Shown piece after piece: positions 1 through 64,000 of a stretch of 64,000 nt of DNA. A program made the translations under genes and the position numbers. Every line of letters starts with the position of its first letter. The first letter of the stretch is position 1. A model generated the notes under the pieces. That model made no database searches, had not been told where the DNA came from, and was given only the letters and a program-made list of their open reading frames with translations. The stretch comes from Acidicapsa acidisoli (lineage in GTDB: Bacteria; Acidobacteriota; Terriglobia; Terriglobales; Acidobacteriaceae): positions 1-64,000 of the forward strand of contig NZ_JAGSYI010000001.1 of NCBI RefSeq assembly GCF_025685625.1, given 5' to 3'.

Positions 1-598
1 TGCCAAGCTTCGCCAACTGGTCGGGCTTCACCCACAGCCTCATGGCGTACTGGCCGGAGCCGAAGATCTGGGTTTGGCCAACGCCGTACAAGCGCGCGAC
101 TGGATCGTTGAGGTTGATGTAGGCGTAGTTCGCCAGATAGGTTGCATCGTGCGTGGCGTGTGGCGAATACAGGGCAATCAGCATCAGCGGAGCCGTGGTC
201 GACTTCTTGAGAGTGACTCCGTAGCTGTTCACCGAGGGCGGGAGCTGACCGGTTGCCAGTTGTTCGCGCGATTGCGTAAGCAGCAGGTCCGTGTTGGGAT
301 CGGTTTTGAGATCGAAATCGACCAGCAACGACGTTTGCTGGTTGGCCGTCGCATTCAGAGAGTACATGTAGGTCATGTCGTCCACGCCGTTCACTTGCTG
401 CTCGATAGGCGTTGCGACCGCATCCTCGAGTGTCTTGGCATCAGCGCCCGGGTAATTGGCTTGCAACCTGATTTCGGGTGGCGCAATGTTCGGAAACTGA
501 GCCACCGGCAGAGTCGCAATAGTAACTGCGCCGACAATCACCATCAGGATCGCGATGACCATCGCTACAATGGGTCGTTCGATAAAGAATTTGGACAT
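1..598 (-). CDS. RND efflux permease, HAE1/AcrB family (5' part, cut by window edge)
   Basis: This is the N-terminal 199 codons of an inner-membrane RND multidrug exporter, which uses the proton gradient to drive export through an adaptor and an outer-membrane channel. The protein opens MSKFFIERPIVA, followed by the first membrane helix and the typical [10 protein letters not shown] and GADAKTLEDAVATPIE segments of the family. The start ATG at 598 has an AAGGAAAAG ribosome site. It is a close paralogue of the permease at 36266-39475. It lies 41 bp downstream of an adaptor gene, the usual operon order. The rest is outside the window. Confidence 0.95.
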   Translation of the reverse strand, partial: MSKFFIERPIVAMVIAILMVIVGAVTIATLPVAQFPNIAPPEIRLQANYPGADAKTLEDAVATPIEQQVNGVDDMTYMYSLNATANQQTSLLVDFDLKTDPNTDLLLTQSREQLATGQLPPSVNSYGVTLKKSTTAPLMLIALYSPHATHDATYLANYAYINLNDPVARLYGVGQTQIFGSGQYAMRLWVKPDQLAKLG

Positions 599-639
599 GG
601 TTCTTTTCCTTTGCGCGTTGACGCCTCAGCAGTCAGCGT

Positions 640-1764
640 TCACTCGACGTTGCCCTTGAACGGTTTCGTTTGCACCGACATTCCAGGCCGGAGGTTCTGC
701 TGACCTTCGACAACCACGCGTTCACCGGGATTCAATCCACTCTGGATGACCCACATCGCGTCAGTGCGCTGTCCGACTTGCACCGGACGCATGCTGACGC
801 GGTTGTCCTTATCCACAACAGCAACGAGATAGCTGCCCTGCTGCTCATTGACAGCAGCCTGGGGAATGAGCGTGGCGTTCTGCTGCTTCTGGATCATGGC
901 TCGAATTTTGCCGTACTGCCCGGGACGCAGAACGTTGCCGGGATTTGGAAACAGGGCAGCGAGCTGAATGGCTCCGGTGTTCTGATTTACCTGGCGATCG
1001 GCGAAATAGAATTCGCCTTCCTGTGGGTACGTGGTTCCATCGGCGAGTATCAGTCGCAGCTTCCAGTGATCTTTGTCTGAGTTTGAGAACCGCCTCTGAA
1101 GCGAGAGGTATTCCTGCTCGCTAACGGTGAAGTAGTCTCGGATGGGATCGAGCGTAGAGACTGTAGTCAATGGGCCACTGCTGGTACTGACCAGGTCGCC
1201 GACCTGCGCCTGTGCGATGCCGGCGATGCCGTCGATTGGCGAAACCACTCGGGTAAAACTGAGATTGATCGCAGCGCTTTCAACCGCGGCCTGGTTGGTC
1301 TTAATTTGAGCCTTCGCAGAAGCGATTGCTGCTTCTGCGGCCCGCACCTGAGCCTTGTTTGCAAGATTCGTCTGCGACGCATTATCGAAATCCTGCGTGC
1401 TTACGGCATCGACTTTGGCCAGCGGTCCGTACTTCTCTACATCCAACTGGCTCTTGAGCTGATTTGCGTCCGAAGTAGCGCGCTGCGCCTCAGCATGAAT
1501 CAGCTGTGCCTGCGCCTGATCTAACTGGCCCTTTGACTGGTCGAGTGCCGCTTGGAATGTGCGAGGGTCGATCTCAAAGAGAACTTGTCCCTTGTGGACG
1601 AACGATCCTTCCTTATAGTTCCGAGCAAGCAGGTACCCCGTAACTTGCGCTTTAACATCGGCATTGACTTGCCCGGCGAGAGTTCCGATCCATTCTCCAT
1701 AAACGGGAACGTCCTTCTGTTCGACGGTGGCGACCTCTACGAGAGGTGATGACGGCGGTTTCAC
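640..1764 (-). pseudogene. RND periplasmic adaptor (HlyD/MFP family), 5' end removed by transposon
   Basis: The encoded protein links an RND permease to the outer-membrane channel. The readable part (374 codons) starts at the VEQKDVPVYGEWIGTL strand and contains the barrel-sandwich lipoyl halves, an alpha-hairpin (about residues 70-150) and the C-terminal beta and membrane-proximal domains. The full-length paralogue at 39481-40698 has about 40 more N-terminal residues, including the membrane anchor or signal. Here these are missing because the transposon terminus begins at 1769, five bases before the first adaptor codon. The GTG at 1764 is only a nominal start. Without its export signal the product is probably inactive, and the downstream permease may be starved of its partner or its promoter. 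Confidence 0.88.
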
Positions 1765-1768
1765 TGAG

Positions 1769-1819
1769 TGTAGTTTTTCACAATAAATGTCGTATTTTTA
1801 TCGCGCTAAATGTCGTATT
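1769..1819 (+). repeat. Left transposon end with two 13-bp transposase-binding-like repeats
   Basis: TGT at 1769, then taaatgtcgtatt at 1784-1796 and again at 1807-1819. The inner copy overlaps the ATG at 1810 that opens the transposase frame, so transposase binding could repress its own gene (inference). Confidence 0.85.
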
Positions 1820-3282
1820 CTCCGCTTGTGAGCGATAACTCCTCCGTGAATCCGAACCCGCTCGACCCAGCGATGGAGAGGTATCGCTTGATCGAGCCTT
1901 ATCTGGAAGGTGCTCAGACTCTCGCTTCAGTAGCCCTGGAAGCTGATATCACCCTCAGAACGGCACAGCGATGGGTGGAGAGGTACCGAAGAGACGGCCT
2001 TGCCTCTCTCAACCGCAAAGAGAGAATCGACCAGGGCAGTAGGCGCGTCATTTCGAATCGAATGCTAGAGACGATTGAGGGCCTCGCACTGGAGAGGCCA
2101 CGAGTACCGATCACTGCGATCTATCGTGAATTGAAGGAGTTTGCCACTAAGACCGGAGAGCCACTTCCCAGCTATCCAGCGGTTTATCGAGTTGTCCGAG
2201 CGATACCCGCCAGTTTGTTGACGTTGGCTCACCAAGGCAGCAGAGTATATAGCGAGAGCTTCGATTTGGTGCACCGACGAGAGGCTTCGAAACCGAACGC
2301 GATCTGGCAGGCCGATCACGCACAACTCAGAATCAAGCTCGTTCGAGAAGATGGAACGACTGCCAGGCCTTGGCTCACCGCGGTGATCGACGACTACAGC
2401 CGTACGATTGCCGGCTATTATCTGGGCTTTGAGCCGCCTTGCGTGCTCCGCACCTCGCTAGCGTTGCGACAAGGCATCTGGCGCAAAGGCGATCCGCGCT
2501 GGCCCGTATGCGGCATCCCAGCCGTTCTTTATACGGACAACGGCTCGGATTTCACATCTCGGCACATGGAACAGGTTGCAGCGGATTTGAAGATCCAGCT
2601 AATCTTCTCAACGCCCGGACACCCGCGCGGCCGCGGTCGGATCGAGCGATTCTTCCGCACGGTAAACGATATGTTTCTGTGTACCCAAGATGGCTACCTT
2701 GGCAAAGTCCTCAGAAAACCGAGCCTAACTCTGGAGCAGCTAGACGCTCGATTCCGCTTGTTTCTGCTGGAGGAGTATCACACTCACTCCACCTCAGACC
2801 TTGGGTTTGTACCCATCACGCGGTGGGAGGGTGACGGTTTTCTGCCACGGATGCCGGATTCTCTTGAACAGCTGGACCTTCTCTTGGTCCACGAGATCAG
2901 GGAACGCAAGGTTCGACCTGACGGCATCCATTTTCATCGCCTGCGCTATCTCTCACCGACGCTGGCAGCTTACGTCGGTGAGTCCATCACGATCCGCTAC
3001 GATCCACGAGATATGGGTGAAGTTCGGATCTTCTACAAGGACCGTTTCTTGTGCCGCGCTATCTCGGCCGACCTAGCCGGCGAGGCGGTACCCTTGCGCG
3101 ATATCGTCCAGGCACGCACCAAACGACGCTACGAATTGCTTACTACTCTCAAGAATCGACAGAAAGCTGTCGACACCTTGCTCAGTCTGAAACGTGGTCT
3201 CAACCCGGAGGAAGTCCATGCAAGCAGCCCCGTTTCAGAAAAGCCCTTTACCCCAAAGCTCAAGCGCTACCACAACGAGTAG
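1810..3282 (+). CDS. TniA-like DDE transposase (Mu/rve catalytic core)
   Basis: This transposase catalyses strand transfer of the surrounding element. An N-terminal helix-turn-helix region (about residues 25-130; ITLRTAQRWVERYRRDGL) precedes an integrase-type catalytic core. The likely triad is D169 (WQADHAQL), D243 (YTDNGSDF) and E279 (RGRIERFF), with exactly 35 residues between the last two as in D,D(35)E enzymes. A C-terminal Mu-type beta-barrel domain follows (about 390-440). The length of 490 aa fits TniA/TnsB-like proteins. The ATG at 1810 lies within a terminal repeat; a GTG at 1828 or ATG at 1873 are alternative starts. It overlaps the tniB-like gene by 65 bp, indicating co-transcription. 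Confidence 0.9.
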   Translation: MSYSPLVSDNSSVNPNPLDPAMERYRLIEPYLEGAQTLASVALEADITLRTAQRWVERYRRDGLASLNRKERIDQGSRRVISNRMLETIEGLALERPRVPITAIYRELKEFATKTGEPLPSYPAVYRVVRAIPASLLTLAHQGSRVYSESFDLVHRREASKPNAIWQADHAQLRIKLVREDGTTARPWLTAVIDDYSRTIAGYYLGFEPPCVLRTSLALRQGIWRKGDPRWPVCGIPAVLYTDNGSDFTSRHMEQVAADLKIQLIFSTPGHPRGRGRIERFFRTVNDMFLCTQDGYLGKVLRKPSLTLEQLDARFRLFLLEEYHTHSTSDLGFVPITRWEGDGFLPRMPDSLEQLDLLLVHEIRERKVRPDGIHFHRLRYLSPTLAAYVGESITIRYDPRDMGEVRIFYKDRFLCRAISADLAGEAVPLRDIVQARTKRRYELLTTLKNRQKAVDTLLSLKRGLNPEEVHASSPVSEKPFTPKLKRYHNE

Positions 3283-4186
3283 TGACGAGAGCTTCGTCGA
3301 AACACTGGAATACAAGCGGTTCGTTGAGTTCTGCGATGCCTGCCGTCAGTACCGATACATCGGCCTTTGCTTTGGGCCGCCGGGGGTCGGCAAGACACTC
3401 TCTGCGATCCGCTACAGCCGGAAGGAGATCATCGACAAGGTCGATCCCTGGACCGCAGAATTATCCATCGAGCCTCTACTTGACACAGTTCTTTACACGC
3501 CTTCAGTCATTAACTCGCCCTCGAGGATCGATCATGACATCCGACGTCAACGCGAGATGCTCGCCGGCTTTGCTAGACGTCCTCTCCGTCGGGAGGCTCA
3601 GGCCGCCCTTTCAGTTCTACGAGCACGGGACGAATCTCATCGGAAAGCTAATCTCGACAAACCATTACAGAAGCGGATTGAAATTTCTTTGCTGAAGCCG
3701 ACATATCTGGAAGTTTTCGCCGACTTCGCAGCACGCGAGAAGGCAATGGCCGATCCGACAACCCTTTTGCTGATCGACGAGGCAGACCGTCTTCGGATGA
3801 CGAGCCTAGAGCAGATTCGCGCCATCTTCGATGAGGGCAGCGCGGGCTTGGTGCTCATCGGCATGCCGGGTATCGAGAAACGGATGGCGCGCTTTCCTCA
3901 GTTCTACTCAAGAATTGGCTTCGTGCATGAGTTCCGACCGCTGGGCACGCCGGAGATGCAGGTTTTACTCGATCGCCACTGGACACCTAGCGGCGTTCAC
4001 CTGCCTCAAAGCCCTTTACTGCCCGAAGTCACCGCCGCGATCATTCGGATGACAGGCGGAAATTTCCGGCTGCTAAATCGGTTGCTAGCGCAGATCGAAC
4101 GCGTTCTCGTCGTCAACGGTCTCCAGGAGATCACCGCCGACGTCGTCCTCGCAGCGCGAGAAAGTCTCGTTATCGGTCAAGCCTGA
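3218..4186 (+). CDS. TniB-like AAA+ transposition ATPase
   Basis: This is the ATP-dependent partner that would activate the DDE transposase and help choose the target. Walker A is GPPGVGKTLSAIR early in the protein and Walker B is LLLIDEADRL; the sensor region GMPGIEKRMARFPQFYSRIG follows. The start at 3218 is preferred because GGAGG stands nine bases upstream. The gene overlaps the transposase 3' end and runs convergently into the recombinase, with only two bases between the stop codons (4186 and 4189). A near-identical C-terminal half recurs at 5189-5575. Confidence 0.9.
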   Translation: MQAAPFQKSPLPQSSSATTTSSDESFVETLEYKRFVEFCDACRQYRYIGLCFGPPGVGKTLSAIRYSRKEIIDKVDPWTAELSIEPLLDTVLYTPSVINSPSRIDHDIRRQREMLAGFARRPLRREAQAALSVLRARDESHRKANLDKPLQKRIEISLLKPTYLEVFADFAAREKAMADPTTLLLIDEADRLRMTSLEQIRAIFDEGSAGLVLIGMPGIEKRMARFPQFYSRIGFVHEFRPLGTPEMQVLLDRHWTPSGVHLPQSPLLPEVTAAIIRMTGGNFRLLNRLLAQIERVLVVNGLQEITADVVLAARESLVIGQA

Positions 4187-4188
4187 AT

Positions 4189-5121
4189 TCACAAGCCAAT
4201 ATTGTCATTGACCGCGATTGCGATCTCTTGCTCAGAGCCAAGGTAGCGCTCTGTCGTCTGAATCGAAGAATGACCAAGCAGAAACTTAATCTGCTCAAGA
4301 TCGCCACCCGATTTACGGCAGAGTTTCGCGCATGTGCGCCGAAGATCGTGAGCCCCGAATCGTTCGATGCCGATTTGCTCCGCTGACTGTTGCACAACCG
4401 ACCAGACTGCCCAATCGCTCAGGCTACTGCGGGCGACATTGCCGCCCTTCGTCACCGACCGGAAGAGCTTCCCTTCCAGTAGCTCGGCTGAATCGAGCCA
4501 AGCATTGATCGCGTTCTTGACCCAGAGGGGCACGGCGACGGTGCGGATTCGGTTGCCTTTTCCGCAAAGATCCGCAATCACCCAACGCCCTTCACGTTCT
4601 TGAAGATCCGACATCTTAAGTGTAGCTAGCTCACGCCGGCGAAGAGCACACCCAACCAGTAATGCCAGGATTGCGTAGTCGCGCTTCCCTTTCAGGGTTG
4701 AGCGATCCGGGACCTGCAACAGCTCCTTCGCTTGCTCTCGTGTAAGCCAGTTTCCCAGCCGGTTGCCACGCTGTCTCACATTCGGAATGTCTGACAAGTT
4801 CGCCGCATCCTCTGCTGAGATCAAGCCGTTGCGGCGGGCCTCTCCGACGAGTCGTCGGACAGCTGAAAGCTTGACATTGACAGTCGAGGGTGCCAGCGCA
4901 TCCATCGAGGCTTTCCACTCCTGTAGCAACGCACGACTCAACGGCCGACCAGCAGAGAAAGCGAAGAGTTCATTCAGCGCCAGGGAGTAGCTCCGTCGTG
5001 TATTCGATGACGTGACAGAGTCCAGGACCATCTGCTTCAGCAGAACCTGCGCCTCAGTCAGTTCACCGTGTCCCGCAGCACTCTGTGCGGACTCTGGCGC
5101 AGCTAGAAGAAGATTATCCAT
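4189..5121 (-). CDS. Tyrosine recombinase (XerC/D-like) of the transposon
   Basis: This site-specific recombinase has a SAM-like N-terminal core-binding domain (about 20-110) and a catalytic domain. Visible catalytic residues are R in GCALRRREL, H-x-x-R in GAHDLRRTCAK, the second H in LLGHSSIQTT and the nucleophile Y in ERYLGSEQE. Its position inside the transposon, convergent with tniB, suggests a resolvase for cointegrates or a second mobility enzyme; this is inference. The paralogue at 9996-10928 shares the motif order and the C-terminal NDN(L/I)GL ending. Related Tn5053 elements carry a serine resolvase in this role. Confidence 0.9.
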   Translation of the reverse strand: MDNLLLAAPESAQSAAGHGELTEAQVLLKQMVLDSVTSSNTRRSYSLALNELFAFSAGRPLSRALLQEWKASMDALAPSTVNVKLSAVRRLVGEARRNGLISAEDAANLSDIPNVRQRGNRLGNWLTREQAKELLQVPDRSTLKGKRDYAILALLVGCALRRRELATLKMSDLQEREGRWVIADLCGKGNRIRTVAVPLWVKNAINAWLDSAELLEGKLFRSVTKGGNVARSSLSDWAVWSVVQQSAEQIGIERFGAHDLRRTCAKLCRKSGGDLEQIKFLLGHSSIQTTERYLGSEQEIAIAVNDNIGL

Positions 5122-5137
5122 CTCACCTCACGCTAGA

Positions 5138-5188
5138 TATACGACATTTAGCGTGAAAAGAATACGACGAAGATTTCAAAAAAGAACA
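5138..5188 (-). repeat. Right transposon end, inverted repeats
   Basis: Read on the minus strand this starts TGT at 5188, with tcgtattc from 5167 and cgctaaatgtcgtat ending near 5138. It aligns without gaps to the left end over the segment from tcgtat through cgctaaatgtcgtat. The recombinase start codon (5121) lies 17 bp inside the inner repeat, so its promoter probably overlaps the end. Confidence 0.85.
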
Positions 5189-5575
5189 AGCAGCCTCGAG
5201 CAGCTGCGCTCCGTTTTCGATAAGAGCGGACTTGGCATGGTGCTGATCGGAATGCCGGGAATCGAAAAGCGCGTCGCTCGTTACCCTCAATTGTTCTCAA
5301 GAATTGGATTCGTTCACGAGTTCCGCCCACTCAGTGATGCCAACATCCAGGTTCTGCTGGAGGAACGATGGGCGCCTGTAGGAATTCACCTCCCTCTCTT
5401 GCCCCCTGATCCGGAGGTAATCGCAGCCGTCATTCGGCTCACTCGCGGCAACTTTCGCCTGCTTGTTCGCTTGCTGACACAGATGGAACGGGTCCTTGTA
5501 ATCAACAAGCTTCAAACCCTATCGGTGGATGTTGTCCAAACAGCCCGCGAGAATCTGGTCATCGGGCAGGCCTGA
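5189..5575 (+). pseudogene. tniB C-terminal fragment (second, related transposon)
   Basis: The reading frame begins exactly at the base after the transposon terminus (SSLEQLRSVFDKSGLG) and continues to a normal stop, ending ENLVIGQA. It parallels the intact TniB over its last 128 residues (GMPGIEKRVARYPQLFSRIGF shared in order) but is clearly diverged. The N-terminal half with the Walker motifs is absent. It shows that the newer element, or a deletion it caused, removed the first half of an older relative. Confidence 0.9.
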
Positions 5576-5601
5576 CAAGCAGCTCCAGACCTGACTGGTG
5601 T

Positions 5602-5636
5602 GCCAAATAATTAGGACAGAAGTTAGCCAAATAATT
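5602..5636 (+). repeat. Paired 11-bp direct repeat
   Basis: gccaaataatt occurs at 5602-5612 and 5626-5636 (24-bp period), just after a TGT at 5600. The second copy overlaps the last codons of the Tn3 transposase remnant. The layout resembles a transposon end of the TGT-plus-repeats kind, but no partner end was found. Confidence 0.5.
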
Positions 5637-6205
5637 TGAAAAACAACAGGGCGCCGAGGCCGTTTCTTGGCAATCGGAGGGGTCGGAACCCACCTTTGGC
5701 CACCCTTTTATTTGAGTGCCATGTGTAATCGCCCGTGAGGTTGACGTGCTCCCAGCCGAGAGGAGATACGTGCTGAAGCAAGGACGGGTCCAACTGGTGG
5801 GACTTTGCCAGAAGGCTGGCAGCCCTTTCGAGATAGACCGTGGTTCAGAGCGTGATTGCCGCGACAATCAGGTTCAACCCGCTGGCTCTATGGCGCTGGT
5901 TCTCGAAGGAGCGATCGCGGATTTCGCCGAGTCTGTTGAAACAGACGGCCCGAGCCATGGCGTTGTGTGCTTCGCCCTTGTTGAGGCCAGCGGTCACACG
6001 GCGTCTTAGTGTGGGGTCTCTGAGCCACTCCAACATAAACAGGGTACGCTCGATTCTGCCAACTTCGCGAAGAGCAATGGCCAGACTGTTTTGACGGGGA
6101 TAGGAGCCGAGCTTGCGAAGGATCAGGGAGGCAGTCACCATTCCCTGCTGGATCGACACGATTACGACTATTAGTTTGGCGAACCGTTCGCAGCGAATCC
6201 GTCGT
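5623..6205 (-). pseudogene. Tn3-family transposase, C-terminal remnant with nonsense codon
   Basis: The fragment matches the conserved Tn3 TnpA tail: [53 protein letters not shown], then GDYTWHSNKRVAKGGFRPLR and a normal FKLFG end. The frame is intact except for one TGA at 5845-5847 where the family has Trp (before TTVYLERA). The N-terminal four fifths are missing; upstream it runs, in the same frame, into the stop of the next gene at 6214. It is a dead relic, and no 38-bp Tn3 inverted repeat is evident. Confidence 0.9.
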
Positions 6206-6213
6206 GCAGGTCT

Positions 6214-7338
6214 CTATCTCTTTTCGTCATTCGTTTGTGGTGGTTTTGCGATCGGCGGTTGCGTCTTACTTGCAATCGATTCCGAAGGAGACGGAGTGAC
6301 ATCTGATTTCGTGGGAGTACCTAAGCTGCCTTTCGGATTCCAAGTGGCCACGATGCACTGCCCCGGAAGCAGCGCAACAGGGATCTCCCATTCGTCACCC
6401 CAAACTGTCGGCTCTGGTAAGAAGTTGCCGGTGGTACCGGTTGATACCTGAATCTCAAGCAGGTCCTTTGGGTATCGAATCCTGACTGTCGATTTGACAA
6501 CCGTCGTAGCAGTAAAAAGCGGGATGATGGAAGAGATGGGACGGTACTCAAGAGCTTCTAGGACCGTCTTGAACCGTGACCCTGGAGGCATAAGAACAGA
6601 CTTCTGAAAGAGCTTGGTGCCGTCAGCCTGAACCAGCTTTGAATTGTCCGGAGGGAATTCGTCGAAGCCACCGGAGCCTGATTCTGGTCTCACACTGACC
6701 CGCGTGATAAGCGCCTCATGCGAAGCTAGTTTAGTGGGGGCGGGATCAAGCGCCCCAATGAGAGTGTAGTACTCGCTTGAAGACCCACAGTTTTGAACAA
6801 TTCCTTGAATGCGACTCGAGATTTTGAGAAGCTCTGGGAACTTATCGATGGTCGTAATCTCATACTCGATTTCCCAATCAGGCCGGATGAAAATTATTTT
6901 GAAGTAGTTCAGGAGAGATTCACGAATCGGTTCCGGCAAGTGTTGGCCAATTAGTTTAGGGGAGGCAGCTCTGACAACTTCTTGTATAAATTTTGTCTTC
7001 AACCCCTCGTCGATAATTATTCCAATTAGGCCCGCAATAATTGCGGCATCGCCAATCTTATCGCCCAACTCGAATAGTTTTTGGAAAATCACACGGACAA
7101 GGGGGTGTTGTGTCGGATCACATTGAGGCTGTATGAGGACCACTTGCTCAAAGAGCAATCGAATACAGATCAGTGCCAGACCGACCCATATGGCACGGTA
7201 GGCCAGTGCTTTATCTGCTCCACGTTTTCTTGATGAGGATGCTGGGGAGGCGTGATCCGTCCCGGAACCGACAGGGACCACCTCTGCGGGCGGAACGCTT
7301 CCTTGATCCTTCCCGGACTTTCCAGTATTCGTTGCCAT
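6214..7338 (-). CDS. Unknown membrane protein, 374 aa
   Basis: I do not recognise a family. The first 45 residues are low-complexity and charged (Ser/Gly/Lys). Two hydrophobic helices follow (about 47-70, AIWVGLALICIRLLFEQVVL; and about 97-113, AAIIAGLIGIIID), then a largely soluble domain of about 230 residues rich in beta-type segments, and a Pro/Ser/Thr-rich tail. This fits an inner-membrane protein with a cytoplasmic C-terminal domain. The ATG at 7338 has a weak ribosome site, so the start is uncertain; an overlapping frame upstream (MEQPRDKIVELSRL, minus strand near 7455) also looks protein-like. It sits between transposon remnants and is probably cargo. Confidence 0.6.
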   Translation of the reverse strand: MATNTGKSGKDQGSVPPAEVVPVGSGTDHASPASSSRKRGADKALAYRAIWVGLALICIRLLFEQVVLIQPQCDPTQHPLVRVIFQKLFELGDKIGDAAIIAGLIGIIIDEGLKTKFIQEVVRAASPKLIGQHLPEPIRESLLNYFKIIFIRPDWEIEYEITTIDKFPELLKISSRIQGIVQNCGSSSEYYTLIGALDPAPTKLASHEALITRVSVRPESGSGGFDEFPPDNSKLVQADGTKLFQKSVLMPPGSRFKTVLEALEYRPISSIIPLFTATTVVKSTVRIRYPKDLLEIQVSTGTTGNFLPEPTVWGDEWEIPVALLPGQCIVATWNPKGSLGTPTKSDVTPSPSESIASKTQPPIAKPPQTNDEKR

Positions 7339-8599
7339 GCGGCGCTTACGAAGTCTTGATTCTCATAATGCTCCTTATTTTCCTCCTGTTTGATGCGTTT
7401 GGCAAGATGTAGTCGCGATAATCTCGATAGCTCTACGATCTTGTCCCTCGGTTGTTCCATTATCATCAACCGTTTGGAAGCCGTTTGGACGCTCGCACTT
7501 AAAATCTGATATGCGCGGCGGATCGATGTACTGTGCAATGCCGTACGACATCGGTATGATGCGCATTCATGTAAATACCTGAAAATAAATAACAACCTGC
7601 GACAAGGATAGCGATCTCCAGTGCGGGCGATCTAATTGATACGTTGTTCATTTTGTTAAACTTACGATGGACAGATGACCATGACTAGGAATCAACAGGG
7701 CGGTGTGGCGAGCGCGCCATCCGGATTACTTTGCAGGTAGCCGGATTCAGGCGCGGAATGGTGCTTGAACGTCGGGCAGTCTCGGTTCGGGCCTCAAGTA
7801 GCTGATTGTCTTTGGGTTTTGAGCGAAGAACGAAGGACATATCGGTGCTGCGGACCTTCGGAGCCGATGCGCGTTGGGCTGGCACTAATCGCCGACTCGT
7901 TCGCAAGACGGCTGCCTGAGCGTTGCATCAAGATTGCACCCGCAAAAGCAGCAAATCTTTCCTGCCAGCCGCATTCGGGTTGTTTGGATCGTTCGCCGCC
8001 CATACTCAGCAAAAAGCGAATAAAAGGCGATGCATCCGCAAATTCCACACTATTCATAACAAAGTACCTAAGTCCGATAAGAAAGCTCCTGTAAAGTTGA
8101 TTTCGGACGGACGACTGGAACAGCGATTAAACCCTGCCCTGAAGTTCTTGGACCCTAAGGGGGTTTTCTTCGAATAACGGCAGAGTCTCAGCAGGCACTT
8201 CCCTAACCGTGAAGTCGATCATGACCTGTTCGTGACCCTCCGGATGCTGTTCCCGCCAAAGAGTCAGCAGGAGGGGTGGCATCTCTGAAACTACGCACTT
8301 GGTCCGCCCGACCTTCGCATGTCAACGCAGGCACAGCGAGATCATTAGGTGCAAGAGCGACTTGCCGGCTACGCGATGATGGACGACGATCGGGGACACT
8401 TCACGAAACGGAACGCAACGTACGCTAAGGCGAAGTCAGTTTACTTAAGTCTTTCGTAATCAGCAAGATCTAAGTAGAGATGCACCGTTCTTGGACAGGG
8501 CGCAATTCGTTGTCGCTGTCCGGCTAAACAATTGAGAACATTAAATCGACTCTCTGCAAACGTACATAAATTTCCGTTTCGTGAGGTGTCCCCTAGTGC
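7339..8599. other. 1.26 kb without a confident gene
   Basis: Only short, unrecognised frames occur. On the minus strand, about 8147-8314, a frame reads KCVVSEMPPLLLTLWREQ and continues acidic and hydrophobic to a stop; it may be a gene remnant. No RNA gene, repeat array or transposase was recognised. Confidence 0.5.
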
Positions 8600-8743
8600 T
8601 CAGTCATAAGCTTTGTTCACATGACGCCGCATGGATTCATCCTTCTTAGGAGTAGGCCAAGCGCGGCGGTGTTGGTATCGCCAGCCCCATAGGGCGAGCC
8701 CGCCAAAAACCGTTGTCAGAGTAACCCAAGCGTAGGTTCGCAT
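8600..8743 (-). CDS. Possible 47-aa membrane peptide
   Basis: A 48-codon frame starts MRTYAWVTLTTVFGGLALWG: one membrane helix, then a basic, Arg-rich tail (RYQHRRAWPTPKKD). It begins 17 bp after the stop of the DUF1016 gene in the same direction, so the two may be co-transcribed. An AGGAG lies 14 bases before the ATG, farther than ideal. No family was recognised. Confidence 0.35.
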   Translation of the reverse strand: MRTYAWVTLTTVFGGLALWGWRYQHRRAWPTPKKDESMRRHVNKAYD

Positions 8744-8760
8744 TATCAGGGCACCATCTC

Positions 8761-9849
8761 CTAATTTTCACTTCGGCTAGGTAAAGGCTGTTGATCTTGG
8801 TCTTCTAGATCGTTCAAGTTCGAGAGCCGGGCGCGATCCCGTTCAAGTTCTTTTCTCAATTCTTCTTCCGAAGGCAGTACGAGTTTGTATCTGCTGGCAA
8901 ACAACTGTTCGTTCTCGTGAAGAACGGAGTAGCGCACAACAGAAGCATCCTTTTGAGTACAGAGAATGATGCCGACCGTCGGATTGTCGTCAGAGGTTCT
9001 CTTGAGATCGTCCATCATGCGGACGTACATATCCATCTGTCCGATGTCTTGGTGGTTCAACTCACCAGACTTGAGATCAAACAGCACGAAGCACTTAAGC
9101 AGATAGTTGTAAAAAACCAGGTCGATGTAGAAATCTTTGGATTCGGAGCTGATCCGATACTGTCTCGCGACAAACGCGAATCCCCTACCCAGTTCGAGTA
9201 GAAAGGCCTGTAGATTGTCGAGCAGGGCCCTCTCAAGGTCCGCCTCAAGCAATTTGCCAACCCCCGGTAGTCCTAAGAACTCAAGAATTACGGGATCGCG
9301 AACGAAATCACGCGGGGTTTGAGTCGGTACTAAGTTGGCCTTGGCTTCGTCCTGGACAGCGGCGCGGTCGGACGTTGACAGGAGCCGTTCGTAGTAAAGC
9401 GAGCTGATTTGCCGCTCAAGCGAGCGCGTCGTCCAGCCCTGGCCTGCGGCTTCCGTCATGTACCAGTGCCGCGCGGAGTCGCTTTCTACTCGCAGAAGCG
9501 TTCGGTAGTGGGTCCAGCTCAATTCATGACGCAATGCGTCACGAATTGGAAAGGCGTTGTAAAACAGCCGCATATACCGGAGGTTCGAGACGTCAAACCC
9601 CTTCCCGAACTCCGAGGTCAGGGACGAAGCCAAGGTCTGCAGGAGCCGGGCTCCATATTCCGCCCGTGCCGAGCCCCCTTGTTCGAACTCGACGATATGC
9701 CGGCCTATCTCCCACGAGGTCTGCACCTGAACGGCATCGACCGCTCGTAATGCCCTTTGCCGGGCATTTTGGATCAGATCACGAAGACTGCGAAGGAGCT
9801 GGGATGCACCTTCGTCTGCTTCGGCCGCTTTGCGCAAATCCTTCGCCAT
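8761..9849 (-). CDS. DUF1016 (YhcG-type) PD-(D/E)XK nuclease-like protein
   Basis: Two domains are visible: an alpha-helical DUF1016 N-terminal domain (SWEIGRHIVEFEQGG, ELSWTHYRTLLRV, residues about 15-160) and a C-terminal PD-(D/E)XK-fold domain whose active-site strand pair reads FYIDLVFYNYLLKCFVLFDL followed by KSGE. The Asp and the D-x-K are present. Family members are DNA-cleavage candidates often found next to restriction or mobile genes; the substrate is unknown. A second member lies at 24078-25136. Here it is flanked by transposon remnants and is likely cargo. Confidence 0.9.
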   Translation of the reverse strand: MAKDLRKAAEADEGASQLLRSLRDLIQNARQRALRAVDAVQVQTSWEIGRHIVEFEQGGSARAEYGARLLQTLASSLTSEFGKGFDVSNLRYMRLFYNAFPIRDALRHELSWTHYRTLLRVESDSARHWYMTEAAGQGWTTRSLERQISSLYYERLLSTSDRAAVQDEAKANLVPTQTPRDFVRDPVILEFLGLPGVGKLLEADLERALLDNLQAFLLELGRGFAFVARQYRISSESKDFYIDLVFYNYLLKCFVLFDLKSGELNHQDIGQMDMYVRMMDDLKRTSDDNPTVGIILCTQKDASVVRYSVLHENEQLFASRYKLVLPSEEELRKELERDRARLSNLNDLEDQDQQPLPSRSEN

Positions 9850-9925
9850 CTCACCATCCCGTCTTATCGTACCCGCTCGTCAAGTTGAGGTGTGGCCGAC
9901 CTCTCATGAGGAATCGACGTACCAA

Positions 9926-9955
9926 CTACAGTCCTAGGTTGTCGTTTACTATGTC
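9926..9955 (-). pseudogene. C-terminal stub of a third tyrosine recombinase
   Basis: Nine codons plus stop read DIVNDNLGL, matching the ends of the two recombinases in this window (both VNDN(L/I)GL). Upstream of this the frame no longer resembles the family. It marks a deletion or insertion joint beside the second recombinase gene. Confidence 0.6.
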
Positions 9956-9995
9956 GCTCAACCCTGTAAGCGATTCGCTTATAGGATTGAATCGC

Positions 9996-10928
9996 TCAAA
10001 GACCTAGATTATCGTTCACCGCGATTTCGATCTCCTGCTCAGATCCGAGGTAGCGTTCGGTGGTCTGGATGGAGGAGTGGCCGAGCAGGAACTTGATCTG
10101 TTCGATATTTCCGCCGTTCTTGCGGCAGAGCTTGGCACAGGTGCGGCGCAGGTCGTGTGCCCCGAAGCGCTCGATCCCGATCTCTTTGGCTGACTGCTCG
10201 ACCACCGACCAGACGGCCCATCCGCTCATGCTCTCCTTGACCTTGCCGTGTTTCGACACGGCGCGAAGCAGCCTGCCGTCTTCGACGCCCGCGGCGGTCA
10301 TCCAGGTGTTGATTCCCTGCTTGACCCAGGCCGGAATCGCTACGGTGTGCACCCGGCGCCCTTTTCCTTCGAGGTCGGCGAGCACCCAGCGCCCTTCCCG
10401 CAACTGAATGGTATCAACATCGAGCGCCGCGAGCTCCTCCCGGCGCAGGGCGCAGCCAACCAGCATGGCCAGGAGGACGTAATCCCGCTTCCCCTTGAGC
10501 GTCGACCGATCGGGAACCGCCAGCAGTTCCCTCGCCTGCTCCCGTGTCAGCCAGTTGCCCAGGCGGGTTCCCTTCTGCGGGATGTTCGGAACCTCCGAGA
10601 GCCTCGCCGCATCCTCAATCCCGATGAGTCCGTTTTTTCTGGCTTCCGCGACGAGCTTCCGGATTGCCGAGAGGCGGACGTTGACCGTAGACGGCGCCAG
10701 GGCCTCCATCGACGCCCGGTACTCCATCAATAAGGCGCGGGTGAGCGGCCGGCCGGCTGAGAGCGTAAAGAGGTCATCGAGGGCCTTGGCGTAGTTTCGG
10801 CGGGAATTTGGGCTTGGTACGGAGTCCAGCACCATCCGGCGAAGCCTCTGCTGGGCCTCTACGAGGCCGTTTTCCGGCGCTTGAGTACCTCCAGCGTCCG
10901 CAGGCCCGGAAATGACCGAAATCTCCAC
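9996..10928 (-). CDS. Tyrosine recombinase, paralogue of the transposon recombinase
   Basis: The architecture is the same as the recombinase at 4189-5121, with conserved blocks LGNWLTREQA, STLKGKRDY, GCALRREEL (catalytic Arg), FGAHDLRRTCAKLC (His and Arg), LLGHSSIQTTERYLGSEQE (His, Tyr) and VNDNLGL. The GTG at 10928 gives a protein of matching length; the frame is open 22 codons further up. No transposase gene accompanies it directly. The tniB fragment at 5189-5575 has the same relative orientation as tniB in the intact element, which supports an older element whose convergent junction was filled with 4.4 kb of other DNA. Confidence 0.9.
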   Translation of the reverse strand: MEISVISGPADAGGTQAPENGLVEAQQRLRRMVLDSVPSPNSRRNYAKALDDLFTLSAGRPLTRALLMEYRASMEALAPSTVNVRLSAIRKLVAEARKNGLIGIEDAARLSEVPNIPQKGTRLGNWLTREQARELLAVPDRSTLKGKRDYVLLAMLVGCALRREELAALDVDTIQLREGRWVLADLEGKGRRVHTVAIPAWVKQGINTWMTAAGVEDGRLLRAVSKHGKVKESMSGWAVWSVVEQSAKEIGIERFGAHDLRRTCAKLCRKNGGNIEQIKFLLGHSSIQTTERYLGSEQEIEIAVNDNLGL

Positions 10929-10945
10929 GCGGCGATTATACCTAT

Positions 10946-10961
10946 GACAACCGACATTGTC
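10946..10961. repeat. Short inverted repeat upstream of recombinase
   Basis: gacaa (10946-10950) and ttgtc (10957-10961) flank a 6-bp centre, 18 bp upstream of the recombinase start. The size resembles a tyrosine-recombinase core site with a 6-bp overlap, but the arms are short. Confidence 0.3.
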
Positions 10962-11104
10962 GTGGGCAATCCAAACCCCTAAAGAAAGCATCAACTCAAA
11001 TCAAATCTCGGCCCGAACATGGATCCAGGGTGCGGGGAAATCCTTTCCTCTCGCTGAGAAAATAAGTCTTCAGAACTGACAAATGATTCACGTCCCCCGT
11101 TACT

Positions 11105-13834
11105 TCAAATCCCTAGTCCAATCTCAAATCCCATGCTGATCTCCTGGGCCGGGATTTCAAGCTCACTCTTTGGGGTTAGATCCTGAGTCATGGAATGTTC
11201 AACTGAAGCTGATGGCATCGGTTCCCTGGCAAGCTCGATTGCAGAAGTCCGTGCTGAGGAAATACCCAGGGATTCTTGCAGCTGTTCCCTATCGCTGGTC
11301 ATGATGGCAATTTCAGAGCGCCCGCGCGAAGCGGCGACATAGAAAAGTTCCTGCTGCATTGCGTCCGCAGATACGATAACCCCGTCCACAGTTTTACCTT
11401 GGCTCCGATGCGCAGTGATAGCGTAACCATGATCGAAAGAGTGATAGTTCGTCGGAATGGCACGGCCATCCTCTAGCTGAATGCGTCCGCCTTCGACACC
11501 ATGGACTTTGACCAGTTCTCCATTGGTGGCTCGGAACTCGGCATCCCGGCGATTGCCGGTCAGCAGCAGCAGGTCGCCGGGAGCAACTTTGATTGGCCTT
11601 TGTTCGTGAACGGAAAACGCCCGCGTTTGGACTGGAGTGAAGGTCTTCTCTTCCCCCTGAGCGTTCCGGGCAACGAGGAAGCCGGCTTCAGCACGGTCAA
11701 CGATCAGCGCCTCATGCTTCTCCATGCCACGTCCAGTACGATGCATCAGCAGCACCTGCCCTTCGCGAAAATTCGAGAGATCACGCTTCTGTGCTTCGGT
11801 CCATTGCAGAGGCACGTAACGATCGATCGTTATACTGGCGCCGAGCTGGCCGCGCTCGATGAGGTCCTCGCGAATCGCACGTGTCACCCTGCCTATCTCT
11901 TCATGCGTTGGAGCCACGACCAGAATTCGTCGAGAGGAATCGAGGGTCATTTCCCGGTAGAGGTCGGCAACCTGATGAGCCCGGTCGAGGAATGGAACTT
12001 CACGCACGGCACCCATGCGCTCCAGCTTCGCAAATCCCTCTTCCGGCGATTGGCGCAGCGTTTGAATGGCGTCTTTGTATTGCGCGTGCGTCTGACGCTG
12101 TACGCCCGTAAGAGAAAAACTCTTCATCTGCGACTCGCGTTCGAGAATCCTGAGTGCGTCGGAAGCCTCGACACTCTGAATCTGCCGGGTATCGCCGGAG
12201 AAGAGGACACGCGCCTGCTGTTGATCCGCAAGACGAAGAAGTCCCTCCATTTGCCTGCCTGAGATCATGCCCGCCTCATCGACAATCAAAACACGCTGAC
12301 GAAGAGCCGATTGCGCGGTCTCATCTTCGAGCAGGCGGGAAACTGTCATGGCATCACGGAACCCAACTTTCTGCAGTTCCTCGACTGCGCTGCGAGTCGG
12401 GGCAACAGCGGTGATCCCGTGCCCCGCCTCCCGCAATCCCCGATCGATCTCCTGTAGGGTGGCCGTCTTGCCCGTTCCCGCCGCGCCCCGAAGATTGATG
12501 GCGAAGTCATGCGAGTCCAGGATCTGCTGTACAGCTCGCTTCTGTTCGTCGCGTAATTGATCCTGGGGCTGAAAGTGATGTGGTCCCCCCAATCGCCCGT
12601 ATGGTCCGATTCCTTGGTTGACCGTCGCAATCATGCGCTGCTCGCGCTCAAGGCTCTCGCGAGTAGCCACGCGGTCTCCGCGATAAATGATGTCGCCTCT
12701 AGACTTGTCTATCTCGAGAGTGCCGCGAAGTTGGCTCGGATCGATTTGGCCTCGGCCGTGCCGTAGAGACTCGGTCAGCAACTCGTAATCATGGACAACG
12801 GAACGGCGCTCAAAGAGATGATCCTTGGCATATTGCAGGGAGTTGGGCGCCGAAGAGAATTGTTGCGTCACTTCTCTACTCTGCTCCAGAGAATTCGAGC
12901 GGAGTTGCTTCAGGCTCTTTAACTCTTCTGGGGAGATGCGCGCCTGCTGCTGTTGTCGCAGCTCCTCGGTCGTTATTTCCGTAAGTTTGTTCGTGCGTGA
13001 TTCCCGGACAAGTACGGCGATCTCGTTGTCCGTAGGTCTACGGCCGTGCTCTCGTGTGAAGTCGTCAATTGCGGCATCGCGTTGCACACTTCGTTGGCTA
13101 TAACGCTCCAGCAATCCGTTAGGAACTCCCCGAATCTCGAAGCCAAGATCCCGGCCACGTGGATCGCGACGAGACTCGATCTCATAGCCAAGTCCGCGCA
13201 CCTCTCGGGCCAACGCATTTCGGTAGACTTCCGTCAAGTAGGCACGGCGCTCGTATAGGCCAGACGCCTGTAAGGCCTTCCACCGGCCCTCTGCGCCATC
13301 GTAGGTGAGGTTGGCCGCCACAGCATGGGTGTGCAGTTGAGGATCAAGCTCGCGGCTTGTGTCGTGCCGGTATGTGGCCACGATCCAATTCGAGGTTGTG
13401 CGGTTGTCATTGCTATGCGCCAGGCGTACCCGCGTAGCTGCGTATCGCTCCCCCTCTCCGAGAGCGGCTTGGACAGACTTATCATGAGCAGCAATCAGCC
13501 GCTCGTCGCCCCCAACGACGGCCTGGATCGAAATCGACTTCGGTGCGGAGAAGGTTAGGTCATAGAGTGACCGCGCCTTGGTCTGCGTATTTCCTTGGTC
13601 ATCCAGCCGATCGGAGCTGTGGCGCGGACGCAGGTAGTCGCCCGTTAGCGGATGCATTCCCTCACGTATGGCTTCGAACTGTGCGGACTTGACTTCACCA
13701 TGCAAGCCGACTAAACGCGCGCCTTGCCCATGCCAAGCTCCAGCTACTCTGTGATTTTCGTCATAGTAGTCGCTATGCTGCAGATGCCTTTCCGCATATC
13801 CCGCGCCGCCTGTCATCGCCCGAATCGTCAACAT
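11105..13834 (-). CDS. MobF-family conjugative relaxase-helicase (TrwC-like)
   Basis: This protein nicks one strand at oriT, stays covalently bound and unwinds DNA during conjugative transfer. The relaxase domain (1-300) has the paired catalytic tyrosines Y23/Y24 (SDYYDEN) and the three-histidine metal site H156, H168 and H170 (DPQLHTHAVAAN). The helicase half is RecD2/TraI-like, with Walker A GAAGTGKT (450-457) and Walker B LIVDEAGM (516-523); a C-terminal UvrD-like motif HRSQGKTVDG also occurs. At 909 aa it is close to TrwC. No coupling protein or type IV secretion genes lie nearby, so mobilisation would need a helper. Confidence 0.93.
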   Translation of the reverse strand: MLTIRAMTGGAGYAERHLQHSDYYDENHRVAGAWHGQGARLVGLHGEVKSAQFEAIREGMHPLTGDYLRPRHSSDRLDDQGNTQTKARSLYDLTFSAPKSISIQAVVGGDERLIAAHDKSVQAALGEGERYAATRVRLAHSNDNRTTSNWIVATYRHDTSRELDPQLHTHAVAANLTYDGAEGRWKALQASGLYERRAYLTEVYRNALAREVRGLGYEIESRRDPRGRDLGFEIRGVPNGLLERYSQRSVQRDAAIDDFTREHGRRPTDNEIAVLVRESRTNKLTEITTEELRQQQQARISPEELKSLKQLRSNSLEQSREVTQQFSSAPNSLQYAKDHLFERRSVVHDYELLTESLRHGRGQIDPSQLRGTLEIDKSRGDIIYRGDRVATRESLEREQRMIATVNQGIGPYGRLGGPHHFQPQDQLRDEQKRAVQQILDSHDFAINLRGAAGTGKTATLQEIDRGLREAGHGITAVAPTRSAVEELQKVGFRDAMTVSRLLEDETAQSALRQRVLIVDEAGMISGRQMEGLLRLADQQQARVLFSGDTRQIQSVEASDALRILERESQMKSFSLTGVQRQTHAQYKDAIQTLRQSPEEGFAKLERMGAVREVPFLDRAHQVADLYREMTLDSSRRILVVAPTHEEIGRVTRAIREDLIERGQLGASITIDRYVPLQWTEAQKRDLSNFREGQVLLMHRTGRGMEKHEALIVDRAEAGFLVARNAQGEEKTFTPVQTRAFSVHEQRPIKVAPGDLLLLTGNRRDAEFRATNGELVKVHGVEGGRIQLEDGRAIPTNYHSFDHGYAITAHRSQGKTVDGVIVSADAMQQELFYVAASRGRSEIAIMTSDREQLQESLGISSARTSAIELAREPMPSASVEHSMTQDLTPKSELEIPAQEISMGFEIGLGI

Positions 13835-14001
13835 GGGACGACACTAACGCTGTTCGAAATCGCAGATCAACCTCGGTACGACAAAGTCCTTCTTATTGAG
13901 TTTTAAGGGTTTAAGTGAGGCCGATAACTGGGAGCGATCGGGTGATAAATAAGAAGTATTGGACGACTTTGGCGTACTCGGGCAGCCTGAGGAATGAGGT
14001 G

Positions 14002-14262
14002 ATGACCATGTCCGTCAGTTCCTTTTCTCACATTTCCGAGGAAGAACGCAATCCTTCTTCTGTGCGCTACGATCAACGTCCAGCCCCAGCCGAACCGCTG
14101 CTCGACAGCCTCCAAGCTTCAGCCATTCTTCTGATCCACCCGAAGACACTGCAGCGTATGGCGAGGAGAGGACAGATGCCGGCAGTTCGCGTTGGAAAAC
14201 TCTGGCGATTTCGGCGTACAGATATCGATCACTGGATTGCCAAGCAAGTGCCGGCTGCCTAG
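14002..14262 (+). CDS. Excisionase-type helix-turn-helix protein
   Basis: This is an 86-aa protein with a MerR/excisionase-like HTH at its C-terminal half (SAILLIHPKTLQRMARRGQM, then VGKLWRFRRTDIDHWI). This is the DNA-binding module of small excision or accessory factors of integrative elements. ATG codons at 14002 and 14008 follow GAGG at 13996; the longer frame upstream is unlikely. It is divergent from the relaxase gene, and the 167-bp space between them is a possible site for oriT or an operator. Confidence 0.75.
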   Translation: MTMSVSSFSHISEEERNPSSVRYDQRPAPAEPLLDSLQASAILLIHPKTLQRMARRGQMPAVRVGKLWRFRRTDIDHWIAKQVPAA

Positions 14263-14875
14263 AGAGCCTCGAATCCGTTTCGACCTATCCGGCCATCTAG
14301 CGGATCAGTTACGTTGCCTTGATCTCTTCGCTGTCTGCCGCTACAGCGATGCTATAGGCTTTGCCGCGGCGAGGATGGAAGACACTCAGGGTGGAAGCAG
14401 GCAATCCCCTCGCCTGGGATGCCCAACGCCGGAGCAGGCGGTTCTATTTGATCTGATACAAAGAGCAAATCTGCTAGTGCCTACGATGCCCCATAGCACT
14501 GCGAAACCCGCTCGGGTCGAAGAAGCTACTCTTTTTCGTTCTTGTCCAAAACATGAAACTGGCCTGAGAAATTAGCCAGCAAACCCGGAACTCAGTCGTT
14601 CGCTAATACGTGCATCTTTTAAGAAGCGACGTTAGCGGTGACCACTTCTCGTACCTAAGTCTCAAGCTTTATGCCCCCGTACCAGGCACCGCGAAGAGAA
14701 TCATGAAAACGTCCTCGATACAGGCCAGGGTGCACAATCGCGCCATTTACGGTCTGCGCTTCGGGAACTCCATAGAACAACACCCTAGTGCCCATCGTTT
14801 GATTTGCTGCTCGCTCAGCAACTTACGCTCATTGGTGGCAGCATCGAGTCGATGAACCGAAACTAACTACGACTC
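14263..14875. other. Gene-free stretch
   Basis: I see no recognisable gene, RNA or repeat in these 613 bases. An open plus-strand frame to 14575 overlaps the HTH gene and has no family features. Confidence 0.5.
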
Positions 14876-15127
14876 TTATTTCTTCGACTTCGCGTGTTTG
14901 CCTGTCTTTTTAGCGGATTTCCTTTTTGGAGGACGGCCCAACTTGGGCATCGAAACGAAAGCTTCCACTTCTGAGCGTAAAACTAGCTTCCTGCCGCCGA
15001 CGGAAACCGCGGTCAACCGTCCCCGCCTGATCAAATCGCCGATCGCTTGTTTCGACACACCGCGAATACGAGCGGCCTCAGCTTGAGAAATGTAATCTTC
15101 AAGCGAATGCTCATTTGTGCTTGTCAT
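14876..15127 (-). CDS. Small HTH (excisionase/helix-turn-helix 17) DNA-binding protein
   Basis: This 83-aa protein has an N-terminal winged-HTH of the excisionase family (YISQAEAARIRGVSKQAIGD, then RRGRLTAVSVGGRKLV) and a very basic C-terminal tail (PKRKSAKKTGKHAKSKK). The ATG at 15127 is preferred to the TTG at 15133. It is transcribed divergently from the 173-aa gene, and palindromes in the shared upstream region are candidate operators. It is a probable regulator or recombination directionality factor of the mobile region. Confidence 0.8.
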   Translation of the reverse strand: MTSTNEHSLEDYISQAEAARIRGVSKQAIGDLIRRGRLTAVSVGGRKLVLRSEVEAFVSMPKLGRPPKRKSAKKTGKHAKSKK

Positions 15128-15131
15128 AGTC

Positions 15132-15183
15132 AAGTACTTCTGTTATTGTTCTTCTTGAGTGTGGCTTCGAGTACTACTCGAAG
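15132..15183. promoter_or_regulatory. Candidate operator palindromes between divergent genes
   Basis: aagtactt (15132-15139) and a perfect 9+1+9 palindrome cttcgagtactactcgaag (15165-15183) share the agtact core. They stand immediately upstream of the small HTH gene and about 90 bp before the 173-aa gene, where a regulator of both would bind. Confidence 0.5.
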
Positions 15184-15272
15184 TGGTTTAGTCATCGGCA
15201 ACGCAATTCTGCCGCGAAATTTCTGCGCGTCCAAAATGCACACGACATCACCTTCTCACGAAAGGCGACTAT

Positions 15273-15794
15273 ATGGCTGTCTTTAAACATAGCCGTGCTA
15301 GCGGCTGTGAAACAAATCCTTTCTTTTTAGAGCTTTTCCGCGACCGATCCGAATCCGATGAACGAGAACGGATGTGGCAAACTGCCATGCTGCATGCCGG
15401 CGAAGGTACGCAGCCCTTGCGGTTTCCGGTCTATGAGACGCTTTACCTGATCAATCTTTATTGCCAAAAGCTCATCGATTTGCTTGAAGACGCGAGCAAA
15501 CGCTTCGGAATCGATCGAGAATCGCATGACTACCGTCAGTCTTTGATTCAGATGGTCCGTTCCGAGACTTCTCAAGGCATCACGGAATACATGAACGAAG
15601 TCGAAATGACGGATGAATGGCTCTTTGAACGGCTGTGGAGGAAGGAACAGCTGAAGCTTCGGGATCCAGAGGATGCGTATCTCGAAGTGCGAAGGCAAGA
15701 AGCCGACCGTGTCGATCAGGGCCTTCCGCCCCGGGTGCAATTTCTCAGCGAGTCTCCAGTCGATGCTTCATCAAACGCTGATCGGGTCTCGTAG
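15273..15794 (+). CDS. Unknown 173-aa charged protein
   Basis: I do not recognise a family. The protein is soluble, acidic and largely helical, without signal or membrane segments. A good ribosome site (GAAAGGCG) precedes the ATG at 15273. Recognisable blocks are FFLELFRDRSESDERERMWQ, ETLYLINLYCQKLIDLLED and EWLFERLWRKEQLKL. It is divergent from an HTH regulator inside the mobile region, so it is probably accessory. Confidence 0.6.
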   Translation: MAVFKHSRASGCETNPFFLELFRDRSESDERERMWQTAMLHAGEGTQPLRFPVYETLYLINLYCQKLIDLLEDASKRFGIDRESHDYRQSLIQMVRSETSQGITEYMNEVEMTDEWLFERLWRKEQLKLRDPEDAYLEVRRQEADRVDQGLPPRVQFLSESPVDASSNADRVS

Positions 15795-16605
15795 AACCCT
15801 GCAACGAATCCTCGCAGAAGAGGTGCCAGTGAATAGATTGAGGCCAAAGGCTGCCATCGGGTAGCTTGAAATGGGGGAGCATCGCTGATTTAAAGCACTG
15901 AAATCTGATTCTGAGCATCAGGCCCGACCGAAGTTGGAGCCACTCTACTGCAGCCAGGCGTATCGATGACCAATTATTCAGACGAATCTGCGTCTTCTAC
16001 TCTGCGGTATCCCACCGAAGATTCCGAGACTGCAGTCGACAAGTCCCCATACGATGGGAAGACCTCGAAGTTACCGGCTATAAGCATTGCGCAAACGTAG
16101 CGTTGAACTCCGGTGATAGAAATTCTTTCGTCTGCGATTTGCGCTCTAGGCCGAAGTACCTTCTCGCTACGCATGTTCCAGAGAGAGTGTGTGCTGGACA
16201 GAGCTAGAGAGAGAGAGAGAGAGAGAGACACCATCCCTAAGCCTCGCGGCTTAGGAAAACAACGCTGCAGTTACCGATCTGAACATAAATCGAACAATTT
16301 CGAACGGAATCCGGAAGTGTTCGGCTGATATTCGAGATGCGTTTGAATACAAGGGCCCGAGAGATGATCTCATGCGGAAATTACATGCAATTAATGATCC
16401 TCAATCTGCTCTGACGATTTCGAACAATCTGGGAACATCGCTCGCCAGGGAGAGTGGGCGTGGCGGCATTTTGGCCCTCTAACCAGAAAACCTTGTGAAC
16501 CCCGGCACGACGGCAATTGTCAACATCCCAATGGTTTAAACGATTTGACATCGTGTTCACCGAACCATGACAACTGCCCGTCGGAAGGAGATGTAGAACG
16601 GACGC
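15795..16605. other. Gene-free 811 bp with a GA microsatellite
   Basis: No supported gene. The only distinct feature is an uninterrupted (GA)n run near 16206-16229. The sequence after it leads to the ribosome site of the phosphoesterase gene. Confidence 0.5.
16206..16229 (+). repeat. (GA)n dinucleotide tract
   Basis: About a dozen consecutive ga units (gagagagaga...) about 380 bp upstream of the phosphoesterase gene. Such tracts are prone to slippage. Confidence 0.85.
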
Positions 16606-19600
16606 ATGATGAGTCCAATCCGTTCCATCGCATCCCTCGCGGTACTCTCCCTGATGCCGCTTGTCGCCAATGCAGGTCAAATTCATGACGAGCAAGACAG
16701 GAACGAACGCACGACTACTCTGCCCGTTGGTAACTACAACGATCGCTCTCTTCTACCGACGGGTCAGTTCATCACCCCCACGGCTGCAATCGGCGCAACC
16801 ATTCAAGTTCTGGCTACGGGGCTCCGCGCGGACGGAAACGCCGATGCCTCAGAAGCTGTAAACACCGCACTCAGTCCGGATGGCAAGACTCTGCTGGTTC
16901 TAACCAGCGGCTGGAACAGGAATAACGACCAGCCTGACGACACGCCCATTACCTTTCCAACCCTCAACCCTGTCACGGGGATGGCAGCAGGCACAACCGG
17001 AAATGATGAGTGGGTCTTCGTCTTCCATCTTAACAATCACGGAATCGCCACCAAGCAGCAACAAATCAGCCTGCCTAATACGTTCAGTGGTCTAACCTGG
17101 GCCCCTGATGGCTCGCGTTTCTATGTTTCCGCAGGAGACGACGATCGGATCTATGTCTACAAGCTAACCGGCGGCCAGTATGTGCCCGATGCGCCGTTCA
17201 TCCTTCTAGGCCACAACTCGAATCAGACTGCGCCAATTCCCAATTACGATGGCAGCCTGCTCAAGGGAACCCGGGCTGCTGCAGCGGCGCCGGCCCTGGT
17301 GAGAGGCGCAGTGGTCGCTGGCATTGCCGTTAGCCGTGACGGGAAAACGCTTGCTGCCGCTAACTTCGAGAACGATTCCTTGTCGATCGTGGACACACCC
17401 AGCCGGACTCCTATTCGGGAAGTCCACTTCTTCAACCCAGGAGATACTATCGCTCAGGGAGAATATCCCTACGATGTAGCGATATTGAGCGACCATGACG
17501 GCGCCGCTCGGACAGCCTATGTGACCAGCCTGCGCGACGACCAAGTGATGGCCGTCGACGTCAAGACTGGCAAGTTCTCTTCGATTGCTGTGGGCAGTCA
17601 GCCAAACCGCATGGTGCTTTCCGGCGATCAGAGCAGACTCTATGTTGTGAACGGGAACAGTGACACGATTTCGGTGGTCGACACTGCAACCAATCGAGTC
17701 GAGAGAACGTTGGAGCTCTCACGGCCGGGAGACCGATACAAGGGACTGAATGCCAATTCCGCCACAATCAGTCCTGATGGCAACACGTTGTACGTCACGC
17801 TCGCAACAGAGAACTCGGTCGCGGTTGTGAACCTGTGGAGTGGTGAACTGGAGGGACGTATTCCAACGGGCTGGTACCCGACATCGGTTTCGGTGGGTGC
17901 GAGCGGTTCCACGCTCTACGTGTCCACGTTCAAGAGCAACTCCGGCCCCAATCCGGGCAACGCCGCTGCCAATCCTCAATTTCTTACGCAGCGCTCCTAT
18001 CCTCTGGAAAAAGCGCAACTCAACACCATTCCCGTACCGAACCGCGGCCAACTCGGGGAACTCACAGAGCAGGTAAACCGCAACAACGGCTTGGCCAATC
18101 GCCGCAATGACCCCACCATGGCCTACCTGCAGCACAAGATCAACCACATCATCTACATCATTAAAGAGAACAAGACCTACGACCAGATGCTCGGTGATCT
18201 GGAACACGGGAACGGCGACCCTACGCTTAACCAGTGGCCGCAACCTGTATCGCCCAACCACCACAGCCTCGCTCTTACTTTTGGCCTTCTCGATAACTTC
18301 TATGCCACAGGCGAAGTGAGCGGAGTCGGCTGGGATTGGTCCACCTATGGTCACTCAACCGACTATAACGAGAAGACCGTTGCGGTAAATTACGGCAATG
18401 GCGGGGGCGGAGTCACGACCGACTCCGAGGGCACTAATCGCTTCATCGGTGTCGGCCTGCCGGAGTTCGCCAAGGACCCCTCGCCTTTGAATGAACGCCT
18501 GCTCACGCTTCTCGATCCTACCGGCAGCTCGAACATCCTTCCCGGGACCAAGAACGTGGACAGCCCGGAAGGCGCCAACGATGATGTCGATGCGGAGAAG
18601 GTCGGTGGCTATCTGTGGGATTCGGCATTGCGCGCTCACAAGACCGTGCGCAATTACGGCTTCTTCCTCGATCAGTCCTACTACATCAGCAGCGGCGGTG
18701 ATCCGACCAAACTCGATCCCCACGTCCCGACCTACATCCCCATTTCGCCGACTCCTTTTGAGGCGAAAATTCCGCAGGCTATCGAAGAACAGCCAGCATT
18801 GCTAGGATTGACGGACATTTACTACCGAGGATTCGACCAGAACAATGCCGATACCTATCTGGTCAACGAGTGGCAAAGAGATATGGGTGTGAACGGCTTG
18901 CCCAACCTCACGTTGCTTCGTTTGCCTCACGACCACAACGGCAGCTTCGGCACGGCGATTGCAGGGCTGGGAAGCGCAGAGCTGCAGATTTCGGATAACG
19001 ACTACGCCATCGGCCGAGTGGCAGACATCATCAGCCACTCTCAGTACTGGCAGGACACAGCCATCTTCATTCTTGAAGACGACGCCCAGAATGGTTCGGA
19101 TCACGTCGACTCTCATCGCTCCTTCGCGTACGTTATCTCGCCCTACAGCAAGCGCGGCGTCACCATCTCAACGAACTACAACACGATTAATGTCCTGCGC
19201 ACCATCGAAGACCTGATGGACATCCACCATCTCAATTTCCGGGATGCGGACGCCGCGCCCATGGCGGACTTGTTCACAAAAAAGCCGGATTTCACTCCCT
19301 ACTCGGCAATCATCCCAGGGGATCTCTGCGCAGCGCCGGTCGATCCGAATTTGGTTCCGGCATGCGCCACACCGGGAGCCCAGATCAGCGCAGCTGTACT
19401 GCCGCTGCATGACGCTGCATGGTGGGCTGCCAATACCAAGGGCTTTGATTTCTCCGATGCGGACCGAGTCGATTCCGACGCATTCAACCGTGTCTTGTGG
19501 CAGGGAACGATGGGTGACAAGGTACCTTACCCGACTGTACGCAGCCGTCAAGATCTGCGAAAGAACCGCGCGGAGCTTATCAAACGCTGGCAGGAGAGCA

Positions 19601-19647
19601 AGGCTCAGTCAATGCAGGAACCGGTGGCGACACCTGGCGGTCAGTGA
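16606..19647 (+). CDS. Secreted YncE-like beta-propeller fused to phosphoesterase domain
   Basis: A Sec signal peptide (MMSPIRSIASLAVLSLMPLVANA) is followed by a YVTN-type seven-bladed propeller (about 60-480; repeats such as SPDGKTLLVL, SGDQSRLYVVNGNSDTISVV, SPDGNTLYVT). A C-terminal phosphoesterase domain of the phospholipase C/acid phosphatase family follows (about 510-920), beginning HIIYIIKENKTYDQMLGDLE, with the metal-site segments LRLPHDHNG and ILEDDAQNGSDHVDSHRS. The protein probably acts in the periplasm or outside the cell on phosphate esters; substrate unknown. At 1013 aa it is typical for the fusion. It stands alone and ends in a clear terminator. Confidence 0.9.
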   Translation: MMSPIRSIASLAVLSLMPLVANAGQIHDEQDRNERTTTLPVGNYNDRSLLPTGQFITPTAAIGATIQVLATGLRADGNADASEAVNTALSPDGKTLLVLTSGWNRNNDQPDDTPITFPTLNPVTGMAAGTTGNDEWVFVFHLNNHGIATKQQQISLPNTFSGLTWAPDGSRFYVSAGDDDRIYVYKLTGGQYVPDAPFILLGHNSNQTAPIPNYDGSLLKGTRAAAAAPALVRGAVVAGIAVSRDGKTLAAANFENDSLSIVDTPSRTPIREVHFFNPGDTIAQGEYPYDVAILSDHDGAARTAYVTSLRDDQVMAVDVKTGKFSSIAVGSQPNRMVLSGDQSRLYVVNGNSDTISVVDTATNRVERTLELSRPGDRYKGLNANSATISPDGNTLYVTLATENSVAVVNLWSGELEGRIPTGWYPTSVSVGASGSTLYVSTFKSNSGPNPGNAAANPQFLTQRSYPLEKAQLNTIPVPNRGQLGELTEQVNRNNGLANRRNDPTMAYLQHKINHIIYIIKENKTYDQMLGDLEHGNGDPTLNQWPQPVSPNHHSLALTFGLLDNFYATGEVSGVGWDWSTYGHSTDYNEKTVAVNYGNGGGGVTTDSEGTNRFIGVGLPEFAKDPSPLNERLLTLLDPTGSSNILPGTKNVDSPEGANDDVDAEKVGGYLWDSALRAHKTVRNYGFFLDQSYYISSGGDPTKLDPHVPTYIPISPTPFEAKIPQAIEEQPALLGLTDIYYRGFDQNNADTYLVNEWQRDMGVNGLPNLTLLRLPHDHNGSFGTAIAGLGSAELQISDNDYAIGRVADIISHSQYWQDTAIFILEDDAQNGSDHVDSHRSFAYVISPYSKRGVTISTNYNTINVLRTIEDLMDIHHLNFRDADAAPMADLFTKKPDFTPYSAIIPGDLCAAPVDPNLVPACATPGAQISAAVLPLHDAAWWAANTKGFDFSDADRVDSDAFNRVLWQGTMGDKVPYPTVRSRQDLRKNRAELIKRWQESKAQSMQEPVATPGGQ

Positions 19648-19697
19648 ATGGAAGAGCTTCGCTGACTCTGGAAACCTTACATGATCGAAGAACGTGG

Positions 19698-19745
19698 ATG
19701 GCGCAAGAGGAGGTTCCGACCTCTCCTTGCGCCATGCGTCTTTTC
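19698..19745 (+). terminator. Rho-independent-like terminator
   Basis: A long stem (atggcgcaag... / ...cttgcgccat, about 17 bp with two mismatches) with a 4-base loop tccg, followed by gcgtctttt. It lies 50 bp after the phosphoesterase stop. Confidence 0.75.
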
Positions 19746-19965
19746 CCGGCGAAATTCTCACTACTTCACTTCGATTGACCTGGGGAGCAAACCAGCCCAA
19801 TGATCCCCAACGATTCTAAAGCGGCGCTGTCTAACGTCTTTCGTATCAATCTGGTCTGCTGATTATAAGCCACTTAGGTCCATTGGTAGGGGGCCCTGAA
19901 AAGGCTGGCGTCGTGCTTTCTTGCATGAGTAGATTTCCCATGATAGCTAAGAGGCGTTGCAATTT

Positions 19966-20811
19966 TTATGGTCCAACCGATCTCAAAGATCCTGATTTAG
20001 TCGGCGGATTCAGTTTTCCATGATTGCTGACCGATGGATTTTTCGATTTAGGGACGGCATCAACCTGCGCAGCTACTGGTGGAGAAACAGATGCGTCACT
20101 GGACTGTGTATCTCGCCAGCTTTGGATACCTGCTCCGCATACCAAGCCAACGACCAAAGTCGCAGCGCAAATCATGGGAATCCAGGTGCGAAGAATGTCG
20201 TGTCTCACTTCAAGCAACAGGTCATCGATCTTCTTCGCCCATCTCTCAAGCGAATGGCCAAAGAGTCGGTTGGCGGACTCAACCTGCGCTAGCACCCCGT
20301 AGCGGTGGTCGCAGAGTTTATCGATGGCTGCCGACAGAATCTCCTGCGCTCCAACCATCATTTCCGTGCTCGCCTGAAGGGCTTCGGCTGTCTTCGGAAG
20401 ACCCGTTTGCAAAAATTGCTGGCGGAGGCTTTCGCCGAGAAACCTGGCTAGCTCGGAGGGGTTGAGGGAACGTTCGACTTCTTTAGGCAGCAAAGCTATC
20501 CGTGCCTCCAAGCCATTTCGATGTGTGAGCATCTTTTCCTGAGTCTCCTGTGCGCAATGCTCGTAGTGCGCGAGCACCTTCTCCATACGCTCTCGCTCTT
20601 CCGCCATTGCCAACGGCGTTCCGCGCGTCAAGAGTGCAAGCACGCCCATCGCTTCCAGAATGCGCAACATCTCATCGTCCGGGCTGAGTTCACGAGTGTG
20701 AGCCAGCACGCGATAATAAGCAGCCTGCAGATCAACTGGGACAAGTCGGGCGAGTGAATCGAATAAGGTTGGCTCACTCGCCTCGGGTACGAAAGCCGGA
20801 GTCATGCTCAT
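19966..20811 (-). CDS. Membrane-anchored partner of ParA-like protein (StbC/TraM-like position)
   Basis: This 281-aa protein is mostly alpha-helical (about 1-215, with a likely coiled coil around EERERMEKVLAHYEHCAQE), with one membrane helix near 218-238 (MICAATLVVGLVCGAGI) and a Pro/Ser-rich tail. It is the last gene of a three-gene unit; its ATG overlaps the ATPase stop by four bases (ATGA). Its place after a ParA-like ATPase and a small HTH protein matches stbABC of R388 or traKLM of RP4; sequence homology was not recognised directly, so the role is inferred. Confidence 0.6.
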   Translation of the reverse strand: MSMTPAFVPEASEPTLFDSLARLVPVDLQAAYYRVLAHTRELSPDDEMLRILEAMGVLALLTRGTPLAMAEERERMEKVLAHYEHCAQETQEKMLTHRNGLEARIALLPKEVERSLNPSELARFLGESLRQQFLQTGLPKTAEALQASTEMMVGAQEILSAAIDKLCDHRYGVLAQVESANRLFGHSLERWAKKIDDLLLEVRHDILRTWIPMICAATLVVGLVCGAGIQSWRDTQSSDASVSPPVAAQVDAVPKSKNPSVSNHGKLNPPTKSGSLRSVGP

Positions 20812-21530
20812 GGGAGAAAGACCTCCCGCGCGCGGTCGAATTCGGAAAAGAGTCGCCGCCGGTAACTTTGCGCACGCATGACAAGTGACGCACGCTTGAG
20901 TTCATCGACATGCACCTTCCGATCGGCTACATGACCCAGTTGCACACCATGCTGGCGAAGAGGATTCTCGAGTTCCGCTAGCCTAAACTCCATCCCGAGA
21001 ATGGCCGGACAAAAGGCTTCGCGGAACCGCTGTGCTTGTTCGGTTGACTTCCAGTAGGTGAAGTCCGCCAGAGCACTCGTCGCATTCTCGACAACGACAT
21101 AGGAGACCCGATCCTGCAAGCGACTGGCCCAGGCTAAGATGCTTTCCACGCTGGCCGGATCCGGGGTTACCACCCCCACCGCGGTGAACGCGACGCCAGC
21201 AGCGGCAATGTCCTCATACATCGAATCAAACCAATCAGCGGCCACTTGGCCCGCTCCCGCACCCATGTCGGCAAGGATGATCGGCGCGCCACCTTCGAGG
21301 TGATCGACGAAGGCATCGAGGCCCGCCGGCGTATGTATGTTGACTTTGGTGACGGAGCCATTAAAGAAATGCTTCAGGGATCCGCGAGCCTTGTTCTCCG
21401 TATCGAGATCAAGCAGTGTGACCGGAATCTCGTTCGCTTCAAACCACTCCGCCAAAGCAAGCATGAAGCCGGTCTTTCCAACTCCACCTTTGCCACCCAT
21501 CGTGAAAACAACCCGCTTGCTGGCGGTCAT
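20808..21530 (-). CDS. ParA/MinD-type P-loop ATPase (StbB/TraL-like)
   Basis: The 240-aa ATPase has a deviant Walker A KGGVGKT (residues 14-20), a switch region LLDLDTENKARGS and the strand APIILADMGAGAG. RP4 TraL and R388 StbB have similar size and sit beside oriT, where they affect plasmid segregation or transfer. Both neighbouring genes overlap it by four bases, so translation is coupled. In this context it probably serves stability or transfer of the mobile element rather than chromosome partition. Confidence 0.8.
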   Translation of the reverse strand: MTASKRVVFTMGGKGGVGKTGFMLALAEWFEANEIPVTLLDLDTENKARGSLKHFFNGSVTKVNIHTPAGLDAFVDHLEGGAPIILADMGAGAGQVAADWFDSMYEDIAAAGVAFTAVGVVTPDPASVESILAWASRLQDRVSYVVVENATSALADFTYWKSTEQAQRFREAFCPAILGMEFRLAELENPLRQHGVQLGHVADRKVHVDELKRASLVMRAQSYRRRLFSEFDRAREVFLP

Positions 21531-21904
21531 CGTTCCCCTCCCTGCCCAGTGAGCTTGAGCGGCTCATTTTCCTGGAAGACAAAGCGCGTTTTCGGATTGG
21601 GCTCCGAACCCTTGGCCCGCAGTGCTGCAATCGAGTCGAACGCAACCGCGGGAGCGGAGGTAGCTATGGCGGGTGGCAGCTCAAACTGTTCGCGTTTGCG
21701 ATGCTTGGCCCGAACCTTCACAAAGGAGTGCAAGGTGCTGGGTGCGACATACAGTCCCAACCGTTCATGGAAGAGCCGAGCAACTTCGCGATAGGTGCGC
21801 CCCTTGCGGCGCAGCTCTCGGATCAGTTCACGGTGGGGCTCAAGCTTCGAGCGGGGTGGCTTTTGCGCCAATGAGGCGAGGATCGTTTCGTGCGTCGGTT
21901 CCAT
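21527..21904 (-). CDS. Small DNA-binding protein, first gene of StbA/TraK-like trio
   Basis: The 125-aa protein carries an HTH-like region (HRELIRELRRKGRTYREVAR, then FHERLGLYVAPSTLHSFV), a basic linker and a C-terminal tail ending PLKLTGQGGER. The ATG at 21904 has GGAG ten bases upstream; the longer frame from 21934 is less likely. R388 StbA and RP4 TraK, which bind repeats near oriT, occupy the same position before a ParA-like gene. Its binding site would be expected upstream, in the 21905-22045 interval. Confidence 0.7.
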   Translation of the reverse strand: MEPTHETILASLAQKPPRSKLEPHRELIRELRRKGRTYREVARLFHERLGLYVAPSTLHSFVKVRAKHRKREQFELPPAIATSAPAVAFDSIAALRAKGSEPNPKTRFVFQENEPLKLTGQGGER

Positions 21905-21974
21905 GGTTCGTGGCTCCCGAGCACCACGCAGCATTGTTCCAATAGACGTCCGATAAGCGGCTCCGAGGGTGCCT

Positions 21975-22041
21975 GAAAGTGGCCTGGTGCGCTATCCGTG
22001 CCGCCTGTTTTCAATCACTTACCAGGCAGCCAGCCACTTTC
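21975..22041. repeat. Interrupted inverted repeat upstream of the trio (oriT/att arm candidate)
   Basis: gaaagtggc at 21975-21983 pairs with gccactttc at 22033-22041, with a second short pairing (ctggt / accag) just inside. It lies between the StbA-like gene and the tRNA fragment. Function unproven. Confidence 0.4.
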
Positions 22042-22044
22042 ACG

Positions 22045-22080
22045 GCGATAACACGGGTTCAAATCCCGTCGGGGACGCCA
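22045..22080 (+). tRNA. 3' fragment of a tRNA gene (attachment-site remnant)
   Basis: Only the T-arm and acceptor 3' strand are present: stem acggg (22053-22057), loop ttcaaat, stem cccgt, then cggggac, discriminator g and cca at 22078-22080. The matching 5' acceptor (gtccccg), D-arm and anticodon arm are absent upstream. The acceptor would fit some tRNA-Arg genes, but identity cannot be fixed without the anticodon. With an integrase 70 bp away it is best read as an integration core left by a tRNA-targeting element. Confidence 0.85.
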
Positions 22081-22149
22081 ACAAATTAAACGACTTACAA
22101 GCAATTCCCCATTTTTATCACCGTCCGATAACGTCCAATAAGACGCCGG

Positions 22150-23307
22150 TCACTTTGGACTCTCACTTTCCTGTCCAAAAACCAGCCTTGCCACTTTGCT
22201 CTGCGCGCTGCGATTGATGTCCGTCACCGCTTGAGCATAGAGATTCAATGTCACGCTGCTGTTGGCGTGCCGCATCAATTCTTGCACCGTCTTCACATCC
22301 TCCCCGTGCGACTTGAGAATCGTCGCGTAGGAGTGGCGGAACGTGTGCCAACCGACCTTACCGGTAATCTCGGCCGCTTTGAGTGCCGGTCGAACGTACA
22401 CGCGGAAAAGCGAGAAGGACCAGTACGGAAGCTGTCCCTTGCTCGCCGGACTGGCGAATAGCCAGTCGTCGTCCATCGGGTAAGGAGACTGCCTGCGCCA
22501 CATCAGCAGAGCTCCGGCCAGCTCAGGATCGAGCGGGACGGGCTTTTGTGATGCTTCTGTCTTGCAAGGGCCAACGCGTTGAAGCGCGATCGAACGAGTG
22601 ACGTTCAGTTCGAGTTTCTCGAAATTCACGTCCGACCATTTCAAAGCGAGCAACTCGCTGATGCGCAGCCCGGTGAGAATGTCTAGGAGCACGGCTGTCT
22701 TGCCCGGCTCCTTGAGGTATTCAAGCAGCGACTTGAGCTGCTCAATGTTCAACACGACAGGGATTCTCTGACGCTTGGCGCTTTGGCGCACTTGCGTAAT
22801 GGGATTCCTATCGTGCCACTCCCAACGGACAGCGTGATTGAAAATTGCGTGCATCAGATTTCGAATTTTTGCCTTACTGCCATTTGCCAGAGGAAGAGAT
22901 CGAAGCCACTCCTCAACGGCAACAGCCTTTACGTCCTTTAGACGATACGAAGCCCATCGTGGAAGTACCCACAGATTCAGGTAGCCCTCGTTCGTCCGAA
23001 TCGTAGCGAACGTCTTTCCCGCGCCCTCGCACATCTCCTTTTCGCGGTAGTGCTGCGTCAGCGTGCTGAAGCTAATCGCGTCAATTTGTGTTCGTGGGGT
23101 TTCTGCGTTGATGTTTACCCTAAGAGCTGCAACCGCTTTCTGTGCAGCGGCCTCAGTCGGGTACTCTTGAAGAGACCCGATTAAGGAGCTGCGACGCCTG
23201 CGTGTACCGTCAAGTTGTGTTTCGTACCAACGGTACTCCCAAGCTCGATCGCCAGCCGCGCGCTCGTAGAGCCTCAATGAACCTTGCTGAAAACGAATCC
23301 GCTTCAT
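22150..23307 (-). CDS. Phage-type tyrosine integrase
   Basis: This 385-aa integrase has an N-terminal arm-binding region (residues 1-50, KRIRFQQGSLRLYER), a core-binding SAM-like domain and a catalytic domain with R (TGLRISELLALKW), H-x-x-R (GWHTFRHSYATI), H (LMRHANSSVTLN) and Y (LYAQAV). The ATG at 23307 is chosen because AGGAG stands seven bases before it. Its 3' end points at the tRNA fragment, the standard layout for integrases that use tRNA 3' ends. An AlpA-like HTH gene follows upstream and could be its excisionase. Confidence 0.93.
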   Translation of the reverse strand: MKRIRFQQGSLRLYERAAGDRAWEYRWYETQLDGTRRRRSSLIGSLQEYPTEAAAQKAVAALRVNINAETPRTQIDAISFSTLTQHYREKEMCEGAGKTFATIRTNEGYLNLWVLPRWASYRLKDVKAVAVEEWLRSLPLANGSKAKIRNLMHAIFNHAVRWEWHDRNPITQVRQSAKRQRIPVVLNIEQLKSLLEYLKEPGKTAVLLDILTGLRISELLALKWSDVNFEKLELNVTRSIALQRVGPCKTEASQKPVPLDPELAGALLMWRRQSPYPMDDDWLFASPASKGQLPYWSFSLFRVYVRPALKAAEITGKVGWHTFRHSYATILKSHGEDVKTVQELMRHANSSVTLNLYAQAVTDINRSAQSKVARLVFGQESESPK

Positions 23308-23373
23308 GATGAATCTCCTGAAAGCGGAAACGGATGGCCCACTTCTAGCGTAGTCCATCCTGCCTCACGCCGA

Positions 23374-23598
23374 CTAGCTAGCCATCTGTGAATTGAGCCA
23401 TTCTTCAATGGTGGATTTTCGGAACCGCCAGAGCCTTCCGCATTTCACCGCCGGGATCAAACCCTTACGAGCCCAGCGGTGAAGACTCTTCTCTGATACC
23501 CTGCACTGGACTGCAACCTCATGGCTGTCATACAGGGGTTCAATATCAATCGCGCGTTCCGTTGTCGATCTTGTCGGTATCAAACTTCTCTTAGGCAT
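23374..23598 (-). CDS. AlpA/excisionase-type HTH protein
   Basis: This 74-aa protein carries a MerR-like HTH (LYDSHEVAVQCRVSEKSLHR, WARKGLIPAVKCGRLWRFRK) typical of excisionases. The start at 23598 (MPKRSLIP) has AGG at a suitable distance; the longer open frame upstream is not needed. It lies 66 bp upstream of the integrase in the same direction, so it probably controls integration and excision of that element. Confidence 0.8.
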   Translation of the reverse strand: MPKRSLIPTRSTTERAIDIEPLYDSHEVAVQCRVSEKSLHRWARKGLIPAVKCGRLWRFRKSTIEEWLNSQMAS

Positions 23599-23667
23599 AC
23601 GGAACCTCACACTGGTGCTGTCGTGAGCCTGATTGATCCGAGTTGAACAGTCCAATACATCTTCCCT

Positions 23668-23820
23668 ATGGTTCCATTCCCGGTAGTTACCGACGCGATC
23701 GCCGCGAAAGTCAAGCAGGAATTCGCAGCGAAGGACAAGGCGAAGGCTGCGAAGAAGGCCACGCCGAAGCCGCCAGCCAAGCAACAGGCAAAGACGGCGA
23801 AGAAGTCCACAGCGGCCTAA
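23668..23820 (+). CDS. 50-aa Lys/Ala-rich basic peptide
   Basis: The frame from ATG 23668 to TAA 23818-23820 gives a peptide with a short head (MVPFPVVTDAIAAKVKQEF) and a histone-H1-like tail of K, A and P repeats (AKKATPKPPAKQQAKTAKK). Such tails bind DNA without sequence specificity. Two intrinsic-terminator-like hairpins follow directly, supporting a real short transcript. It is divergent from the AlpA-like gene. Confidence 0.6.
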   Translation: MVPFPVVTDAIAAKVKQEFAAKDKAKAAKKATPKPPAKQQAKTAKKSTAA

Positions 23821-23845
23821 TCCTCAATCAAAGGGAAACACTTGC

Positions 23846-23878
23846 GCGGGGCCTGCAAACACAGGCTCCGCATTTTTT
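23846..23878 (+). terminator. Intrinsic terminator after the basic peptide
   Basis: Stem gcggggcctg / caggctccgc (one G-T pair), loop caaaca, then atttttt. It begins 26 bp after the stop codon. Confidence 0.85.
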
Positions 23879-23962
23879 GCGCCCGCCTGCCCGTCTTCCC
23901 ACCCTTGTTCGATGCTCCTGCACGGGGCAGGAGCGCCCGTCTTGACCCACCCGACGGGCAAG

Positions 23963-23993
23963 GCCATCCTGACCCAAGGATGGCTTATCTTTT
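23963..23993 (+). terminator. Second hairpin with T-rich tail
   Basis: gccatcc (23963-23969) pairs with ggatggc (23978-23984), followed by ttatctttt. Another stem, cccgtc/gacggg, lies just before it. Confidence 0.55.
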
Positions 23994-24042
23994 CCATGCA
24001 CTTTCATAAAGCTCGAAGATTGAGAGCCATAGCTTGAGCGGT

Positions 24043-24089
24043 CTTCTCCCCTAATAGTCCAACAGCTTGTTGGACTATTAGGGGAGAAG
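24043..24089. terminator. 47-bp perfect palindrome spanning the DUF1016 stop codon
   Basis: Two 22-bp arms (cttctcccctaatagtccaa plus ca, and its exact complement) surround a 3-base loop gct. The stop codon of the DUF1016 gene lies within the right arm. It could terminate minus-strand transcription or be a mobile palindrome; there is no long T run. Confidence 0.7.
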
Positions 24090-25136
24090 CTTCTTCGGCC
24101 TTTTTGTCTTGCTCCTTTTGAGTTCTGCTTCCAGTTCTTTAATGGTAGGGAGATTCCCGCGCAGGTTTGTGGGTAGGCTTGTGGTCAGGCGATAAGCCGA
24201 TACACCGATGGGTCTAGTCGCCTCACGAAGCGCGTATTCGGCGATGACCGCATTCTTTGATTTACACAGAATGATACCGATGCTGGGTTGGTCGTCCTTA
24301 TGACGTAGAAGATCGTCGATTGCCGCCAAATAGAAATTCATTTTGCCAGCGTACTCAGGCTTGAACGGTCCCATCTTCAGGTCGATCACGACAAAGCAGC
24401 GCAGTCTAATGTGGTAGAAGAGGAGGTCTAGTTTGAAATCTTCTCCGCCCAACTCAAGTGGATATTGGCTGCCCACAAAGGCGAAACCGACGCCGAGTTC
24501 AAGGAGGAATTTGCGCAGGTGGTCCAGTAGGCCCGCTTCCAGTTCTTTCTCTCTCGCATCCTCAGTGAGAGTAAGAAAGTCGAAGTTGTATGGGTCCTTC
24601 AACGTTTGCTGTGCGAGTTCGGACTGCGGCGCTGGTAGGGTGGCTTGGAAGTTGGTCTGTGCTTTGCCTTGCCTGCGGTAAAGACCGCTCTCTATCTGAT
24701 GGACAAGTACATTTCGGCTCCAGCCGTGCTCAATTGCACGACGAATGTACCACTGGCGCTCCACGGGCGTTTTCACGAGATCCAGAATGCGGAGGTTGTG
24801 TCCCCAGGGGATTTGTCCAACAACCTGTTGGACAAATAGCTCCTCCGGCCACGCTTCTGCCAATGCTCTCATGTAGAGCAGATTTGTTCTCGAAAAACCA
24901 CTCATTCCCGGAAATTCGCGATGCAAATCAGCCGCAAGGTGTTCAACCACCTTTGCGCCCCACCCCGCCTCGCGTTGACGATAGAGGATTTCGCGGCCAA
25001 TTTGCCAGTAAAGCAGAACGAGTTCACGGTTTACAGCGAAGACTGCTTTCACTTGAGCAGTTCGAATCCGCTGCTTCAAATTCTGGAGGAACTCGTCGTA
25101 GCCATCCGGCCGTGTGAGAAGGGAATGGGTCATCAA
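24078..25136 (-). CDS. DUF1016 (YhcG-type) PD-(D/E)XK nuclease-like protein, second copy
   Basis: The 352-aa protein has the DUF1016 N-terminal domain (YWQIGREILYRQREAGWGAK, QQVVGQIPWGHNLRIL) and a nuclease-fold C-terminal domain with FKLDLLFYHIRLRCFVVIDL, KMGPFKPEYAGKMNFYL and GIILCKSKN. It belongs to a different subgroup from the copy at 8761-9849: the first half is poorly conserved between them. The gene ends in a 47-bp palindrome and is likely cargo of the integrase-bearing element. Confidence 0.9.
   Translation of the reverse strand: MMTHSLLTRPDGYDEFLQNLKQRIRTAQVKAVFAVNRELVLLYWQIGREILYRQREAGWGAKVVEHLAADLHREFPGMSGFSRTNLLYMRALAEAWPEELFVQQVVGQIPWGHNLRILDLVKTPVERQWYIRRAIEHGWSRNVLVHQIESGLYRRQGKAQTNFQATLPAPQSELAQQTLKDPYNFDFLTLTEDAREKELEAGLLDHLRKFLLELGVGFAFVGSQYPLELGGEDFKLDLLFYHIRLRCFVVIDLKMGPFKPEYAGKMNFYLAAIDDLLRHKDDQPSIGIILCKSKNAVIAEYALREATRPIGVSAYRLTTSLPTNLRGNLPTIKELEAELKRSKTKRPKKLLP
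24814..24837. repeat. Palindrome within DUF1016 gene
   Basis: ttgtccaaca and tgttggacaa flank acc. Its gtccaaca/tgttggac arms equal the inner arms of the 47-bp palindrome at 24043-24089. It encodes the family motif VQQVVGQIPW, so coding constraint may explain it. Confidence 0.5.
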
Positions 25137-25418
25137 TCCAATGGCTTCATCCTAGCATTCGGCACGATCCGCGATCCATTTCCTCCACAGTGCAGGAGCG
25201 TTCTCAGAGGCGAGGATCGACTTCAAATCTGCGACGCACCGGGTGTCGCTAACGAAGGAAGTGAAATTCAAAACGAGCTTGAAAAGAAGAGAACAAGCAA
25301 ACCGTTGCCTGGCGTCAGGACCGAGGGATTGATCTGATTCTCGGATTCTGGCAATATTATCAATTAAGTAGCGGGTTGCTATGCGGATCGTCTCCCCTCC
25401 CTTCGCATCGCTTCCGGT
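25137..25418. other. Intergenic region between divergent genes
   Basis: Separates the DUF1016 gene from the CHAT gene. A minus-strand frame (25152-25457) overlaps the CHAT start and has no family features. The junction of the mobile left part with chromosomal DNA may lie here, but no att repeat was seen. Confidence 0.4.
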
Positions 25419-28010
25419 TTGCTGTTGGCCGTCCTGTTGGGTGTCGTTGGGTGCCAAGTCCTCCGCTGGAGGAATCCTGCCTCTCCAGAGGCGCTCCTTG
25501 AGCGAGCCGACGAGATGTCGTGGCTAAATAGCTGGATAGGGGCGGAACCTCTCTACAAACAAGCTGAGGTTCAATTCATACAAAAACATCAGCTCTCGAA
25601 GGCACTCTACGCGCGTGTCAGCGAAATGCCGGCACACAGCGAATCGTCAACGAGTGTCCCAGCCCAAATTGCGCAGCTGATACATGACCTGGCGCTCCCA
25701 GAGGCTCAGGAACCTGAGACTCGACTTCGTATTCTGACAATCCTCGGGATGCTCGAAGTGAATTACGACTCGGGAATGGCGCAGAAGACCTGGACTGAGG
25801 TGGAGACTTTGGCACTCCGCCAACACCACTACTTGCTCGCATCCAGAGCATCCGGCGAACAGGGAATAGCAGCATTCTTACTTGGCGATATTGCAACCGC
25901 AAAAAAGAAAGTCGTTAGAGCCTGGATGATCGCAAAGGCCGCCGATCCTGGCGCCCATATCCGATACGCCAGCATGTACGGCACTGGCCTAGTCGAGCTG
26001 CACAAATACAAGGAGGCGCTTGGGCCGCTTGATGAGGCAATCAAGGTCGCCGCGAAGACCCGCGGCGCAGCGTATCCGACGATTGCTACCGCGGCCAAAA
26101 TCGAAGCTCTTAGCGGTCTCGGAGAGAACAAAGAAGCGCTGGCATTGGCTGAAGAGGACTTGCGTCGAGTGAGCGATTATCATCTTGCCGGTCACCTCTA
26201 CGAGCTTTACCAGGCCAGGGCCGGCGTCTACGAGAGGATGGGCCATTGGGAACAAGCAGTCTCCGACTATGAGCAGGCCGTTCACTATGCAAAACAGCTT
26301 TCATACTGGCGCGGCTTGACGCAGGTGGACGGTCTGTTGGCGCTGGCATACCTGCATGAAGCGGCTTTGCAGCCTGCGTTGACGGCGATAAACGATGCCA
26401 TCGCAGCCAACGAACAAATTCCTGATGAGCTGTATTTCGTCCCCAGGGATCTCGCAATCAAAGCGCAGATAATGGCTCGCCTCGGCGACAACAAATCAGC
26501 AAACACTTTCTATGAAAAGAGCGAAGATATGCTGGACGCTCTGCTCAGCAGAGTGCCGACGCCGACCGTGGAACGCCTGCTCCTTGCCGATCTGAGCAAA
26601 GTTTACTCCGGGTACTTTGAATTCTTATCCGACGAAGGAAAGACATCGGACGCGTTCCGTGTGATCGAGCGAGCCCGCGGACGCGTTGAGGCACAATCCT
26701 TATCGCATCATGAGATCGTCACGCCACACGACTCTAATCCTGCCGAGCAGCAATTATCGAGATTGAACCTGGACTTGCTCAATACCGACGATTCGGCGGC
26801 CAGAGAGCGCATTCTTGATTCCATCTATGAGACAGAGCTACAGCTCGATTCAGATTCGGTAGCACGAAACAAACCTCCAGAGCCGATAAACCTTGGCCAG
26901 CTCCAGCGTGAACTCCTTCCATCGGAGCTTTTCGTTGAATACGTCTTGGACAACCCTCATTCCTACGCGCTCGCGCTCACGAATACGACTGTCCACCGAT
27001 ACACATTGCCGTCGAAGGACGCATTGGAGCAAGGAGCATCAGCCTACCGCACTGAGATTCTGCAACAGAAGACGGATTTGTCTCTGGCGCAGCAACTGTT
27101 CAACGAGCTCCTGGGAAGTATCCCTGAATTCAATGAAAAGAAGGCTTTGATCGTTGTGCCGGATGGAAATCTTCACCTCCTTCCTTTCTCTGCGCTGGCA
27201 GAGAAGGGCCGATACATTTTGAGCTCGCATCTGGTATCCGTGGTCCCGTCTGGAACTGTGCTTCACATTCTGGAGAATCGCATGCAGAATCAAAAAGAAA
27301 ATCTACCCTATGTTGGAGTGGCTGCCTGGACTACCAATTCGCCTCCACACACATTGCTTTCGTCCGTTCGCCGCGCTATCTCCGGGCCTGAGAGGCGAGA
27401 GCTTGTTGCGCTACCGGAGAGCCGTCATGAAGTCGAGACGATTGCCGCAGATTTACCCAAACCAAGCGCCATTCTCCTGGGGGACAAGGCGACTAAGACC
27501 AACTTCGAGCAACTTCCGCTGGGCCAGACCAGCGTCATCCACCTGGCTCTTCATGGATATGTCGATCCAGAAATCCCAGATCGCTCCGCCCTCGTATTCG
27601 CTCCTCAACAGCAAGTAACAGATGATGGCCTGCTCCAGATTCGAGACATCAGGAATCTTCATCTCAATGCGAGTCTCGTCACGCTCTCTGCCTGCAACAC
27701 GGGTGTGGGACCAGTTGGCGAAGAAGGTGTGGCAAACATCGTCAATGCGTTCATCGAGGCAGGATCTCAGAGCGTGGTATCAACCCTTTGGGAACTCGAA
27801 GACCACGCTACCGCTCACTTCATGACGGTCTTCTATGACCACCTCGGTCGCCACGAAGAAAAGGCAGAGGCTCTTCGGCAAGCGCAACTCGAAATGCTGA
27901 ATTCAGGAGATCCGCCGTTCTACTGGGCAGGCTTTGTGCTCGACGGCGACTCCCGCGGCAACCTCTTCCAATCGCCAGAAAGCAATCTCCCTTTCAGGAG
28001 TTCGAGATGA
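25419..28010 (+). CDS. TPR-CHAT protease lipoprotein
   Basis: This 863-aa protein starts with a hydrophobic stretch and lipobox-like LLGVVGC, suggesting export and lipidation. Residues about 25-420 are tetratricopeptide-like helical repeats (WEQAVSDYEQAVHYAKQL, YKEALGPLDEAIKVA). The C-terminal third is a CHAT domain, a caspase-like cysteine protease fold, with the catalytic His in VIHLALHGY (about 712) and Cys in TLSACNTG (about 759). The start is a TTG; the frame is open upstream, so a few more residues are possible. Its stop overlaps the ATG of the S41 protease gene by four bases, so the two proteases are made together. Substrate unknown. Confidence 0.87.
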   Translation: MLLAVLLGVVGCQVLRWRNPASPEALLERADEMSWLNSWIGAEPLYKQAEVQFIQKHQLSKALYARVSEMPAHSESSTSVPAQIAQLIHDLALPEAQEPETRLRILTILGMLEVNYDSGMAQKTWTEVETLALRQHHYLLASRASGEQGIAAFLLGDIATAKKKVVRAWMIAKAADPGAHIRYASMYGTGLVELHKYKEALGPLDEAIKVAAKTRGAAYPTIATAAKIEALSGLGENKEALALAEEDLRRVSDYHLAGHLYELYQARAGVYERMGHWEQAVSDYEQAVHYAKQLSYWRGLTQVDGLLALAYLHEAALQPALTAINDAIAANEQIPDELYFVPRDLAIKAQIMARLGDNKSANTFYEKSEDMLDALLSRVPTPTVERLLLADLSKVYSGYFEFLSDEGKTSDAFRVIERARGRVEAQSLSHHEIVTPHDSNPAEQQLSRLNLDLLNTDDSAARERILDSIYETELQLDSDSVARNKPPEPINLGQLQRELLPSELFVEYVLDNPHSYALALTNTTVHRYTLPSKDALEQGASAYRTEILQQKTDLSLAQQLFNELLGSIPEFNEKKALIVVPDGNLHLLPFSALAEKGRYILSSHLVSVVPSGTVLHILENRMQNQKENLPYVGVAAWTTNSPPHTLLSSVRRAISGPERRELVALPESRHEVETIAADLPKPSAILLGDKATKTNFEQLPLGQTSVIHLALHGYVDPEIPDRSALVFAPQQQVTDDGLLQIRDIRNLHLNASLVTLSACNTGVGPVGEEGVANIVNAFIEAGSQSVVSTLWELEDHATAHFMTVFYDHLGRHEEKAEALRQAQLEMLNSGDPPFYWAGFVLDGDSRGNLFQSPESNLPFRSSR

Positions 28011-29296
28011 CCACGGATCATTCCAATCAGGCGACACCCCCACAGCTTTCCGCTCGCGATCGCCACGCTATTCTCGAAAAGGTGTTGGCTATTCTGGAGA
28101 AGCGATTTTATCGGCCGGAAAAGCTGGATGACGATTGGCGGGCCGCTGTGAACCGCCACCGGCCATTGATTGAAGCCGCCGACACGGCGGACGCCTTTGA
28201 ACAATGCATGAGCGACCTGCTGGCCGAGTTGCATGTCTCGCATCTGGGCTTCTTTCACGGCAGCGCCCGCAGAGCTTCCAGCCGCGCTGCGTTAAGCGCA
28301 ACGTACCTCGCCGACGAAACACCCTTCGGAAAGCGATGGATATTTCAAGATGTTCACTCGGGCGGCGCGGCATCCAACGCGGGAATCGAGCCTGGAGACA
28401 TTCTTCTCAGCGTGGATGGCCGGGAGATCGCACCGCCCGAGCATCCGGTCTTCGCTATGGGAAAGCAAACTGGACTGGAGATTATCGGTAAAGACGATCA
28501 AATTCGCCTTGTTGCGGTCGATGTGGCGCGGCCCAAGGGGAAGAAGCTCCATTTTGTTGAGCCGACGCTGGTGGAGGTGCGCCATCTGGAAAACGGACTG
28601 GGCTATTTGAAGGTTGCGATGTTCCCTGGAATGGTCGGAGTCGAGGTGGCGAACGAAATCACGCGTGCCATCGAGAAGTTGGGGAAAATGGACAGTCTCA
28701 TCATCGACCTCCGTGGGAACACTGGAGGAGGGATCGGCGCACTTCGTATCATGAGCCTGCTCACGCCCGACAGAGTTCCAGTAGGGTTTGCACTCGACAG
28801 AAATCGTGTTACGCCAAATCTGGATTCAGAGAAGCAACAATTTCGACGATTCCATGCAATCCCCGCTTCCAAGAAGGCGCTCTGGCCGCTTGCCTTGAAG
28901 TTTGCGCCAGCAATGCTAACCAATAAACCAGTCGTACTTGAAACAGAGGGGCTGGGCCGAAGAGATTTCCACGGAAACGTAATTCTCCTTGTGGATCGCC
29001 ACACAGCGAGCGCCGCAGAAATGATCGTCGCGTTTGCGCGAGAGAACAACCTCGCCAGGATCGTCGGCGAGAACACCGCTGGCAGACTTCTTTCTGCCAC
29101 CTCGGTAAAGGTTGGCCAAGGATTCCGCCTGGCGTTACCCACCGGGGCTTATTACACGTGGAGAGGTTCAGTTCTTGAAGGGACGCCTATCGAACCGGAC
29201 GAACTGGTCGAATTTGATTGGCGAGGATCACGGGGAAACAAGGACAGGCAACTTGAGTATGCCATCGAATCTGTGAGCGCCGGACAAAGTCGTTGA
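28007..29296 (+). CDS. S41-family (C-terminal-processing) protease with PDZ domain
   Basis: The 429-aa protease has an N-terminal helical segment (VLAILEKRFYRPEKLDDDW), a PDZ domain (about 100-170, VHSGGAASNAGIEPGDILLS) and a tail-specific protease core (YLKVAMFPG, LIIDLRGNTGGG). The likely nucleophile is Ser in VDRHTASAAEMIV; a basic partner is not obvious from reading alone. No clear signal peptide is visible, unlike its lipoprotein neighbour. It is translationally coupled (ATGA) to the CHAT gene, suggesting joint proteolysis or one activating the other. Confidence 0.87.
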   Translation: MTTDHSNQATPPQLSARDRHAILEKVLAILEKRFYRPEKLDDDWRAAVNRHRPLIEAADTADAFEQCMSDLLAELHVSHLGFFHGSARRASSRAALSATYLADETPFGKRWIFQDVHSGGAASNAGIEPGDILLSVDGREIAPPEHPVFAMGKQTGLEIIGKDDQIRLVAVDVARPKGKKLHFVEPTLVEVRHLENGLGYLKVAMFPGMVGVEVANEITRAIEKLGKMDSLIIDLRGNTGGGIGALRIMSLLTPDRVPVGFALDRNRVTPNLDSEKQQFRRFHAIPASKKALWPLALKFAPAMLTNKPVVLETEGLGRRDFHGNVILLVDRHTASAAEMIVAFARENNLARIVGENTAGRLLSATSVKVGQGFRLALPTGAYYTWRGSVLEGTPIEPDELVEFDWRGSRGNKDRQLEYAIESVSAGQSR

Positions 29297-29658
29297 CCCG
29301 GCTAAATTCGTCGGTCGAGAATTCAAACGAGCGATCTGAGGCGGCCAGCTCCTCTCCAGTGAGCTGGCGTCCCTGGGACGATGCGGCTTCCCAACCGCAA
29401 AGAGAGAACTGGCGCACGGCCAGTCTAGGCCTACCGACCAATTCTCGTAGATAAAGATTCGGTAACGGTATTCGTCACCTTTGAGCGGACCAAGGGGGAC
29501 AGCGATTTTCGTGCAGCGAGAATCCCCGCTATATCGGCGTTTTCCGTTACATACTGCAGGAAGCGAAGGGGTTATACGGATAGGAGGTGCGTGGCGCGAT
29601 TTGAGACTCCCTCGTTTTCCAGCAGCTTGATCATCGAGTTTGCCACTCTATGTGTCAC
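29297..29658. other. Intergenic 362 bp between convergent genes
   Basis: A stem (ccagctc / gagctgg near 29345-29367) without T tract could slow transcription after the S41 gene. No gene seen. Confidence 0.4.
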
Positions 29659-30327
29659 TTATACATCACCAGCTGCGGCTCTAGCTGTCGGTAGATGCCA
29701 CCCTCGGAAGATGGCCATAAGTCGGAGGAACAAGCACAGGAATGCGCCCACGATCATGCCTGCGAAAGGCGGCACGTGGAGGGCGTGACCACCTACCACT
29801 GCCAGCCCCGCCGATAATGCAGCCACGGCGTACAGGTCGGCTCGAAGCACAGTTGGCGTTTCGTTTACAAGAATGTCGCGAACAATGCCGCCGCCGATAC
29901 CGCTCAGCATTCCCATCACTGCCGCCATCGCCGGGTTCAGACCCGCGGCCAGGGCCTTCTGAGTCCCCGTCACCGCAAAGAGAGCCAGCCCAGCAGCGTC
30001 CAGAAGAAGAATGGGTTTGCGGTTCACGTCGATCCTTGGATACCACCAGAACATGGCCAGACCAGCGGCGAGACAAACAGCGAGATAAGGCCAGTCCTCT
30101 ATCGCCGCCGGTGGAACCGCCCCGATCAGAAGATCGCGAGTGATGCCCCCCGCATTCCCCGTTGCAAAAGCGAGCACCGTCAAGCCGAACAAATCCAGCT
30201 TATTCTTCACACCGGCAGCCGCGCCACTGAGTGCGAACACGAACGTCCCGAGCAGGTCAAGCACCACCAGCGCAGGTCCCGCGAGTTGTCTTCCATGAAT
30301 CAGCAGTTCATTCACGATGCCAGCCAC
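29659..30327 (-). CDS. TRIC-type cation channel family protein (YadS/UPF0126)
   Basis: This 222-aa integral membrane protein has seven predicted helices in two repeats, each with a glycine-rich loop: ATGNAGGITRDLLIGAVPPA and GMLSGIGGGIVRDILVNETP. This pair is the signature of bacterial TRIC homologues, which conduct monovalent cations; physiological role here unknown. The start overlaps the end of the M20 gene by 16 bp, so they form one transcription unit. Confidence 0.92.
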   Translation of the reverse strand: MAGIVNELLIHGRQLAGPALVVLDLLGTFVFALSGAAAGVKNKLDLFGLTVLAFATGNAGGITRDLLIGAVPPAAIEDWPYLAVCLAAGLAMFWWYPRIDVNRKPILLLDAAGLALFAVTGTQKALAAGLNPAMAAVMGMLSGIGGGIVRDILVNETPTVLRADLYAVAALSAGLAVVGGHALHVPPFAGMIVGAFLCLFLRLMAIFRGWHLPTARAAAGDV

Positions 30328-31589
30328 GCGCCTGCAGCCGTTATGAGTGCTTCTACCCCGGTTTCAAGAGTCGGATGGATCACCGGGGCGAAGTGCGGAT
30401 TGTGATTCGTGGGCAGTTCGCCGAGCTTGCCTTCGCTCTTCGCTTTGGCATAGGTCTCAGAATCAGTACCGCCGACAAACCAGAAAACAGAGAGCGCACC
30501 CCACTCAGCACCGAAAGAGCCGAAGTCCTCGCTGGCGCTGGTGGGCTCTGTGCTCTGCACGCGTTCTGAAGAGAAGTGCTGCCGGAATGCATCTCCCACA
30601 CGCTTCACCGCCTCGGGATCATTCTTCACCAGGGAATAGCGATCAAGCACTGTAATCTCCGGCTTCTTCGGAGCGCCCGATGCCTCCGCCTCAGCATTCA
30701 CGATCCTCTCAATGGCGGCCAGTACACGCGAGCGTACTCCCTCGTCAAAAGTGCGGACGTTCAATTTGATTACCGCTTCGTCGGGGATGACATTCTCCTT
30801 GGTGCCAGCCTGAAGCGACCCCACCGTGACCACAGCTGCTTCAGTCGGAGCAAGTTCGCGAGACACAATCGTCTGCAAACGAAGCACCGTGGACGCCGAC
30901 ATGACCACCGGATCGATACTGGCCTGCGGCATGGAGCCATGCGCCCCGCGGCCGAACATGCGGATTCGCAGACTGTCTCCCGCAGAGGTCACAACACCGG
31001 GCCGCGAACTCAGCACGCCGGCTGAGCCGACCATGACATGTTGCCCAAGCACCACGTCAGGCTTGGGAAAGCGCTTAAACAGCTTGTCGTCGATCATGGC
31101 CTGAGCGCCTGCTGCCGTTTCTTCTGCAGGCTGAAAGACAGGCATCAACGTGCCGCTCCAGGCATCACGATGGCGTGAAAGCAGAGTGGCTGCTCCGATC
31201 AGCCATGTGACGTGCATGTCATGACCACAGGCATGCATCACCGGAACCGTCTTTCCCTCTGCATCTGTCGCTGTCACGCTGCTCGCGTAGGGCAGCCCAG
31301 TGGCTTCCTTCACCGGCAATGCGTCCATATCCGCACGCAGCATGACCGTTGGTCCCTCTCCATTGCGCAGAAGACCAACCACGCCGGTCTTCCCGACTCC
31401 CGTGGCGACCTCGTATCCAGCGTTGCGCAAATGTTCTGCTGCGATTCCGGCTGTACGAGTCTCCCGCATGGACAACTCAGGATGGGAGTGGACGTCCTTG
31501 TATAGGGACTCCAACTCGGGCAGCAGTTCTCGAAGGTTCGCAAAGAGTTTCGAGGCTTGCTTCTCGCTAACTTCTGGCATGACTGGCAC
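30312..31589 (-). CDS. M20D amidohydrolase (hippurate/IAA-amino acid hydrolase type)
   Basis: The 425-aa zinc peptidase-like enzyme cleaves N-acyl amino acids or similar amides. Metal-ligand motifs are visible: HSHPELSMRETRT, MRADMDALPVKE, HACGHDMHVTWL, PAEETAAGAQAMID and a late SASEDFGSF. A dimerisation domain lies at about 200-310. There is no signal peptide, so it is cytoplasmic. It is first in a two-gene unit with the TRIC channel. The exact substrate cannot be told from sequence. Confidence 0.92.
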   Translation of the reverse strand: MPVMPEVSEKQASKLFANLRELLPELESLYKDVHSHPELSMRETRTAGIAAEHLRNAGYEVATGVGKTGVVGLLRNGEGPTVMLRADMDALPVKEATGLPYASSVTATDAEGKTVPVMHACGHDMHVTWLIGAATLLSRHRDAWSGTLMPVFQPAEETAAGAQAMIDDKLFKRFPKPDVVLGQHVMVGSAGVLSSRPGVVTSAGDSLRIRMFGRGAHGSMPQASIDPVVMSASTVLRLQTIVSRELAPTEAAVVTVGSLQAGTKENVIPDEAVIKLNVRTFDEGVRSRVLAAIERIVNAEAEASGAPKKPEITVLDRYSLVKNDPEAVKRVGDAFRQHFSSERVQSTEPTSASEDFGSFGAEWGALSVFWFVGGTDSETYAKAKSEGKLGELPTNHNPHFAPVIHPTLETGVEALITAAGAWLAS

Positions 31590-31803
31590 CTCTCATGCTG
31601 CAATTCTATGAGACGGGTCGCCGGGGCGCTAACCGCAATGCACTAGATCTGAAATTTAGAGGCCTCTCGTGATCCTATCCGTTTCACCACCCAATCTCAC
31701 AAGTCCCGCGAAGTCGGCAAGTGTTCGCTGATTTACTTAAATATGATCCGCCTTTGGCGGTGACAGGCCGACGCGCGTATCCATGATGAGGCACGGCGAA
31801 CTG

Positions 31804-32505
31804 CTATTTGATCTGGAGAGGGTAGTAGTACGACGCCTGGTCCTGCCCATGAGTTGTTGAGAGAAAATAGGCTCCCGGCTTTGAATTCCGCAAATCGAGA
31901 TCGATGGATATTTCTTCGCGGTCTCCGTTGCCAGTTGCTGTAGCGATGCTCTGAGCCAGTAGATCACTGCCGGTCTGATCACGAGTGACAGCAACCGCGT
32001 ATTGGCCTGGTTCGCTGTAGCGAGGAAGAATGATCGTCACCTTCACCAATGAGGCAGGTAAGGCCACGGACTGCAACGGACTCGGCTGGCCGTTCCGAAG
32101 TGTTCCGGCGTTCCAAAGATCTACAGTCTGTGGAATTACAGCCATATTGGCAGCTTGATGCGGGGTTTCCAATCCGCGGCGAGACAATACGACGAACGTA
32201 GCAACAATCAGACAACAACAAACAGCAGCGGCGGCGAGCACCAGCCTTCGCCGGCGAGCCAGATATTGAGGGCGGAGGGTAAGCAGCCGCTTCATGCAGA
32301 TGGGACAGTTCGCCGCGTGATCCACTCTCGGGTCTGATAGGTCGATGTGCTTTGAATGTCGCGCAAGGCTGTGGAGGAAAGATTCATCAGGGCAGGGACC
32401 AACAGGCGTCGTCTTCCCTTCGAGTACACGTTTCTGATGCTGCTGCGTTACCCACGCGTCAAGGCGATCTTCAGTTCGTGAGAACCAGCGCGATCTTAAC
32501 GACAT
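31804..32505 (-). CDS. Anti-sigma-like membrane protein with zinc-finger-like motif
   Basis: The 233-aa protein has an N-terminal cytoplasmic part with HAANCPICMKRLL (H-x3-C-x2-C, the zinc anti-sigma pattern), one membrane helix at about 86-108 (LVLAAAAVCCCLIVATFVVL) and an external beta-rich domain of about 120 residues. It overlaps the sigma-like gene upstream by 10 bp, the usual layout of a sigma factor with its membrane-bound inhibitor. The outer domain would sense the signal (inference). Confidence 0.75.
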   Translation of the reverse strand: MSLRSRWFSRTEDRLDAWVTQQHQKRVLEGKTTPVGPCPDESFLHSLARHSKHIDLSDPRVDHAANCPICMKRLLTLRPQYLARRRRLVLAAAAVCCCLIVATFVVLSRRGLETPHQAANMAVIPQTVDLWNAGTLRNGQPSPLQSVALPASLVKVTIILPRYSEPGQYAVAVTRDQTGSDLLAQSIATATGNGDREEISIDLDLRNSKPGAYFLSTTHGQDQASYYYPLQIK

Positions 32506-33071
32506 TTGGACACTTCTCCAGGTTGAGAGAGATCATGGAGCAGTGACTCCACCTCCCGGAAATATGCCCGCCGAACGGCGGTGTGATCCATTTCGAGGTG
32601 GTCGGCGATCTTCCGCCATGAGAGTCCAAGCGCGCGCCATCTCACAATCGATTGGGCGAATGGAGAAAGGCATTCAAAGAGCTCGATTGCGTAGACCCTT
32701 TGCTCTGCCTCTGGTTCACCAATATACAACTTCTCCATGTCAATCAAAGAGCCATATTGAATCTCGCGGCTCCATTTTGCAGACTGCTGCTGCGCGCGTC
32801 GGCGAATGACACTCTTGAGGCGCAGTACCAATTTCTCTTTTGAGTACTCTGCGTGACGAGAGATATAGCTGGAGGCATTCTCAACGGCGTGGTCCATGAT
32901 GTCGTTAGCAGCAGCGTGATCGTTGAGATATGTCCAAGCGCAGAGCTTCGCGTACGGCCAGGCTGTATGGGCAGCGGCGTCCAGTCTCTGATCCAAAGCC
33001 GGGTTCCCGGTCGAAGAGGCCCAACTCCATGTCAGCTCTTGCCAGATGCGACCGCGTGGTTTCATATGCAA
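32496..33071 (-). CDS. ECF-like sigma-70 family protein
   Basis: This 191-aa protein has a region-4-like HTH at the C-terminus (LSPFAQSIVRWRALGLSWRK, IADHLEMDHTAVRRAYFRE). The N-terminal half is weakly sigma-2-like (AWPYAKLCAWTYLNDHAAAN). The divergent region 2 makes the class uncertain. It is co-transcribed with the putative anti-sigma gene. Such pairs often occur near CHAT/TPR genes in acidobacteria, but control of the locus at 25-29 kb is only a guess. Confidence 0.7.
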   Translation of the reverse strand: MHMKPRGRIWQELTWSWASSTGNPALDQRLDAAAHTAWPYAKLCAWTYLNDHAAANDIMDHAVENASSYISRHAEYSKEKLVLRLKSVIRRRAQQQSAKWSREIQYGSLIDMEKLYIGEPEAEQRVYAIELFECLSPFAQSIVRWRALGLSWRKIADHLEMDHTAVRRAYFREVESLLHDLSQPGEVSKCR

Positions 33072-33309
33072 ACTTCAGCATTGGGGGGAAAACCACTACA
33101 TGACCAAAAGTATAGGCCTCAATCGGATGGATTCGGAGGCCCATAAAATATTCTTTCGTACTGCCCCAAAAGCCCTCTGAGGGTGCCTTTAGTAGATGTA
33201 GGGATAAATTCGCGAGAGTGTCCCGCAGCAATCAAGATGATCCTTCGACGTTGAGCGGCGGTGAAGCGTGATCGAGATTCTGTCAGAAGGTGATGTCGGC
33301 GAGCCGGCG

Positions 33310-33765
33310 ATGAATCGAAGTTTGCATTTATCGAGAGACTTGCCGAAACCTGAGGTAGATGGCACCGGGTACAGACCGGAGCGTATCGAGCTGCCAGAGA
33401 GCGGTTTGTGTCACCAAGCCGATAATGAATGGCCAGCCGAACTCACAATCAGTCTCCTCCAGGGGAAGTGGAAGTTGAAAATCCTGTCCCGGCTTCAGCT
33501 CGGACCAATGCGGCTGAGTCAGCTGCGCAAATTCTTCCCTGGCGCCTCGAAAAAGATGCTCACCCAACACTTGCGCGAGATGGTGGATGACGGCATCGTA
33601 GTTCGGTCCGATCTAAGTGCCCGCCGACGACATGTGGAGTATTCGCTGGAAGCTTCATTAGGCGTTGCGGTACTGCATTTGATTGGCACCCTCGCAGATT
33701 GGGGATCGCGACACGCACTCAGACTGTCTCGGCGACACCTAACGCGCGATTGGCCGGAAGAGTAG
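33310..33765 (+). CDS. HxlR-family transcriptional regulator
   Basis: The winged-helix domain reads ISLLQGKWKLKILSRLQLGP, MRLSQLRKFFPGASKKMLTQ, HLREMVDDGIVVRSDL, the pattern of small dimeric HxlR regulators. The ATG at 33310 yields 151 aa; a GTG at 33268 would add 14. It is divergent from the sigma gene. Its target is unknown. The C-terminus (RHALRLSRRHLTRDWPEE) is typical in length. Confidence 0.88.
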   Translation: MNRSLHLSRDLPKPEVDGTGYRPERIELPESGLCHQADNEWPAELTISLLQGKWKLKILSRLQLGPMRLSQLRKFFPGASKKMLTQHLREMVDDGIVVRSDLSARRRHVEYSLEASLGVAVLHLIGTLADWGSRHALRLSRRHLTRDWPEE

Positions 33766-33813
33766 GCGAGTTCCGAAAATCGGAATACACGGGATTCTGT
33801 GGACTCCGCCGGC

Positions 33814-34032
33814 CTAATCGGACTTCGGCGAGTTGGGTTTGTGAATGCGCCTGTGTTCTGGCGCGGAGTGTGCCGTCGGCTGACGGAAAGTGACGCGGTT
33901 CGCAACGTCCCCAAATGGGGCAATGGGGTTCTTCCCTTCGATCAGGGCCGATCCGACATAGCTAAACAGCATGAGCGCAGCGAGGATTCCGAAACCAATA
34001 ACCACGGGCTTCCACGGAACAAGTATTAGCAT
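33814..34032 (-). CDS. Small membrane protein, 72 aa
   Basis: One N-terminal membrane helix (MLILVPWKPVVIGFGILAAL, continuing MLFSYVGSALI) precedes a short basic tail. GGAGG seven bases before the ATG supports translation. No family was recognised. It is convergent with the HxlR gene. Confidence 0.55.
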   Translation of the reverse strand: MLILVPWKPVVIGFGILAALMLFSYVGSALIEGKNPIAPFGDVANRVTFRQPTAHSAPEHRRIHKPNSPKSD

Positions 34033-34140
34033 GAGTCGACCTCCGGGGGATTGAGAGCGACTTGCGACTCACTAATATTCTATCGCCAAATCTCAATTGA
34101 AGTAGCTAAGAGGTCGCCCTCAGTTGTGTAGCCTTAGCCA

Positions 34141-34635
34141 ATGCTCACAGCTACCATCCTGGAAAGATCTACCTCCTCCGTATGGGTCACAGAACAAGTG
34201 GAAGATCTCGACAAATCGTCCATAGTGAGGGTTCTACGCGCGGTCCATTTCGAGCGAGATTTGACGCTGGATTTCCAGAACCTAAGAATTCTCGAAAAGG
34301 TACGAGCACTCGCTGATGCCTTCCAAGCTAAGGTAACGTTTCTCAACGTCGTAGACAGCCGAGAAGAACTAACAGTGAGACAAACACTTGACCCGCGAAT
34401 GTCCTCTGGCATTCAGAAATGGTTAATACAAATGCGTCAACAGTTCGGAGATGAAGTGGAATTGCTAAGGCAGGAGGGTGATGTCGTTTCGACCATCGCA
34501 GACATTGCCAATCAGCTGAGTGCAGATCTGGTTGTCGTTGGACGCTCGCGACCGGGAAGCGTAGGTATCCCTGTTCAGCTCCGCATCTTGAATATTGATC
34601 ATGCGGCACGTTGTCCTATCCTGAGCGTCTCGTAG
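34141..34635 (+). CDS. Universal stress protein (UspA-like)
   Basis: The single-domain 164-aa protein has an alpha/beta Rossmann-like fold. Visible blocks are the second strand AKVTFLNVVD, the helix-strand STIADIANQLSADLVVVGRS and the last strand HAARCPILSVS. The ATP-binding G-x2-G-x9-G(S/T) loop is degenerate (RSRPGSVGIPVQLRIL), so nucleotide binding is doubtful. It may help survival under stress; no operon partner. Confidence 0.8.
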   Translation: MLTATILERSTSSVWVTEQVEDLDKSSIVRVLRAVHFERDLTLDFQNLRILEKVRALADAFQAKVTFLNVVDSREELTVRQTLDPRMSSGIQKWLIQMRQQFGDEVELLRQEGDVVSTIADIANQLSADLVVVGRSRPGSVGIPVQLRILNIDHAARCPILSVS

Positions 34636-34824
34636 ATTCGACTTTCCAGTGTTAAGACCATACTTACGAGAACACCACGGGTTCGTCGCTGATAGCTCTG
34701 GCTCGTCTTCCATAGTAATGTCGACTTCGAGGCGGATGGTTGGCCTTTCAGAAGTTGCCACTAGGATTTGTAGTCGGCATTGCCGCTATGAACCGGCTTT
34801 TCCAGCGGGCGCAATGTTCACGGA

Positions 34825-36225
34825 CTATTGCTGCCAGCCTCCGCCGAGTGCTCTATAAAGTTGCACGAGGTTCTGGAATTCGGTGCCGCGCGCCTGGGCG
34901 AGTGTGAGTTCAGCGGAAAAGAGTGACCGCTGGCCGTCCAAGACTTCGAGGTAAGTGGTGGTACCGCCTCGGTAGCGCATGATGGAGAGGCGGACCGACT
35001 CCGCCAGGTCTCCGACGGTCTGCTCCTGGCGAACTCGCACGTCATGAGATTTCTGATATCCGATCAGGGCATCGGACACATCTCCGAAGGCGTGCTGAAT
35101 GGCCTCCTTGTAGGCAATCAAAGCCTGCTGGTGTTGCGATTCGGCAAGATGCAGGTTTCCCCGCAGCGCACCCCCGGTGAAGATGGGCTGGCTCACCTGG
35201 GCGCCGTAAGACCAGATTCCAATGTGCGAGCCCATCAGGCTGGAGAATGCGCTGCTCCGTCCGAAGGCGCCGCCGCCGGAGCCTGTCAGCGAGATTTGTG
35301 GAAAGAACTCAGCTTTGGCGACGCCAACTTCGGCATTCGCAGCAACCAGCGTTTGCTCGGCTTCGCGAATATCGGGCCGTCGCTCGAGCAGCGAGGAAGG
35401 CACACCTGGGGGCACCTCAGGAGGAAGCACCTGCCATTCGAGTGGCTGTCCACGCGGCACGCCTTGCGGGTAATTGCCGAGGAGTGTGCTGATGGCATCT
35501 TCCTCCTGGCCAATCTGCCTCTCGATGTCCGGGATCGTCGCATTTGCGGTGTCAAGCACTTGCTGAGCCTGAAGCACATCTAGCTTTGTGGCGACGCCGT
35601 GGTCAAGTCTGAACGAAGTCAGCTTGACGGAATCTTTCTGTGTCTTAACCGTGTCTCGCGTGATCTGGAGTTCGAGATCAAGCTGCAGGAGCGTGAAGTA
35701 GTCACTCGCCACGTCGCTTACCAGCGTGAGTATCACCGTATGCCGCGCATCCTCTGTTGCGAGGAGTTGGGCGCGTGACGCCGCGGTCGCGCTGCGCAGC
35801 CTTCCGAATAGGTCCAGTTGGAATGCTGCGTCGGTCGTGAGAGTCAGAAAATTGTAGTTAGTTTGGAAGGTACCTTCTTTTCCACCAGTGAAATTGCCGT
35901 TGCCCTGGATCTGCGGGAATAGACTGGAACGCGTGACGGCAAGTTGCGCGCGCGCGGCGATGATACGCTCCGTCGCAAGTTGCAAGTCATAGTTTTGCTT
36001 CAAAGCCGTGCGAATGAGTTCTTGCAGTTGCTGATCCTGGAAGACTTGCCACCAGCGGAGATCGGCGTAGGAGGCTGCCTGTGCTTGGGCCTGGGGGTTT
36101 TCGCTCAGATCGCGGTAGACGGTTGGCGTTTGAACAACGGGCCGATGGTACTTGGGGCCGACCATGCACCCGTTGATCAGACTCGGTGCAAGGATCACTG
36201 TAACCAATACCCACGGCCTTTTCAT
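34825..36225 (-). CDS. RND outer-membrane factor (TolC/NodT family lipoprotein)
   Basis: This is the outer-membrane channel of the efflux complex encoded just upstream. From ATG 36225 the protein has a lipoprotein signal (MKRPWVLVTVILAPSLINGC), then GPKYHRPVVQTP and two OEP repeats, each ending in a coiled hairpin. Another ATG at 36264, two bases after the permease stop and with GGAG, would add 13 residues; the lipobox favours 36225. It is the third gene of the adaptor-permease-channel operon. Confidence 0.93.
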   Translation of the reverse strand: MKRPWVLVTVILAPSLINGCMVGPKYHRPVVQTPTVYRDLSENPQAQAQAASYADLRWWQVFQDQQLQELIRTALKQNYDLQLATERIIAARAQLAVTRSSLFPQIQGNGNFTGGKEGTFQTNYNFLTLTTDAAFQLDLFGRLRSATAASRAQLLATEDARHTVILTLVSDVASDYFTLLQLDLELQITRDTVKTQKDSVKLTSFRLDHGVATKLDVLQAQQVLDTANATIPDIERQIGQEEDAISTLLGNYPQGVPRGQPLEWQVLPPEVPPGVPSSLLERRPDIREAEQTLVAANAEVGVAKAEFFPQISLTGSGGGAFGRSSAFSSLMGSHIGIWSYGAQVSQPIFTGGALRGNLHLAESQHQQALIAYKEAIQHAFGDVSDALIGYQKSHDVRVRQEQTVGDLAESVRLSIMRYRGGTTTYLEVLDGQRSLFSAELTLAQARGTEFQNLVQLYRALGGGWQQ

Positions 36226-36265
36226 AAAATCGCTCCGTCGCTTGTCCATGAGTCGGTGGCGCATC

Positions 36266-39200
36266 TCAGTCTCCCGCCGATGGCTCTGGTGAGGCCGGCA
36301 CTGGAGCAGGGACGTGGTCCTCGCCAGCACCCGACCATTTCTCGACGAGATAAAAGATCGCTGGGATAAGAAAAATTCCGATCGCGCTCGCGGCGAGCAT
36401 GCCGCCGATCACAGCAGTCCCCATAATTTGGCGAGCCACCGAGCCGGCCCCGGTCGCAATCCATAGCGGCACGCACCCGAGAATGAACGCGAACGAGGTC
36501 ATTAAGATCGGCCGCAGGCGAAGACGGGCGCCTTCCAGCGCTGCATCCGCCAGGGGCTTACCCTGTTGTTCATATTGTTCCTTGGCGAACTCGACGATCA
36601 GAATTGCGTTCTTGGCCGCCAGGCCGATGAGCATCACCAACCCAATTTGCGAGTACACATCGGTTTCGATCTGGACCATGTAGGCCGGATAGAAGGCACT
36701 GAGCACGACCCGGCGCAGCCACAACACCGCAAAGGCACCGAATACCGCGACCGGCGTACTCAACAACACGCTGAAAGGTAATGACCAGCTTTCGTACAGG
36801 GCTGCGAGGATCAGAAACACAAACAAAAGCGAGAAGCCGAAGATGACCGAGGCCGGAACACCTTCCCGTGCCTGCTGCTCTTGATAAGACATGCCCATAT
36901 AATCAAAGCCCATTTCGCCGGCAGGCATCGTCTGCTTGAATACGTCCTCCATCGCCGCTGTCGCCTGATCGGAGCTATAGCCCGGCGCAGCGCTGCCGTT
37001 GATTTGGGCTGAGCGATACTCGTTGTAGCGCATCGTGAACTCCGGGCCGGAACGAGACTCAAACCTCGTCAGTGCAGTGAGCGGCACCATTTCCCCTGTA
37101 TTGTTGCGTACGTAGAACTGGCCTATGTTGGTCAGATCCGCGCGGTAAGGCGCTTCCGCTTCCACATACACCTGCCAGGTACGACCGAAATTGTTGTAGT
37201 AGTTGATGAACAGCCCGCCCATGAAAGCCTGAATGGCCTGGTAAACATCGCTGATCGCCACACCCTGCTTCAGAACCTTTTCCCGATCCACCTGCACGAA
37301 TTGTTGCGGCGCGCTCGGTATGAACGTCGTGTTGAGCGAGCCAATTTCGGGGCGCTTGCGAGCCGCTGTCATGAACTTCTGCAGATTGTCTGCAAGAAAC
37401 TGGACGTCCCGTCCGGCACGATCTTCCAGCACGAACTGAAATCCGCCAGCAGTGCCGACTCCGGGGATGGCTGGTGGCGAGAAGCTGAAAACGGTCCCCT
37501 GCGGAAGCTTGCTCAACTGCTGGTTCACGCGGGCCTTGATTTCCTGAAATTGTTCCGCTCTGGTTTCGCGGGCACTCCATGGCTTCAGAGTGATGAAAAA
37601 GAAACCGTTGTAACTTGTCTGGACAAAGCTTAGCAAGCTGAAGCCAATAACACTGGTCGTGTATTGGACGCCTGGGGTCTCGGCGAGGATCTTCTCGACC
37701 TGTCTCGCCGCCTCGCCGGTACGCTCCAGCGAAGCTGCATTCGGAAGCTGCATGTTGATGAAGAAATAGCCCTGGTCTTCATCTGGCAGGAAGCTGGATG
37801 GTAGCCGGCTGCCAAAGAGAAATGCGGCAAGCCCAAAGCCCGCAAGCAACACCATCACCAGGACGCCTTTTCGGATAAGCACGCCGGACAGCCGGACGTA
37901 GCTGTGCGTGGCGCGTTCGAAGATGCGATTGAACCCGTCAAAGAACCTTTGCAGCAGCCTATGGCTCTCCTGCTTTCGCCGGAGCATCAGTGAGGCCAGC
38001 GCGGGGCTTAGCGTGAGCGCGTTAAACGCAGAGAGGATTACAGAGATCGCGATGGTCACGGCGAATTGCTGGTAGAGTCGCCCCGTGATGCCGGGGATAA
38101 AGGCGGTGGGTACGAATACTGCAGACAGCACCAGGGCGATTCCGACGACCGGGCCCGTGAGTTCGTCCATTGCTTTTCGCGCTGCATCCTTGGGAGCAAG
38201 ACCCTCCTCGATGTGGCGTTGTACGCCTTCGACGATGACAATGGCATCGTCCACCACCAGTCCGACGGCCAGCACTAACCCGAACATGGAAAGAGTATTG
38301 AGGGAGAAGCCGAAGGCCGGGTAGAGCAAAAATGTTCCCACCAGCGAGACGGGTACGGCCACCATGGGGATCAGCGTAGCGCGCCAGTCTTGCAGGAATA
38401 CGAAGACGACAAGGATGACCAGCACGATGGCGATCAAAAGAGTTTCGACAATCTCCTTCATGCCTTCTGTAACCGCTTTTGTCTGATCAAGCGATATGGC
38501 GTAATCCATGTCCTGCGGGAAGTGCTCCTTCATCTGGGCCATCAGCCTTCGGACGCCGGCGGCGGTTTGGACCGCATTGGAGCCGGGCAACTGGTAAACG
38601 GCGAGTACCGCGGCGGGCTTACCATTCAAGCGGCCAACTTCGTTATAAGCCTGCGCGCCCAGTTCGACCCGGGCGATGTCTTTCACTCGGACGATTCCGC
38701 CATCCGGAGTTTCACGGACGACGACGTTTCCAAATTGTTCCGGGGACGTCAACCGCCCTTGAGCGAGTACGGCGTACGTGAATTGTTGACCGGCGGGCGC
38801 CGGCTCGCCGCCCACCTGACCAGCCGGATTCACTGTGTTCTGTGTCTGGATGGCGTTGGCGATGTCCGTGACGGTGATTCCCAGTTTCGCCAATTGGTCG
38901 GGCTTTACCCAAAGCCTCATGGCATACTGCCCCGCGCCGAAGACCTGCGTCTGTCCGACACCATACAACCGTGCGACCGGATCATTGAGGTTGATGTTGG
39001 CATAGTTGGCCAGGAACGTCGCATCGTACGTGCCGTGCGGCGAAGATACGGCGATCAGCATAAGCGGCGAGGTCGTGGACTTTTTGATGGATATACCGTA
39101 GGCGTTAACTTCGGGTGGAAGCTGACCGACGGCTAGTTGCTCGCGTGACTGGGTGAGAAGCTGGTCTGTGTTCGGGTCCGTTTTGAGATCAAAATCAACA

Positions 39201-39475
39201 AAGATGGTCGTCTGCTGATTGGCCGTGGCGTTCAACGAATACATGTAAGTCATGTTGTCCACGCCGTTGATCTGCTCCTCGATCGGCGTGTCCACGGATT
39301 GCTCGAGAGCCAGCGCGTCTGCACCGGTGTACGTGGCCTGCAATCGGACCTCCGGCGGGGCGATGTTAGGAAACTGCGCCACCGGCAGGCTCGCAACGGT
39401 GACCGCGCCGACTATCACCATAAGAATCGCGATCACGATCGCCACGATCGGACGGTTGATGAAGAATTTTGACAT
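36266..39475 (-). CDS. RND efflux permease, HAE1/AcrB family
   Basis: This 1069-aa inner-membrane proton-driven exporter has twelve membrane helices and two large periplasmic loops. Recognisable features are [30 protein letters not shown], the proton-relay helix [19 protein letters not shown] (Asp-Asp) and the second-half helix [18 protein letters not shown] (Lys). The start at 39475 matches the family; the frame extends upstream without reason. It begins five bases after the adaptor stop. Substrates cannot be predicted. Confidence 0.97.
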
Positions 39476-39480
39476 CTGGG

Positions 39481-40698
39481 CTACCTCTCCTTCGCCTCGG
39501 CGGCCTGATCGACGAACGGCTTGGGATTCACCTGCATACCGGCGCGCACATGTTGTATGCCCTCGGCTACGACACGGTCGCCGGGTTTCAGTCCTTTTTG
39601 AATGATCCACAGGGAGCCAAAGCGTTCACCGACCTCCACCGGCTGAATGCTCACTTTGTTCTCGCTGTCGAGGAGGGCTACCTGATAGCTGCCTTGAAGT
39701 TCTGTAACCGCACGTTGGGGAATTAGGAGGGCATCCTTTTGGATTCGCGTCGCCGCACGCACTTTGCCGTATCCGCCTGGACGCAGAATATTCCCCGGAT
39801 TGGGAAACAGCCCTGCGATCCGGATCGCGCCAGTGCTCTGATTCACTTCGCGGTCCGCGAAGTAGATTTCCCCCGCCCTTGGATAGGTTGTACCGTCAGC
39901 CAAGATTAGCGTGAGCGGCATCTGCCTCCTCTGCGCCATCCGGCTGGCTACGCTCGGGTATTGCCTGTTGAACTCAAGGTATTCCGGCTCGCTCACAGTA
40001 AAAAAAACCTTGATCGGTTCAACCGTCGAGACCGTAGTGACCGGTGGGCTGCTCGCGTCAACCAGGGCGCCGACCTGAAGCTGGGCTTGTCCGGCAATTC
40101 CACTTATGGGGGCGAGAAGCCGAGTAAACCCGAGATTGACCTTCGCCGTTTCGACCGCAGCCGCTGCTGTTTTGATTTGAGCCTTGGCAGTCTGCACGGT
40201 CGCTATCGCCGCAAGGTTGTTCTGAGTGGCATTGTCGAGATCCTGCTGGCTCGCTGCCTGCTCCTTCGCCAGCGGAGTGTACCGCTCCACATCGAGCCGG
40301 GTGCGGACTTGAACAGCTTCGGCGTTAGCAAGCTGCGCGGTGGCCTGTGCTAGCTGTCCTTCGGCTTGGTCGAGAGCCGCCTGAAAGGGTCGCGGATCGA
40401 TCTCGAACAGGAGTTGACCCTTCTGGACCAACGCGCCTTCTTGGTAGGCTTGCCGGCGCAAGTAACCTGTGACTTGCGCCTTGACGGCGGCATTCTCGAA
40501 TCCGTCCAACGTACCGATCCATTCGCTATAGGGGGTCACATCCTTCTGTTCGACCGGCGCCACCATCACATCCGGAGGCGCTCCCGTCGCGACACTGGAT
40601 ACGTGTTTCGAGGGGATCGCCACAACGATCAGGGCGATGACGACAATCAAACAAAGCGTTCCTCCTGTGACGAGCCAACGTTTTGAAAGAGTACTCAT
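39481..40698 (-). CDS. RND periplasmic adaptor (HlyD/MFP family)
   Basis: The protein links the permease and the outer channel. An N-terminal membrane anchor ([20 protein letters not shown]) is followed by the lipoyl/barrel-sandwich ([20 protein letters not shown]), an alpha-hairpin rich in Ala and Gln (about 100-180), the beta-barrel and the membrane-proximal domain ([17 protein letters not shown]). ATGs at 40704 and 40698 are both possible starts. It is the first gene of the operon and is paralogous to the truncated adaptor at 640-1764. Confidence 0.95.
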
Positions 40699-40746
40699 CT
40701 TCACCTACCATGATGGGTCCGCGGTGTGCGTTCCGACCCTAGAGAA

Positions 40747-40929
40747 CTAGAAGCGCACACGGGACGCGATTCGGGCTGCTTTCCCATCCTGAACAACTCC
40801 GGCAGACTCGGAAGGTCCTCCCGTGGCGCTAAGCCCTGGTCCCCCGAACCATCCAAACAGTTTTTGTGTGCCGTGCGCTGCCAGAGTGAGCCCCACAGCC
40901 AGTCTCAGAAGCAGAAGCCCAATACTCAT
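40747..40929 (-). pseudogene. DoxX-family protein, truncated after first third
   Basis: The first 37 residues (LLLLRLAVGLTLAAHGTQKL, FGWFGGPGLSATGG) match DoxX-family membrane proteins. The sequence then loses similarity and stops at 60 codons, whereas the family runs to about 130-150 aa. A GAGGTGAGGT ribosome site and ATG are intact, so a single-helix peptide may still be made. It directly precedes the RND operon. Confidence 0.75.
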
Positions 40930-40968
40930 ACCTCACCTCGTAAGAGAATTGTTTGTAGGACTATCCTT

Positions 40969-41529
40969 TTATGCACCTTGCTGTGGGAACGGTGTCGGCT
41001 TTTCATCCAAAGGAACGCGACCAGTCCTGATCACACGCGCAACCAACATATAGTTGCCGATTACAAATAGAATCTCGGTGAGCGCGCGATCGGAAAAGTA
41101 CTGTTTCGCCCGATCGTAAGTAGCATCCGTGGCTTCCACCCTGAACACTACTTCGTCGGTAAAAGCAAAGGCTGCTTGTTGTGCTGGGGAGAAGGATTTC
41201 GCAACAGTGTCGCCACGTTCCAGGACGGAGATCTGCTCTTCCGTCATCCCGACGCTACGAGCCACGACCACATTATTCCGCCAGATATATAAGCACTCTT
41301 GCAACGTCGCGACCCTCAGGGCAATCATGCGCTCCAGTGCGGGATCGATTTCCAAAGGCCGGAAAAGTAACAAAAGAAAATCGATGTAGGCCGGATAGAG
41401 CGATTCTGCATTTGCCATAGCGCGTAACCCGTTGACCGCCGGAAGCTTCGCAAGTGCCTGCTTCACTGAAGGTGAAGCGGTTTCGGGATCGACCAAACCC
41501 AATCTTGCCGCACTGGTTTTTGACGACAT
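40969..41529 (-). CDS. Carboxymuconolactone decarboxylase (AhpD-like) family protein
   Basis: The 186-aa helical protein has the CMD core (LERMIALRVATLQECLYIWR, NNVVVARSVGMTEEQISVL). The AhpD-type CxxC pair is not complete (ECLYIW), so peroxidase activity of the AhpD kind is doubtful. The C-terminal block FVIGNYMLVARVIRTGRVPL is typical of the soil-bacterial subgroup. A copy of the dispersed repeat lies 180-270 bp upstream. Confidence 0.88.
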   Translation of the reverse strand: MSSKTSAARLGLVDPETASPSVKQALAKLPAVNGLRAMANAESLYPAYIDFLLLLFRPLEIDPALERMIALRVATLQECLYIWRNNVVVARSVGMTEEQISVLERGDTVAKSFSPAQQAAFAFTDEVVFRVEATDATYDRAKQYFSDRALTEILFVIGNYMLVARVIRTGRVPLDEKPTPFPQQGA

Positions 41530-41991
41530 CGTTTGTTTCCTTTCGATCCACGTTATGCGCGTGGCGTTCGTGTGTGTTTCCTAACCGCGTTTGACCTCTC
41601 GCGTCCCCTCTACAACGCGGGTCATCTCGTATGCGGAGAATCAACAAGTCATTCTCCGCACGACTGGGAATGAGCACGCGAAGTGCCAAGAAAGCAATGC
41701 CGTGGCATCTCTGAATCGAAAAGGGTTGTGAAGCGGCGGATTTCGCCGGCGTTCGTCGCGCGTCGAATTTATGACGTCAAGGCAAAAGCGGATTGACCTG
41801 CAGCGGGCGCAATCCCGTCACGCATTCTCCTGAGAGGTTCTGATGTGCACGCCCTTATACTCACAAGCGGACGGCTCTTTATTCCTCGGTTACCGCGCTC
41901 GTCCTACGCAGCGTGAAAACTCATGGTGTCGGTAAACTGTTGGTGGCCGGCAGAGAAGTAGCGACTAAGCGTCCCGCGCGAAGGACAGTTT
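41530..41991. other. Intergenic 462 bp holding a dispersed-repeat copy
   Basis: Between the CMD gene and the end of the MFS gene. Apart from the repeat at 41706-41842 no gene or RNA is recognised. Confidence 0.5.
41706..41842 (-). repeat. Dispersed repeat, copy R1 (most diverged)
   Basis: Shares with R2 and R3 the ordered blocks aaaagggttgtgaa, tcgccgg, attcgt, tgacgtcaaggc, gattgac and a terminal ctgagaggtt, in the same orientation upstream of a minus-strand gene. Confidence 0.75.
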
Positions 41992-43527
41992 TCAATTACG
42001 GTCCAAAGAGGATGTTGCCAAAGCACTGGCCGGACTGCCCGCCAAATCGAGATTCGGAATCGACCAGGCGACAACGGCGGCACACACGGAAAGCCCTCCT
42101 AATGCGAAAAATACCCATCGGTATGCCGCCATCAATGCCGGCGCTATCTGAGAAGGCTCGACACGGCTCGAAGCAATCGAGGAAAGTTCATGGCTAAGGA
42201 TGGCCCGTGCGTTCGGATCGACAACTTGCAAAGCTCCAAGCAATACCGCGGAAGAGATCGCGGCCCCTGTTGCGCCCCCAATCGTGCGACTGAACGACAC
42301 AGTCGCCGTAGCAACGCCCAGACGATCTTTCCCTGCCGCCCATTGCACCATGGTCTGCGCGGCGGGCATCGTCGATCCAAGGCCGGCCCCGATCAGAAGT
42401 GTTAGCAGCGCGGTGAACACGGTTCCCAATTTGATTCCAGCTGCGAGTACAAAAAAAACGGCCGCTACGATCGACAAACCAACAGCCATCGGCGTCCGAG
42501 GATGTCCGGTTGTTGAAATTCGCACACCTGTTGCGGTGGAAACAACCACCTGGGCCAGAGTGAGCGGGATCAGAAGGAGTCCGGAGGTAGTCGCGCTCGT
42601 TCGGAACACTGTTTGAAAGAAAACCGGCAATTGAACGATCAAGCCGAAAAGAACCGCCGCGAAAAGAAGAACCGTCAACGATGCGCGCCAGATGACGGGC
42701 TCTCCGATCAGTTGCGGAGAAATGAGCGGTTGCTGCGTCTTCTGCTCGATTGGGCGGAGAAGAACAAGTCCTGCTACTCCCAGGCTCGCGATCGTAAGCA
42801 GGACCGGGGACGTCCAGGCGATTTCATGACCGCCGATGCTCAAACTGAAAAGAACTGCTACGGTCGAAGCTGCGAAGACGGTTGTTCCGGCGTAATCCAA
42901 TCGACAGATCCCTGTTCCCGGGGATGTTTTAATGCGCAAGGCTGCGCAAGCGGCGCCTAGCCCGAGCGGGATATTGAGCCAAAAGATGCTGCGCCAGCCG
43001 AGGTGTTGCGAGAGAACGCCGCCAATTACCGGGCCGAGTGTGCTGGCAAGGGCAAAATTGGCTCCCAGCCATCCCTGAATTCTTCCCCTCTCTTTTGGAG
43101 AAACGACTTCGCCGAGGAGTGCTTGCGCCAGGGTCATCAGACCGCCACCGCCAAGACCTTGCAGCGCGCGAGCACAAATCAGAATGAAAAGGGTGGGGGC
43201 AAGCGCGCACGCAACCGAGCCGGCGACAAATAGGCAGAGCGCCCACAATAGCATGCGCCTTCGCCCGTATGCGTCTCCCATGCGTCCATAGAGCGGAGCA
43301 GCCACAGTTGCTGCAATGAGGTACGCGGTAACTACCCAAGCGAGGTAGGAGAGTCCGCCGAGCGAACCCGTAATCGCTGGTAAGGCTGCGGCGATAATAG
43401 TTTGATCGAGCGCTCCCAGAAACATTGACGGAGCGACATGAAAGAACGCAGATCGAAACTGTTCTCTCTTTTCTGCAGACAGTGAAGAGAGAGAATTCTC
43501 ACTCTTTGCGCTGGCCGGCCCGATCAT
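41992..43527 (-). CDS. MFS exporter, DHA2 (14-helix drug:H+ antiporter) family
   Basis: The 511-aa protein has the family motifs: FLGALDQTIIAAALPAI in helix 1, LYGRMGDAYGRRRMLLWALC (motif A), RALQGLGGGGLMTLAQAL, and motif C-like GWLGANFALASTLGPVIGGV. Fourteen helices fit EmrB/QacA-type exporters. No adaptor (EmrA) gene adjoins. Substrate unknown. Confidence 0.93.
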   Translation of the reverse strand: MIGPASAKSENSLSSLSAEKREQFRSAFFHVAPSMFLGALDQTIIAAALPAITGSLGGLSYLAWVVTAYLIAATVAAPLYGRMGDAYGRRRMLLWALCLFVAGSVACALAPTLFILICARALQGLGGGGLMTLAQALLGEVVSPKERGRIQGWLGANFALASTLGPVIGGVLSQHLGWRSIFWLNIPLGLGAACAALRIKTSPGTGICRLDYAGTTVFAASTVAVLFSLSIGGHEIAWTSPVLLTIASLGVAGLVLLRPIEQKTQQPLISPQLIGEPVIWRASLTVLLFAAVLFGLIVQLPVFFQTVFRTSATTSGLLLIPLTLAQVVVSTATGVRISTTGHPRTPMAVGLSIVAAVFFVLAAGIKLGTVFTALLTLLIGAGLGSTMPAAQTMVQWAAGKDRLGVATATVSFSRTIGGATGAAISSAVLLGALQVVDPNARAILSHELSSIASSRVEPSQIAPALMAAYRWVFFALGGLSVCAAVVAWSIPNLDLAGSPASALATSSLDRN

Positions 43528-43701
43528 GTCGCTCCCTTCAGTTCGACTTCATGACTTGTTTCCTCGCGGAAAGGTTGCAGAACGGCACAACTGGCTACGA
43601 GCAAAGCCGAAAGTCCGAGTAAGTTTAGAACCGAGTGGCACAGAACCAGAGCGCCCGCGACGGCTCCAAGAAACATCTCCCATTAAGGTGCTTCCTCAAC
43701 A

Positions 43702-44640
43702 TCAGTTCGGCTTACCGGTGATCGAGTGGATCTCTGCAATGTACCCGCCGGGGAATTGGACAACGGCTGAGGTTCGCTGGTCGGCAGTATAGGGAGGAAC
43801 CAGTACCTGGACTCCCGCAGCCTTGGCCTTGGCGAGGGTAGCCGCGAGATCCGAAACCTCGTAGCCCGTCGTCTCGTGCCCGTATGGATACGGAAGATGG
43901 CCATCGGTTACGAGAACCGTCAGCTTGCCGAAGTTGGATTGAATACGGATTCGCCGATAAGTGTCACTCGGCCGTCCGATCTCGACACCGGGAGCGTGCG
44001 CGTCATCAGCGATCACATTCCCATGACTAAAGGCGAGAAAGCTGTCTACGAAGGCAGCCACGCGATCGGCGGACACATAGACACGGTTTTCCGGAATGGT
44101 TTGAAGAGCTTTATAGGACGGGGTGGTTGTGTGCCAATAGAGCTGCGTGTTCACGCCGCCCGGCCATTGGATAATGGCATCTCGTCCGATTGGGTCATTG
44201 AACGAAGTCACAAGAACGTCGGCGCCTGTCGTGCGAGCGGCCTGAATCGCCTCATCAAGATCGATTACGAGGTAGCCCGTTCGCTCTGCGCCAAACGGAT
44301 ACGGAACCGGCGTCTTGAACCCGAAAACCGACAGTGTTCCCACAGGGGTCAGCACCAACTGGGACATGGTGCTGCTCGGAGTTGGCGTCACGGTAAAGAC
44401 GCCCTGTTTGGATGTGGTTCCGCCGAAGGTTGCTACAAGGCTAGCGACGAAGCGATCGAAGTCCTCGGGCGCGACGTAGACGTGGGTCGTATCGTATTGC
44501 GGCCCCACGGTCACGTTGGGCGTAACGGTAGCAGCATAGGCGACTTCCAGGGCGGTGCTCCGCGTCGGGAACAGACGAGCAATTCCCGTACTCAGAATGA
44601 TCGCGACGGCAATTACGCCAAAGGATTTGGTGATACGCAT
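43702..44640 (-). CDS. Exported two-domain VOC (glyoxalase-fold) protein
   Basis: A signal peptide (FGVIAVAIILSTGIARLF) is followed by two VOC-type beta-alpha-beta-beta-beta modules: about 45-165 (DTTHVYVAPEDFDRFVASLV) and about 185-305 (ENRVYVSADRVAAFVDSFLA), each ending in a variant of a QWPGG/QFPGG segment (IIQWPGGVNTQLYW, VVQFPGGYIAEIH). The ATG at 44640 has GGAG. Enzymatic role unknown; metal ligands cannot be assigned. The truncated paralogue upstream is in the same direction. Confidence 0.75.
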   Translation of the reverse strand: MRITKSFGVIAVAIILSTGIARLFPTRSTALEVAYAATVTPNVTVGPQYDTTHVYVAPEDFDRFVASLVATFGGTTSKQGVFTVTPTPSSTMSQLVLTPVGTLSVFGFKTPVPYPFGAERTGYLVIDLDEAIQAARTTGADVLVTSFNDPIGRDAIIQWPGGVNTQLYWHTTTPSYKALQTIPENRVYVSADRVAAFVDSFLAFSHGNVIADDAHAPGVEIGRPSDTYRRIRIQSNFGKLTVLVTDGHLPYPYGHETTGYEVSDLAATLAKAKAAGVQVLVPPYTADQRTSAVVQFPGGYIAEIHSITGKPN

Positions 44641-44666
44641 TGAGTCTCCTTTCACGGGGGACAGCA

Positions 44667-45005
44667 TTACACGATTAGTGTTGATCGTTCGGTAAAGTCG
44701 CGATGCGTCCTTACTGCGGCAACCTTCATTTGCAAGAGTTGCGATGTAGTTGTGCTGGGTGTCGGCGTTACCCTGGCAATGACCTGCTTCGTGCTCTTAC
44801 CTCCGAAGGTTCCGAGAAAGCTCGCAACGAACGCATCGACGTCGGAGGGGGAGACATCGACATGGGTAGTGTCGTACTGAGCTCCCACGGCAGCGGTGGA
44901 TGCGGGATCTGGGCCTTCAGTCGTCTGCGTCCAACTGAGGAGTAAGAACGTCGCCAAGCTGAAAACGAGTAAGATAAAAGCGAAAAGACGACGGTTGCAA
45001 TTCAT
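44667..45005 (-). pseudogene. Truncated paralogue of the exported VOC protein
   Basis: The 112 codons have a good ribosome site (aaggaggaag) and a signal-anchor (FAFILLVFSLATFLLLSW), then align with the neighbour over GAQYDTTHVDVSPSDVDAFV, ASFLGTFGGKSTKQ and VTPTPSTTTSQLLQM. The frame ends in unrelated sequence after half of the first VOC module. It is a tandem duplicate that lost its 3' two thirds, 27 bp before the intact copy. Confidence 0.8.
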
Positions 45006-45100
45006 TGTGTAACTTCCTCCTTAGACTTCTGACTCTTATCGACTTCTGCTAAGCTATCGACCCTGAGAAACGTGTCAAAACGCGAATGCCTGCTTACCGT

Positions 45101-45211
45101 TCAAAGCAGCCGCAAAGCAGCTCGCAACAAATACGTAACGAATACGAAGACGATCAATGAGCTTACGTAGATTCCCGCGAACCACAGCAACCGCTTTTTC
45201 CGCTCACTCAT
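45101..45211 (-). CDS. Cytochrome bd small subunit-like peptide (CydX-type position)
   Basis: The 36-aa single-helix peptide MSERKKRLLWFAGIYVSSLI continues VFVFVTYLLR to a short basic end. Its ATG overlaps the cydB stop by eight bases (ATGAGTGA). Small CydX-type peptides at this position stabilise the bd oxidase; sequence similarity is too short to prove it. Confidence 0.7.
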   Translation of the reverse strand: MSERKKRLLWFAGIYVSSLIVFVFVTYLLRAALRLL

Positions 45212-46202
45212 ATCCGTCCCATCCCTTCTCCGGGGTCTTGCCGCGAAATACCCAATAGGCGAAGAACGAATACCCGAGCACCACAGGTGTGACAACGATG
45301 GCTCCAGTGAGCAGAAAAATCTGGCTCAGGCGTGAGCTAGACGCGTCCCAAATGGAAATGCGGAACGGTACAATCGTTGGAAATACGAGGATTGCAAGAC
45401 CTCCGATCCCAGCGGCGATCATCACCAAGCCTGCAATCAGGGGGCGAACATCTGGGCGCTTCCCGATACTTCCAAACAGAATGAAAGCCGCCAATAGTAC
45501 GATACAGCTCAGAGTTCCGAGCAGAACCGGGTGGTTCTGCCATGCAGCCAAGATACCTGGCTGGACGAAAAGCGACATCCCTCCGACCGCAAAGAAGGAG
45601 ACCATAAACAGCGGCAATGCAATGCGCAACGTTCGTCCCAAAAATCCGTGCAATTGCGCCGTGGCCTTGAATTGGAGCCAACAGCCGCCGAGTACGACGT
45701 ATCCCGCGAGCACGCAGAGGGCGCAAAGCGCAGGGAATGGCCGAATACAATCAAGGACGCTCCCGCTAAACGTGACCCCCTGGACCGATACACCCTGAAG
45801 CAGCGCGCCCAGAATCAGACCTTGCATACATGCTGCCACGATCGACCCGACGGCGAAGATTACGTCCCACCTGCGACGGTAGGACTTCATCTGCGAACGA
45901 AACTCAAATGTGACACCGCGCAGACCCAATGACAGCAGCATCACGATAATCGGAATATAGAGTGCTGGCATGAGAATGCCATATGCGATCGGGAACGCGG
46001 CTAGCAGCGTCACCCCAGTCATGATCAACCAGGTCTCGTTTCCGTCCCACGTCGGCGTGATGGAATCGACCATATGGTCTCTCGATTTCTCGTGCGGTTG
46101 TAACAAGAGCAAAGCGCCCACTCCGAGGTCGAAGCCATCGAGCAACACATAAAACGTTACGGAGAGCGCAGCGAATACGGCACAAAGGAGAGGCATGTCC
46201 AT
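45204..46202 (-). CDS. cydB: Cytochrome bd ubiquinol oxidase subunit II
   Basis: The 332-aa membrane subunit starts MDMPLLCAVFAALSVTFYVL, followed by LDGFDLGVGALLLL, and has the family block ITPTWDGNETWLIMTGVTLL. Nine membrane helices fit CydB. It pairs with CydA to oxidise quinol with oxygen at low oxygen tension. The ATG at 46202 is chosen over upstream codons that overlap cydA. Spacing to cydA is 4 bp. Confidence 0.95.
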   Translation of the reverse strand: MDMPLLCAVFAALSVTFYVLLDGFDLGVGALLLLQPHEKSRDHMVDSITPTWDGNETWLIMTGVTLLAAFPIAYGILMPALYIPIIVMLLSLGLRGVTFEFRSQMKSYRRRWDVIFAVGSIVAACMQGLILGALLQGVSVQGVTFSGSVLDCIRPFPALCALCVLAGYVVLGGCWLQFKATAQLHGFLGRTLRIALPLFMVSFFAVGGMSLFVQPGILAAWQNHPVLLGTLSCIVLLAAFILFGSIGKRPDVRPLIAGLVMIAAGIGGLAILVFPTIVPFRISIWDASSSRLSQIFLLTGAIVVTPVVLGYSFFAYWVFRGKTPEKGWDGYE

Positions 46203-46206
46203 CGGG

Positions 46207-47616
46207 CTACCTCCCCGCCGCGGCATTGGCGTTCGCGCGGTCCAGCACTTGCGGACGGAGCGCGTTCTTGAGAGATCCGGATGCCTCAGCATGGATCGAA
46301 GCCGATTCCGGCCCCCTCCGGATAATGCGTGCTACGAAAATGAGAAATGCAGTCATAAAGAACGCGTAAATACAAACAAAGGCGATCAGCGTCGCGAGCA
46401 GCGTCTGCGCTGGCACCGGCGAAACGGCATCGATGGTTCTCAACATGCCAAATATCACCCAGGGCTGGCGGCCAGTCTCGGCCAGATACCATCCGCCAAG
46501 CGTGGCAAGGATACCGGAGGGCGTCATCGTCACCAAGCAGCGAAGAAACCACTTCGTTGTAAAGAGTCGGCGTTTCCATCTGAGCCACAATGAGGCCGTT
46601 GCCACGGCGAACATCAGGATGGCAATGCCGTACATAATGCGAAACCCGTAAAAGACCATGCCCATGATCGGTTGCGCATCTCGTGGGGTGTTCTTCAGAC
46701 CCTCCACTCGGCCATGAAGACTGTGCGTGAGCCAGATGCTGCCTAAATATGGAATTCCGAGAGCGAAACGATTCCGCTGTTCCTTCTGGTCGGGAGCGAT
46801 CACCCAGTAGTAGGGAGCCGGCGATGCTGACTCCTTCTCCCAAAACCCCTCGGCTGCCTGCATCTTCGAGGGCTGGTGCTTAAGCATCGTGCCGTAGAGA
46901 ATATCGCCGATAAAGACCTGACCCACAATGAGCACAGTCGCAAATGCTGTGCCCAGCGCCACGCTCTTTTTTGCGAAAGCAAGATGCTTGCCCTGCAGCA
47001 GGTACCATGCACCAACACCCGCCACAAGAAACGAGGAGGTCAGGTATGCCGCGCTAAGCATGTGCGGCAAGCGGACAAGCCAGGAGGGGTTGTTTACTAC
47101 ATGCCACCAATTGATGACGACCAGCCGGCCATCATGGACTGCTACACCGTCCGGCGTCTGCATCCAACTGTTGGCTGAGAGGATCCATGATGCTGACAGC
47201 ATTGTGCCAAGCGCCACCATGCATGTAGCAAAAAAATGGAGCTTGGGCCCCACTCGATTCATTCCAAAGAGCATGATCCCGAGGAAACCCGCTTCAAGGA
47301 AAAAAGAAGTGAGTACTTCGAGGGCGATCATGGGCCCGATCGCCGGCCCGGCAAGCTGTGCAAACTTCGCAAAGCCCAGACCAAACTCAAAGGAGAGAAC
47401 GATGCCGGTTACTACTCCGACTCCGAAGCCCATTGCAAAAATGCTCTGCCAGAAGCGATAGATTTCGAGGTAAAGTCCATCCCTAGTCTTGAGCCAGAGA
47501 CCTTCTATCACAGCAAGGAACATGGCAAGCCCAATGGACATGGTAGGAAAGATAATGTGAAAGCTCACCGTGAACGCGAATTGCACGCGGGCGAGCGTAG
47601 CTGGATTCAGGCTCAT
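46207..47616 (-). CDS. cydA: Cytochrome bd ubiquinol oxidase subunit I
   Basis: The 469-aa subunit holds hemes b558, b595 and d. It starts MSLNPATLARVQFAFTVSFH (His ligand near residue 20) and contains FWQSIFAMGFGVGVVTGIVL and GWYLAETGRQPWVIFGMLRT. The quinol loop region (about 250-330) is short, as in the CioA/short-Q-loop type. The ATG at 47616 overlaps the TGA of the small upstream gene. The longer open frame upstream (to 47823) is not used. Confidence 0.95.
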   Translation of the reverse strand: MSLNPATLARVQFAFTVSFHIIFPTMSIGLAMFLAVIEGLWLKTRDGLYLEIYRFWQSIFAMGFGVGVVTGIVLSFEFGLGFAKFAQLAGPAIGPMIALEVLTSFFLEAGFLGIMLFGMNRVGPKLHFFATCMVALGTMLSASWILSANSWMQTPDGVAVHDGRLVVINWWHVVNNPSWLVRLPHMLSAAYLTSSFLVAGVGAWYLLQGKHLAFAKKSVALGTAFATVLIVGQVFIGDILYGTMLKHQPSKMQAAEGFWEKESASPAPYYWVIAPDQKEQRNRFALGIPYLGSIWLTHSLHGRVEGLKNTPRDAQPIMGMVFYGFRIMYGIAILMFAVATASLWLRWKRRLFTTKWFLRCLVTMTPSGILATLGGWYLAETGRQPWVIFGMLRTIDAVSPVPAQTLLATLIAFVCIYAFFMTAFLIFVARIIRRGPESASIHAEASGSLKNALRPQVLDRANANAAAGR

Positions 47617-47804
47617 CTTGCGTCTCCTTCTGCGGGAACCCGGCGCATGAGGACGACAGCGCCTATGACGGCCACCAGCAGTCCCGCGACTGCAATCCCA
47701 AGTCCGAACACTCCGATGATGGCGAAGAAGAACGTCACCCCCACGAGAGAGGGAACCAGAAAGCCCAAGATCTTCTCGAAAGTCAACGAAAGATTCTTCA
47801 ACAT
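47613..47804 (-). CDS. Small two-helix membrane protein leading the cyd operon
   Basis: This 63-aa protein is almost entirely hydrophobic (EKILGFLVPSLVGVTFFFAI, IGVFGLGIAVAGLLVAVIGA). Its stop overlaps the cydA ATG (ATGA), so it is translated together with the oxidase. No family recognised; it may be an assembly or accessory peptide. Confidence 0.7.
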   Translation of the reverse strand: MLKNLSLTFEKILGFLVPSLVGVTFFFAIIGVFGLGIAVAGLLVAVIGAVVLMRRVPAEGDAR

Positions 47805-47936
47805 CCCTATTCCTCCCGTTCAAATCACAACGACAATCAAATCTCAGTTACTCTTGAGCCCGGATAAGCGTCATCGATCCTGCCTACGACGGATGAGGAG
47901 CGCACATTGCTCATTTGAGCAGCACCGCGAATGCTT

Positions 47937-48656
47937 TCATTTATGTGACGCTGCCGTTAACTCCTGGATGGTGTCGCTGCGAAAACACTGGATGATCATT
48001 GCCGTCAAAGTGATAAATGCGGCCAAGCCAAACACAAGAGCAAGAGAATGTTGGAGAAGAAACGCGCCAACTGCTGCACCAAAGAACATCGAGAAGACGG
48101 CAGAAATGCGTCGTCCCCATCGCGGATTATTTCCTCCCGCCAAAGAGGATTCCGAGGCTAAAGCAGCTACAGTCAGCGTCAACACAGTAGTCGTGATATC
48201 CGGCACTCCTAGCCTCCGCACAGTGCCGTTTCGAATGCCCATGGCCAAAGCGGTGAGTGCAATGATCCCGTACAAACTACTGATCGGAAGGACCACAGAC
48301 TCATGCTGCATCACCAACAACATGCAAGCCACAAACAGTAGAGCGGTCTCCATCGCAGCTGCCAATCCGAGCCAATGGCTCCTGCGCCATTTTGCAGTCC
48401 AATGCTCGAGTCGTCCCGATACAATGCCGCCCGCGAACGCGAAGATTAGAGCAGCTATCGACCGAAGCACCGAAAGTCCAGGTACATTCGCCACAGCCAG
48501 ACCGAGCAGTACAATATTCCCGGTCATGTTTGCTGTGAAGATATGGCCCATTGAGAGATAACTGGCAGCATCAATCAGGCCTGTGACAAATGTCAGCAAT
48601 GCGAACGAGAAATGTAACCACCTTTCCGCGCGAAGCGTGTCCTTCGTCATCTCCAT
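47937..48656 (-). CDS. YoaK family (DUF1275) membrane protein
   Basis: This 239-aa protein has about six helices and the family opening FALLTFVTGLIDAASYLSMG followed by HIFTANMTGNIVLLGLA. Its function is not established. Transcribed in the same direction as the cyd genes, 130 bp after them in map order but upstream in transcription. Confidence 0.9.
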   Translation of the reverse strand: MEMTKDTLRAERWLHFSFALLTFVTGLIDAASYLSMGHIFTANMTGNIVLLGLAVANVPGLSVLRSIAALIFAFAGGIVSGRLEHWTAKWRRSHWLGLAAAMETALLFVACMLLVMQHESVVLPISSLYGIIALTALAMGIRNGTVRRLGVPDITTTVLTLTVAALASESSLAGGNNPRWGRRISAVFSMFFGAAVGAFLLQHSLALVFGLAAFITLTAMIIQCFRSDTIQELTAASHK

Positions 48657-48836
48657 TGGGCTCTCCCTCCGATCGTCGGGCTCTCAAGGTTCGATCTTGC
48701 GGCTTCGGGTGCAAAGAAGCACGATCATTTAAGGCAGTTCAACGTCTACCCTTTGGGTGGATGTCAAAAGTTCGCAAGAATGAACGGATAATCACCGCAC
48801 AGGTCAATTGGAAAACTGCAGCCCGCGAGATGCTTC

Positions 48837-50276
48837 CTAAAATTTGTACCCGGCCCAAAACGCCCAGTAATTGAGATTGCGGCCGGGCTGAGTCTCCTTC
48901 AGGAACTTGCCGGCGTAGAAAATTCCGTAGTCAGCCTGAAACCATACATGCGGGTTGGCTTGCCAGCGAACCTCCGTGCCCGGCCTGTGGCCGACGAATC
49001 GTGCCTGACCATCATTCCCCGCTCTGATCAAGAACCCAGGCACCGCGTAGACGCCGTCCGTAAGGCTCTCTCGCCACTGAACTATCCAATCAACGGACAG
49101 AGACACATCATGCGGAAGCGACGTTTCGACGTGAGGATGAACGTCGATGAAGTTGATGGGGCCGGGCCCCGTTGTAGCCAGGACGCCAAAGTAGTTGCCT
49201 TTTGGAAATAGTGGATTGAACGTTCCCAAGGTGTTTGTAGTCGGGTGATCGCCACTGGAAATGTCAGCTTTGGCACTAAAGCGGGGCTTCAGGAGAATGG
49301 TTGGAATTCGGTACCCGGTCTCGGTTGCAATCGTCCATGCCTTGATATTCGCCGAACCAAATGTGCCAAACTGCCAGAGTGCGTCATCGTCAAAGTCCCA
49401 TCCCGGCTTTTCGGTGGCGATGGGGCGTGAAACTCTAACCCCAAGGGAGTGACGTAACTCCTGGGCCGTTCCTCGCTGGAAAGCCGCATCCTTCCTTTCG
49501 AGGCCTAAGTAGTACAAGTCTAAAGACGATTGACGCGGTATGGGTCTGGTGGCATAGATGCCCCAGAAACCCACTGCGTGGTCCGGCGAATTGTCGAAAA
49601 AACCGGGGTTATCTTCGTCCGGCCGCATAGCAAATCCATCAATCTGCCATGAGTCGATTTTGCTCTTCAGCATGAAGCCGTCAAAACTCAGTCTGACATT
49701 TGGGCCCTCGCGCACATCGATCAACCGTCCGGACCCATACTCTAACTCTTGCCTGCCGACTCTGAGGTGGATCGACTTCTGGCCAGAGGATCCACCAACT
49801 TCAAGGAATGCGGCCTGAAAATCAAGCTTCTTTTCGTCGATGGGACGCGGGCCACCTCGACGGAATGAATTCAATCCACTCTTCAGTTCCACAAAGGTAC
49901 GGAGGTGTCTTCCATAGTGCAGGTCAAAATACGGCATGTACCTTTCATTGAGATACCCATTCCAATAAGGCGACTGACCCCAGTTGTCGTTTCCTATCTG
50001 CTCCCAGACTTCGCGGGCTTCGCCACCTATGGTCATGTACCAATCATCGGCACTCCTCCGGAGAGGGATGTATTTGATCGGATCCCAAAAGTCTTCTCGG
50101 AGCTTAGGATCCTTCAGGAAGCTCCAATCCTCGTCCTCGCGAAGCAGCTTATAGTTGCGGTTGACCTCTGGAACTTGGTCGGGATTCGCGGCCTGAGCCA
50201 ATAACTGTGGCCCGAGTAAAGCGAGAGTGAGTCCTGCCAACAGGCAGCTTATGATTCTCATGCGCATGATTCGCAT
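48837..50276 (-). CDS. Alginate-export-family outer membrane porin
   Basis: A signal peptide (IISCLLAGLTLALLGPQLLA) is followed by a beta-barrel of the alginate_exp family: WYMTIGGEAREVWEQIGND, MPYFDLHYGRHLRTFVELKS and LRVGRQELEYGSGRLIDVRE. The C-terminus ends in aromatic KF as outer-membrane proteins do. At 479 aa it fits the AlgE-like/OprD-adjacent channel class; the transported compound is unknown. It lies beside an aquaporin and a catabolic cluster. Confidence 0.88.
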   Translation of the reverse strand: MRIMRMRIISCLLAGLTLALLGPQLLAQAANPDQVPEVNRNYKLLREDEDWSFLKDPKLREDFWDPIKYIPLRRSADDWYMTIGGEAREVWEQIGNDNWGQSPYWNGYLNERYMPYFDLHYGRHLRTFVELKSGLNSFRRGGPRPIDEKKLDFQAAFLEVGGSSGQKSIHLRVGRQELEYGSGRLIDVREGPNVRLSFDGFMLKSKIDSWQIDGFAMRPDEDNPGFFDNSPDHAVGFWGIYATRPIPRQSSLDLYYLGLERKDAAFQRGTAQELRHSLGVRVSRPIATEKPGWDFDDDALWQFGTFGSANIKAWTIATETGYRIPTILLKPRFSAKADISSGDHPTTNTLGTFNPLFPKGNYFGVLATTGPGPINFIDVHPHVETSLPHDVSLSVDWIVQWRESLTDGVYAVPGFLIRAGNDGQARFVGHRPGTEVRWQANPHVWFQADYGIFYAGKFLKETQPGRNLNYWAFWAGYKF

Positions 50277-50302
50277 TTACTGCTCCGTTGTGGCAAAGCC
50301 GA

Positions 50303-51163
50303 TCAGGTTTCCGGTTGAGTGTCAGTTATACGATTCGCACCAATAAGGTGGGAAACGTCCTCGATCGCCTTCGCAGTTGAAACTCCGATAGTGCCACACA
50401 GCCGATGCGTAAGTACCCTGCGTTGGCGCTGGATCTTCCGTCGCAGCCATGCCGCAATGGCTGCGCCGAACATTGGGGCAAGCAAGTAAGCCCACAAAAA
50501 CCGCGTCTGCCCAGAAATAACGACAGGCCCGAACTGGCGAGCTGGGTTGAGGCTCCCCCCGGTGGCAGTTCCTAGTAATGCAATTCCGAGACCTACCAGG
50601 CTTCCGACGATCCAAGGCACAAAGGACGTGAGTCGCGGAACCGCAAGAGAGAGCCCGACAACCAACGCAATCACAGTCATCCCAAGAGCTTCGACTACGA
50701 ATACCTCCCAGGTCGACCACCCGGGTCTTGGCTGGAGCGCGGCATATACCACGGGTGGCTCCGCCACGATGTGGCCCCAAACCAAGCGTGCGGCGACGAC
50801 CCCAACTACAGAACCGAGCAACTGGGCGATGGAGTAGGGGATGACCCCAACTCCAGGGAAGACTCCGAAGCGCCACATGGCCAGCGAGATTGCCGGGTTT
50901 GTGTGCCCACCCGAGGCTCTTCCCGGCGGGCTGAGAATCAGCCCCGCAAGAAGCATCGCAACTGCCGCGCCGACGATCCAGAGTTCAGCATGGATCCCAG
51001 GGATCGCACGTGAAATGGGTGAAGGGCCAATCACCCACCTCACGATAGTCACCACGCCGAAAAGCAGGATAGAGGTCAGGATCAATTCAATCGCACTATC
51101 CCGGGCCAGTCGAACGATTCCAAGGCGCTCCGCATTCTTCGGCAGTGCTGGAGATTCCTGCAC
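50303..51163 (-). CDS. Aquaporin (MIP family)
   Basis: The 286-aa channel has six helices and two half-helix NPA boxes: GGHTNPAISLAMWRFG and GGSLNPARQFGPVVI. The residues after the second NPA (R) fit a water-selective filter. A C-terminal cytoplasmic extension of about 45 residues is longer than usual. It lies between the porin and amidohydrolase genes on the same strand. Confidence 0.93.
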   Translation of the reverse strand: MQESPALPKNAERLGIVRLARDSAIELILTSILLFGVVTIVRWVIGPSPISRAIPGIHAELWIVGAAVAMLLAGLILSPPGRASGGHTNPAISLAMWRFGVFPGVGVIPYSIAQLLGSVVGVVAARLVWGHIVAEPPVVYAALQPRPGWSTWEVFVVEALGMTVIALVVGLSLAVPRLTSFVPWIVGSLVGLGIALLGTATGGSLNPARQFGPVVISGQTRFLWAYLLAPMFGAAIAAWLRRKIQRQRRVLTHRLCGTIGVSTAKAIEDVSHLIGANRITDTQPET

Positions 51164-51207
51164 TTTGCTCCTCCTATGGACCTAGGGTTAAAGGATCGAG
51201 CCCGGAG

Positions 51208-53025
51208 TCAAAAGGCGAAGCAATCGCAGCCCAATCCCCATAGAGACTCTCCGAGGCGTTCAGTGCCTCGGGATGCGGCCGAGGCATGGTGTCTGGAACA
51301 TCCGTAGTGCATCGCTGCTCCAACGTGTGACACGGGGTTGTAATAACCTCCGTAATGGGCCGTCGGAGCCCAATCGAGCGCAGCGGGTAACGGGGGCGGC
51401 GCCAACTGGCCGAAGTCCTCCGACGCATAAACGACCTCTCCACCTACCACCGTGAGAACAGATTGCAGGTTCTTGATCTCCTGCTCCGGCACAGAAAAGA
51501 AGTCTGAGGTGAGAACAGCGAAGTCGGCGAGTTGACCTGGAGCCAGCGATCCCTTTACATCTTCTTCGGCTGAGAACCAACTGCTCCCCTGTGTATAAAG
51601 GCGCAGCGCCTCCTCGCGCGACATCCTGTTCTCCCCGCCATAGAGCGGCATCCCGCCTACCGTGCGACCGGAGACGAGCCAATAAAGTGATACGTAGGGA
51701 TTGAAGCTTGCCACTCGTGTTGCGTCAGTACCCGCCCCGACATGCGCGCCAATCTCCAACATGCGTCGAATCGGTGGCGTCCTCTTCGCTGCTTCAGCGC
51801 CGTAGTGTTTGACGAAGTATTCCCCCTGGAAGGCCATACGATGCTGGACCGCGATGCCGCCTCCGAGTGCGACGGTTCGATCAATGTTTTGGTCAGAAAT
51901 CGTCTCCGCATGATCGAAGCACCAGTGCAGCCCTTTGAAGGGGATGTCGCGGTCGACCTTCTCAAAGACATTCAGGAATCGCTCGATGGATTCGTTATAG
52001 GTGGCGTGCAGGCGGAATGGCCAGTGCTTTTCAGCGAGCAACCGAACCACAATCTCGAGTTGTGTTTCGAGGGTGTGGTCGAGGTCCGGTCGTGGCTGGA
52101 GGAAATCCTCGAAGTCCGCGCCTGCGAAGACGAGATTCTCGCCGGCGCCATTGAGACGCAAAGTATGATCGCCTTGGTAAAGAGATGCTGAAGACGTCCA
52201 TTTGTTGAAGTCTTCGATCTCATGCTTTGGATGCTGCGTATACAGGTTGTACGCGACACGCAATGTCATCTGCCCACGCTTGTGTAATTCTTCGATAACC
52301 TTATAGTCGTCGGGATAGTTCTGGAATCCACCGCCAGCGTCGATTACGCTGGTGATACCGAGCCGGTTTAACTCGCGCATGAAGTGACGAGTTGATATGA
52401 GTTGGTCTTCATAACCAAGGACAGGACCTTTGGCAAGCGTCGAATAGAGGATACTTGCGTTAGGTGAGGCTATCAGCATACCTGTGGGCGTGCCGCGCTT
52501 GTCACGCTGGATTTCGCCTCCCGGTGGGTCGGGTGTGTCCTTGGTATAACCAACTGCTCGAAGAGCAGCCGCGTTCAACATTGCCCGGTCGTAGAGGTGC
52601 AGGACAAACACAGGAGTGTCAGGAGCGACTTTGTTTATCTCTTCAAGAGTCGGCATGCGCCGCTCTGCAAACTGAAACTCTGTCCAGCCGCCGACCACAC
52701 GAACCCATTGCGGGGCCGGGGTGCGCAGAACTTGCTCTTTCAACATGCGCATTGCATCGGCAAGAAAGGGAACGCCATCCCAGCGAAGCTCCAGGTTATA
52801 GTGCAGCCCCCCCCGGATCACGTGCATATGGGAGTCGTTAAGCCCGGGAATCACTGTATGGCCGCCCAGGTCCACGAGTTTTGTGCCGGCCTCACGAGTC
52901 TGGAGCAAATTGGAGGAGGTGCCGGTCGCAAGCACCTTCCCATCCTCAACAGCCATCGCTTCGGCGAAGTATGGGGTCGAGTTGGTCGCGATCTTTCCGT
53001 TGTGATAGATCGTCTTCTGAGACAT
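51208..53025 (-). CDS. Amidohydrolase family protein (YtcJ-like, Amidohydro_3)
   Basis: The 605-aa enzyme has a composite beta-sandwich/TIM-barrel. Metal-site motifs include HTVIPGLNDSHMHVIRGG, and later LHWCFDHAETIS and GAGTDATRVASFNPY. The C-terminal sandwich returns with DFAVLTSDFFSVPEQEI. No signal peptide is seen. Family substrates include cyclic amides and formamides; specificity unknown. First known gene (in transcription, before the aquaporin) of the 51-54 kb catabolic group. Confidence 0.92.
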   Translation of the reverse strand: MSQKTIYHNGKIATNSTPYFAEAMAVEDGKVLATGTSSNLLQTREAGTKLVDLGGHTVIPGLNDSHMHVIRGGLHYNLELRWDGVPFLADAMRMLKEQVLRTPAPQWVRVVGGWTEFQFAERRMPTLEEINKVAPDTPVFVLHLYDRAMLNAAALRAVGYTKDTPDPPGGEIQRDKRGTPTGMLIASPNASILYSTLAKGPVLGYEDQLISTRHFMRELNRLGITSVIDAGGGFQNYPDDYKVIEELHKRGQMTLRVAYNLYTQHPKHEIEDFNKWTSSASLYQGDHTLRLNGAGENLVFAGADFEDFLQPRPDLDHTLETQLEIVVRLLAEKHWPFRLHATYNESIERFLNVFEKVDRDIPFKGLHWCFDHAETISDQNIDRTVALGGGIAVQHRMAFQGEYFVKHYGAEAAKRTPPIRRMLEIGAHVGAGTDATRVASFNPYVSLYWLVSGRTVGGMPLYGGENRMSREEALRLYTQGSSWFSAEEDVKGSLAPGQLADFAVLTSDFFSVPEQEIKNLQSVLTVVGGEVVYASEDFGQLAPPPLPAALDWAPTAHYGGYYNPVSHVGAAMHYGCSRHHASAASRGTERLGESLWGLGCDCFAF

Positions 53026-53101
53026 AGCGTCCTCCGAGGTTATCGAGCTGGTTTTGGAGAAAGTAAGGCGGGGAAGGCGGTCGCGCTTCCCCGGCTACTA
53101 C

Positions 53102-53794
53102 TTACTTGTGGGCTAGCTCAAGCGGTGGCGTCCAATCGGGAAGTTCCGTTGGCGACGCACCATGCACCATCGTGTAGGCATATTCAACGCCCATACCGTA
53201 TGCACCTGCGTGCGTCTTCACAATGTCCATTACTGCGTCATAGGTTTCCTTCAGGGCCCAGTCCCGCTGCCACTCGAGCATGACCTGGATCCAGGTCACC
53301 GGTTTGGCCCCCGCCTGTTCCACGCGGCGCATTGCGGCATCATGCGTCCTGACATCGAGGTCGCCACAGAGGTCTTCAACCACATACACTTCGTAGCCGT
53401 CCGTAATAGCCTGGATCGTGGGAAAAGCTACGCAAACCTCCGTCCAGAGTCCTGCGAGCACGATCTTCTTACGACCTGAGGCCTTGATGGCCGCAACGAA
53501 CTTTGCATCGTCCCAAGAGTTCATGCTGCTGCGTTCGATGGGCGTGATGTCGGGGAACTGCGCTTTGAGTTGCGGCCAGATATAGCCGCTGAAAGATTTC
53601 GTCTCGACCGTGCTGAGGACCGTGGGTAGGCCGAACACTTTGGTCGCCTTTGCGAAACCCACGACGTTGTTGATGAGGGTTTGACGATCGATGCTGGTAA
53701 TTCCGAAAAGCATCTGTGGTTGGTGATCGATAAGCGCCACGACGCAATTGTCTGGCGTGAGCAACCCCTTTTCACTTCGTTTTGCGAGTGACAT
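53102..53794 (-). CDS. Isochorismatase-like cysteine hydrolase
   Basis: The 230-aa protein has the fold's catalytic triad in order: Asp in CVVALIDHQPQM, Lys in the KKIVLAG region, and Cys in LAGLWTEVCVAFPTIQA with the cis-peptide before it. It resembles YcaC-type hydrolases. Likely hydrolyses an amide or ester in the neighbouring pathway; substrate unknown. It precedes the amidohydrolase gene in the same direction. Confidence 0.9.
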   Translation of the reverse strand: MSLAKRSEKGLLTPDNCVVALIDHQPQMLFGITSIDRQTLINNVVGFAKATKVFGLPTVLSTVETKSFSGYIWPQLKAQFPDITPIERSSMNSWDDAKFVAAIKASGRKKIVLAGLWTEVCVAFPTIQAITDGYEVYVVEDLCGDLDVRTHDAAMRRVEQAGAKPVTWIQVMLEWQRDWALKETYDAVMDIVKTHAGAYGMGVEYAYTMVHGASPTELPDWTPPLELAHK

Positions 53795-53984
53795 AGCTTC
53801 ATCTCCTTTGTTCGCGTTATCAGCGCATTAGTTTAGATTTCCTTGCAGCGCGTCTGTGCACGCAGACACTCCGCGCCCGTTGTCCTGTAGTTCTCAGAAG
53901 ATCCAGCACTGCGATCGGTGAATACCAAATTCTCCGACTGGCTGCGACTCAAATCGCGGCGCCGACCGGATGAACCCTTCGCCT

Positions 53985-54791
53985 TCATGCAACGTTTGCT
54001 GTCGAAGCCTGACGTTCGGATTTGGTTTGCTTCGACTTCACAAGGTCCGCTGCAGACGCTCCTTCGAGCGACAGCCCGTAGCCGACTTCCCGCACAATGC
54101 GCTCTTTTAGGGGCTGAATGAAGTGGATCCGCGTATTACGCCGTGTTATCTCGGGGACCTTTAGGTAGAGCGCGGCCAATTCGTGTGCTCGGGCGAGAGC
54201 CTTACCGTTCGGCGTGACCTCAGCCACGACCCCCCATTCGTGTGCCGTACGTGCCGGCACCGGATGGGGGTTTATGAGAAACACCTCGGCTCGTCCCGCA
54301 CCCGCGCGATAACTCCAAGTGGTAAAGATTCCGTCACCGGGTGTAACACCAGCGGCAAAATGGGCCACATCCTGGAAGGTCGCCCCCTCGGCAGCCACAA
54401 TCACATTGGCGAGCAGCAGATAATCGGTGTGAACATGCGCGCGCCCCTCGACCGCCGCAATGACCGGCACACGTATGTTGGCTATGTTTTCCAAAACCTG
54501 AACACCTTCGTCATGAATCGGGCTCCAGATGCCAGGATCGCCAGGGTTGCCCCAAGATGACCAATCGACATCTGTGATGAAGTCTCCGCCTGCGCCCGTC
54601 AGGATTACGATCTTGTTGGCTCGATCCTGCGAAATTCGATAGAAGGCCTCGACAAACTCAGTGTGAGTTTGTGCGGTCATAAGGCACGGCCCTCCGTTGG
54701 TGTGAAGTGAAACCGTCAACACGCCGTTGGCGTCTCGACTCAGCTTTACGTACTGATAAGCAGTGAAGTAGTCGGGTTGAGCTGTTTGCAT
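53985..54791 (-). CDS. Enoyl-CoA hydratase/isomerase (crotonase) family protein
   Basis: The 268-aa crotonase-fold protein reads LSRDANGVLTVSLHTNGGPC, IVILTGAGGDFITDVDW and ANVIVAAEGATFQDVAHFAA. The usual catalytic Glu pair is not evident, so the reaction could differ from hydration. The ATG at 54791 has GGAG. Its C-terminal tail (LKERIVREVGYGLSLEGASA, ADLVKSKQTKSE) recurs as remnants near 56.4 and 63.9 kb, showing a duplicated family. Dispersed repeat R2 lies 70-270 bp upstream. Confidence 0.85.
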   Translation of the reverse strand: MQTAQPDYFTAYQYVKLSRDANGVLTVSLHTNGGPCLMTAQTHTEFVEAFYRISQDRANKIVILTGAGGDFITDVDWSSWGNPGDPGIWSPIHDEGVQVLENIANIRVPVIAAVEGRAHVHTDYLLLANVIVAAEGATFQDVAHFAAGVTPGDGIFTTWSYRAGAGRAEVFLINPHPVPARTAHEWGVVAEVTPNGKALARAHELAALYLKVPEITRRNTRIHFIQPLKERIVREVGYGLSLEGASAADLVKSKQTKSERQASTANVA

Positions 54792-54856
54792 CGGAGTCTC
54801 CTCTGTGTTTGGGCGCTGAGCGTGAACCGTCTGCAACTGTTCGAAAGTCTCAGACG

Positions 54857-55060
54857 ACTTGCACGTAAACGCCCGCGCTCTTTACCAGAGCATGCCGAAT
54901 GCCAGGAATCAGAGTCGCAACATCGCCTGAATTCAAAAGGGTTGTGAAATAGCGGGTCTCGCCGGTATTCGTTGCGTGGCAAAACTCTGACGTCAAGGCG
55001 GAAAGCAGATTGACGTGACGCACGAGCCGCACTTCGCTCACGCGTTCAACTTGCCTTCAG
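54857..55060 (-). repeat. Dispersed repeat, copy R2
   Basis: About 200 bp colinear with R3: gagcatgccgaatgccagga, catcgcctgaattcaaaag, tcgccggtattcgttgcgtg and tgacgtcaaggcggaaagca gattgac. It occupies the 327-bp gap upstream of the crotonase gene. Read on the minus strand both copies keep an open frame with LNSGD, PG-x-RHA and ATNTGE in common. Confidence 0.88.
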
Positions 55061-55163
55061 AAAAAGCGGAATGTATGCTCGGCCGTCGTCTTGTAAGCGA
55101 AGAATGAGGACGTCCGTCGGGCCCGGGTTGTCGTTCGCGGCCGCGCTTCTGGAATGTATACGG

Positions 55164-55415
55164 CTAAAGCTTCGACCCACTATTCACCGGAATACTTGCC
55201 CCGGTGATCCACCGAGCACCATCGGAGGCGAGGAACGCGATCGCGTCGGCTACATCATCGGGTTTGCCGATTCTCTTGAGCGACCGCATGCTGGGTGCAA
55301 GAGTGCGGCCCGCTTCCGCTTTGCTAAGACTCGATATATCGGTTTCAATTATCCTTGGCGCAAAGGCGTTCACACGGATGCCAGGTGGGCCTAACGGCGA
55401 GGCCCAGTGTTTCAC
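55164..55415 (-). pseudogene. SDR C-terminal fragment
   Basis: Only the last third of a short-chain dehydrogenase is readable (VKHWASPLGPPGIRVNAFAP, RIGKPDDVADAIAFLASDGA, WITGASIPVNSG). The Rossmann TGxxxGxG and catalytic YxxxK parts are absent; 93 bp of decayed sequence separate it from the intact SDR upstream, apparently a frame-shifted continuation. Confidence 0.85.
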
Positions 55416-55507
55416 GAGGGATCGCTCAGTTGCAGCACTTCGAAACTGCTCCCGGGGGCGAACAGCGAAGGGTAGCTGCAGTTGTTATCACGCAGCCACT
55501 CGAACGG

Positions 55508-56269
55508 TTATGCGCTCCAGCCGCCGTCCACGGTTAAGTTCTCGCCGTTGATGAACGCCGATTCTGGATGAGCGAGAAATGCGACGGCAGAAGCAATTTC
55601 TTCGACTCGGCCGAACCGACCAACGCTAGTGAGCTTCTTCATGTCCTCCGCTTGACCGTTTGCAGGGCTCAGTTCAGTGTCGATGAATCCAGGCTGTACG
55701 GCGTTAACCGTAACTCCGGTAGCTCCCAGTTCACGCGAGAGTCCGCGTGTGAAGCCGTGGACCGCAAACTTAGTTGCGACATACATCGTCACGCCGGGAA
55801 TAGGTGCAGACTCTCCGTGAATGGAGCCGATGTTGATAATCCGCCCCCACTTCTGCGGAAGCATCCGACGCGCAGCGTCTTTCGATAACGCGATGAGGGG
55901 CCGAACGTTAAGATTGAAATGCTTGTCGTAGGAATCTTCGGCACCCTCCATGAACGGCCCGAAGACCACCGTTCCTGCGTTGTTTACGAGAATGTCGAGA
56001 CGTCCACCGAAGGAGGCACCGAAAACCTGGTCGATGGACGCGATCAACTTATTGATTCCCTGGACGGTGCTGAGATCAGCGCCTACGGCCTCTGCATTCC
56101 CGCCTGCATTGCGGATTTCCTTGACGACCTTTTCTGCACGCGCCGGACTTGCCGCGTAGTTGACAATGACGTAAGCACCATCGGCGGCCAAACGGATAGC
56201 GATAGCAGCTCCGATTCCGCGCGACGAACCTGTGACGAGTGCAAGTTTGTTCTCCAATGGCCTGGACAT
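55508..56269 (-). CDS. Short-chain dehydrogenase/reductase (SDR)
   Basis: The 253-aa classical SDR has cofactor motif LVTGSSRGIGAAIAIRLA, LVNNAG (NNAG), catalytic Ser in INIGSIHGES, Y-x3-K in MYVATKFAVHG and the C-terminal ENLTVDGGWSA. Oxidises or reduces an alcohol/ketone with NAD(P). The ATG at 56269 with AGGAG is preferred; the frame is open 45 codons upstream, where it encodes a flavoprotein remnant. Confidence 0.93.
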   Translation of the reverse strand: MSRPLENKLALVTGSSRGIGAAIAIRLAADGAYVIVNYAASPARAEKVVKEIRNAGGNAEAVGADLSTVQGINKLIASIDQVFGASFGGRLDILVNNAGTVVFGPFMEGAEDSYDKHFNLNVRPLIALSKDAARRMLPQKWGRIINIGSIHGESAPIPGVTMYVATKFAVHGFTRGLSRELGATGVTVNAVQPGFIDTELSPANGQAEDMKKLTSVGRFGRVEEIASAVAFLAHPESAFINGENLTVDGGWSA

Positions 56270-56272
56270 GTT

Positions 56273-56404
56273 CAATCTCCTATCTGGATAATGTTTTTGC
56301 TTGCGCTCAACCACCGCGACGCGTTTACCTTCTCCTGTGAGGGTCCACGAAGTTAAAGTTGATCCGGTGCCAGCCTCGATAATCACGAGATCACAGTCAT
56401 GCAA
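56273..56404 (-). pseudogene. Flavoprotein N-terminal remnant (Rossmann FAD motif) in frame with SDR
   Basis: About 44 codons read CDLVIIEAGTGSTLTSWTLT, then GEGKRVAVVERK, the dinucleotide-binding start of pyridine nucleotide-disulfide or similar flavoproteins, with the first Gly of GxGxxG changed to Glu. It then runs into the SDR start region. It follows directly on the crotonase 3' remnant. Confidence 0.7.
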
Positions 56405-56515
56405 CCTTTGCTGTCGAAGCTGGACTTTCCGATTTGGTTTGCTTCGACTTCACAGCGTCGGCTGCAGACGCTCCTTCAAGCGGTAACCCGTAGCCGATTC
56501 CCGCGCAATGCGTAG
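56400..56515 (-). pseudogene. Crotonase 3'-end remnant
   Basis: The last ~38 codons of a crotonase paralogue (GIGYGLPLEGASAADAVKSK, QTKSESPASTAKVA, stop) match the intact gene's end at 53985-54110. The rest of that gene is missing. Confidence 0.85.
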
Positions 56516-56525
56516 TCATGGCTTG

Positions 56526-56583
56526 ATTCTGGCGTCATGGCAGAAAGGAGATTGACGCGGCGGCCGAGCGCAATTCCATCTTC
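56526..56583 (-). repeat. Dispersed repeat, partial copy R4
   Basis: ttctggcgtcatggcagaaa, then ggagattgacgcggcggc and gcaattcca correspond to the inner third of R3. Confidence 0.65.
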
Positions 56584-56595
56584 CGGTGTGCGTTT

Positions 56596-56797
56596 CACAC
56601 GTAAAAGCCCACCGTCTTTAGCTGAGCATGCCGAGTGCCAGGAAGCGGCGCCGCAGCATCGCCTGAATTCAAAAGAGTTATGAAATTGGGAATCTCGCCG
56701 GTATTCGTTGCGTGGCGAGTCTTTGACGTCAAGGCGGAAAGCAGATTGACTCGGCGCCCGGACGCGATTCCACCGCGCATTCAACTGAGAGGTTGAG
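56596..56797 (-). repeat. Dispersed repeat, copy R3
   Basis: Colinear with R2 across about 200 bp and ends with caactgagaggttgag like R1. It lies between the PoxB-like pseudogene and the crotonase remnant. No gene is recognised between 56516 and 56974. Confidence 0.88.
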
Positions 56798-56974
56798 ACG
56801 ATTCCAAATTAATGTTACTTGAATCGTGTCGATGTGGCCGTTGATTCCGAGCGCCGCCAGCGGCTTGCGCGCAAGTAATGAAATCTCTTCGCGATCTCGA
56901 TGCTCGCCGGAGCTTCTGACGGCAGTTGCGTCTATACCAGCACTCCTTTTTCGTGCCACGCTCATTTGGCTCGC

Positions 56975-58703
56975 TTACCGGATGAGATTCACCTTCGCGA
57001 GATCGATAATCTCGTCCCCATGCCCGTTGAGAACTGCCCTGAGAGCAAAAATGCCGAAGCCTTTTACCTGCTCGAAAGTGATGGTCGGAGGCATCGACAG
57101 TTCCTGCCTGCTTACAAGAATCTCGATCAGCGCCGGTCCGTCGTGTTGGAGAGCTTGCTCGATCATTGGCGGCACTTGATCTGGCGTTTCTGCCGTCAGG
57201 CCAAGGAGACCCGCAGCTTCGGCCAGCTTTGCGAAGTTCGGGTTCCGCAGATCGGTTCCAAAATCGACAATCCCAGCTGCCTTCATCTCCAGTTCGACAA
57301 AGGCCAATGACTCGTTCTTGAAAACAATGATCTTGACAGGCGCGCGCAATTGGCACAGTGAGAGCAGGTCGCCCATGAGCATGGCAAGACCGCCGTCGCC
57401 CGATAGGGAGATTACCTGGCACCCCGAATGGCTCACCTGGGCGCCTATAGCCTGGGGCAATGCATTTGCCATTGAGCCGTGGTTGAAAGAGCCGAGCAGG
57501 CGCCGTTTGCCGTTCATGGTTAAATAGCGTGCCGCCCAGATAGTCGGCGTGCCGACATCACAGGTGAAGATCGCATCTTCGGCAGCCAACGCGTCGAGTA
57601 CTCGAACAACATAGTGCGGATGGATAGGTTTCTTACCAGATACCGCTGTCGCAAGTTCATCGAGATCCCTCCTCGCCTCCTGGTAATTTTCCCGGGAGGT
57701 CTTCAAATGCCAATCGTCCTGGTTTTGCGTCAGCTTTGGCAGAAGGGCCTGAAGAGTCGTTTTTGCATCTCCTACAAAGCCATAGTCGACCTTGGTGCGG
57801 CGGCCTAATTGTTCTCCCCGGATGTCGATCTGTACGACCGTCGCATCCTTCGGGAAGAACTGCTGATATGGAAAGTCCGTTCCGATCATGAGCAACAGAT
57901 CGCAGGTCATCATCGCGCGATAACCCGACGAAAACCCAAGCAGGCCAGTCATACCCACATCGTATGGATTGTCGTACTCGATGAATTCTTTTCCACGCAC
58001 AGCATGCACGATTGGGGCGTTCAGTCTGGCCGCAAGTTCAACCAACTCCGCGTGAGCTCCCGCGCAGCCCGCCCCGGCAAGGATCGTTGTCTTCGTGGAT
58101 CCATTGAGTAGGGATGCCAATATCTCGATTTCATCACCGGTGGGAGATACAGTAGGTCTGGGCGGGGGGAAAATGTAGCCGTGGTCCCTCTTGTGTTGCA
58201 TCACGTAGCGCTATGTCTCCGGGAATCGTAACCACTGCGACCCCACCACGCGAAACAGCAGTCTGGATGGCAATCTCGAGAACACGCGGCATCTGCTCCG
58301 GAAACGAGATCGATTGGCAGTAGTGACTGCATTGCGCGAAGAGGTGTTCTGGGTTAGTTTCTTGAAAATAGCCGCTGCCAATTTCGCTGCTGGGGATCTG
58401 AGCTGCGATCGCGAGCACTGGAACGCGACTGCGATGGCAATCATAAAGACCGTTGATCAAATGCAGATTGCCTGGGCCGCAACTCCCCGCGCATACCGCC
58501 AGTCTTCCCGTCAGATGTGCTTCCGCGCCGGCCGCGAAGGCGGCTGCCTCTTCGTGGCGCATGTGAATCTATTGAATCTGGCTCTGCCGTCGAATCGAGT
58601 CGGTAATTCCGTTGAGGGAATCGCCGGAAACCCCGTAGAGCCTTTTCACGCCGGCCGCCGCAAGAGTTTGCACAAGCAGATCGGCCACTGTTTTTGTTGC
58701 CAC
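56975..58703 (-). pseudogene. Thiamine-diphosphate enzyme (PoxB/pyruvate oxidase-like), broken
   Basis: The three readable parts form one ThDP-dependent enzyme. From GTG 58703: TKTVADLLVQTLAAAGVKRL, YGVSGDSLNGITDSIRRQSQ, then TAG at 58569-58571 where the family has Trp (before [17 protein letters not shown]). The frame then continues to about 58165 and shifts at a G-rich run (ggcgggggg, 58161-58169), resuming [20 protein letters not shown] to the end. The ThDP motif GDGGLAMLMGDLLSLCQL and the catalytic Glu region (MRHEE) survive. Two independent lesions suggest a real pseudogene, though the homopolymer could be a read error. Confidence 0.88.
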
Positions 58704-58847
58704 TGTATTCCCTCCCTCTTCATCCTGCAAAGCGGTTCGTTCACTTGCATCGCCATTGTCGGCGTCCTCGCGCTAGGTAAGGCAAGTTGTCTCTCTCCTT
58801 TGGTGGAGACAACTCGCCAATTACGCGGCGCGCTTGCCCGATGTATT

Positions 58848-59711
58848 TCAAGGTTGCAGGAAATCGAGCAACGCGGCGGTCACTTGTTCGGGCTGCTCTT
58901 CGTGTGGCAGATGGCCTGACAGCGGGATGGGTGCAACCTTAAGATCTGAAGCCATGTCGTCCCAGAGTTTCGCCATGTCCATAATTTTCGCTCCGGCGAA
59001 TTCGGCTCCCCACAGCGCCATCGTGGGGCATGCGATCCTCTTGTCCGCATCGGCGTAATCCTGCTCCAGATCCTGACGCCAGGCGCTATAGTCGGAAAAA
59101 GCGCCATGCAGACCGCCCGGCTGAGCATAAGCCTGCGTGTATACGGCGATGTCCGCGTCGCTCAACGCTTCGGGATTGTAGGTCCAGTCTCCGAAGAGGT
59201 AGCGCAGCCACATCTCTTCGCGCCCCTGTACCAGCGCCTGGGGAAGATGGGGCACACCTTGGAAGAGGAAAAACCAACCGAACTGAGCGAATGCCGCATT
59301 CTTTGTGTCAAAGATAACTTTGGTCGGGATATTGTCCAGCGCCGCAAACCGTTCGACCACTTCGGGATGATCTTTTACAAACCGCGTTCCTACTCGAGCG
59401 CCTCGATCATGACCGATAATGGTGGCCTTCTGAATGCCCAGGTGTCGCATCAGCCTTCGAATGTCGTTGGCCATCGTGCGCTTGTCATAGCCGCTCGCTG
59501 GCTTATCAGTGGCGCCATAGCCGCGCAGATCCGGGACGATGAGTCGATAATGTTGCGCCAGCGAGGTGATCTGGTAACGCCAGGCATACCAGGTCTCCGG
59601 GAAGCCGTGGAGCAAGACCACAGCAGGGCCTTTCCCCGCTTCTACAAAGTGCATCCGTAGACCGTCTAAGTCTGCGCGATGGTGCTGGATCATCGATAAA
59701 TTGGCGTTCAT
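58848..59711 (-). CDS. Alpha/beta hydrolase, epoxide hydrolase/dehalogenase-like
   Basis: The 287-aa enzyme has oxyanion motif VVLLHGFPETWYAW, and the nucleophile elbow GHDRGARVG places Asp where esterases have Ser, as in epoxide hydrolases and haloalkane/fluoroacetate dehalogenases. The catalytic His is in LSGHLPHEEQPEQV. Cap domain about 130-210. Exact reaction open. It lies between the 2-hydroxyacid dehydrogenase and the PoxB-like pseudogene. Confidence 0.92.
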   Translation of the reverse strand: MNANLSMIQHHRADLDGLRMHFVEAGKGPAVVLLHGFPETWYAWRYQITSLAQHYRLIVPDLRGYGATDKPASGYDKRTMANDIRRLMRHLGIQKATIIGHDRGARVGTRFVKDHPEVVERFAALDNIPTKVIFDTKNAAFAQFGWFFLFQGVPHLPQALVQGREEMWLRYLFGDWTYNPEALSDADIAVYTQAYAQPGGLHGAFSDYSAWRQDLEQDYADADKRIACPTMALWGAEFAGAKIMDMAKLWDDMASDLKVAPIPLSGHLPHEEQPEQVTAALLDFLQP

Positions 59712-59789
59712 AATGAGCTCCCCCTGTCGAAAATGATGAAAAATCTCTTGGCGCTAAAAGGCGTTGCCCCTCTAACGATCCTCTTGCAG

Positions 59790-62729
59790 CTATCTTGCTG
59801 CGCCATCGAGACGAGTCGTCTCCTCGAGCGCGAAGATGAATGACTCGTAAGGCTTACCGGTCGCTTGCTGCAGGCCCATCTCACAAGTCCGATTTGCTGA
59901 AAGGTAGACGTCGGCGGGATGCGCGTCTAGATAGGCCTTCTCCTCGCGTGTAGCCGAGACAACGAGCTCTGGGTGCAGTAAGCCGCGATCGCCGGCGGTT
60001 CCGCAGCACGTTGTTCCGATTGGAACGATAACGTCGTCGGCAACAGCCCTGGCGATCTCGATGAATTTCTCCTCGAGACCGAGATGGATCATGGAGCACG
60101 TCGGATGCACCGCCGCACTACCCAGCTTTCGTTCGATCGGAAGGCTTGGGAGCAACCGGTGGACCCAAACAATCGCGTCGACGAGTTCGATCTTATTGAA
60201 TCGCTCTTGTCGCTCGCGGTCTATGTGAGTTCGTACATCGTCCAATAGGCCGTGAGTGCATGAAACAGCGTCGATCACGACGGGCAGGGCGCCCGCGTTG
60301 CTCCAGTCCCACATTGCGTCGGCGATCGCCGTGGCCATCCATTCATGACCAAGCCGGTAACCCTTGGAACTCCAAGGCGTTGAACAGCAAAGGCCACGCA
60401 CGTTATCGGGGATCCAGAGCGGTTGCCCGGCGCGGGCAGATAGCGCCACAAGCGCCTCGGGAAGGCTCGGTCGCCGCGCCATGCCTCGCGCGCGGCCAAA
60501 GATGCGGTTGATGCAGGCCGGAAAATAAACCGCCGCTGCACCCTGACGCGAAGTCTGCGGAAGCCTGCCTGGGGCCTTCTGCGGCATGGGTCCGGGGACT
60601 GAGGGAACGAGGTCTTTGCTGAGTGCCGCTCTCGCCACCGCAGTCAGACCCGTCAAGGCTCTCACGCCAACAGTTCTCGAGATGAAATCAGTCACGCCTA
60701 CTGCCATGCGGGCGATGGTTTCGACGCTATTCCAGCGCTTGGCGATAGCAAGCGCAACCTTCTCGCGCCCATCTGTGTTTTCGCGCTGGCGGAATGACTT
60801 GACAAGCGTCCCCGTGTTGATTGATACCGGGCAAGGCTCCGCGCATGATCCGTCGGCCGCGCAAGTCTGTATACCGTCGTATTCGTAGTCCTTGAGCAAT
60901 TGCGCAAACATCAGTGAGTCATTCGGCTGGCGAGCCATCTCGCGCCGGACAACGATACGTTGCCGAGGTGTCATAGTAACGTTGCGCGATGGGCAAACCG
61001 GCTCACACATGCCGCACTCGATGCAACGCGTGGCTTCGGAGCCGTCGATCGCTGGGGAAGACTTAAATCGCTGCAAATGGATTCCCTCATCACGAGTAAG
61101 AACGCAGTCCGGAGCGAGCACACCGTATGGGTCGGCCAACCTCTTGATCCGCCACATCATCTCTGTGGCCTTATCGCCCCATTCACGCCGTACAAACGGG
61201 GCCATATTACGCCCCGTTCCGTGCTCGGCCTTCAGCGAACCGTCGTATTTGTCAATCACGAGCTCGACCAGTTCGTCCATGAATGCGCTGTAGCGGGCCC
61301 GATCGGCGGGGTCCTCCAGCCTTGGGGTAAGAGTGAAATGCAAGTTGCCGAAGGCCGCGTGCCCGGCCACGCCTGGCAGAAATCCGTGCTTGGTGAGCAG
61401 CGCCTGCAAGTCTTGTGCGCCTTCGGCGATGCGGGCTGGAGGAAAGCAGACGTCTTCATTGACGAGCGCGGATCCGTCCGGTCGCCCTTTCCCAATGATC
61501 CCGATCAGGCCTTCGCGTACCCGCCAGTCAATCTCCATCGCCTTGGCGTCACGGGTGAAGTCCAGAGGTTGGAGCAGATTGGCGTTGGCAGTAAGCGCGT
61601 GTGCCGCAGCTTCGATATGGTCAAGTGCGGCGTCATCCGCTGCGGTGAATTCGACCAACAGTGCGGCGGCCTTCGGATCGAGTGTCATCCAGTAGTGAGG
61701 TGTTCCCGGAAACGCCTGGACAGCAGCCGTCAGTGCTGGCGCCATCATGAGCTCGACGGCCTCTGCGCCGAGAGAGACGAGGCCGGGCACCAGCGCGACG
61801 GCCTCATCCATTGAAGGTAACGGAATCCATGTAACGCAGGTAGCGCCGGGGGTCGGGAGCGTGTCGATCACCGCTTCGGCGATGAACGCAAGCGTCCCTT
61901 CGGAACCAACTACGAGTCGGCGGAAGATTTCGAGCGGCGTGTCGGCGTCGAGCAGAGCGTCGAGCCGGTAGCCGTTCGTATTTCGGATCATGAACTTATG
62001 TCGGATTCGGTCGGTGAGTGGACGGTCGGCGATCAACTCAGCCCGCAGCTTGAGCAGACCCTGTGCAAGCTCTGGTTCGCTGCGCATGAGCGCTGCCTCG
62101 GCATCGGGCTGTGCCGTGTCAATGACGGTTCCAGAAGCCAGCACGAGGGTCATCGAGCGGACCGTGTTGTACGCGTTGCGCTCAATCTTGCACCGCATCC
62201 CACCTGAGTTGTTGGCGATGACCCCGCCGATCGTGCACGCATTGATGCTCGCTGGGTCAGGTCCCAGGCGACGACCGTGTTTGCGTAGGAAGGTACTGGC
62301 GTGCCCGAGAATAACACCGGGCCGGGCACGAAGCAGACTGCCTCCGTCCGCGAGCGACATGCCATACCAATGTTTACGGACATCGATCAGGATGTCGTCC
62401 GATTGCGCCTGTCCGCAGAGGCTCGTCCCTGCTGCGCGGAAAGTTGCATGTCGTCCGTTCTCGCGGCAGTATTTCAGTAAAGCGACAACGTCTCGGGTTG
62501 TGCGCGGAGTTACTACGACCTGCGGAATGAGGCGATAGGGGCTGGCGTCGGAGGCGTAACGGATAAGGTCAATGGCACGATGCAGAACTTGATCTCCGCC
62601 GATCAGTTTACTCAGCGCTTCGCGCAACTCCCGCGGCGTCCCGAAAACGCGTTCATCGGGAACGCGATCTTCAGCTGGTTTTCCCGATGTGTGACCGATT
62701 CGAGCCGTGTCTGGTTGTAGTAGTGCCAT
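59790..62729 (-). CDS. FAD-binding and (Fe-S) oxidoreductase (D-2-hydroxyacid/D-lactate dehydrogenase type)
   Basis: The 979-aa fusion has a PCMH FAD domain (about 60-280; FRAAGTSLCGQAQSDDILID, IGGVIANNSGGMRCKIERNA), an FAD-oxidase C domain (about 300-550, ending LKAEHGTGRNMAPFVRREWG), two 4Fe-4S motifs (CIECGMCEPVCPSRN and CAADGSCAEPCPVSIN) and C-terminal CCG domains. Such fusions oxidise D-lactate, D-2-hydroxyglutarate or similar acids and pass electrons to the respiratory chain. Substrate cannot be read from sequence. No signal peptide. Confidence 0.93.
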   Translation of the reverse strand: MALLQPDTARIGHTSGKPAEDRVPDERVFGTPRELREALSKLIGGDQVLHRAIDLIRYASDASPYRLIPQVVVTPRTTRDVVALLKYCRENGRHATFRAAGTSLCGQAQSDDILIDVRKHWYGMSLADGGSLLRARPGVILGHASTFLRKHGRRLGPDPASINACTIGGVIANNSGGMRCKIERNAYNTVRSMTLVLASGTVIDTAQPDAEAALMRSEPELAQGLLKLRAELIADRPLTDRIRHKFMIRNTNGYRLDALLDADTPLEIFRRLVVGSEGTLAFIAEAVIDTLPTPGATCVTWIPLPSMDEAVALVPGLVSLGAEAVELMMAPALTAAVQAFPGTPHYWMTLDPKAAALLVEFTAADDAALDHIEAAAHALTANANLLQPLDFTRDAKAMEIDWRVREGLIGIIGKGRPDGSALVNEDVCFPPARIAEGAQDLQALLTKHGFLPGVAGHAAFGNLHFTLTPRLEDPADRARYSAFMDELVELVIDKYDGSLKAEHGTGRNMAPFVRREWGDKATEMMWRIKRLADPYGVLAPDCVLTRDEGIHLQRFKSSPAIDGSEATRCIECGMCEPVCPSRNVTMTPRQRIVVRREMARQPNDSLMFAQLLKDYEYDGIQTCAADGSCAEPCPVSINTGTLVKSFRQRENTDGREKVALAIAKRWNSVETIARMAVGVTDFISRTVGVRALTGLTAVARAALSKDLVPSVPGPMPQKAPGRLPQTSRQGAAAVYFPACINRIFGRARGMARRPSLPEALVALSARAGQPLWIPDNVRGLCCSTPWSSKGYRLGHEWMATAIADAMWDWSNAGALPVVIDAVSCTHGLLDDVRTHIDRERQERFNKIELVDAIVWVHRLLPSLPIERKLGSAAVHPTCSMIHLGLEEKFIEIARAVADDVIVPIGTTCCGTAGDRGLLHPELVVSATREEKAYLDAHPADVYLSANRTCEMGLQQATGKPYESFIFALEETTRLDGAAR

Positions 62730-62764
62730 TTTGGGCGCTTCTCCTCGTAGGGTCTGCTGATGGG

Positions 62765-63586
62765 TCAGCGTTGAACGATCCGGTTGGCTATGCGGCCAAT
62801 TCGCTCGATTTCAACTTCGACCACGTCGCCGTCGTGCAGGAATATGGGTGGTTTCCTGGCGACCCCGACGCCTTCCGGTGTGCCGGTAGCGATAACGTCG
62901 CCAGGCTTGAGCGTCATTGCCCCTGAAGCATAGGCTCCGATTTCCGCGCCTGAAAAGATAAGGCCTGACGTGTTGCCGTCCTGGACGATCTTGCCGTTGA
63001 CGCGGGTCTGGAGATGCAATCGACCGGGATCTGGGATTTCGTCGGCCGTAACGATCCACGGGCCGAAAGGTCCTGAGCTGTCGGCGTTCTTGCCAAGTGT
63101 CCAGCGCTCGCTGGCCATTTGAAACTTACGGGCGCTGAGGTCGTTGAAACATGCATAGCCGAGGATCCCAGCCTTTGCGACCTCAGGTGTGACGTCTCGG
63201 AGCTCTGTGCCGACGACCACCGCCAACTCACCTTCCCAGTCGAAATGGTCATCGCGCGGTGGAATGGGGACGGATTGGCCATCGACGGACAGGGTCGAGC
63301 GCCAACGCGCAAAGATGTCGGGCTGCTCCGGCACCTTAAGCTGTGTTTCCTGAGCATGGGCGAGATAGTTCATGCCCGCGCAGAGTATGCGGGCCGTGTC
63401 CGGCAGCGGCGGAACTTGAATCAGGTTTGCGAGCGGCTCTCCACCGGAGCGCATCTGGGCGGCTGCCAATAGATTCTGCTGGGGGTTCGCCCAGAAGTCC
63501 TCAAGTTTGGCGACTGGCAGCGCCGTCTGATCGAGAACTCTGGCCATGATTCGGTCGTCGCCTTTCAGATATGCAATGAGTTTCAT
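62765..63586 (-). CDS. Fumarylacetoacetate hydrolase (FAH) family protein
   Basis: The 273-aa enzyme carries the metal-binding E-x-E (FDWEGELAVVVG), then GYACFNDLSARKFQM, PWIVTADEIPDP and the C-terminal MTLKPGDVIATGTPEGVG. Members hydrolyse or isomerise beta-diketones in aromatic-acid breakdown. GGAG before ATG 63586 fixes the start. It is followed at 36 bp by the 2-hydroxyacid dehydrogenase, likely one operon. Confidence 0.93.
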   Translation of the reverse strand: MKLIAYLKGDDRIMARVLDQTALPVAKLEDFWANPQQNLLAAAQMRSGGEPLANLIQVPPLPDTARILCAGMNYLAHAQETQLKVPEQPDIFARWRSTLSVDGQSVPIPPRDDHFDWEGELAVVVGTELRDVTPEVAKAGILGYACFNDLSARKFQMASERWTLGKNADSSGPFGPWIVTADEIPDPGRLHLQTRVNGKIVQDGNTSGLIFSGAEIGAYASGAMTLKPGDVIATGTPEGVGVARKPPIFLHDGDVVEVEIERIGRIANRIVQR

Positions 63587-63623
63587 TGCTGATCTCCTTG
63601 ATCTCAGCTCGTGACACTTCATT

Positions 63624-63713
63624 CAAAAGCAAGTGTGAGCCAAACTCGCTCCGCAGTTTCCGCGACCCGCGTTCCTTCTTCAACAAATATCCACCCAGCT
63701 ATGGTCGATCCTG
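63624..63713 (-). pseudogene. Flavoprotein N-terminal remnant (second copy)
   Basis: About 30 codons read CVLVIFGGGTGSTIAGWIFV, then EEGTRVAE, a GxGxxG FAD/NAD-binding start without the rest of the protein, ending in TGA at 63624. Same fragment type as at 56273-56404, again between a crotonase end and a new gene. Confidence 0.65.
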
Positions 63714-63840
63714 TGCCGCCACCGAAAATCACTAAAACACATTCTTCCGACTGCGTCTGCCCAGGTAACTGGGCGCCGTGACGTGTTGTCGGTGCCCTTC
63801 ATGCTTATTTTTGTTTCTGTGCGTCAGGCTCACTCTTGGC

Positions 63841-64000
63841 CTACTTTGTTTTCACGAAATCGGCGGCCGACGCTCCATCGAGGGAAGGCGCACAGCCGTC
63901 TTCTCGCACTACGCGTTCCTTCAACGCTATGTAAGCTGCACAGCCGAATTTCTTGCGCAGACCAATTTGAGTGCCTGGCCGCAGGAAATAGTGTCCAGCC
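63841..64000 (-). CDS. Crotonase-family C-terminal end (partial at window edge)
   Basis: The last 52 codons include PGTQIGLRKKFGCAAYIALK, ERVVREDGCAPSLDGASAAD and a stop after FVKTK, matching the tail pattern LKER(I/V)VRE...GASAAD of the crotonase at 53985-54791. Whether the gene is complete cannot be seen. Confidence 0.75.
   Translation of the reverse strand, partial: AGHYFLRPGTQIGLRKKFGCAAYIALKERVVREDGCAPSLDGASAADFVKTK

Follow-up and report, generated by a model that had tools for sequence, protein, structure and literature searches.

Transposons of the Tn402/Tn5053 type encode a serine resolvase, TniR or TniC, and the ends of Tn552 hold paired boxes spaced by approximately 23 bp. Tn552, from staphylococci, carries a pair of transposition genes of transposase and ATPase type, named p480 and p271, together with the serine resolvase gene bin; it is bounded by inverted repeats of about 120 bp, generates 6-bp repeats and inserts at res sites, and the cited sections of its description list bla as cargo and name no TniQ (PMC3276174). 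Its ends are arrays of inverted repeats, and it is termed replicative in the sections concerned (PMC3276174, PMC8649781). Tn5053 is described, in the section cited, as a res-site hunter (PMC3960245). In TnsA-less Tn7-like elements, according to the cited sections, tyrosine or serine resolvases are core components predicted to resolve cointegrates, and TnsD/TniQ is found in 73-97% of the elements per clade (Tn5053 clade, clade 2 of Benler et al. 2021; PMC8649781). A Tn552 derivative with tnpABC has been discussed along with a tyrosine-recombinase model and, to judge from the section cited, is apparently not a TniA-TniB-TyrR element (PMC12486829). Titles and abstracts of the open-access papers returned by our literature searches contained no report of a TniQ-less TniA-TniB-TyrR subtype, which is weak evidence of absence.

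We analysed a stretch of 64,000 nucleotides from Acidicapsa acidisoli (the window). Its copy of the element, W, was compared with other loci, designated here by L-numbers. W is a TniA-TniB-TyrR element of 3420 bp at positions 1769-5188 (+ strand), delimited by paired ends, by both boundaries and by alignment with its relative L033. It is apparently a well-delimited, intact transposon, and three genes fill its interior with no space for an additional one. What is new is a Tn552-like lineage without TniQ that falls within two-gene elements having no resolvase and has captured a XerC-like recombinase.

Like Tn552, the element combines a transposase and AAA+ pair lacking TniQ with TGT/ACA ends and paired boxes spaced by about 23 bp (three of the four boxes being good), and it probably works like Tn552. 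Unlike Tn552, which carries the serine resolvase gene bin, its sole third gene encodes a tyrosine recombinase, and against the 6-bp duplications, inverted repeats of about 120 bp and bla known from the description of Tn552, it has neither duplication nor cargo. With no serine resolvase and no duplication, the element is not filed as a member of Tn552; staphylococcal-plasmid relatives with the Tn552 layout have TniA proteins that are 46-47% identical. It differs from Tn402/Tn5053 by the absence of tniQ beside tniA-tniB and of a serine resolvase. With TnsA-less Tn7-like elements it shares the DDE and AAA+ proteins, the lack of TnsA and a tyrosine enzyme, whereas TnsD/TniQ is missing. Likewise, its proteins resemble TnsB and TnsC of V-K CAST, while the element has three genes and no TniQ or Cas12k. 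An earlier note on this DNA had proposed a little-described family. The TniQ-less layout with a tyrosine enzyme stands; the novelty is smaller than supposed, because Tn552, too, is described without TniQ and tyrosine resolvases are described in TnsA-less Tn7-like elements, so that we are dealing with a transposon of a familiar kind in which the resolvase has changed.

The three proteins are of the classes first read from the open reading frames. tniA (1810-3282, + strand) encodes a DDE transposase (Pfam rve, 9.7e-14; Mu-transpos_C, 6e-19) with residues D169, D243 and E279, the last two at a spacing of 35 residues, all numbered from the ATG at 1810, a codon within the left end; a GTG start would lower these numbers by six. 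Comparison with L033, whose ATG is at 5959, suggests that the true start may be the GTG at 1828, in the same frame. The best relative of solved structure is TnsB of V-K CAST (5.7e-45). Membership of IS481 was rejected, as the NCBIfam IS481 transposase model gave 122 bits against a cut-off of 224 and the AAA+ gene is separate. tniB (3218-4186, + strand) encodes an AAA+ ATPase (Pfam AAA_22, 4.8e-15) with the Walker motifs GPPGVGKT and LLLIDEADR, and its matches to TnsC and MuB are weak. tyrR (4189-5121, - strand) is convergent to tniB, two bases away, and encodes a recombinase of 310 amino acids with a Phage_integrase domain (Pfam, 2e-25) and the R-K-HxxR-H-Y-like motifs of tyrosine recombinases; it is nearest the XerC and XerD models and scores below the equivalog cut-offs of both. 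The dN/dS ratio was 0.10 for TniB (W against L228) and 0.13 for TyrR (W against L227; dN 0.053, dS 0.40); to judge by these ratios, both proteins are under purifying selection. Between W and L033, synonymous change in the TyrR and TniA genes is near or past saturation.

The left end (1769-1819, + strand), found by repeat comparison, begins with TGT (TGTAG) and contains two 23-bp boxes, at 1774-1796 and 1797-1819. The right end (5128-5188, - strand), placed by repeat comparison and by L227 and L228, begins with TGT (TGTTC) and contains two boxes with ATACGAC at 5139 (inner) and 5162 (outer, weak), which gives the same 23-bp spacing of this core as on the left (1789 and 1812). The TGT/ACA termini proposed earlier are real: 38 of 50 positions agree between them, compared with 28 of 50 in the best of 2000 control pairs, for which 400-bp stretches were taken from other parts of the window. 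Two 13-bp repeats per end at 23-bp spacing had also been claimed; the spacing and three of the repeats are good (on the left both 13-mers are exact; on the right the inner one has a single mismatch), whereas the outer right one is weak, with no match within three mismatches.

Furthermore, both ends coincide with breaks in homology, where the earlier note had asked for breaks in synteny. Positions 1-1768 of the window match the hlyD paralogue L190 at 84%, and this match ends at 1768, the base before the TGT, making the left boundary exact to the base; with a second aligned hlyD paralogue, L189, homology gives out earlier, at 1726. The gene cut by the left end is of the hlyD type (640-1768, - strand), and paralogues with intact frames are found elsewhere in the same genome. 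The right terminus is common to L227, which matches W 4182-5188 at 88%, and to L228, whose match with W runs as far as 5175 and lines up with this TGT; past the TGT, the sequences of W, L227 and L228 differ. The right flank, on which the earlier note was silent, is a remnant of a second TniB element (5189-5648, + strand): it consists of the 3' part of a 5'-cut tniB (5189-5575), 68% identical to the element's own 3803-4186, and of a right end at 5648, which is the second-best end pair in the end comparison.

A scan of the genomes of 84,980 species returned 167 pattern stretches and 107 relatives, the best 80 of which gave 79 loci; in viral contigs, none of 12 pattern stretches proved to be a relative. 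Of the 79 loci, 55 had a serine recombinase within 4.5 kb of TniA, six a tyrosine recombinase, three both and 15 neither, with classes judged by similarity to reference proteins and some loci ending at contig edges. In close relatives (L037, L041, L042, L047 and L056), the serine recombinase lies in the right part of the element, the place of TyrR. A close relative of W's TyrR in the same arrangement was found at one of the 79 loci, L033 of Granulicella mallensis (79%); the other tyrosine matches were 24-32% identical. The database search for triplets in the same orientation that had been suggested thus led to L033 as the same unit, collinear, with three genes and matching ends over 3425 bp (TniA 74%, TniB 70%, TyrR 79%; DNA 69% over nearly the full length). 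The plasmid element L023 of Scytonema also has a tyrosine recombinase directly beside TniA-TniB, but upstream and in the same direction as these genes. Ends were looked for and not found in L023 and in the first Fimbriimonas copy, L038. In Nitrospira, the tyrosine recombinase of L044 reads across the probable right end.

Broken copies, L227 and L228, are present in the genomes of G. mallensis and Edaphobacter modestus (those of L033 and L034). L227 retains TyrR (90%) and the right end and has lost the left part. L228 has TniB (91%), TyrR (92%, with two stops) and a cut TniA; its collinear block of 2.07 kb (86%) and these identities indicate that the genes travel together. Both were missed by TniA searches, and broken copies are therefore under-counted. 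The three-gene subtype is thus known from three genomes, those of A. acidisoli, G. mallensis and E. modestus. TniA relatives occur in nine of 399 genomes of the class (E up to 1e-100) and in 13 of 398 genomes of the family (E up to 1e-40), the element's own genome included in each; in the family count, genome G565 has its match at L033's position and was taken as L033's genome.

The absence of TniQ claimed for the element extends to its genome: no match was found at E up to 0.1, a search of modest power (a control search matched three of 14 genomes, none above the cut-off) that ruled out a TniQ located elsewhere in the genome at this threshold. Homologues are not constantly accompanied by tniQ either, as TniQ was found in four of 12 relatives' genomes, on contigs that differ in length from the TniA-bearing ones or at a distance of 1.8 Mb.

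In the TniA tree (57 of 77 rows kept, those below 45% identity left out beforehand; row L182 is the window itself, mislabelled 'other', so that label counts for the TyrR group in this tree are unreliable), W and L033 pair as sisters (100/99), and the remainder of the 100/99 clade around them consists of two-gene elements; the sister clade of this larger clade (97/88) includes serine-bearing elements. The two-gene TniA-TniB elements of E. modestus (L034-L036, L167 and L208) belong to this nearest clade and share TGT/ACA termini, similar boxes and the lack of a duplication with W; they differ in their size of 2.45-2.49 kb, their two genes and the lack of TyrR. In the TyrR tree (39 rows), W and L033 are again sisters (100/98), inside a well-supported group of solo relatives of the same family. 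This XerC-like family is otherwise solo and on plasmids in Acidobacteriota. The simplest history would be loss of the serine resolvase followed by a single capture of TyrR. These trees suggest a resolvase swap, from serine-bearing elements through two-gene elements without a resolvase to the capture of a plasmid-type tyrosine recombinase. Resolvase swaps, known from Tn7-like elements, would thereby also include Tn552-like elements without TniQ, and this 3.4-kb element of a soil bacterium makes the link between copy-and-paste transposition and resolution open to testing.

On sequence grounds, we consider it fairly probable that the element is a replicative Tn552-like transposon that captured TyrR once and resolves its cointegrates with it. 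We infer the replicative mode, the resolvase role of TyrR and its site along the following lines. TniA, assisted by TniB, would join the nicked TGT/ACA ends to the target; as no TnsA-like product is encoded by the three genes, a cointegrate with two direct copies would be expected, which TyrR, a plasmid-type XerC-like enzyme captured once at the right end, would resolve at a core site that each copy contains, possibly the palindrome at 5128-5156. Target duplications of 5-8 bp, as for a Tn552-like mechanism, were found in five of 10 mapped outer relatives. None was found in the seven mapped copies of the Acidobacteriaceae clade (W, L033, L034, L035, L036, L167 and L208), and since both TyrR-bearing copies are among them, a clean resolved insertion was not seen. 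W has no duplication, which the earlier note did not mention, and two matching bases at its flanks, and its insertion site looks rearranged; we read the missing duplication as the result of a later adjacent deletion or of an exchange between copies. Either event, the deletion arising by intramolecular replicative transposition, would account for the two flanks being interrupted genes of unlike type. On one 313-kb contig of E. modestus, two copies lie in direct orientation, and a 7-mer is common to the facing flanks (left of L034, right of L035), an ambiguous pattern that resembles an unresolved cointegrate; with one extra base unaccounted for and a single ParA-type match on the contig, a fusion of two replicons is not shown. 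Two further observations count against this explanation: two-gene relatives manage without any resolvase, and L033 has not kept the candidate core.

This candidate core (5128-5156) has 11-bp arms and a 7-bp spacer, lies 6 bp before the start of TyrR and overlaps the inner TniA box. One of 500 shuffles gave an equally good palindrome, in a set of 22 upstream regions; inverted repeats in most of these were no different from those of shuffles, and four reached, taken singly, p values below 0.02 or so (W 0.002, L153 0.006, L155 0.014; next 0.036). The core is kept in L228 and has one change in L227. If it is the site, a TyrR core would be built into the transposase-binding right end, transposase and recombinase would compete for it, joining and resolving would be coupled, and TyrR might in addition exchange the right end with the cores of plasmids; we regard this elaboration as improbable.

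Conversely, TyrR may be a passenger, a plasmid dimer resolvase useful to the plasmids entered and with no role in transposition, the cointegrates being resolved by RecA or never. Among 399 genomes of the class, 79 have TyrR relatives (E up to 1e-60), and none of 21 opened neighbourhoods had TniA or TniB (E up to 1e-3); several close relatives are on plasmids, those of L028 and L032 with ParA genes adjacent or nearby. That L033 does not keep the candidate core points the same way. However, TyrR occupies the same position in L033, between tniB and the right end and two bases from tniB, the elements have no other cargo, and relatives have their serine resolvases in a comparable position; we hold this reading to be less likely than resolution by TyrR.

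The earlier note had also suggested a second integration route through the recombinase. In such a route, the right-end core would recombine with plasmid cores for site-specific entry into, or fusion of, replicons. A dif-like site, C(C/T)ACGANAA-N6-TT(G/C)TC, lies just upstream of nine of 23 TyrR genes, W's not among these, as counted with a pattern defined after inspection of the upstream regions, and a 1005-bp unit of dif-like site and TyrR occurs twice with different flanks. Yet the letters of the transposon's candidate core differ from the dif-like site of the solo genes, the ends and boxes are those of a DDE element, and no insertion into a dif-like core was found; the suggestion is without direct support, and we hold it to be very unlikely. 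Chance juxtaposition of TniA-TniB and TyrR in a region of nested relics, which does contain the tniB relic of the right flank and, at 9996-10994, a further TyrR gene, is ruled out for practical purposes by the collinear copies, L033 being the same unit with matching ends and L227 and L228 preserving parts of it.

Tn552 is reported to prefer recombinase targets; such a preference is not established for these elements, since the target of W is hlyD and further flanks are unrelated genes (for a DUF772 transposase, an IS110-type transposase and an outer-membrane protein). The left flank of L033 was considered as another integrase and rejected (Pfam negative; best tblastn E value 0.07). In L208 the interrupted gene is TyrR-like; a short fragment resembling TyrR (E 5.5e-7) adjoins L033, and a palindrome is found some 30 bp from L168.

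We identified a 1005-bp unit, consisting of a dif-like site and the gene of a solo TyrR, a relative of the transposon's XerC-like tyrosine recombinase that has neither TniA nor TniB nearby, in two places on the same contig (L150, 6715-7719, and L151, 6683-7687). The two units, which have ~37 kb between them, share 100% identity, and their flanks differ on either side. These units suggest that solo TyrR is perhaps mobile as a cassette.

In the window, a solo TyrR gene (9996-10994), which matches the TyrR of the element at ~70%, lies in a plasmid-like gene group (8761-13834) together with a YhcG-type nuclease gene and a TrwC-type relaxase gene. A comparable arrangement was observed on the Granulicella tundricola plasmid pACIX903, where a PDDEXK nuclease gene adjoins a TyrR fragment. 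The collinear three-gene element of Granulicella mallensis (L033) is adjoined by a short TyrR-like fragment (E 5.5e-7). By eye, we also recognized in this region (L033 9324-9617) an end pair of another TniA-type element; the two ends are ~230 bp apart, and the pair resembles a MITE.

A perfect dif-like inverted repeat of 10 bp with a 6-bp spacer (L168, 1-30) is located ~30 bp off the left end of a two-gene TniA-TniB element. In Scytonema (L023, 3854-7236) and Fimbriimonas (L038, 522-3949), a different tyrosine recombinase gene is found immediately 5' of TniA-TniB in the same direction; possibly, these recombinases are separate acquisitions.

The two-gene elements L034 and L035 are direct copies on one Edaphobacter modestus contig, and their facing flanks have GCCTATA in common. 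This pattern resembles an unresolved cointegrate, but one additional base misfits, and the contig yielded a single ParA-type match, which lends the cointegrate reading no support.

Besides the hlyD-type gene cut by the left end of the element (640-1764), the window carries a second one (39481-40704), and the A. acidisoli genome encodes several such paralogues on three contigs with 62-88% identity to the cut hlyD. Elsewhere in the window, a PDZ/S41 peptidase gene comes immediately after a CHAT-domain gene (25419-29296).
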